This document shows, piece by piece, positions 1-28,417 of a DNA stretch of 28,417 bases. The stretch is taken from positions 1 through 28,417 of the IMG/VR virus record IMGVR_UViG_3300050821_002545. The stretch is one strand, 5' to 3'. A program made the position numbers and the translations under genes. Position 1 is the stretch's first letter. Each line of letters starts with the position of its first letter. The DNA is from a virus. The notes below the pieces were generated by a model. It did not search any database, had not been told where the DNA came from, and saw only the letters and a list, made by a program, of their open reading frames with translations.

Positions 1-815
1 AATCCCCATTGTTCAAATCGAATCTCGAGCCGCCCTCGTAGGCGCCGCTGCCGCTTATATCCTTTGGATGTGGGAAGCCAAGCGGTCCGCTGCTATGGTC
101 TGCGCGCTAGCCCTTCTCGGAGTGCTTGGCTGGGTAGCTTACTCCAGGTTCACCGACGGAGACGTAGGTCTCCGCTTCGCCATGTGGCAAGATACCCTCT
201 CTGGCTTGGTCCTATTCGGCCACGGACCCGGTTCCTTCATGGCCCTCTATCCCGAATTCGCCACCCACACCGATACCATGCTCACCCGACCGGAGTCCGC
301 ACACAATGACTACCTCGAACTCCTTTTCGAGTTTGGACTGGGGGCCATCCCACTCTTTACACTTCTCATCTGGGGGATTTTGGGCTCTTCTCCCCTCCGT
401 TACCCGCTGGCCGCCTTCCTATCCATCGCCTTCTTCTCTTTCCCAATCCGCATCCCAACGGAGGGGATTATTGGGATGGTTGCGCTGGGCGCTTGTTGCC
501 GTGGTCGCGTTCTGGCTTGGAGCTTCCGCCACTTGGGCAGATCAATTGCTTCGACAGGGGGACTTCTCTCAAGCCGCGAAGGTCTTCCCCTACAACCGCT
601 ACATCCGAACCTCACCGGGATACGTGGCGCTGATGCGTAATGGCTCCTTGTCCGACGAACTCCAATCCCTCCTCAACGACCCCTGGTCCGCCGACCTGAC
701 CTTCGGCGCCGCGATCCTCTCACAGCGCGACGGCAACCCTGCCCTTTCCGCAGCTTTCCTCCAACAGTTCAAACGCATAGCACCCAACTCCCCGATCGCT
801 AAAGGAATCCCCTAA
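1..815 (+). CDS. O-antigen ligase-like (Wzy_C/WaaL-type) membrane protein, 5'-partial, apparent frameshift
   Basis: The reading frame is open from position 2 with no start in the window, so the N-terminal part is missing. Frame 2 shows two membrane segments (AALVGAAAAYILWMW and AAMVCALALLGVLGWVAY), then a large polar loop with FGHGPGSF and AHNDYLELLFEFGLG. This loop is characteristic of O-antigen ligases and polymerases, and the His of the HNDYL-type motif is functionally important in WaaL. A further membrane segment ends at FPIRIPTEG near 466. After that, frame 2 becomes arginine/cysteine-rich and stops at 640, while frame 3 continues naturally (a membrane helix RWALVAVVAFWLGASATWA, then about 100 polar helical residues) to the TAA at 813-815. 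Removing one G from the GGGG at 463-466 joins the two frames. The stop overlaps the next ATG (TAATG), so the gene is cotranscribed with the exported-protein cassette. Likely role: polymerising or transferring surface polysaccharide in the inner membrane, as in serotype conversion. The family call is fairly sure; the gene's activity is not. Confidence 0.7.
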
Positions 816-1705
816 TGCGCAAACTCTGGCTGGGATTATGGTTTTGGCTGAGCCTAACCTCGGCCTACGCGCAATCGAACTTCACTATGCCCCCACCCGC
901 GGGGGTGGTGGTTATTGGGGCGCAAGTTGTTACCAGTTGCGGTGTCGGTACGCTAATAACAACCAATCCCGGCTACCTCGTCACTGATACAACCGGCAAA
1001 CTCTGCGTCAACGCTACCGTCTCAGCCACTGCTACCATCTCTGGTACAATCGCCACTAGTCCAGCCACTGTTACCCCCGTAACCCAAGTCACCTCTCCTT
1101 GGGTAGTTAACTGCACCGTCGGCTGTAGTGGTTCATCCTCCTCAACAACCTCTGTCAATGTCTACCAAGTCGGTGGTGTGACGATTGGTCCCTCACTTCC
1201 AATTGTTCCTACCACACAGGTGATTTCTGTTGCTACGGCTTTAGGCAATCCAACTGACGCACCCTGTACTTTACCAGCAACTTCAACTGGTTGTTCATTA
1301 ATCGCGACGGATAAGGCTGCGGCCAATGGTATCAACGGTCCGATCCAGCCTGGTGCGAACGTCATTGGCGCTATCTTCGGCTCGCCGAACGTCACGCCGA
1401 CCGATTGCTCGATCTCTCTAACAACTGGCGGTACGGCGCAGAATATTATCAGCGCCACTACATCGCTTCATGGTTTCACTACCGCTAATATCGATCCATC
1501 TTCTGGTTCAGGCGAGCCTATATGGATATCGTTTACTGGGACTGCGTCACCTAACACAGCGGGATCATACCCGCTAGCGGCACCTACCGCGACGACGTTC
1601 GCTGGATTAGCAAGCTATACGACTCCACTTGGTTTTGGCGTAAACCACGCGGTCTCGGTCGTGGCGGCGACGACTGGCCATAAGATTTCCTGCACGAACT
1701 GGTGA
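815..1705 (+). CDS. Exported Thr/Ser-rich, fibre-like beta-sandwich protein with signal peptide
   Basis: The 296-residue product begins MRKLWLGLWFWLSLTSAYAQ, a Sec-type signal sequence with a likely cut after AYA. The first 150 mature residues are a Thr/Ser/Val-rich low-complexity stretch with paired cysteines (NCTVGCSG, APCTLPATSTGC). The last 110 or so residues (ISLTTGGTAQNIIS to GHKISCTNW) look like the small beta-sandwich module that recurs in phage decoration and fibre proteins, recognised by pattern only. There are nine cysteines after the signal. The start is the ATG of a TAATG overlap with the O-antigen ligase-like gene, and the stop overlaps the next start (GTGA), so translation is probably coupled on both sides. 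It may be a virion surface fibre or a secreted or periplasmic protein; no enzymatic motif is visible. Confidence 0.6.
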   Translation: MRKLWLGLWFWLSLTSAYAQSNFTMPPPAGVVVIGAQVVTSCGVGTLITTNPGYLVTDTTGKLCVNATVSATATISGTIATSPATVTPVTQVTSPWVVNCTVGCSGSSSSTTSVNVYQVGGVTIGPSLPIVPTTQVISVATALGNPTDAPCTLPATSTGCSLIATDKAAANGINGPIQPGANVIGAIFGSPNVTPTDCSISLTTGGTAQNIISATTSLHGFTTANIDPSSGSGEPIWISFTGTASPNTAGSYPLAAPTATTFAGLASYTTPLGFGVNHAVSVVAATTGHKISCTNW

Positions 1706-2226
1706 CAGCAATGTTGATCCGACTCTTACTCGTATTCGTACTGGCAGTATACCCCTTTGCCTCCTACGCCCAATTTGGTCCTGGTGGTACAACCTCGGTC
1801 TGTTCCGGCGATCTAACCGGAACTTACCCAGCGTGTACCGTTTCCAATTTGCACATTGGTGTGAACCGCGTGCTCTGCTCGATCCGCGCGGCAAACTTCA
1901 ACATCACAACCGACCAAGCATGCACTATCCCATCGTCGATAACGGCGTGGGTACCGATATCCATGCTGGCCACGAACTGCTCGGGCACGTTCACGCTGGC
2001 CGCTGGAGGGGTGTATCCAGCGACGAGTAAGGGCGGCACGGCCCTCGTCGCGGCCGCGCAGGCTTACACGGCTTTAAGCGGATCAAGTGTCGTGCTGGCG
2101 CTGACGATGGCCGCGAATATCGCCACGACGCGGCAAACCGTCAATACGCTATACCTCTCTCTGACGACCGGAACTGGGAGCGCGGCGACCTGCGACTTCT
2201 ATGTCATCGGAAACGACCTGACATGA
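1702..2226 (+). CDS. Small exported tail-fibre-type module with signal peptide
   Basis: The product is 174 residues from the GTG at 1702 (GTGA overlap with the previous stop). An ATG at 1711 would give MLIRLLLVFVLAVYPFASYA directly and is a fair alternative. After the signal comes GDLTGTYPACTVS, which resembles the GDLxGxYPxPxV motif common in phage tail fibres. The remaining domain (VLCSIRAANFNITTD, TNCSGTFTLAAGGVYPATSKGGTALVAAAQ, LYLSLTTGTGSAATCDFYVIG) matches in style a compact beta module seen at fibre C-termini. Six cysteines lie in the mature part, an even number compatible with disulfides. No catalytic motif is seen. The gene lies inside a run of four genes all encoding signal-bearing proteins and is followed by an ATGA overlap. 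Confidence 0.6.
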   Translation: MTAMLIRLLLVFVLAVYPFASYAQFGPGGTTSVCSGDLTGTYPACTVSNLHIGVNRVLCSIRAANFNITTDQACTIPSSITAWVPISMLATNCSGTFTLAAGGVYPATSKGGTALVAAAQAYTALSGSSVVLALTMAANIATTRQTVNTLYLSLTTGTGSAATCDFYVIGNDLT

Positions 2227-3170
2227 TCTGGCGCCTTGCGCTCGCCGGCTTTCTGACCGTCGCGCTGGCGTGGCTGTGCCTTGATGAGCGGTCCCATGCG
2301 CAATTTAATGGTTGCGCGGCCGGTTTCTGCGGCAGTCCGTTGCCAAGCAGTGGCGGAACTTACACCGGCCCGCTCGATGCCGTCTCCAACGCATCAACGC
2401 CGTGCTGGTCATTGCGGGCGTGCAGCGCGGCGGTACGCGGCAACGCCTCGATCAATGTCTGCAATGTCAGCGACGTAACGTGTTCAGACGTTCTGACGGA
2501 CGCGACGACCGGGAGCCTGCCGTCCAGCATCACCATCGGCGGCAGCAGTTGCGCATCGGTCACTTGCACGATCAAGATTATCTATGATCAAATAACGACA
2601 TTATGCGCCGGTCCATGCAGCGAATCGCAGGCAACAATTTCTAAACGCGCGGTTCTGACTCAGAACTGCATCAACTCGACGTTATGGTGCGCAACATTTT
2701 TGGGTAGCTCATCGCAGTGCTATAGCATCGCGAACACCGTTGTTCCATTTTTACCATTTACGATTTCAGCGGTAGCCAAGCGAACAGGCGCATTCACGAG
2801 TCAAGGCTATACATTTTCAACTGGCGGTGGGAACGGTTTCGGCGCGGAGTCCAGCACAAATACATGGTTCATGTATAATGGCACTGTGGTTGATTTTACC
2901 GCATCCGACAGTGCGTGGCATTCGTTTCAGGCGATATTTAGCAGTTCTGCCGGAAGCTCTGCCATTTATGTCGATGGCTCCGGGACCACGGGAATTAACG
3001 TAGGAACAGGCGGGGCGGCGGTCAACCCGACAACTATCGGATGCTGGGAAGCGGGCACCGTCTCGTTCTTTACCGGAACGTTTGTGGAAGAATTATCTTA
3101 CCCGATCGCGTTCACCGGTACGCAAGCGACAACCCTGACCACCAACCAGCGCAGCTATTGGGGGTTCTGA
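2223..3170 (+). CDS. Exported concanavalin-like protein resembling arabinofuranosidase B catalytic domain
   Basis: This 315-residue protein begins with a hydrophobic export segment (WRLALAGFLTVALAWLCLDERSHAQ) and then NGCAAGFCG, a start style shared with Rhizobiales phage fibre proteins (from memory, not searched). The stretch GPLDAVSNASTPCWSLRACSAAVRG followed by CTIKIIYDQ resembles the arabinofuranosidase B (PF09206-like) beginning, where a Cys-Trp/Val-x-Arg-type segment precedes an IxIIYDQ motif. The C-terminal half reads as a concanavalin/LamG-type jelly roll: WHSFQAIFSSSAGSSAIYVDG, then IGCWEAG and FTGTFVEELSYPIAFT. Fourteen cysteines follow the signal, an even number expected for a disulfide-bonded extracellular fold. 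Likely role: binding or trimming host surface glycan, on the virion or free. I cannot confirm catalytic residues, so glycan binding is as likely as hydrolysis. Confidence 0.55.
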   Translation: MIWRLALAGFLTVALAWLCLDERSHAQFNGCAAGFCGSPLPSSGGTYTGPLDAVSNASTPCWSLRACSAAVRGNASINVCNVSDVTCSDVLTDATTGSLPSSITIGGSSCASVTCTIKIIYDQITTLCAGPCSESQATISKRAVLTQNCINSTLWCATFLGSSSQCYSIANTVVPFLPFTISAVAKRTGAFTSQGYTFSTGGGNGFGAESSTNTWFMYNGTVVDFTASDSAWHSFQAIFSSSAGSSAIYVDGSGTTGINVGTGGAAVNPTTIGCWEAGTVSFFTGTFVEELSYPIAFTGTQATTLTTNQRSYWGF

Positions 3171-4286
3171 GTGCAATGGTTCCGTTGTCTTCCGGTCGTT
3201 GTATTGATTTGCGGGGTGCTGGCCTTTCCGCTGCAAGGCCGTTCCTTTTATCACGGTAGTATTAATCCGTGGGCTGGATTCCTGCCGACTTGTAGCGTCA
3301 CCAACAATGACAGCAGCATTACGAATTGCCCATCGAATATAAGATTTAGAGATTTCTCGACGCTGACTCCTTACGCCAGCAATCCCGTCCTTGCCAATAA
3401 TCAGACGTTCAACACGAGTTCTCAGGACGGCCCGTTCACGCGGGCCGAAAACTCGATCAGCGGTACGTTCTATAATCTCAGCGAGGTGCAAAAATCCGGC
3501 GACTGTGCGCTATGCTTCAACATCGCGTCATCGAGCGGCACGCCGTTAAGCTGGACATTTGCCGGAACCAATCCTGTCATTAACGGGACCGGGACAACTA
3601 CGTGGGATAGCAAATATCTACTGCATCCGTCTTTGACACCATGCAGTCAATTTACATGGTGCGCGTATTACGGAGCGCTTGATGCTAACGGTAACGCCTC
3701 GATTGGGTTCGCATCAGCCACCAATCCATTAGGCCCGTACACCAAACAAGGACAGGTGATCGACTGTTGCTCGGATACCCATAATCAACCGGCGCTCCCG
3801 AGCGTAATTCATATTGGGTCGCAATTGGTTATGTACGTGGCCATCGGAAATGCTGGCGGCGGCAACACCGACTACACGCTTGATTACTACACCTCTTCGG
3901 CCTCCGACGGCGTGAACTGGACCAGACAAGGCACCGCGCTCCAGGCTCTCAATGCTGATTTTAATTCTGGTTACAACGCCGGAGTTTTTGATCCGTTCGT
4001 ATTCAAAAACTCTCACGGCTTTTACGAGATGGTCTATACAGTTGGCAGCACGCCATCTGGCTTGGGATTCTTTCAGCAGCTTGGCTATGCCGTCTCAGCA
4101 GATGGCTTTACGTGGTACAAGTATCAGGCGGGACCGATCTTCAATTGGACAGGAAGTGCGTCGCATCCGAACTATGCCGGCGACGGCTCATTCTACGAGG
4201 ATGGAACGACGTTCTATTTCTGCTACGCCTTTCTGACGAACGGCGCCACTACGAATGGGCAATGCAGCCTGATGGCGGATCATTAA
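3171..4286 (+). CDS. Exported five-bladed beta-propeller glycosidase-like protein (GH43/GH32-type fold)
   Basis: The 371-residue product starts at a GTG right after the previous TGA and opens with MQWFRCLPVVVLICGVLAFPLQG, an export signal. The body shows repeated blade-like strands ending in aromatic residues: FTWCAYYGALDANGNASIGFASATNPLGPY, IHIGSQLVMYVAIGN, FDPFVFKNSHGFYEMVYT, LGYAVSADGFTWYKY and GDGSFYEDGTTFYFCYAF. The patterns DPFVFK-G-YEMVYT and SADGxTW are typical of the GH43/GH32/GH68 five-bladed propeller superfamily. Acidic residues sit in the expected positions, but I cannot assign the catalytic triad by eye. About ten cysteines follow the signal, including SGDCALC and DCCSD. This is the last gene of the exported cassette; a promoter-bearing gap follows. 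Likely role: recognition or cleavage of host polysaccharide outside the cytoplasm. Confidence 0.55.
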   Translation: MQWFRCLPVVVLICGVLAFPLQGRSFYHGSINPWAGFLPTCSVTNNDSSITNCPSNIRFRDFSTLTPYASNPVLANNQTFNTSSQDGPFTRAENSISGTFYNLSEVQKSGDCALCFNIASSSGTPLSWTFAGTNPVINGTGTTTWDSKYLLHPSLTPCSQFTWCAYYGALDANGNASIGFASATNPLGPYTKQGQVIDCCSDTHNQPALPSVIHIGSQLVMYVAIGNAGGGNTDYTLDYYTSSASDGVNWTRQGTALQALNADFNSGYNAGVFDPFVFKNSHGFYEMVYTVGSTPSGLGFFQQLGYAVSADGFTWYKYQAGPIFNWTGSASHPNYAGDGSFYEDGTTFYFCYAFLTNGATTNGQCSLMADH

Positions 4287-4322
4287 ATGAGGCGTCCATT
4301 GACTTTTGTTGTGCGATTATCT

Positions 4323-4350
4323 TTGGCATGAGTAAAAACCGTGCTACAGT
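4323..4350 (+). promoter_or_regulatory. Sigma70-like promoter with extended -10
   Basis: In the 89-base gap between two plus-strand genes, TTGGCA (4323-4328) and TACAGT (4345-4350) are 16 bases apart. The -10 is preceded by TG at 4342-4343, giving an extended -10. The -35 matches consensus at five of six bases and the -10 at four of six. The expected start point lies near 4357, just before the ribosome binding site of the gene at 4376. A second candidate -35, TTGACT at 4299, has no properly spaced -10. Confidence 0.5.
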
Positions 4351-4375
4351 CCACTCAATAAAGGAGAACCCCACT

Positions 4376-4864
4376 ATGGCACGTTGGAAACTTAACGAAG
4401 CTCACTACCTCAAAGGCCGGCTCGCCGGTGAAGACACCCCTTGCGAGTGGGAATATAAAGAAGCCGATCGCATCACTGGCCGCGAGAAGAGAAAGCGATT
4501 CGTAGTCCCCGACTACCGCGACGTGGATACCTTCGTCTGCACCGAAGGTAGCGAGAAGGATGGGGATTTCATCATGGAAGGTCCCCCTACCCCGGCTATG
4601 GAACCCTTGGATGCCGAAGCGCGGGAAATCAGTGCAAAGCACAAATCCTCCTGGGTCCACCCAATCGAATCCCTCCCAGCCACCTTCACCCCTGAAACCA
4701 TGGCCATGATGTCTCAATTCGCGAAAATGGCCACTCCAGCAGTTGCGTCCGATGGTCCGACTAAAGCGGAGTTCGATGAACTCAAAGCGCAGTTGGCTCT
4801 GTTGATAAAACAGAATACCGAACTTGTGGAAGCCAAAGCCAAGGCCCCAGCCCGGAGAATCTAG
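4376..4864 (+). CDS. Conserved phage protein of unknown function, structural-type
   Basis: The 162-residue product begins MARWKLNEAHYLKG. The ATG at 4376 is chosen because AAGGAG at 4361-4366 sits upstream at good spacing; longer versions of the frame run back into the previous gene. The N-terminal 60 residues (WEYKEADRITGREKRKRFVVPDYRD) resemble a protein family I associate with podoviruses. The middle (VHPIESLPATFTPETMAMMSQF) is followed by a C-terminal coiled-coil-like segment (TKAEFDELKAQLALLIKQNTELVEAKAKAP) ending in arginines. There is no signal peptide and one cysteine pair region only (PCEWEYK, FVCTEG). It is the first gene after the promoter at 4323-4350 and is followed directly by the gene at 4865, so a role in virion assembly or tail attachment is inferred. 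Function is not recognised. Confidence 0.7.
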   Translation: MARWKLNEAHYLKGRLAGEDTPCEWEYKEADRITGREKRKRFVVPDYRDVDTFVCTEGSEKDGDFIMEGPPTPAMEPLDAEAREISAKHKSSWVHPIESLPATFTPETMAMMSQFAKMATPAVASDGPTKAEFDELKAQLALLIKQNTELVEAKAKAPARRI

Positions 4865-5284
4865 GTGGGTTCTCAACTAGACCTGGACCAAGGAGGTACC
4901 TTCCGGGAGTGGGTCCGTACTTGGATGGGACCCAGTGTCGGTTGGGTCATGGCCCCTGCGCGGAATGTTGTGTCAATCAACGCGGCTGGGACGGTGACAT
5001 TGCTCGTCGGTGTTACTCTCGTAATTATCAACACCAATGCAGCAGTTGTTATCCTCCTCCCCTCCGCGCTTGACCCAACCATTCCCGCAGTTGGCCTTCC
5101 AGGTCCTTACGTCAAAAGCGTCGTCAACATCGTCGATATCTCCGGTGCGCCGAATGTAACTATCAAACCCGCTTCAGTTGCCGAAACCGTGATGGGACTT
5201 GCGTCGATCGCTCTCGGTACCGCCTACGGCAGCTATGCCCTTCGTCCTGATAATACCTTCAAGGGATGGACCGCAGCACAATGA
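4865..5284 (+). CDS. Phage structural-type protein, possible fibre base or decoration protein
   Basis: The 139-residue product starts with GTG directly after the preceding TAG; GGAG at 4854-4857 is seven bases upstream and supports the start. The N-terminus (GSQLDLDQGGTFREWVRTWMGPSVGWV) is amphipathic and could be an attachment helix. The rest is a beta-rich domain (VVSINAAGTVTLLVGVTLVIINTNAAVVILLPSALDP, VNIVDISGAPNVTIKPAS, YGSYALRPDNTFKGW) with the alternating pattern common in phage fibre and decoration domains. There are no cysteines, unlike the exported proteins on both sides. The stop overlaps the tailspike start (ATGA), so it may be the adaptor that seats the spike. That role is inference from position. 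Confidence 0.6.
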   Translation: MGSQLDLDQGGTFREWVRTWMGPSVGWVMAPARNVVSINAAGTVTLLVGVTLVIINTNAAVVILLPSALDPTIPAVGLPGPYVKSVVNIVDISGAPNVTIKPASVAETVMGLASIALGTAYGSYALRPDNTFKGWTAAQ

Positions 5285-6921
5285 AGAAGCTCCTTCTAAC
5301 CCTTGCGTTTCTACTAGTTTCCCCTGCTGCTTGGGCACAGTGTAACGGTGTCTTTCCGGCTACTACCATTTGCGGTAACCTCGGTCCTGGTCCAGCCCCA
5401 CCACATGCTATTTCCGCCGCGACTTCGGTCTTTGGTCCGTCTTCTTCGATCATTGGCGACCTTCCTTACTGGACCAACCTAACCGGTACCGGTCTTGGGG
5501 ATACCGGAGTTCCGATCTTCCCTATTACAACTTACGGTGCCCCCTGTAACGGAACCGGCGACGACTATCCGGCGATTATTTCAGCCATTACCTCCGCGGC
5601 TGTAGCTGCTGAAGGTGAGCAAGCAAAGGTCCTCCTTTGTCGAAATGTCCATACTAACGAACCGATTGTTGAGACGCAGTCCAACGTCAAGCTAGTTGGT
5701 CTTGGTAGTGGTTTCAACTCCGGCAACTGCAACAACGCCGGCACCACATGGACTTGGGGTGGTCCAGCTTCTGGAGTAATCTTCACTCTCGAAACCTCAG
5801 CCAATGTAGTCACCTCCACCGGTCTGAATGGTGGTCTTGAAGGCGCCTGCCTAAACGGAGGTGGTACAGCTGGAATCGGTGTCGAAACAATTAGCCGGCT
5901 TGGTTTTCGCTATTATAACCTAAGCTTCACCGGCTTCACTTCCCAAGCGATGTTCTACACTACGCAGGCAACCTCTGCGCAGACGTTCGGCAACCAAGTT
6001 GGTGATGTTAGTTACATCTACTGCGCCGCGACAGGTAGTGCAGTTTGCCTAAGTCTCGACGGTGTCTTTGGTTTCGGCAATACGTCAATTAACGATTGGA
6101 ACAACTTCACCCTTTCAACCGTCAACGGTAACTGTATCGAATTCCATAATGCAGATTCTAATATCATCCGTCATGCGCGATGTGCTTCCACAGGAACCGG
6201 CACTGTAGAGTTCTTTGGGTCAGCAACCAATGGGGCCGAAGCGAACTACAATATTATCGAAGGATTGAGTGATAATAACCCAGCGTTGTTCGACAACCTT
6301 TCAGCTTTTCCGTCTCTTCATAACAGTATCTTCTGGCTTGATTCAGCGAACGGAAACCCAATTCCCAACCTGACTGGTGGTGGTACTGTCGTTAACCCAT
6401 ATGGTACTTATTCCTACGACTACGGTTTCCTTCAATTCATAAACGGTTGCCCGACTCCGTACTCGGGATCGAATTCTCTACTTAATATTGGTTGTGGTCT
6501 GGAAGTAAACGGAACAACTTGGTCTTATTTCAGTTATAACGCAAATGGGGTTGTACCGAATCCAAACACAGGTATTTTCGCCTTAGCTGACAACTTTACC
6601 GGTTTTGCGGAAGTTGACGAATACAACACCTTCCCCAACGCAACTGGTAAATCCTTCCAACATTTCCAAAACACCGGCGCGATTTCGTCCTACCTACTGG
6701 ACACCTTAGCCACTTCTGGCTACACCGTTAATGGAACAATAACAACCTCCGGCTACACCATCGCGAATCTCGAACTATGCGCTTCTGGTTCGCAAGGCGC
6801 GCATGCCTACGTCACTAATGCACCAAGTCCGATCGCGTATAATGGTTTGGTTAGTTCAGGATCAACTAGTAATTACATCGCCCCGATCTTCTGTGACGGG
6901 ACGAATTGGAGATATCACTAG
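5281..6921 (+). CDS. Tailspike-like right-handed beta-helix (pectate-lyase fold) protein with signal peptide
   Basis: The 546-residue product starts at the ATG of an ATGA overlap (MKKLLLTLAFLLVSPAAWAQ), giving a clear Sec signal with a cut after AWA; an upstream ATG at 5266 would bury it. Mature residues begin CNGVFPATTICGNLGPG. At about residue 85, FPITTYGAPCNGTGDDYPAIISAITSA matches the G-A-x-G-D-G-x-x-D-D-x-x-A-I entry motif of phage pectate-lyase-type tailspikes. After it come many short beta-helix turns with Asn/Gly corners (NVKLVGLGSGF, SNIIRHARCASTGTG, NYNIIEGLSDNN). A C-terminal beta domain ends FCDGTNWRYH. About 14 cysteines are present, unusual for a cytoplasm-assembled spike. Likely role: binding and perhaps depolymerising host surface polysaccharide. 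The signal peptide is the odd part; whether it is used is unknown. Confidence 0.75.
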   Translation: MKKLLLTLAFLLVSPAAWAQCNGVFPATTICGNLGPGPAPPHAISAATSVFGPSSSIIGDLPYWTNLTGTGLGDTGVPIFPITTYGAPCNGTGDDYPAIISAITSAAVAAEGEQAKVLLCRNVHTNEPIVETQSNVKLVGLGSGFNSGNCNNAGTTWTWGGPASGVIFTLETSANVVTSTGLNGGLEGACLNGGGTAGIGVETISRLGFRYYNLSFTGFTSQAMFYTTQATSAQTFGNQVGDVSYIYCAATGSAVCLSLDGVFGFGNTSINDWNNFTLSTVNGNCIEFHNADSNIIRHARCASTGTGTVEFFGSATNGAEANYNIIEGLSDNNPALFDNLSAFPSLHNSIFWLDSANGNPIPNLTGGGTVVNPYGTYSYDYGFLQFINGCPTPYSGSNSLLNIGCGLEVNGTTWSYFSYNANGVVPNPNTGIFALADNFTGFAEVDEYNTFPNATGKSFQHFQNTGAISSYLLDTLATSGYTVNGTITTSGYTIANLELCASGSQGAHAYVTNAPSPIAYNGLVSSGSTSNYIAPIFCDGTNWRYH

Positions 6922-7301
6922 TGAGCGACGAAGAATCCCGAACCGAACTCAACCGCATCGCGCGTGAGCTAAAGACCATGCGCGAGATGATGACTACTAT
7001 CATCTCCTACATCCGCGACGCCGAGGCCGAAATTCCAGAGAAAATGCGCCGGTTCATGAACTACATGCACGATCTCCATGATATCAAATACATGTACGAA
7101 GAACTCGGCCACACCGTTCCAGAGCACCAACTTCGCGAGATGGAACGGTGCGATGACCGGTTCCGCCAGCTAATGGCTGAACAAAACGCCGAGGGCGGAG
7201 CTATCAACAAAGTCCGTCGCGAAATGGCAGCGGACCCAGCCAACCGTTGGGATCACACCCGACAACTACCAGGACCAACTCATAAGGAGAAATCAGAATG
7301 A
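6921..7301 (+). CDS. Small helical phage protein, unknown function
   Basis: The 126-residue product starts with GTG overlapping the tailspike TAG by one base; an in-frame ATG at 6906 lies inside the tailspike gene. The product (SDEESRTELNRIARELKTMREMMTTIISYIRDAEAEIPEKMRRF) is highly charged and predicted helical, with heptad-like spacing in residues 5-45, and a Pro-rich tail ending GPTHKEKSE. It has one cysteine and no membrane segment or signal. It sits first in a run of four small genes between the tailspike and the tail tube genes and overlaps the next start by ATGA. A role as chaperone or small structural protein is possible, but nothing identifies it. Confidence 0.65.
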   Translation: MSDEESRTELNRIARELKTMREMMTTIISYIRDAEAEIPEKMRRFMNYMHDLHDIKYMYEELGHTVPEHQLREMERCDDRFRQLMAEQNAEGGAINKVRREMAADPANRWDHTRQLPGPTHKEKSE

Positions 7302-7513
7302 GTAGTGGACGAAAAACCGAACCAGTTGGAAGAAGCTACACTCCTGGGGTGGTTAGCCAGATCGGTGAATCTCTGGGCAATCACGCAACGGACCAGACGA
7401 AAATCCTCCACGGAACCTCTGCGCCGATGTACGAGGAAGGGGTCAAAACCGGCTTCATGGCACCAAAGCCAGGGGTCACCATCCACGATTGCGGATCACA
7501 AGGGAAGCGATAA
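7298..7513 (+). CDS. Small conserved phage protein ending in CGSQGKR
   Basis: The product is 71 residues. AAGGAG near 7286 precedes the ATG, which overlaps the previous TGA. The sequence is rich in Gly, Ser and Thr and has the pattern GVVSQIGESLGNHATDQTK, then APMYEEGVKTGF and CGSQGKR at the end. I recognise this as the type of small protein found beside tail genes in T7-like phages of Rhizobiales, from memory and without a search. There is no membrane segment. The TAATG overlap with the next gene suggests coupled translation. Function unknown; a minor virion component is possible. Confidence 0.6.
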   Translation: MSSGRKTEPVGRSYTPGVVSQIGESLGNHATDQTKILHGTSAPMYEEGVKTGFMAPKPGVTIHDCGSQGKR

Positions 7514-7887
7514 TGAGCACACCATGGGATGCGGTTGAGCAGTTGCTGAATATCATGGACAAAGCGCGGCAGTGGCCGGGGCTTAGGCCTTTGCATGACG
7601 CCGCGCAGAAGGAGCTTACCAAGCACGCCAACGACGCGAAAGCGCAGCTTGATAAGGAAGCTGCGGACGAGAAGCGTGCAGCGGATCAGAAACTAGCCGA
7701 ACAGGCGAAGGCCCGTCAGATCGAAGCTGACAAAGAAGCCAAAGCCAACGAAGCCAAGGCCCCTCGCCTTAGGTCCGCCCAGCGCGAAGATGGAATGCCT
7801 ACGCCTTCCCCAGCTGGCCTTCCTCGACCTTCCGCGACTGAAGTAGAGGAAGAACACGAACACGAAGAGGAGCATGAAGATGCGTGA
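7513..7887 (+). CDS. Highly charged coiled-coil protein with acidic His-rich tail
   Basis: The product is 124 residues from the ATG of a TAATG overlap; an earlier in-frame ATG at 7489 lies in the previous gene. Residues 30-90 are almost uninterrupted Ala/Lys/Glu/Gln/Asp helix (AAQKELTKHANDAKAQLDKEAADEKRAADQKLAEQ), very likely a long single helix or coiled coil. The C-terminus is proline-rich (MPTPSPAGLPRPSATEV) and then EEEHEHEEEHEDA, which could bind divalent metal or act as a flexible acidic tail. There are no cysteines and no membrane segment. Such proteins often act as scaffolds or tail chaperones, but this is inference only. Confidence 0.6.
   Translation: MSTPWDAVEQLLNIMDKARQWPGLRPLHDAAQKELTKHANDAKAQLDKEAADEKRAADQKLAEQAKARQIEADKEAKANEAKAPRLRSAQREDGMPTPSPAGLPRPSATEVEEEHEHEEEHEDA
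7868..7872 (+). promoter_or_regulatory. Ribosome binding site deciding the start at 7880
   Basis: AGGAG at 7868-7872 lies one base before an ATG at 7874 but seven bases before the in-frame ATG at 7880. Only the second spacing suits initiation, so the shorter product is preferred. Confidence 0.5.
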
Positions 7888-8074
7888 TATACTTTCAGGA
7901 TTTGGGCCGGATTCTCCGGATGACCAGCAACCACGTGCCCGCAATGGAGGGGAGATGCCGGTCAAGCCAATCCCCTACAAACCCCCGGTTGGTCCAACTA
8001 CCTTCTCTCACGAAGGACCCGGCCTAGCGGATCATACCAATCATGGGTGCTGCGGCACAAATGGAAAGTATTGA
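7880..8074 (+). CDS. Small proline/glycine-rich phage protein
   Basis: The product is 64 residues from the ATG at 7880, chosen for its AGGAG spacing over the ATG two codons earlier. The protein is rich in Pro and Gly with a mid-region KPIPYKPPVGPTTFSHEGPGLADHTNHG and a C-terminal CCGTNGKY. The PPVGPT-GPGL-TNHG pattern recurs, as far as I recall, in small proteins beside tail tube genes of T7-like phages. It overlaps the preceding gene by eight bases. The TGA overlaps the ATG of the HNH endonuclease (TGATG). Function unknown. Confidence 0.55.
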   Translation: MRDILSGFGPDSPDDQQPRARNGGEMPVKPIPYKPPVGPTTFSHEGPGLADHTNHGCCGTNGKY

Positions 8075-8553
8075 TGTTTGACATCAATAAAAAGCTTCTG
8101 GATAGAACATCTGTTGTAGAAGACGGATGTTGGATGTTTCTGGGGGCTTGGGACAGTCACCAATATGGTATAGTATGGTACGGAGGGCATAATAAAGGTG
8201 CTCATATTGTATCATATGAATATCATATTGGTCCTGTTCCAAAAGATAAATTCGTTCTTCATAAGTGTGACCATCCTTGGTGCGTTAATCCAGAACATCT
8301 GTTTGTAGGTACTAAGAAGGAAAATTATGATGATATGATTGCTAAGGGCAGAGGTGACGACTGCCATCGTAGAGGTGAGGATAATAATACAACAATTTTA
8401 ACCGAACAGCAGGTTATTGAAATCTATTCTCTGCTTGATAAGGGATTAACCCATACCTCCATCGCTATAAGATATGGGGTAGCAAGGCCGACAATTACTT
8501 CTATAAATAGCGGTCAGAACTGGCGTCATCTATATGAGAGGTACCATCAGTGA
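8074..8553 (+). CDS. HNH homing-type endonuclease with C-terminal helix-turn-helix
   Basis: The product is 159 residues from the ATG of a TGATG overlap. Residues 59-90 carry the HNH_3-type core: H63, the CDH at 65-67, C70, N72, H75 and then LFVGTKKENYDDMIAKGR, the usual post-motif helix. Residues 107-152 (ILTEQQVIEIYSLLDKGLTHTSIAIRYGVARPTITSI) form a helix-turn-helix DNA-binding unit as in many free-standing phage HNH enzymes. The DNA is strikingly AT-rich: one 60-base line at 8161 is about 35% GC, against about 53% in a line of the next gene. Expected role: site-specific nicking or cutting that spreads the gene between related phages. It lies between two phage genes with perfect stop/start overlaps, so if inserted it has become translationally coupled. 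Confidence 0.85.
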   Translation: MFDINKKLLDRTSVVEDGCWMFLGAWDSHQYGIVWYGGHNKGAHIVSYEYHIGPVPKDKFVLHKCDHPWCVNPEHLFVGTKKENYDDMIAKGRGDDCHRRGEDNNTTILTEQQVIEIYSLLDKGLTHTSIAIRYGVARPTITSINSGQNWRHLYERYHQ

Positions 8554-9737
8554 CCCAAAACGTAGACATCGGCAATCGTGCGCTCCAGATAATGGGTTCG
8601 CGCACGAACATGTCTACAGCGGAGTTCACAGGTCTCACCTCCAACGAAGCCATCCAGTGCAATCTTATCATGTACAAGTTGCGTGATGAGTTGAACAGGA
8701 TGGCTCCCTGGGATTGTGTAACCAAGTACAACAGTCTCACGTATATCTGTTCACTTCCAACCACCCCAGAGAACGCAACCGCCGGTGCGCCTCTTTGGCA
8801 ACCAGGAATTCCCGCACCTCCTTGGAGCTACGAATACCAGTACCCGGTTGACTGTCTCCGCGCGCGGAAGATCATCCCTCAATACACTACCCAAAGTGGT
8901 GCCGGAACTCCGATCTATCCAGCCGGAACCGCTACCGGAGCAGGCCAAGTCGGCTGGACAGGACCGGCGATAAGGTTTAAGGTTTCCACAGACAACTTCT
9001 ATGGCGTTACCCAAGCCGCGCCTACTGCACCAGGGGTAGGCTATTCCGTTGGGGACATTCTAACAATGCCCCAACCAACTTATACTTTCCAGCAAAACTC
9101 CGCTCCGGTTAACCAACCACCATCTCTCACTACTTATACCATGACCGTTGGAGCACCAGTACAACTGCTAGTTACCAACGTCAATGGTGCTGGGGGTATT
9201 CTCGGCGTCAGTCCTATAAACCAAGTTCAGGGTGAAACCGAAGATAACCAATCTCCAATCGGAGGTAGCTACTTTTCTGTTCAAGGTAGTGGTACCTTTG
9301 CTCCAAGCGCTTCACAAAGTGCAAATAATCCAGGTATCCCAAGCTCCGGATCAGGCGCGACTTTCAGTCTAACTTGGACCACCGGCCAAGCTCTACAACG
9401 GGTTATTCTCTGTAATGAAGAACAAGCTATTCTCTGCTACAATGCCCAGATTACCGATCCGAACTTGATGGACCCGTTATATCAAGATGCTTGGCAACAT
9501 ATCCTGGCCGCACGACTTGCGTTCCAGCTTTCGGGCGATAAGGCCCTTGCGAATATCTTGATTGGGCTGACTAATAATATGATTACGGAAGCCCGCAAAG
9601 CCGACGGCAATGAGGGACTTACCGTCAACGACGTAACTCCCGACTTCCTTCGCATCCGTGGAGACTATGGCGGACCTAATTACGAATTCAGTCCAAATAT
9701 GAGTTTCGACTGGGGTGGGATGTTTAGTTACTACTGA
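8550..9737 (+). CDS. Tail tubular protein A (T7 gp11-like) with an inserted beta-rich domain
   Basis: The 395-residue product starts at GTG in a GTGA overlap. The N-terminus (DIGNRALQIMGSRTNMSTAEF, then CNLIMYKLRDELNRMAPWDCVTKYNSL and WSYEYQYPVDCLRARKI) and the C-terminal part (EEQAILCYNAQITDPNLMDPLYQDAWQHILAARLAFQLSGDK) are the two halves of the T7 gp11 family, which forms the gatekeeper ring between portal and nozzle. T7 gp11 is about 196 residues. Here about 130 extra residues (150-277) intervene, with GVGYSVGDILTMPQPTYTF, VQLLVTNVNGAGG and SGSGATFSLTW, a beta module also seen in other phage tail proteins. The insert probably projects from the ring. The gene directly precedes the nozzle gene, the expected order. 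Confidence 0.85.
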   Translation: MTQNVDIGNRALQIMGSRTNMSTAEFTGLTSNEAIQCNLIMYKLRDELNRMAPWDCVTKYNSLTYICSLPTTPENATAGAPLWQPGIPAPPWSYEYQYPVDCLRARKIIPQYTTQSGAGTPIYPAGTATGAGQVGWTGPAIRFKVSTDNFYGVTQAAPTAPGVGYSVGDILTMPQPTYTFQQNSAPVNQPPSLTTYTMTVGAPVQLLVTNVNGAGGILGVSPINQVQGETEDNQSPIGGSYFSVQGSGTFAPSASQSANNPGIPSSGSGATFSLTWTTGQALQRVILCNEEQAILCYNAQITDPNLMDPLYQDAWQHILAARLAFQLSGDKALANILIGLTNNMITEARKADGNEGLTVNDVTPDFLRIRGDYGGPNYEFSPNMSFDWGGMFSYY

Positions 9738-9745
9738 GGGGCTAA

Positions 9746-12631
9746 GTGGCGCAACCGACTATCCAGACTAGCTTCGCCACCGGGGAGTGGGCACCCAAGC
9801 TGCGAAGTCGTGTCGATATTCAGAAGTACCGTTCTGGAGCAGCCTTACTTCGTAATTTCTATGTTGATTATTCTGGTGGTGGAGCCTCCACTCGTCAGGG
9901 GACGAAGTTCATCGCGCAGGTTGGCGCTAACGGCGCGCGCCTAATCCCCTTCCAAGCCTCCACCACCGTTTCCTACATTCTCGAGTTCGGCCAAAACTAC
10001 ATCCGGTTCTACACCAACGGCGCGCAGGTCTTGAGTGGAGGTCTACCCTATCAAATCTCCACTCCTTACAACGTCGCTGATCTATTCCCAAATCCAGCTA
10101 CCCAAAATCCAGGACTAAAGTTCGTCCAAGACGTAACTTCCCTAATCATCTGCCATCCTTCTTACCAACCCGCGATTCTTACGATCAATTCCGCGAATAA
10201 TTGGACGTTATCAATCATCTCCTTCGGCCCAACCATCGCTTCCCCTACTGGCCTTTCCGCATCAACCACCCTCCCTTCCGCATCAGCCCAGTGGCACTAT
10301 GGCTATCTCGTCACCGCGGTTGACCAGAACAACCAAGAGAGCGCGCCACCAACGCCTGTTACCCTAGATGGTTATGGGGGTATTGACGTAACCGCTACCC
10401 CTGGAACCAACTCCATCTCTTGGAACGCCGTCCCTGGAGCAGTCAGCTATAACGTCTACAAAGCCGCTCCAACTTACGACACTACCATCGCAGTCGGCGC
10501 GACCTATGGGTTCATCAAGAACCAAACCGGGGTAGTCTACACCGACACCACCCCAGGAGATGTCCCTGACTTCTCACAAACCCCGCCGGTGGAGCAGAAT
10601 CCGTTCCTGGGCGCGGGGGTGCAGTCCTACACTATCACCGGAAACGCCAACTACACCTCCGTCCCGCCAGTTACTGTAGCCGCTCCTCCTTCCCGCGTAC
10701 CAGCCACTGCTCAAGCATCCCTAACCGTCACTTCCCTGACCGTTGCATTTGGTGGAGCGTTTGCGTTCAGTCCACTGGGCTTCACCTTCTCCGGACCTTA
10801 TGGTCTAATCCTCCTCTGCACCGGAGCCGCTGGTTTCTCTGCAACCTCCTTCTCCATCGTCAATGGTGGAAGCCTTACCTCCGGCAACACTCCTACCAAC
10901 CCGGTCGCCATCACTGGCCCACCCGGCTCGAACCCAGCGACGGTTAACCTTACTTGGCAGCTTGGATCAGTTGTTCCAATCGAATCCGGGACCGGCTACC
11001 TCGTCCCTCCAGCCGTAACCATCCCCGGTGGCGCAACCGCTACCGCTACCCTAGCCACAGCCTCTGGCGGCAACCCCGGCGTTCCAGGATTCATCCAAGA
11101 GCGCCTAGCTCTAGCCGGCCAGGCCAATGCGGTCCAGACCTTCAATTTCTCGCAACCAAACAGCTTCTTCAACTTCAACACCTCTGACCCATCTGAGCCC
11201 GACGATGCGATCCAGGGAACCATTATCTCCGAGGAACTGAACGATATCCGTTGGGCCATTCCGGTTCCGACCGGTATTATCTTCGGAACCGGCAAAGGTG
11301 CTTGGTTAGTCAACGGCGGTGGTGGTATCTCCACTATGAACCCAATGACCCCGAGTAACATCACCGCGCAACCGCAGGGATTTAATGGTGCGAACGACCT
11401 TAGACCAATCAAGATCAATATGGATGTCCTCTATGGAACCAATAAGGGCAACTACGTTCGTGATCTCACCTACAATCTCTATGCTCAAATCTTTACCGGA
11501 TCAGACATCAGTGTCTTATCAAATCATCTATTCTTCGGCTTTTACATGCTGGATTGGGCGTGGGCGGAAGAACCTTTTAAAACTCTCTGGTGTGTGAGGA
11601 ATGATGGTCAATTAATCTCTCTCGGGTTCGTCAAAGAACAAGACCTAATCGGTTGGGCGCATCATGATACCAACGGCCAATTCCTATCAGTCTGTTCCGT
11701 TATTGAAACCATAAATGGCAACGTGGTTGACGCTGTCTACGTAATCGTCCAACGCTTCATCAACGGAGCTTATGTTCAGTACGTCGAGCGGATGGCTGAT
11801 CGCTATTTCCCGTATGGCTACGAAGATAGTTGGAGCGTCGATTGTGCACTTCAAACCGCTCCACAGGCATCCCCAACCACCACCGTAACTATAGTCAACG
11901 TCGGTCAAGGAACTGGCGGCAACGTCGGTGATGTGGTTGATCTCCTAGACGTAGCTGGCGCACCATTCACTGCTGGTATGATCGGTTGGATTATCCGCGC
12001 TGGAGGAGGAATCTATAAGATCACCAACTTCGGCAACACCGCTATTGTAAAAGCTACTGTTATCCGCGTTGCTTCTCTTCTCAATCCATACACCACAGCC
12101 CCTTATCAGGTCACAGGATACACCATATGGCAACCAGTCACCTCCGTCTCAGGCCTAACACAACTCGAAGGTCAGCAAGTCGTGGGTGTGGCGGATGGCA
12201 CGGCGATTGGTCCCTTGACGGTTTCAGCTGGCGGGTCTGTGACCTTAGGGCTGACTGCCAGCAAAGTTACCCTTGGCCTTGCGTTTCTCCCACAGTTGCA
12301 GACGCTGCCTTTGGACTTAGGGGAACCAACGGTTCAAGGAAAGAGGAAGAAGATCACAGGGGTGACGCTGAGGGTGGCGGACACTCTAGGCTTATCAATT
12401 GGAACGACCTTCGCGAATGTGGTACCGATGAAGGACTTTACCCTCGGGAATATCCCGACGACCTCATCAGGTCCGATAGCGGTAACTGACCTAGTTGACG
12501 GGGACGGACGGACTATTATCGACCAAGACTGGCAAGAAGCGGGGAATTATTGCATCGAACAAGCCCTACCCTACCCCGCGACGATCCTTGGAGCTATGCC
12601 AGAGGTTACTATCGGAGACACCAAAGGATGA
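9746..12631 (+). CDS. Tail tubular protein B / nozzle (T7 gp12-like)
   Basis: The 961-residue product starts with GTG at 9746, eight bases after the gp11-like stop. The beginning (QTSFATGEWAPKLRSRVDIQKYRSGAALLRNFYVDYSGGGASTRQGTKF) is the diagnostic start of T7 gp12-family nozzle proteins, with the S-x-G-x-L/W-x-P-x-L-x-x-R-x-D-x-x-Y-x-x-G and R-x-G-T-x-F elements. Residues of roughly 165-280 (PTGLSAS to VVYTDTTPGD, with SWNAVPGAVSYNVYKA) form a fibronectin-III-like insertion. Typical late elements follow: FIQERLALAGQANAVQTF, DPSEPDDAIQGTIISEELNDIRW and a receptor-like segment AWAEEPFKTLWCVRNDGQLISLGFVKEQDLIGWAHHDTNG. The T7 protein is about 794 residues, so this one is larger mainly through beta insertions. 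Role: the tail nozzle that closes the channel and carries fibres. Confidence 0.9.
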   Translation: MAQPTIQTSFATGEWAPKLRSRVDIQKYRSGAALLRNFYVDYSGGGASTRQGTKFIAQVGANGARLIPFQASTTVSYILEFGQNYIRFYTNGAQVLSGGLPYQISTPYNVADLFPNPATQNPGLKFVQDVTSLIICHPSYQPAILTINSANNWTLSIISFGPTIASPTGLSASTTLPSASAQWHYGYLVTAVDQNNQESAPPTPVTLDGYGGIDVTATPGTNSISWNAVPGAVSYNVYKAAPTYDTTIAVGATYGFIKNQTGVVYTDTTPGDVPDFSQTPPVEQNPFLGAGVQSYTITGNANYTSVPPVTVAAPPSRVPATAQASLTVTSLTVAFGGAFAFSPLGFTFSGPYGLILLCTGAAGFSATSFSIVNGGSLTSGNTPTNPVAITGPPGSNPATVNLTWQLGSVVPIESGTGYLVPPAVTIPGGATATATLATASGGNPGVPGFIQERLALAGQANAVQTFNFSQPNSFFNFNTSDPSEPDDAIQGTIISEELNDIRWAIPVPTGIIFGTGKGAWLVNGGGGISTMNPMTPSNITAQPQGFNGANDLRPIKINMDVLYGTNKGNYVRDLTYNLYAQIFTGSDISVLSNHLFFGFYMLDWAWAEEPFKTLWCVRNDGQLISLGFVKEQDLIGWAHHDTNGQFLSVCSVIETINGNVVDAVYVIVQRFINGAYVQYVERMADRYFPYGYEDSWSVDCALQTAPQASPTTTVTIVNVGQGTGGNVGDVVDLLDVAGAPFTAGMIGWIIRAGGGIYKITNFGNTAIVKATVIRVASLLNPYTTAPYQVTGYTIWQPVTSVSGLTQLEGQQVVGVADGTAIGPLTVSAGGSVTLGLTASKVTLGLAFLPQLQTLPLDLGEPTVQGKRKKITGVTLRVADTLGLSIGTTFANVVPMKDFTLGNIPTTSSGPIAVTDLVDGDGRTIIDQDWQEAGNYCIEQALPYPATILGAMPEVTIGDTKG

Positions 12632-13056
12632 TAGCCATTGCCGAAAATCTCGATGTAGACCTTCATGAAGTCCTTCGCCGGTCTCCGGTTGCGGATGTGG
12701 CTGGGGCAGAGGAGACCTTACGGGAATGTATGTTTCGGAGTATTGAGGTTAGGTACGGCTTAGTTGATGGCGAAATCGCCTGCGTTTGGGGCTTGATACC
12801 ACCGACGCTCCTTAGCACCACCGCCTACCTCTGGTTGCTAACCACCGATATCATTGCTGAACATAAGTTCCTCTTCATCCGACACTCCCAAAGGTACATC
12901 GAACAAGCGTTGGAAATCTTCCCTAACATCATCGGCGATTGCATCGTTGGCAACCAATCAGCCAAGCGTTGGCTAACCTGGCTCGGTGCGGAGTTCTCGG
13001 AGCCGGTTTCGGGTAGATGGCCGTTCGTGATTCGAGCTAAGGTTCTCCATGGCTGA
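12628..13056 (+). CDS. Internal virion protein A-like (T7 gp13-like, GNAT-related)
   Basis: The 142-residue product starts at the ATG of an ATGA overlap with the nozzle gene; an earlier in-frame ATG at 12550 lies within that gene. The sequence (IEVRYGLVDGEIACVWGLIPPTLLSTTAYLWLLTTDIIAEHKFLFIRHSQRYIEQALEIFPNIIGDCIVGNQSAKRWLTWLGAEF) has the GNAT-like ending seen in the small proteins at this position in T7-like phages, in which a conserved RWLxxLGxxF segment forms the last core strand. It lies exactly between gp12-like and gp14-like genes, as gp13 does in T7. T7 gp13 is needed for virion morphogenesis. An acetyltransferase activity is possible but unproven. It overlaps the next gene by eight bases. 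Confidence 0.7.
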   Translation: MIAIAENLDVDLHEVLRRSPVADVAGAEETLRECMFRSIEVRYGLVDGEIACVWGLIPPTLLSTTAYLWLLTTDIIAEHKFLFIRHSQRYIEQALEIFPNIIGDCIVGNQSAKRWLTWLGAEFSEPVSGRWPFVIRAKVLHG

Positions 13057-13636
13057 TCCAATCTCCCTCGCAGCGATGGTTAGTGGAGGAGCTTCCGCTG
13101 CGGGTGCGGCTGTTGGTGCTATTGGTAGTCTTAAGCAGGGCGCCGCCCAATCCAATATGTACAACTACCAGGCTGGGGTGGCGAAGGCTAATGCGGTTAT
13201 TGCTCAACAGGACGCGGTTTACGCAACGCAGGCTGGTGAAGTTGAAGGCCAACAATCCGGTATGCGCACGCGCGCTGAGGTCGGGCAGACCAGGGCTGCG
13301 TATGGAGCAGGGAATATCTCCGGAGGCAGCCCTAGTAGGGTCGAGGCTAGTGAGGTTAAGATTGGTCAACAGAACGAAGGAATTATCGCAAGCAATGCCG
13401 CTAAGCGAGCCTACGGATTTAATGTGAAAGCCGCGGAAGACACAGCTACTGCCCAGATTGATTATTCAGCTGCGAAGACTTCAACCGAAGCTGGGACCCT
13501 TGGTGCAGTTTCGAGCATCATCGGCGGCGTTGGTCAAGTTGCGAGTAAATGGATGCAAGCTGGTCAGAGCTTTGGTTCAGGTGGTGGAGATCAGGGGGCC
13601 GATATGTCTCAATATGTTAGTAACTATGTTGGATAG
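13049..13636 (+). CDS. Internal virion protein B-like (T7 gp14-like)
   Basis: The 195-residue product is Ala/Gly/Gln-rich and starts MADPISLAAMVSGGASAAGAAVGAIGSLKQG, a glycine-zipper-like helix suited to membrane insertion. It continues as amphipathic helix (YQAGVAKANAVIAQQDAVYATQAGEVEGQQ) with RTRAEVGQTRAAYGAGNISGGSPSRV, typical of the gp14 family of T7-like phages. It ends with a second Gly-rich helix (GTLGAVSSIIGGVGQVASKWM) and a flexible tail. There are no cysteines. In T7, gp14 is ejected first and forms the outer membrane pore of the ejection channel. Position, size (T7 gp14 is about 196 residues) and composition agree. The start is an ATG overlapping the previous gene by eight bases. 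Confidence 0.85.
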   Translation: MADPISLAAMVSGGASAAGAAVGAIGSLKQGAAQSNMYNYQAGVAKANAVIAQQDAVYATQAGEVEGQQSGMRTRAEVGQTRAAYGAGNISGGSPSRVEASEVKIGQQNEGIIASNAAKRAYGFNVKAAEDTATAQIDYSAAKTSTEAGTLGAVSSIIGGVGQVASKWMQAGQSFGSGGGDQGADMSQYVSNYVG

Positions 13637-13641
13637 ATAAC

Positions 13642-15426
13642 TTGCCAACCGTTCCTTACACCCCTTTCTCAACCGCCCAGCCCCAATCCCCTGGAGAAGG
13701 GCTTAGTGTCAACACGCCCGGTGCGGCATTTGGGGAGAACGTCGGCGCGGCGCTGAAGCAGCTTGGGTCCACGACCGAGCAGGCGGGATCGGAGATATTC
13801 CAGCGGGCCATCGCGCTTCAGGATTTAAAGAACGAGAACGACGCGAGAACTGCGCAGACAGATTTTGCAACCAAATCCAGCGAATTGCATGCGCAATATG
13901 GAGCTTTGACTGGTCAGGCCGCGGCTGATGCGTTACCTAAGTTCTTGAAGGACCAAGCTGATCTCCGTACTTCAATCCGCGGTTCATTGAACACCCCTGT
14001 CGCACAGCGGATGTATGATGCAGATACGTTACCGTTCCTTCAACGGAATGTGTTCTCGGCATCTAGCCACGCGGCGGAGGAGAATAAGAAATATACTATT
14101 GAGACCCTCGGTAGTTCAGCTAAGACCGCAGAAGAACAGGCTGCTCTACATCCTGATGACGAAAACTATGTCGATCAGCAACGAACTAAAATCAAAGGTC
14201 TTGTCACCTCACAGGTCATGGCTGCGGTTGGGACCAGTGATCCTAATGATCCTAATGTTGTCAAAGCGGTCAATGACGCGTTGAGCAAACAGCGCGCTGA
14301 GCAGATTCTAGCTAAGGCTGTTACCGATCCTATAACCGCTGGCAAGTGGCAACAGAAGTATGCGGACCAGTTAACCAATCCCGCCGACCGGGACCGTGTC
14401 AACGCTACTATCGAGAACCGTGGAGCGGCTGTAGCGGCCAGCAATATCGCAACTAGTATCCTCCAAGCGCACCGGCAACCTGATGGGTCCTATGATCTTC
14501 CTGCTACGCAACTAGAACAGTTAGCTAGAGACCAAGCAACCAAGGCCCTTCCTGACAACCCCTTAGTCGCAGACACAACCGTTGGCAAACTCCACAGTTT
14601 AATGTCCAACCAAACGTACTTCACCAAGTACGAACAGCAGGACGCCAAGAACGAGTTTAACCAAATCCTCGATAAGCAAGACATCCATGATGTGCAGACC
14701 TTCCTCGCTATGCCCGGCGCGGATAAGGTTATGTCAAAGCTACCACCAGATATGAGAACAGCGCCGCAGCTTCAGAAATACATCAACAACTTCCAAGCCG
14801 GCCGGGATAGGCAGACGAACGAATATTGGTCAACTACAATCAACGGAATGCGATCTTCCGATTCCTCTGCGTTCATGTCGATCGATCCAACCGATCCACA
14901 ATACCATCTCAGTAAGCAAGACATTATCCGAGTTCAGAATCAGCAGGCAGAGTTGGCCCGGAACCCACAGGACGATCCTAGAGTTAGTCGCGCGATGAGT
15001 TGGCTCCTGGGCGCCCGAGGAGCGGAGCTTAAGGAACTTGAGGTTGACCAGAAGCATCCAGGAAGTGAGGATGATTATTACCACTTCCGTGGCGCGCTTC
15101 AAGAAGCGATTCAGGTTTATCAGGAAGATCACAAAGGCCAACAACCAACCTACGAAGATATCGTAGACAAAATCGGTCCGCAGATAATCAAAACCCACGC
15201 GGCTACTCCTGGATGGTTTGGAACCAACTTCAGAGCCGGTGAGGAACCCGCATTCCGACAGTTCAACCGACCGACTCTACAGGATATCCCACAAGAAGAA
15301 CGGGATAAGATCACCCAAGACTTCATCAATAAGGGCGTCCCCCAACCGACCGAGTCCGAACTAACCCAAATCTACGCTCGGCAGTTGTTCAACAAATTCT
15401 ACAAACAGAGCAAGCCCAGTGAGTGA
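13642..15426 (+). CDS. Internal virion protein C-like (T7 gp15-like)
   Basis: The product is 594 residues with a TTG start at 13642, five bases after the gp14-like stop; no ATG or GTG nearby gives the same N-terminus. The N-terminal part (PGAAFGENVGAALKQLGSTTEQAGSEIFQRAIALQDLKNENDARTAQTDFATKSSELHAQYGALTGQAA) is the alpha-helical pattern that opens many gp15-like ejection proteins. The rest is almost wholly helical with many Gln, Asp and Asn and no cysteine. T7 gp15 (about 747 residues) lines the periplasmic part of the DNA ejection channel with gp16. Position between gp14-like and gp16-like genes supports the call. The stop overlaps the next GTG start by eight bases. Confidence 0.85.
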   Translation: MPTVPYTPFSTAQPQSPGEGLSVNTPGAAFGENVGAALKQLGSTTEQAGSEIFQRAIALQDLKNENDARTAQTDFATKSSELHAQYGALTGQAAADALPKFLKDQADLRTSIRGSLNTPVAQRMYDADTLPFLQRNVFSASSHAAEENKKYTIETLGSSAKTAEEQAALHPDDENYVDQQRTKIKGLVTSQVMAAVGTSDPNDPNVVKAVNDALSKQRAEQILAKAVTDPITAGKWQQKYADQLTNPADRDRVNATIENRGAAVAASNIATSILQAHRQPDGSYDLPATQLEQLARDQATKALPDNPLVADTTVGKLHSLMSNQTYFTKYEQQDAKNEFNQILDKQDIHDVQTFLAMPGADKVMSKLPPDMRTAPQLQKYINNFQAGRDRQTNEYWSTTINGMRSSDSSAFMSIDPTDPQYHLSKQDIIRVQNQQAELARNPQDDPRVSRAMSWLLGARGAELKELEVDQKHPGSEDDYYHFRGALQEAIQVYQEDHKGQQPTYEDIVDKIGPQIIKTHAATPGWFGTNFRAGEEPAFRQFNRPTLQDIPQEERDKITQDFINKGVPQPTESELTQIYARQLFNKFYKQSKPSE

Positions 15427-18400
15427 CACCTCCTACGATCCCACTGAGCAGGACTTCGATCCGGTTTCGTTTATCCAACGCCAACGTAGGGCTACGATGG
15501 CGAATGCGCTCACGTCGCTGGACGCTAGCCCTGAGGATGCAGCTAGGGCTCAGGATTTGTCGAAGGCAACCGGCGCACCGCCTGCGTTGGTTTATGGGAA
15601 TTTGGATGGGTTTGAACAACAGCATAAGGCCTCGCTGACTGCGACGTTGTTGAAGAATAACCAATTCCTTGCGGAATATGCTGATAGTCACCCGCTGGCC
15701 GCGAAGGTTTCCAATGATGATTGGGGGAACTTGGATAGCCTCTCGCAGAGCCTCCAGAAGATGTGGGGACGAGGTCAGCCTCGTGGAGCTTTAGCCGAGG
15801 GGGTAGTCGAAGCTGCTCCGGAGACGGTACTAGCCAAGGCTGGTCAGGGCATACTCGGTGGTGCGGTAGCGGGTGCCCAGGAGGGGTTTGGGGATGAGCT
15901 TCCGGGACGGTACCTTTCCCTAGATAACCAAAACCGGCTGGCCTGGGCGATTAATACCACCCTTGGTGGCTTAGGCGAAACTGTACCTCGTTTAGTTAAT
16001 GCTGGAGTTGGTGCGGGGGTTGGAGCATATCTCGAGTTCCTCAACCAAATGTTTGGTCAGGAACGCTATCCAGGAGACGTGACTGGTTTTATGAACTCTG
16101 CCCTTCCTGGCTTGATTGGTGCTGAAGGTTCTGTCCATCCCGAGGCTCAAGAGGTTATAAAAAAAGCCGGTGATGTCTACCAGAACGTCAAACACTTCAT
16201 AGACGAAGGCAAAATCCCTCCAGTTGGCGTTGATCCCATCGTAGACGATCTACACAAAGAGCAAGCCAAACTCGACATAAAGGGCCTTGATGAAAATCTT
16301 AAAGAAGCCTCTTCCACCGCAACCCGAGAACGCTCCTCAGAGCTTCTTAAGAACTTCATCGACCAGCATACTGACGGAAGGATAGGAATCAATGCTGAGG
16401 CTATTCAGAGGTTATATGGAGATAAGCTACCTGAGGTGGATGACGGGATTTTGGGTTTCATTCCGGATTTGCAGCAACAGATTGTACTGGCTGCAAGTCA
16501 CGGTGGTGATGTGGAGGTGGGGCTTGGAGATTGGTTGGCCAAAGTCGACCCAGAGGTTGCCAAGGAACTCCATGATTTCATTCGGGTAAGACCTGGCGGG
16601 ATGACATTGGAGGAGACGAAGGAGCCAACGAAGGAAGTAGAGGAACCTGAGACTATTAAGTCCCCAGCTATTCAACTTAAAAGTGGTGAGATAATTGAAG
16701 GTAAGTCGCACCTAGATGCGATGGACCAACTTAAAGAGAGATTAGGTAAAGCCGATATTATTGATGAAATAGCGCCAACCGAAACCGGTATGGGAGGGTT
16801 CACCACTTCGCGTGGTAGACTAGTTGATCGAGAAGAGGCTGCTAGGATACAGGGTAAGTCAGAGGTTCCTGGTTTTCTACGGACTAGTGACCTTACCGCC
16901 GTCGATTCCCTCCGTCGTTCGGCTGGGTTGGAGCCACAGCCGCTACCTCAACAGTTTACTGTACAGGTTAGCAAGCCAATCCTCCCAACCAACGCTACTC
17001 CTTCCGGAGTAGAGATATCCAGAGGTGAGACTAAGGTCCCAACCATCGCGTCCTTCCAAGCCAAAGACATCCTTCCCAACCTAGACAAATCCAAGCTCAG
17101 CCCGATTACCCGAAAGCTAGCTGATTTCTTCACTAAACACTTCAGTACCGAACTTGGGAATGTGGATTTCCACGTCGTCAACGAAGCCGATATGGCGAAG
17201 TTATCCAAAGCCAACGGTTGGGATTTCACCGCAGCAGGATTCTATAACTCTGACGAGAACCACATAGTTCTCCACGAAGCAGTCGTCAATGGCAAATTCA
17301 GCGGGATTGATACGGCGAACATAGTCCTGCACGAACTATCCCACGCCGCGACCTCAGACGCCCTAGACGCTTCACCGGAGTTGTTCAAACATACCGACTC
17401 GGTACGTCAGGAGGTAATGGCTCAACTGATCAAGGTTGATCCAGATTCGTTCCACGAGTTCAACTATGCCTTCCAAAATCCCTACGAGTTCATGGCTGAG
17501 GCCTTCTCCAACCCGCGATTCCAAGAAGTCCTTTCAGCAGTTGCGATAGACGAGAAGACAGCAACTAGGTTGAACATACTTGGTCAAGGGAAAATCACTG
17601 CCTGGGACGCGGTTAGGGACATCGTCCGAAGGGTCTTTGAGAAGATCATTGGAACGAAGGTGGATAACTCGGCCTTGGATGCGGTTCTCCAAATTGGAAA
17701 ACTGACTGATATGGTTCGGGGGGTATTGACTGAAGGGAAGAAGTCTACTGTCCGTGCGATTAAACCTCCCGAAACCCCACTGGGCAAAGGGATAGTCCCT
17801 CGTACTGAAAAGTATATGGAGCTAATCGCCAAACAGAACGAAGAAGATCTGAAGTTCCAAAAGGAACAGGCCGAGAAATCCGAGCGCCAACGCCAAACCG
17901 CTGAGTGGAAAACCAACTTCACCCGCCTCCGTGCTGAAGAAGCCGAACGAATCCGCCAACGCCCCGATATCGCAGCCGACACCTTCCTCCGAACTGGAGA
18001 ACTCCCGAATGGAGAGAAGTTCCAGAAGATCAAACTCGATTCGACGAAGATTGATCCAGCACTTCGGGAGCGTACGCCACAGGATTATCTGGCTCGGGGT
18101 GGTATGGACCCTGACGCTCTTGCTGGTCATTTTGGTTACCAGTCTGGGGATGCGTTGGTTCGGGGGTTAGCGAAGCTGGCGGATGAAAGGGAGTTGGAGG
18201 ACCTGACGCCAAAGGCGCATATTAATCGGATTATCGACGCAGAAACCGATCGCAGGATGCGGAAGGAGTATGGGAACCTTGAGCAGAACATCCTTGATGA
18301 AGCTAAGGATCATGTCCTATCCCAAACCCAGATGGACTTGCTACATGAGGAGACGGTGGCATTGGGGATGCAGTCCAAGGCTGCGGCCCCGTTATCGAAG

Positions 18401-21139
18401 GACGCGTTGAAGGCTGCGTTGAAGGAACAATTCGACAAAACCCCAACCGCGCTTCATTCTTCGGACAAGTACATGGCCGCTGCTGGTAGGGCTGGGGCAA
18501 GGGCTGAGAAGGCGTTGTTGGAAAACAACCCAACCGAAGCTTATAAGGCTAAGCAAGAACAATACCACTCCACCATCCTCGCCAGCCTCGCCCGCAAGCT
18601 CGAAAAGGAACGTGACCAATTCGACAAACGCGTCAAGAACTGGCGGCGGCGCACCCCTTCCGGCGTTGACCAAGAAGACGCAGTCTGGATTCACCAAATC
18701 CTAGGCCAGATCGGCCTACCGCCAATGCGGCTTGTGCAGGATTTGGATCGACAGAAGGATTTGGTCAGTCCGTATAAGAACTTACGGGAGTATGTGACTG
18801 CTACGAACGAGATGCACGAGTTGGCGAATACGGATGTGGATGCGGTACAGCCGACGCAGCGGTTGAACGTAGCGGACTTTCTGTTCACTGACAACTACCG
18901 CTCAACTGTTGACGAGATGACGCCTGCGGAATTTCGGGATGTGTTTAATTCTCTGAAGTCGATTGACCACTACGCTCGGGAGACCAAGAAGCTGGATGTT
19001 AAGGGGAAGAAGGAAGACCTGAATGAAGTTGTGTCGGGCTTGGTTGCCCGGCTTAAGGCTGCGGTTAATGACAAACCGATCACGGATGAAGTCAGGCAGA
19101 AGCAATCAGCTGGACGGCTGGTTGGGACCTGGTTGCTCAACCCCGAAACCTGGATGAACCGGCTTGATCTTGGGAATAGACTTGGACCGTTCAACCAGTT
19201 AATCATCCGTCCGATTACCGAGGGACAGTATCTACTTAGGACCTTCGAGCGGGACTTCGCCAAGCAATGGAAAGACCTCGGCGATTTCCCGGACTTGAGG
19301 AAGAAAATCGAGAATACGATCTTCAAGGACCCACAGAGCGGCGATCTGGTCAATATGACCAAAGAGAACGCCTATGCGGTTCTCCAAAACATGGGCAACG
19401 AGCTTCAGCGGAAGAAACTCGTCCTCGGCTGGAAGGTTCATAAGGATGTCGAGCAGGGCACCCAGATGATCTGGCAATGGCTGGCTGGGGTTGGGATTAA
19501 GGCTGAGGACTTGGCCCGCGCGCAGAAGATGGGGGATATGTTTGATAAAGCGTTTAGCCTTTCGGAGAAGGCTTATACACATGTGGCTGGGGTAGCTCCG
19601 GAGAGGATTGAGTTAAAGACTGTACAAACGCCGTGGGGAGAACAGAAGGAGTGGTATCATCCGCTGATTCCCGATCCACTCCGGCATAGCTCCAAGCTCA
19701 CTGTTGATGACATGATTGGGGATAGCGGGTATTTCCGCCCAAGTCCCTCGGCTGGATATACCAAGACCCGAACCGGAGCCACCTATCCGATTGACCTAAC
19801 CTTCGATTCAGTCCCATTCAAGCTTAAACAAATCCTCAACGACGCAGCAATGCGCGTTCCTGTTAATGAAGTCAGCAAGATTGTCTACCACAACAACTTC
19901 AAAGCCGCGTTTAAGAAATACTACGGGCAAGAGTACGCAGGTGCGCTGGACGCTTGGATGAAGGATGTTGCGGGGAACAGGCAGTGGGTACCATCGAATT
20001 TAAGAGCACTGGACAAAGCGGTCAATACTCTCCAACAAAACCTCAGCACCCTATTGATTGGCTGGAACCTCGGTACTGTAGCCAAGCACGCACCCACCGC
20101 CGCAGTGTTCTCAGCAGCCGAAGTTGGTCCAATCCGGTTTGCCCAGTCCGCTTTCAAGATGCTCTACCAGCTTCCCGGCTCGCGTGAGGCTTGGGGTTTC
20201 ATGATGGAGAACAGCGAAGAACTCCAGAATCGTATGCGTAGTATGGAAGATACCCTTATCGCCCAAAATCGGGAATCGTTCAAGAAACTTGGCTGGAAGG
20301 GGAAATACGCAAATTTCCGGGATGTGGTTGAATGGTATGGTCACTTTCCCGTAGCGGCTACTGATTTGATTTCCGCCGTAGCAATGGGCCATGCGGAGTA
20401 CCTGCGGTTGGCTGAGGAACAACCAGACCTGTCACATGGGGATATAATGAACCTCGTGAATACAGCTATCCGCCGTACCCATGGTTCCTCGATCCTTTCC
20501 AACCGTCCTGGGATCATGCGCTACAATAGCCCCTTTGCTCGGTTAATCATGCCCTTCTACAACTTTATGTCCAATGCCCTTCAGCGGAACTACGAACTCG
20601 CCTGGAAGACCAAACTCGCAATGCAGGGCCGGGACCTGCCAGAGATGAAGGGATTTGAGGAGGAGCAGTTCAAAGCCGGACCGCAGCATATCAAGTCAAT
20701 CATCGGCGGCTTAATGGTTTATGGAGTGATGGTTTCATTAATTGAACAGAAGGTTGATCCACTTCCGGATGATCCTAAAAGCAGTCGAGTTGGTTATTGG
20801 GCTAAGGTCCTGACCAGAGGCTATCCCTCCATGATTCCTGTGGTCAGAGACGCGGTCAACTTCCTCGAACAGGGTCATGAGCCGAGTATTGGCTTGTATG
20901 GAACCTTTGCACGCAATGTGGATAAGGCACTGGACCATAAGAGCTATACCCACAATCCTGGTCAGACCTTCAGGACGTTGAATACGCTCTTTGGCACCCT
21001 GACCGGATTAACTTTCGAACCCATCGGCCGAGCCGGCGAGTTCACTTTCAACGTCGCAGCGGGGGTTGAGCACCCGAAAGGGATGGGGGATTTATTCAAA
21101 GGACTATACCACGGAACTCTAAAGGAGTCTAGAAAATGA
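15419..21139 (+). CDS. Internal virion protein D-like giant ejection protein (T7 gp16-like) with HExxH metallopeptidase domain
   Basis: The 1906-residue product starts with GTG at 15419. The N-terminal 120 residues (DFDPVSFIQRQRRATMANALTSLDASPEDAARAQDLSKATG) match the usual opening of large ejected phage proteins. Residues of about 140-220 are Gly/Ala/Leu-rich and may be membrane-active. Residues of roughly 560-710 form a zincin-like domain: HELSH at 638-642 and a downstream EFMAEAF at 690-696, whose Glu could be the third zinc ligand. Residues 790-1050 are charged coiled coil. The C-terminal 700 residues include NTLQQNLSTLLIGWNLGTVAKHAPTAA and MPFYNFMSNALQRNYELAWKT, helices common in polyvalent ejected proteins. 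No lytic transglycosylase motif of the T7 gp16 type is visible. There is no cysteine in the whole chain. Role: inner membrane/periplasm part of the ejection machine; the peptidase may clear envelope proteins or process partners. Confidence 0.8.
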   Translation: MSDTSYDPTEQDFDPVSFIQRQRRATMANALTSLDASPEDAARAQDLSKATGAPPALVYGNLDGFEQQHKASLTATLLKNNQFLAEYADSHPLAAKVSNDDWGNLDSLSQSLQKMWGRGQPRGALAEGVVEAAPETVLAKAGQGILGGAVAGAQEGFGDELPGRYLSLDNQNRLAWAINTTLGGLGETVPRLVNAGVGAGVGAYLEFLNQMFGQERYPGDVTGFMNSALPGLIGAEGSVHPEAQEVIKKAGDVYQNVKHFIDEGKIPPVGVDPIVDDLHKEQAKLDIKGLDENLKEASSTATRERSSELLKNFIDQHTDGRIGINAEAIQRLYGDKLPEVDDGILGFIPDLQQQIVLAASHGGDVEVGLGDWLAKVDPEVAKELHDFIRVRPGGMTLEETKEPTKEVEEPETIKSPAIQLKSGEIIEGKSHLDAMDQLKERLGKADIIDEIAPTETGMGGFTTSRGRLVDREEAARIQGKSEVPGFLRTSDLTAVDSLRRSAGLEPQPLPQQFTVQVSKPILPTNATPSGVEISRGETKVPTIASFQAKDILPNLDKSKLSPITRKLADFFTKHFSTELGNVDFHVVNEADMAKLSKANGWDFTAAGFYNSDENHIVLHEAVVNGKFSGIDTANIVLHELSHAATSDALDASPELFKHTDSVRQEVMAQLIKVDPDSFHEFNYAFQNPYEFMAEAFSNPRFQEVLSAVAIDEKTATRLNILGQGKITAWDAVRDIVRRVFEKIIGTKVDNSALDAVLQIGKLTDMVRGVLTEGKKSTVRAIKPPETPLGKGIVPRTEKYMELIAKQNEEDLKFQKEQAEKSERQRQTAEWKTNFTRLRAEEAERIRQRPDIAADTFLRTGELPNGEKFQKIKLDSTKIDPALRERTPQDYLARGGMDPDALAGHFGYQSGDALVRGLAKLADERELEDLTPKAHINRIIDAETDRRMRKEYGNLEQNILDEAKDHVLSQTQMDLLHEETVALGMQSKAAAPLSKDALKAALKEQFDKTPTALHSSDKYMAAAGRAGARAEKALLENNPTEAYKAKQEQYHSTILASLARKLEKERDQFDKRVKNWRRRTPSGVDQEDAVWIHQILGQIGLPPMRLVQDLDRQKDLVSPYKNLREYVTATNEMHELANTDVDAVQPTQRLNVADFLFTDNYRSTVDEMTPAEFRDVFNSLKSIDHYARETKKLDVKGKKEDLNEVVSGLVARLKAAVNDKPITDEVRQKQSAGRLVGTWLLNPETWMNRLDLGNRLGPFNQLIIRPITEGQYLLRTFERDFAKQWKDLGDFPDLRKKIENTIFKDPQSGDLVNMTKENAYAVLQNMGNELQRKKLVLGWKVHKDVEQGTQMIWQWLAGVGIKAEDLARAQKMGDMFDKAFSLSEKAYTHVAGVAPERIELKTVQTPWGEQKEWYHPLIPDPLRHSSKLTVDDMIGDSGYFRPSPSAGYTKTRTGATYPIDLTFDSVPFKLKQILNDAAMRVPVNEVSKIVYHNNFKAAFKKYYGQEYAGALDAWMKDVAGNRQWVPSNLRALDKAVNTLQQNLSTLLIGWNLGTVAKHAPTAAVFSAAEVGPIRFAQSAFKMLYQLPGSREAWGFMMENSEELQNRMRSMEDTLIAQNRESFKKLGWKGKYANFRDVVEWYGHFPVAATDLISAVAMGHAEYLRLAEEQPDLSHGDIMNLVNTAIRRTHGSSILSNRPGIMRYNSPFARLIMPFYNFMSNALQRNYELAWKTKLAMQGRDLPEMKGFEEEQFKAGPQHIKSIIGGLMVYGVMVSLIEQKVDPLPDDPKSSRVGYWAKVLTRGYPSMIPVVRDAVNFLEQGHEPSIGLYGTFARNVDKALDHKSYTHNPGQTFRTLNTLFGTLTGLTFEPIGRAGEFTFNVAAGVEHPKGMGDLFKGLYHGTLKESRK

Positions 21140-21366
21140 AAGATATCGACACTATCCAAGACGACCCAAAGTTTGAAGAATTCTGCCAGTTGGCTTACTA
21201 CTTCTATAAAGAGTATGGAGTGAAGGTGTGGCACCCAAATGTATTTCAACCTCCAAATGAGGAGTTTGATCTTATAAAGGACTTCTATGAGCCACTAGAA
21301 GCTTGCGGTTTTGATTCGAAAAACGAAATCTACTGCTATGGGACCCCGGAAGATGAACACCTTTAA
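21136..21366 (+). CDS. Small acidic phage protein, unknown function
   Basis: The product is 76 residues from the ATG of an ATGA overlap with the giant ejection protein gene. The sequence (MKDIDTIQDDPKFEEFCQLAYYFYKEYGVKVWHPNVFQPPNEEFDLIKDFYEPLEACGF) is acidic and aromatic, likely a small globular helical protein. There is no signal or membrane segment. Its end overlaps the start of the endolysin gene by 14 bases. Position between ejection and lysis genes does not identify a role. Confidence 0.55.
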   Translation: MKDIDTIQDDPKFEEFCQLAYYFYKEYGVKVWHPNVFQPPNEEFDLIKDFYEPLEACGFDSKNEIYCYGTPEDEHL

Positions 21367-21814
21367 GACCTCTGACAATGGTAGGAAGTTTATCGAAACC
21401 TGGGAGGGACTATATCTCCATACTTACAATGACGGAACGGGGGTACTGACCATCGGTTACGGTCACACCACCGCAGCTGGTCCACCTAGTGTAATGCATG
21501 GTCAGACCATAACCTCTACTCAAGCAGATGAAATCCTAGCCTCAGACCTTATGCGAGTTGAGGAAGCGGTAAATCGGTTGGTCCTAGTAACGATCAACCA
21601 GAACCAATTCGACGCCTTAGTCAGCTTTGACTTCAACACCGGAGGCTTAGCCCGATCCAGTGTGCTTAGCTCCATCAACCACAATGAATTCGACCGCGTC
21701 GTCCCTGACCTTAATCTCTGGATAATGGCTGGGAAGCGGGTTATGCAAGGATTGGTCAAGCGGCGAAGAGCCGAGGGGATTTTATTCAATACAGGTGAAA
21801 TAGTTGGACCATAG
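21353..21814 (+). CDS. Endolysin, GH24 lysozyme family
   Basis: The product is 153 residues from the ATG at 21353 (MNTFKTSDNGRKFIETWEG); a longer frame from 21311 adds a Lys/Arg stretch inside the previous gene. The catalytic signature is complete: E18, then eight residues, D27, five residues, T33, followed by IGYGHT. This is the E-8-D/C-5-T arrangement of T4/P22/lambda-R21-type lysozymes. Later conserved elements are also present: QNQFDALVSFDFNTGG and RAEGILFNTG. No N-terminal signal or SAR helix is visible, so release to the periplasm would depend on a holin. The enzyme cuts peptidoglycan between N-acetylmuramic acid and N-acetylglucosamine. It is the first recognisable gene of the lysis region. 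Confidence 0.93.
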   Translation: MNTFKTSDNGRKFIETWEGLYLHTYNDGTGVLTIGYGHTTAAGPPSVMHGQTITSTQADEILASDLMRVEEAVNRLVLVTINQNQFDALVSFDFNTGGLARSSVLSSINHNEFDRVVPDLNLWIMAGKRVMQGLVKRRRAEGILFNTGEIVGP

Positions 21815-21824
21815 AGGAGGGGAT

Positions 21825-22196
21825 ATGTTCACCATCGACCCGAAATGGCGATTCGTCATTGGGCTAGTAGTCACAACTGCCATCGCCATCTCAACCGGAA
21901 CATTGGTTCTCACCAATGCGATCCCGGCGTATTGGATTAAACCCTTCACCGCCTGGTGTGGGATCATTGCGTTTGTGGGTAGTGCGGCACAGACGGGGAT
22001 TTCTGGACTTGGCATGAGTACCCAATCCCGCAATGCCGCAGCGACCACACCCAACACCGTGGTTGTTCAAGCCAACTCCGCTGCTGACGCTGCTGGAGTT
22101 GCCAACAAACTCGCCGCTATGCCGGAAGTTAACAAGGTGGTGGCTGAGCAGAAGCTCGCTGACGCCGCCCCCAGCCCAAAGGTGGTGTCACAATGA
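21825..22196 (+). CDS. Holin-like membrane protein
   Basis: The product is 123 residues from the ATG at 21825, preceded by a strong GAGGAGGGG at 21814-21822. Two membrane segments are visible: FVIGLVVTTAIAISTGTLVL (about 10-29) and AWCGIIAFVGSAAQTGISGLG (about 42-62). They are followed by an Ala/Thr/Asn-rich soluble tail (NTVVVQANSAADAAGVANKL). Size, two-helix topology and position just after the endolysin support a holin that opens the inner membrane for the lysozyme. The tail is longer than in many class II holins. The stop overlaps the next ATG (ATGA). Confidence 0.7.
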   Translation: MFTIDPKWRFVIGLVVTTAIAISTGTLVLTNAIPAYWIKPFTAWCGIIAFVGSAAQTGISGLGMSTQSRNAAATTPNTVVVQANSAADAAGVANKLAAMPEVNKVVAEQKLADAAPSPKVVSQ

Positions 22197-22405
22197 GTGG
22201 TAGTTTTATCGAAGACGAGGCGCTACGCTTCGAGGGCTTCAATGACGCGCAAATCGCGCAAATTGAAGCTGCAATACCAAGAGCGCAAACTCTAGTTGCG
22301 TTGGTTGAGAAAAACATCGCAACTATAAACGAAGCTTGGGCGGATATCCAAGCTTTACTACCTGTGTTGAATATGATCTTAACAACTGTGGGGACTAAGA
22401 AATGA
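22193..22405 (+). CDS. Small helical protein in the lysis region
   Basis: The product is 70 residues from the ATG of an ATGA overlap. An acidic amphipathic N-terminus (SGSFIEDEALRFEGFNDAQIAQIEAAIPRAQTLVALVEKN) is followed by a moderately hydrophobic C-terminal helix (ADIQALLPVLNMILTTVG) ending KK. It could be a peripheral membrane helper of lysis or a small virion protein. There are no cysteines and no signal. ATGA overlaps at both ends tie it to the holin-like and barrel genes. Confidence 0.55.
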   Translation: MSGSFIEDEALRFEGFNDAQIAQIEAAIPRAQTLVALVEKNIATINEAWADIQALLPVLNMILTTVGTKK

Positions 22406-23055
22406 GGAAGTTACTGTTAGCTACCGCGCTGTTGCTACCTGTAGGGGCTCAGGCGGCTGATCTACGGTTGCCGGTCAAGGCTCCGCTTGCAGCTGTTCCG
22501 GTTTGCACCACCTCCTTCTGCACCGGGTTCTACTTCGGTGCAGGATTCGACGGGAACGGCAGCAATGCCGACATCCTCGGCTCAGGCCTCAGCGGATCGG
22601 TATTCGCTGCCGGGGCTGTCCCGTCTGTCCAGGCTGGGTATCAGCTTTGGAACGGGACGTTGTTCCTGGCTGGAGAAGTTGGGGCAGGGTATGTGATCCC
22701 TTCTGCCTCGACTATCAACTCTGTGAGTGTTGACCCTGCTCAGAAAGGGTGGCTGGCGTACCAAGAAGCCCAGCTTGGCGGCACGTTATCGGGGTTGCTG
22801 GGTACTGGATCAACCGCAGTCACCGTCCCGAACGGGCTGCTGGTTGACCTGATCGCCCCCTACGTCGCCCTCGGTGTTGCTGAAGAACAGCATGCAACTG
22901 GTCTCGAAACTGGCGCAGGCGCCAAGTTCGTCATCACTCCCAACGGGGTTCTCGATGTCGGCTACCGCTACATTCCGTTCAACTCAACGGTACTTGGCGT
23001 GACCCAAAAGGCGGATAACCTCGTCCGCGTTCGGTTTAGCTATATCTTCAAATAA
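22402..23055 (+). CDS. Outer membrane beta-barrel protein (Omp25/opacity-type)
   Basis: The 217-residue product starts with a textbook signal peptide (MRKLLLATALLLPVGAQA, cut before ADLRLP). The mature N-terminus ADLRLPVKAPLAAVPVC resembles the ADLP-KAP linker of rhizobial outer membrane proteins of the Omp25/Omp31 group. Alternating hydrophobic strands follow: GFYFGAGFDGNGSNADI, VQAGYQLWNGTLFLAGEVGAGYV, IAPYVALGVAEEQHA, GAGAKFVITPNGVLDVGYRYIPF. The C-terminal strand VRVRFSYIFK is close to a beta-signal, with the aromatic one residue from the end. At this length an eight-stranded barrel is expected. It is translationally coupled to the lysis genes by ATGA and followed by terminators. Possible roles are outer membrane disruption at lysis, masking the receptor, or an acquired host gene. 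It is unusual for a phage lysis region. Confidence 0.75.
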   Translation: MRKLLLATALLLPVGAQAADLRLPVKAPLAAVPVCTTSFCTGFYFGAGFDGNGSNADILGSGLSGSVFAAGAVPSVQAGYQLWNGTLFLAGEVGAGYVIPSASTINSVSVDPAQKGWLAYQEAQLGGTLSGLLGTGSTAVTVPNGLLVDLIAPYVALGVAEEQHATGLETGAGAKFVITPNGVLDVGYRYIPFNSTVLGVTQKADNLVRVRFSYIFK

Positions 23056-23057
23056 CT

Positions 23058-23086
23058 CCCCGAGGCTATCTTCCTCCGTTTCGGGG
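23058..23086 (+). terminator. First hairpin of a tandem terminator
   Basis: CCCCGAGGC (23058-23066) can pair with GTTTCGGGG (23078-23086), nine pairs including two G-U, around an 11-base loop, starting three bases after the barrel gene's stop. No U-run follows directly, so it may assist the second hairpin or protect the mRNA 3' end. Confidence 0.45.
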
Positions 23087-23091
23087 CAACT

Positions 23092-23115
23092 GAGGGCGCA
23101 AATGCCCTCTTCTTT
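23092..23115 (+). terminator. Rho-independent terminator
   Basis: A perfect six-base stem, GAGGGC (23092-23097) with GCCCTC (23104-23109), encloses a six-base loop and is followed by TTCTTT. It lies about 35 bases after the lysis region and would end or attenuate late transcription there. An ATG at 23102 falls in its loop, which argues against that start for the next gene. Confidence 0.65.
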
Positions 23116-23144
23116 ACCCACGATGATAGAAACTCTAGAAACTT

Positions 23145-23148
23145 GGAG
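23145..23148 (+). promoter_or_regulatory. Ribosome binding site deciding the start at 23156
   Basis: GGAG at 23145-23148 is seven bases from the ATG at 23156. The earlier in-frame ATGs at 23102 and 23123 lie in or next to the terminator hairpin and have no comparable site. Confidence 0.5.
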
Positions 23149-23155
23149 ACACGTA

Positions 23156-23476
23156 ATGGACCCCGCGTGGGTACAGACGCTTGTTACTGTAGGGAGCTTT
23201 CTGGTCTTAGGGACGGTATATATCGTGAATGGGAGAAACGCGGCGAAGTTGCTTGGGGCAAGGTTGGAATTCGTAGACGCGTCATTGGAAGACTTCAAAA
23301 AGGAGATCGGGAAATTGACGGAAGTATTGGTCGCGCAAGCGGTTCAGGGGAAGCGGGTTGATAACGTCGAAGAACGCATCATGGCTCAGGGGAAGCGGTT
23401 GGATGAAGTAGAGAAGAGGCTTAACCTCTATGCAGATGCGCCGATCTATCAACGACGGGACTACGGGAGCAAATAG
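23156..23476 (+). CDS. Single-pass membrane protein with coiled-coil tail
   Basis: The product is 106 residues from the ATG at 23156. One membrane helix (WVQTLVTVGSFLVLGTVYIV, residues 4-23) is followed by NGRNAAK and a long charged helix with heptad character (LEDFKKEIGKLTEVLVAQAVQGKRVDNVEERIMAQGKRLDEVEKRLNLY). Two near-repeats, VQGKRVDNVEER and AQGKRLDEVEKR, lie back to back. The layout resembles an i-spanin or a membrane-anchored phage accessory protein, but positive charges after the helix point to a cytoplasmic tail, which does not fit a spanin. It follows the tandem terminator, so it is either read-through or separately expressed. Confidence 0.6.
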   Translation: MDPAWVQTLVTVGSFLVLGTVYIVNGRNAAKLLGARLEFVDASLEDFKKEIGKLTEVLVAQAVQGKRVDNVEERIMAQGKRLDEVEKRLNLYADAPIYQRRDYGSK

Positions 23477-23485
23477 GAGGGGTTA

Positions 23486-23710
23486 ATGGAAGCTTGGGCT
23501 TCGCTTATCGTCTCTATCGCGACGTTGATAACCGCAACCGGAGCGGTGGTGTTGGGTATCTTAAATCGCACGAAGATAGACGAGAATATCAATAAGACGA
23601 ATGAGGTTCATGTTTTATTTAATAGCCGAATGGACCAGTTGCTGAAGGCTAATGGTTTAGTACAAAGAGCAGCAGGGGCTCAGGAGGAACGGGATCGGAA
23701 TAATTCCTAA
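23486..23710 (+). CDS. Small single-pass membrane protein
   Basis: The product is 74 residues. AGGAGGGG just before the ATG is a strong ribosome binding site. A membrane helix (AWASLIVSIATLITATGAVVLGIL, residues 3-26) is followed by NRTKIDENINKTNEVHVLFNSRMDQLLKA and a polar tail. The plan is the same as that of the preceding gene, so the two may work together. A holin or anti-holin accessory is possible; no family is recognised. Its TAA overlaps the stop codon of the convergent ATPase gene. Confidence 0.6.
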   Translation: MEAWASLIVSIATLITATGAVVLGILNRTKIDENINKTNEVHVLFNSRMDQLLKANGLVQRAAGAQEERDRNNS

Positions 23711-24912
23711 CCCGCAGGCAAAGCCGGTACGGTTGACCAAGTTCCGTTATCCCCATCGAATTCAATTAGACAAGATACTTGCATTAGTTTCAGGATTGGT
23801 AATACCTTCTGTGCAGGCACCAGCCGGGACATGAACGCTATTACTCTCCGCTCTGGGCACGGCTGGTTCGCAAGGATGAATTCCAAAATTTGATCCTGAG
23901 ATCGGGCATCTTCAGTGACCTGACCTTCTAGGAAGATTGCTGTCATACTTAACTCCATAGCTATCAGCCATTCTTGGCAGGTTTGGAAATCTTCAAGCTC
24001 GACGCGCATGGACTTGCGGTCTATGGCGGCGATCATCGAGAGCTTTAAGGCAAGAGCTCCTCTTCTGGAATTGTAATCATCCAATAATGGATGCCGGGGG
24101 CCAGTAGAGTCAGAGGTTGATTCCCAGATTGTATAAGCATCTTTGTAAGATTGACTAATACCCATTCTTCCTGAGATTTCGGCGATGGATTTAAGATCGG
24201 CAATGAGGGAACTTGGGACTTCCACTTGTTCCGTTTCAAAGGTATTTCTCCTTCGCTTCTGACTTGAGTAAACCATCACGGTGCGTCCAGTCAGCCCTTG
24301 CGTCCAGGCCTGCTGGGGCATGATGTCCATTAGGTTAGTCGGGGTCGAGCCACAGAGCACATTCATATTCGGGTTTTCGATCGCGATATGGAGCTTGGAA
24401 GTCCGGCGGGTTTCTTCGTAGTAGTTGTTGTCGTAGAACTTAGTCAGCGCCGCCACCATTTCCTTATTCCGTTCGTGCATTAAAATCGACAATTCGTCCA
24501 CAGCCACAAACATAGTATTGTATTCGTACACCTCCCCAATCCCGGCTACAAACTTCCGGTGGTATTCGTTCAGCGCGTCCACCATGGAGGCTTTTGTCAG
24601 GGAACTTGGGGAGAGGTTCGTCGCGTCGGCTTGTCGAATTATATCTGTTACTGCATCTATAACGCGTGTTTTTCCAGTGCCAGAAGGGCCTACGAGAATA
24701 GTATACAAGTTTGGATAAAGTGGCTTTCCGGTATCCATCCAAACTTTCCGCTCTAGCGTAGCTGCAATGCACGAAATCCCTCCCCAGGTCAGAAATACCT
24801 CAGGACTTGACGCGTAACTTCCCACGTGGTCTTTGAATGACTCGATCCAGGATAGGAGTCTCCGGCGTCCTTTGCCGTTTGTCGCCGGGCTTTTTAATTC
24901 TTTTTTCATCAC
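23707..24912 (-). CDS. DUF3987-like phage ATPase/helicase-type protein
   Basis: The 401-residue product starts at GTG 24912, with an ATG one codon later as an equal alternative. Residues 35-75 (SSPEVFLTWGGISCIAATLERKVWMDTGKPLYPNLYTILVG) form the opening typical of DUF3987-family proteins, leading into a Walker A motif GPSGTGKT (75-82). Walker B is at FVAVDEL (D139, E140). STPTNLMDIMP with GLTGRTVMVYSS at about 189-220 resembles sensor/arginine-finger regions of this group. The C-terminal part is helical. Proteins of this kind occur in phage replication modules and may act as helicase or primase-linked motors. It follows the endonuclease VII-like gene by only two bases, downstream of the polymerase in the same direction. 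Substrate is unknown. Confidence 0.7.
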   Translation of the reverse strand: MMKKELKSPATNGKGRRRLLSWIESFKDHVGSYASSPEVFLTWGGISCIAATLERKVWMDTGKPLYPNLYTILVGPSGTGKTRVIDAVTDIIRQADATNLSPSSLTKASMVDALNEYHRKFVAGIGEVYEYNTMFVAVDELSILMHERNKEMVAALTKFYDNNYYEETRRTSKLHIAIENPNMNVLCGSTPTNLMDIMPQQAWTQGLTGRTVMVYSSQKRRRNTFETEQVEVPSSLIADLKSIAEISGRMGISQSYKDAYTIWESTSDSTGPRHPLLDDYNSRRGALALKLSMIAAIDRKSMRVELEDFQTCQEWLIAMELSMTAIFLEGQVTEDARSQDQILEFILANQPCPERRVIAFMSRLVPAQKVLPILKLMQVSCLIEFDGDNGTWSTVPALPAG

Positions 24913-24914
24913 AG

Positions 24915-25355
24915 TTAAACATATTTGGCACGATATTTAAGGGCTTTGGATAACCATTCTTCGTCATCTAAACTTGACATAAGTGTATTGCACCGATGAC
25001 ATAACACACCACGAATTTCACCTGTAGTATGATTATGATCCATTTTAGCAGATGACCTCATCCCTAGAAGGTAATCAAAAGATATACCTGTATCACAAAT
25101 AGCACATTTATACTCTTGTTCCTCTAATATCTTATCTCTATGTTTACCGTTTTGTTTTCTTCCAGAAGAACTGTTGACTTTACAACTTTTACACTGCCTC
25201 TTAAAGCCGTCGGTACTATGCGGATCATTACCGAAATATTTAGAGAAAATAAATTCGCTGGTCTTCTGTTCCTCTGTACCAAAAACTACTAGGTCACAGG
25301 ACGGGCATCGCTTTATAAATCCTCCGAACGCACTTTCCCATTCAAATCCTGGCAC
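24915..25355 (-). CDS. Endonuclease VII-like HNH (His-Me finger) nuclease
   Basis: The 146-residue product starts with GTG 25355; AAGGGGG (reverse complement of 25362-25368) lies six bases upstream. Two cysteine pairs (C17/C20 and C55/C58) suggest an N-terminal zinc ribbon. A second pair, CAIC (84-87), and CHRC (119-122) frame the DHNH core (106-109) with GEIRGVLCHRCN, the signature of recombination endonuclease VII (T4 gp49-type, PF02945). T4 endonuclease VII resolves branched DNA. Many phage homologues of this short type behave as mobile free-standing nucleases. The coding DNA is clearly richer in A and T than the neighbouring polymerase. Its start overlaps the polymerase end by 14 bases, as expected for a mobile gene that landed at a gene end. 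Confidence 0.85.
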   Translation of the reverse strand: MPGFEWESAFGGFIKRCPSCDLVVFGTEEQKTSEFIFSKYFGNDPHSTDGFKRQCKSCKVNSSSGRKQNGKHRDKILEEQEYKCAICDTGISFDYLLGMRSSAKMDHNHTTGEIRGVLCHRCNTLMSSLDDEEWLSKALKYRAKYV

Positions 25356-26853
25356 GTCTTACCCCCTTGTTGATTACCCTATCTAGAATAGATATTTCTG
25401 GTGTCCTTTTTCTTCTATCTTCCCCTTTATAACTTTTGAGCCCATCTGGATTGGTTTCTTCGTCATAAGTACCCCAGTTCCAGCCCGTTTTGCAATCGGT
25501 TGGGATTAATAGCTCACGCCCATGGTTAAGCTCAATCGGATATTCCATTTGCTTTTGTATAATTGGAATAACCTTATCCTCCTTATCCTCAGGGTATTGA
25601 ACCAATATAGCATCGTGAATCTGTAAGAGTAGCTGACAGTTGTTGGCGCGCCAGACTTGAAGCATTGCCGAATTAACAATATCTGCCAAAGAACCCTGGG
25701 GGCTGTAGGCGATTGCTTCACGAATGACCGCATCATCGTTTCTTCTCCCAAAGAACCATCTTAGTCTCCCTGTTAGTGTGGTTAGGTTCCCTTCCGTCCA
25801 AAGCTGGTGCCTCACCCACTCATGCCACCTCTCATGCGCCGGGAATGCTCTGAAATAGCGCGGTTGGAATTGCTCGATAATCCCCTGTTCGATTTTTGTT
25901 TGGTTAGAGATAGTCCCCGGCTTACCACCATAGTTAGTCCCATGACCGATTTTCTTACACATGAACCGGTAAGAATAGTGACGATAAAACGGTTGTTCCG
26001 CAATGGCCTTGTCAGCTTCAATTTCATTGGTCCATTTAAGGGTGGGCCAGCAAAGTTTCGCAACGCTCGTATGGAGGTCGCCCCCTTCGCAGGCGTCAAG
26101 GTAAGTACCATCATGAAAGAGGTCCCATTCGATTGCTCCGACACAGTAGGATTCTCCTTGCTTGGTGTCGATGTAGGCTAGTTTCATTCCGGGGTCGGCA
26201 ACAAATACTGAACGTAGAGCTTCTTCGATATTTTGAAGATTGGTCCCCGTTCCGAATTCGGAAAAGGAACTTGATAATCTGCCTGTAGATGTACCTGCAA
26301 TGTTGAGACTAGTCCGTATTCTTCCGTCCGGATCAACATCAGTGCGGAGCATAGATATCTTTTTCTGTAAGTCTCGCATAGCCAGAATATGAGCCACAAT
26401 AGGGCGCGCTTGGTAATACCCATCGAGTTTTTCGAGAGCGTCGCGATCACAGGTCGGGCGGCCGCCTTTTCTGATAACGGGGATTCCGAGAGTTTCGTAG
26501 AAGATTCGCTGAAGGTCCTTCGGGTTTCCCCATTTCCAATCCCAGATGTCAAGGGCTTCTCCTACTATATGGTAGAGGTTGGCTTCCAGCGCGCAGAGGG
26601 ATTCGTAGAATTGTTCACAGACTTCCTCCTTCCGCGCTTTGTCGATCTTGATGCCCCTGACGCGCATCTCGAGGATTGGGGCTTGGAGGGACTTCTCGAA
26701 TTCATAAACCGCTCTTGTTTGATTAGTTAACTGCGGTTCAAGAACCTCAAAGACTTCAGCGGTAATCGTAGCGTCTTTTCCGTTATATACCCAATCAGCT
26801 TCTTGTGAGGAAAGATCAGAGGGGGAAACAGTATCAGTTGAGATGATCTTCAT
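25342..26853 (-). CDS. Family A DNA polymerase, polymerase domain plus ExoIII segment
   Basis: The product is 503 residues from ATG 26853, directly after the in-frame TGA of the upstream gene. Residues 21-35 (WVYNGKDATITAEVF) are the ExoIII Y-x3-D motif (Y23, D27) of a 3'-5' exonuclease whose ExoI and ExoII lie in the upstream frame. The polymerase part runs from about 45 to 465: TSTGRLSSSFSEFGTGTNLQNIE (188-210, the STGR and N-Q-N-I elements), motif A YIDTKQGES (D229), motif B R296-x3-K300-x3-H304-x3-YG308 and motif C QIHDA (H413, D414). The position equivalent to E. coli F762 is His, and motif C has HDA in place of HDE. The C-terminus, after PTDCKTGWNWG, is a basic tail. It replicates the phage genome. 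The length fits a T7-type polymerase without its exonuclease half. Confidence 0.88.
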   Translation of the reverse strand: MKIISTDTVSPSDLSSQEADWVYNGKDATITAEVFEVLEPQLTNQTRAVYEFEKSLQAPILEMRVRGIKIDKARKEEVCEQFYESLCALEANLYHIVGEALDIWDWKWGNPKDLQRIFYETLGIPVIRKGGRPTCDRDALEKLDGYYQARPIVAHILAMRDLQKKISMLRTDVDPDGRIRTSLNIAGTSTGRLSSSFSEFGTGTNLQNIEEALRSVFVADPGMKLAYIDTKQGESYCVGAIEWDLFHDGTYLDACEGGDLHTSVAKLCWPTLKWTNEIEADKAIAEQPFYRHYSYRFMCKKIGHGTNYGGKPGTISNQTKIEQGIIEQFQPRYFRAFPAHERWHEWVRHQLWTEGNLTTLTGRLRWFFGRRNDDAVIREAIAYSPQGSLADIVNSAMLQVWRANNCQLLLQIHDAILVQYPEDKEDKVIPIIQKQMEYPIELNHGRELLIPTDCKTGWNWGTYDEETNPDGLKSYKGEDRRKRTPEISILDRVINKGVRRARI

Positions 26854-26856
26854 TCA
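26851..26856 (-). other. In-frame TGA-ATG junction inside the polymerase exonuclease domain
   Basis: Reading the minus strand, AAG TGA ATG AAG keeps one frame across the stop, so translation through TGA would give a single protein of about 842 residues: UDG-like, ExoI, ExoII, ExoIII and polymerase. AGGGG (reverse complement of 26865-26869) is 11 bases before the ATG, so separate initiation is also possible. Confidence 0.75.
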
Positions 26857-27870
26857 CTTATCGGCCCCTATGGTATCAGATCTATAATGTTTCCAAGCAT
26901 CTTCATCACAGTAAATCGAGCCTAGATAGCCCAGCGACTTGAGACTTTCAGGTTGTAAACTGTGGTGGAGCAGCATAGTATCGTCACCAGCCCCTTTGGT
27001 AACTATACCAGTGGCACGTAGTATGAACGTCAAGTCATAGAGTCCATTCTGGAAGAGCTTTGGAATTGGGCATTGAAGGACATCTTTAACAAAATCCCAA
27101 GCCATTCGTTCAGTAGCAGCATCTGGCCAGTAACGACCTCCCTTTTTTCTTCGGTCATAGAAAGGAACAACGATTCCAACTCGTGAGTCGGGCGCAAACC
27201 CAATACATAGCACCTGATTTCCACTGGTCTCAATATCGCAAGAAATTCTTCTAGCGATTCGTAGGAAGCGTCGCTGAAAGTCATATAAGTCCTCGATGGA
27301 TGGTTCGATCCAGATTTCGCGATGGGGCCGGCGAAGTTCGGGGAAGTGGGACTGGCGTTCGGCTTTTTGCAAGTCCATGACCATGGTGGGACGTAGGTCC
27401 CAATTACGGGTCACGGCTGCGGGGTTATATGTGGGCAGGACTTTCCGGCTAGGAGCCGTGAGGCTAGCCAACTCAGTTGTTCCTCTATACTTTGTGATTT
27501 TAGTTTTTCCACACAGGGCCCACAAAGCTTGATTTCCGCACGCGACAATGATATTTGGCCGATAAGAGGTAAGTTCCTCTCGTAGACGTGCAAGTTCACC
27601 GTCATACTCAGATCGTATATATTTTTTACCTTCATACGGCGGGTAGCCTTCGATCGCTTCATCTTCCTCTCCACAGAGTTCCTCCAAGACCGATTTCTCA
27701 CTATCCAGGAAGAAGTTGAACACGTTGGTTAGTAGGCATTCGTTCCGGTCTATACCGGCGTCTTCGAGCATGCGAGTTAGTTCTCTTCCCGAATATCCCA
27801 CGAAAGGGCTTCTGGCAGCGTTCTCCTCGTGGCCCCAGAAGCCTCCTACTAGCGCGATGCGGTTAGTCAC
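26854..27870 (-). CDS. Uracil-DNA-glycosylase-like domain fused to the N-terminal part of a DnaQ-like 3'-5' exonuclease
   Basis: The product is 338 residues from GTG 27870, which overlaps the upstream gene's TAA and gives TNRIALVGGFWGHEE; a longer frame runs back into that gene without family features. Residues 4-170 follow the family 4 UDG plan: a glycine-rich opening (VGGFWG), FVGYSGRELTRMLEDAGIDRNECLLTNVFNF, PNIIVACGNQALWAL, and a final YNPAAV (148-153) in place of the HP-S/A loop. From about 205, ISCDIETSG (ExoI, D212/E214) and FQNGLYDLTF (ExoII, N275/D279) mark the exonuclease. The protein ends in YLGSIYCDEDAWKHYRSD and stops before ExoIII. The UDG-like part could recognise uracil or a modified base, or be structural. 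UDG-like domains attached to phage family A polymerases have precedent in SPO1-like phages, as I recall. Confidence 0.8.
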   Translation of the reverse strand: MTNRIALVGGFWGHEENAARSPFVGYSGRELTRMLEDAGIDRNECLLTNVFNFFLDSEKSVLEELCGEEDEAIEGYPPYEGKKYIRSEYDGELARLREELTSYRPNIIVACGNQALWALCGKTKITKYRGTTELASLTAPSRKVLPTYNPAAVTRNWDLRPTMVMDLQKAERQSHFPELRRPHREIWIEPSIEDLYDFQRRFLRIARRISCDIETSGNQVLCIGFAPDSRVGIVVPFYDRRKKGGRYWPDAATERMAWDFVKDVLQCPIPKLFQNGLYDLTFILRATGIVTKGAGDDTMLLHHSLQPESLKSLGYLGSIYCDEDAWKHYRSDTIGADK

Positions 27871-28216
27871 AGGCTTCCTCAGCGAGCTTGGCGTAGCCGG
27901 CAATGTCAGCCCAATGGTCCTTGAAGTTGGCTTGACCAGAGAGGATACGGGAGAGTTTAAGGGCAATCATATCGAGAGCTTCTTTATGGACACTGGATAA
28001 GTGCTGTCCTCCAGTTTCAAATACCGTCTTTAATCGTTGTGAGAATTCAGCATTGGTTCGAAACGATCCGTGCGTCTTTTCACGTTCGACAAGAAGTGGG
28101 TCGCGGTCTCGTGGTTCAGTGCCCATAAACCAACAATCCTTTATATTAGGGAGAAGACAGAAAATGCCTGCCCCGGGTCTGAAATCGAGTTCCGTTCCAC
28201 ACCCGGGGCACTTCAT
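27863..28216 (-). CDS. DUF6378-like protein with N-terminal zinc-ribbon-type cysteines
   Basis: The product is 117 residues from ATG 28216, chosen because the upstream gene ends at 28218 and GAGG precedes it; an upstream ATG at 28252 lies inside that gene. The first 30 residues (MKCPGCGTELDFRPGAGIFCLLPNIKDCW) contain CPGC and two further Cys, a likely zinc-binding ribbon. Residues 45-117 (VEREKTHGSFRTNAEFSQRLKTVF, HKEALDMIALKLSRILSGQANFKDHWADIAGYAKLA) match the phage DUF6378 pattern: E-K-THG-x-F, then an A-L-x-M-I-x-x-K-x-x-R-I-L-x-G segment and DHWxDIAGY. The helices have a look of nucleotide-pyrophosphohydrolase-type (all-alpha) proteins, but no activity is established. It sits with replication genes and overlaps the next one by eight bases. 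Confidence 0.75.
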   Translation of the reverse strand: MKCPGCGTELDFRPGAGIFCLLPNIKDCWFMGTEPRDRDPLLVEREKTHGSFRTNAEFSQRLKTVFETGGQHLSSVHKEALDMIALKLSRILSGQANFKDHWADIAGYAKLAEEACD

Positions 28217-28217
28217 G

Positions 28218-28417
28218 TTAATCCTCGCTATCGCTATCGTCGTCTTCCTCATCCGCTTCCGTGACCGGCATGGTTCTCGCTAAGTCCGAGAACGTTCCCT
28301 GCCCATCCGTACGCGGCTTTGCGCGCATAACCGCGATTATCTCGCAGCCAGCTGCCTCCGGGATCAGCTTGCGTAGACTGGACCCTTCTACATCAAGCCC
28401 GCAGTGTTGGAAGAATT
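28218..28417 (-). CDS. C-terminal fragment of a phage replication protein, possibly ssDNA-binding
   Basis: The frame is open from the right edge of the window (first full codon at 28415) to the TAA at 28220-28218, giving about 65 residues: FFQHCGLDVEGSSLRKLI, PEAAGCEIIAVMRAKPRTDGQG, TFSDLARTMPV, TEADEEDDDSDSED. A strongly acidic C-terminal tail after a small beta-rich domain is the hallmark of single-stranded DNA-binding proteins such as T7 gp2.5. The beta part also resembles DUF669-type phage proteins. Its place upstream of the DUF6378-like and polymerase genes fits a replication role. The N-terminal part is outside the window, so the call is tentative. Confidence 0.5.
   Translation of the reverse strand, partial: FFQHCGLDVEGSSLRKLIPEAAGCEIIAVMRAKPRTDGQGTFSDLARTMPVTEADEEDDDSDSED

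Follow-up and report, generated by a model that had tools for sequence, protein, structure and literature searches.

A family A DNA polymerase divided between two genes at its proofreading domain in a group of uncultured viruses

The polymerase locus

The stretch of viral DNA analysed here, hereafter the window, comprises the whole 28,417 nucleotides of IMG/VR record IMGVR_UViG_3300050821_002545. As the initial annotation observed directly in the sequence, two contiguous minus-strand open reading frames lie here in one register with a TGA between them (Table 1). Read on that strand, the junction is ...GAT AAG TGA ATG AAG..., the stop being followed at once by the ATG of the second frame (26851-26853). 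The upstream frame encodes 338 amino acids from the GTG at 27870, or 370 if translation begins at a TTG at 27966; the downstream frame encodes 503. Pfam identifies a uracil-DNA glycosylase (UDG) domain in the first and DNA_pol_A (PF00476, 9e-41) in the second, and PHROG 17, a DNA polymerase family, spans both halves in order (profile positions 519-795 and 809-1242).

Motif positions agree with the initial assignment of ExoI and ExoII to the part before the TGA, and of ExoIII and the polymerase to the part after it. The ExoI DxE, ExoII N-x3-D and ExoIII Y-x3-D signatures are all present, spread over two polypeptides; when the family profile is set against Klenow, they correspond to FDTET, QNLKYD and YAAED, respectively. 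The polymerase part carries the residues expected of DNA_pol_A, with conservation of the motif A Asp, the motif B R/K and the motif C HD.

Several further features were recorded in these proteins. Despite its PF03167 match, the UDG of the window has GG instead of the conserved GE in motif 1 and N instead of H in the last motif. Both changes recur together in locus L045, on another branch of the tree described below, and the UDG of both may, judging from these residues, be inactive or altered. At the equivalent of E. coli Pol I position 762 (R-x3-K-x3-X-x3-Y; window 25942-25944), a His is found in 65 of 65 aligned split proteins and 18 of 20 undivided ones. The passages on this position in PMC6302109 and PMC13228545 discuss Tyr, Phe and Leu only and link the residue type to phage life style. 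A basic C-terminal tail, NPDGLKSYKG.D.RKR...ILDR (window 25342-25430), is conserved in the split clade, and the undivided relatives in the alignment are without it.

Table 1. Features of the divided polymerase locus and its neighbours in the window.
Feature	Position	Strand	Remark
Gene 1: UDG and N-terminal part of 3'-5' exonuclease domain, 338 aa, GTG start, TGA stop	26854..27870	minus	
Uracil-DNA glycosylase superfamily domain, residues 4-160	27391..27861	minus	Pfam PF03167, 1e-15
ExoI motif CDIETSG, D212 and E214, residues 211-217	27220..27240	minus	D and E invariant in split and undivided relatives
ExoII motif NGLYD, N275 and D279, residues 275-279	27034..27048	minus	N and D invariant
Further exonuclease-domain Asp, D297, DTM motif	26980..26982	minus	100% of split rows, 95% of undivided rows
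C-terminal tail of gene 1, WKHYRSDTIGADK	26857..26895	minus	WKxMR..TIKRD(D/E) in relatives
Gene 1 stop, TGA	26854..26856	minus	
Gene 2: C-terminal part of exonuclease domain and family A polymerase, 503 aa, ATG start	25342..26853	minus	
N-terminal extension of gene 2, MKIISTD...	26788..26853	minus	Start codon co-located in relatives
ExoIII motif YNGKD, gene 2 residues 23-27; Y and D would complete the DEDDy site	26773..26787	minus	Y and D in 100% of split and undivided rows
Polymerase motif A Asp (YIDTKQGE)	26167..26169	minus	D 100% conserved
Polymerase motif B, RFMCKKIGHGTNYGG	25924..25968	minus	His at equivalent of E. coli Pol I 762
Polymerase motif C His-Asp	25612..25617	minus	100% conserved
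Upstream neighbour, DUF6378, overlapping gene 1 start	27863..28252	minus	
Downstream neighbour, endonuclease VII-like (HNH)	24915..25355	minus	14 bp overlap with gene 2 end
Downstream DUF3987 ATPase, primase/helicase-like	23707..24912	minus	

Distribution and origin of the split

Is the interruption peculiar to the window, or a property of its lineage? IMG/VR was scanned with the downstream half, which yielded 80 loci at 50-67% identity. Alignment of homologues, as the initial annotation had proposed, bore out a split conserved at one site: wherever both halves can be seen, in 72 of 72 loci (window included), the protein is divided between ExoII and ExoIII, and none is fused; several of these loci are near-copies, and the counts are not all independent. 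A further nine loci have no visible upstream half; in these, the sequence ahead of the match is no longer than 170 bp. Locus L047, in which the start of gene 2 is frameshifted, was excluded from the frame counts, leaving 71 scorable loci.

The two genes abut in 30 of these 71, with a stop-to-start distance of -4 to +29 bp, and in the other 41 they lie 134 to 1071 bp apart. Among the abutting pairs the frame offset is +2 in 21, 0 (the register of the window) in five and +1 in four. Gene 1 ends with TAA (29 loci), TGA (29) or TAG (14), so that the TGA itself, unlike the split, did not hold up as a conserved feature. Gene 2 begins at the same place across the 71 scorable loci, with ATG in 62, GTG in five and TTG in four. 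The in-frame contiguity of the window is thus incidental, since the shared register is not conserved among abutting loci; by this comparison it is the split that is conserved.

Could the two frames nevertheless be joined by programmed read-through of the TGA, giving some full-length UDG-Exo-Pol beside a truncated UDG-Exo? The frames do abut in one register in the window and in four relatives. As a general mechanism, however, read-through is contradicted by the mixed stops, the occurrence of all three frames and the frequent presence of genes between the halves: only five of 30 abutting loci are in register, genes lie between the halves in 41 of 71, and TAA, TAG and TGA are all used, while a start codon (ATG, GTG or TTG) is kept for gene 2. 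Moreover, no suppressor tRNA was found in the window. We regard read-through as very unlikely. Reassignment of TGA was considered separately and is not supported, given that relatives place TAA or TAG there and that the window holds no tRNA gene.

A second explanation, that a sequencing or assembly error or a recent nonsense mutation has broken a continuous gene, draws on the single base that separates TGA from a sense codon and on an undivided relative, L114, with an isolated in-frame TGA in its UDG part (3485-3487). Close relatives with a sense codon and a single frame were looked for, and no member of the split clade is continuous; the continuous relatives are all distant, about 29-33% identical over the full length. 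The window itself has the N-terminal extension, start site and length typical of split relatives, with the gene 1 tail at its usual place, whereas undivided proteins have a short loop here. This speaks against a sequence mistake, to which we attach next to no probability.

Undivided homologues were found in Microcystis phage Mel-JY34, ctMlz233, Desulfofustis phage LS06-2018-MD01, vir526, ctfzr933 and some 15 IMG/VR contigs. The same split is present in Caulobacter phage Kuura, where gp029 (annotated as hypothetical) is the upstream half and gp026 (DNA polymerase) the downstream half, the two being separated by two small genes; it also occurs in L090, a Kuura relative, and in L117, a contig in a Terriglobia MAG. 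The split lineage is a large group of uncultured, mostly environmental viruses. A tree of 72 concatenated or whole proteins, with about 20 undivided phage polymerases as outgroup, places all 53 split rows together on one side of a branch and requires one change (SH-aLRT 83, and 100 for a 51-row core). This tree was built quickly, and its distant undivided rows sit on long branches. The topology is most simply read as one old fission, never reversed in the sample.

Other break points were seen in and around the undivided group. In its members L094 and L110 the UDG is separate from the exonuclease-polymerase, which constitutes a second break point, and in L086, L108, L109 and L111-L113, relatives of this group, breaks fall inside the polymerase domain, some with an ORF between the parts. 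To judge from the sequences of these last six loci, the UDG-Exo-Pol family splits repeatedly.

What occupies the space between the genes? In most insert-bearing loci the longest ORF fills the gap, often with an overlap of a few bases into each neighbour. Most such ORFs bear no relation to one another, and many are without a match. Those that could be assigned include HNH_3 in L003, L026 and L078 (weakly in L022), endonuclease VII in L064 (3531-4001), a weak GIY-YIG match in L069, a deoxynucleotide monophosphate kinase in L054, DUF6378 in L040 (552-815) and, below the Pfam cut-off, a zinc-ribbon-like protein in L027. An endonuclease VII-like gene thus lies after gene 2 in the window and between the genes in L064. 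Similarly, DUF6378 is found upstream of gene 1 in the window and in the gap in L040, a placement that shows gene movement around the locus. Among the split rows, the tree requires at least 17 switches between having and lacking an insert. The junction behaves as an intergenic place that genes enter and leave.

Phage polymerase genes are known to contain introns, and the HNH and GIY-YIG genes in several gaps could suggest that the gap is, or once was, a self-splicing intron or intein, with a single chain as the mature product. The remaining evidence argues the other way. No Rfam match to an RNA family was found in 13 sources, HNH-bearing loci among these; the 30 abutting loci leave no room for an intron; the gap genes are mostly mutually unrelated; and conserved gene ends terminate and begin the two halves. 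A spliced product is highly improbable.

Conservation of the exonuclease residues on both chains

If the split had abolished proofreading, gene 2 would encode an exonuclease-deficient polymerase and gene 1 a protein acting mainly as a UDG. Splits can indeed separate functions, and the UDG motifs are conserved in most members. However, neither chain shows any variation in its ExoI, ExoII or ExoIII residues, despite identities of only 50-67%: D212, E214, N275, D279 and D297 of the first chain and the ExoIII Tyr and Asp of the second are present in 100% of 65 split rows, compared with 95-100% for the same residues in 20 undivided rows. We therefore consider a loss of proofreading improbable.

In close pairs, the UDG, exonuclease and polymerase parts are all under purifying selection, with dN/dS mostly below 0.2 and about 0.03-0.32 overall; in several of these pairs, evolution is slightly faster over residues 1-55 of subunit 2 (dN/dS up to 0.32). 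Over 62 loci, pairwise distances for one half correlate with those for the other (r = 0.86). Taken together, conservation, selection and correlated distances show the pattern expected of an obligate pair that is still proofreading.

At the junction, split proteins are longer than undivided ones, through a WK..TIKRD(D/E) tail on the first chain and an M(K/R)IIxT head on the second. The tail pattern WKxMR..TIKRD(D/E) is kept in 68 of 72 loci, the window's own version being divergent (TIGADK). We also considered that the main role of the AAG AGG codons in the TIKRD tail is to provide a ribosome-binding site for gene 2, and discarded this idea: the codons occur alike in abutting loci and in those with interposed genes, which indicates that the tail is kept at least for protein reasons. 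Tail and head may well help the two chains meet.

The read-through product was modelled by AlphaFold2 as one connected chain with 26 relatives, undivided ones included (pLDDT 85, pTM 0.80); because of this connected chain and these undivided relatives in the alignment, the model is no test of separate-chain binding. Confidence falls below 50 at residues 330-339, which is the junction, and at 521-548 and 829-842. In a Foldseek search the model matches the Klenow fragment of E. coli Pol I over about 654 alignment columns (E about 1e-27). The cut is predicted by this model to lie in a poorly ordered loop.

A two-subunit polymerase and its known counterparts

The best explanation of these observations, which we hold to be very probable on the sequence evidence, is an old gene fission, fixed in the lineage, that gave rise to a two-subunit proofreading polymerase whose DEDDy site is completed by both subunits. 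That the two halves are separate genes is nearly certain; that their products assemble into one proofreading enzyme is likely. Subunit 1 would consist of the uracil-DNA glycosylase and the exonuclease part with ExoI and ExoII, subunit 2 of the polymerase preceded by the final exonuclease helix, which bears ExoIII. The ancestral fission would have occurred in a surface loop between ExoII and ExoIII and would now be fixed. The subunits would be made separately, in the window from genes that abut, through either independent initiation or ordinary termination followed by re-initiation, and association of the two chains would build the proofreading site, the added ends (TIKRD tail and MKIIxT head) taking the place of the former loop.

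The initial annotation had allowed for two associating polypeptides made by stop-start translation. The comparison favours separate genes, which are found in all 72 loci; the association itself, like proofreading activity and a role for the tails, is what we infer. Stop-start translation is plausible for the 30 abutting pairs and impossible where genes are interposed, and translational coupling is for this reason not the essence of the arrangement. The AGGGG 11 bases before the ATG, proposed to allow re-initiation, is present, but it matches a Shine-Dalgarno sequence weakly, and the form conserved in relatives is a different one.

Alternatively, the split might serve regulation, with subunit 1, made up in part of exonuclease-domain sequence, acting as a fidelity subunit that can dissociate. 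The polymerase subunit would then work with or without the UDG-exonuclease subunit, and the level of subunit 1 would tune proofreading and uracil repair. We think this rather unlikely.

If the composite site of the proposed two-subunit enzyme is real, gene fission can pass through the catalytic centre of a replicase and persist. With Kuura as a cultured representative, the locus offers a natural split-polymerase system of single-group origin, which has undivided outgroups for comparison and in which the gap between the halves repeatedly takes up other genes. It also illustrates how gene callers label half of this enzyme as hypothetical or as a stand-alone UDG, which hides its putative proofreading function.

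How does this arrangement relate to known polymerases? The nearest undivided relatives found, the UDG-Exo-PolA proteins of Mel-JY34, ctMlz233 and LS06-2018-MD01, share domain order and catalytic motifs, but are encoded by one ORF of about 780-830 amino acids with a shorter loop at the place of the split. Kuura, a cultured phage, has the same split as the window but two other genes between the halves; the text of the Kuura paper names only a DNA polymerase (PMC9959647). Kuura is the best model for experiments. In a search of open-licence papers, no account of a polymerase cut between ExoII and ExoIII was found.

Divided replicases of other kinds have been described. In the T4-like Aeromonas phage 25, the parts of the family B polymerase gp43A/B co-purify and are polymerase-active (PMC2988022). 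Like the locus described here, gp43A/B is a replicative phage polymerase made from two neighbouring genes, and its split is associated with a homing endonuclease gene or a non-coding stretch. That system, however, concerns family B and a few T4-like phages, whereas the present one is family A, UDG-fused and clade-wide, is divided within the proofreading site and has many unrelated genes in its gaps. The OM43 phages MEP401 and MEP402 encode a family A polymerase as two ORFs that flank a small unknown one, as do most group I genomes (PMC10580990); there the cut falls inside the polymerase domain, the first ORF comprising the exonuclease and the N-terminal polymerase part, rather than between ExoII and ExoIII. 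In jumbo phages, two stand-alone proteins are thought to reconstitute a Pol III catalytic module (PMC7824862), which belongs to family C and comprises the core catalytic and template-binding parts only, without other Pol III domains. Split phage polymerases are thus already known; a clade-wide split through the proofreading site adds a further variant to them.
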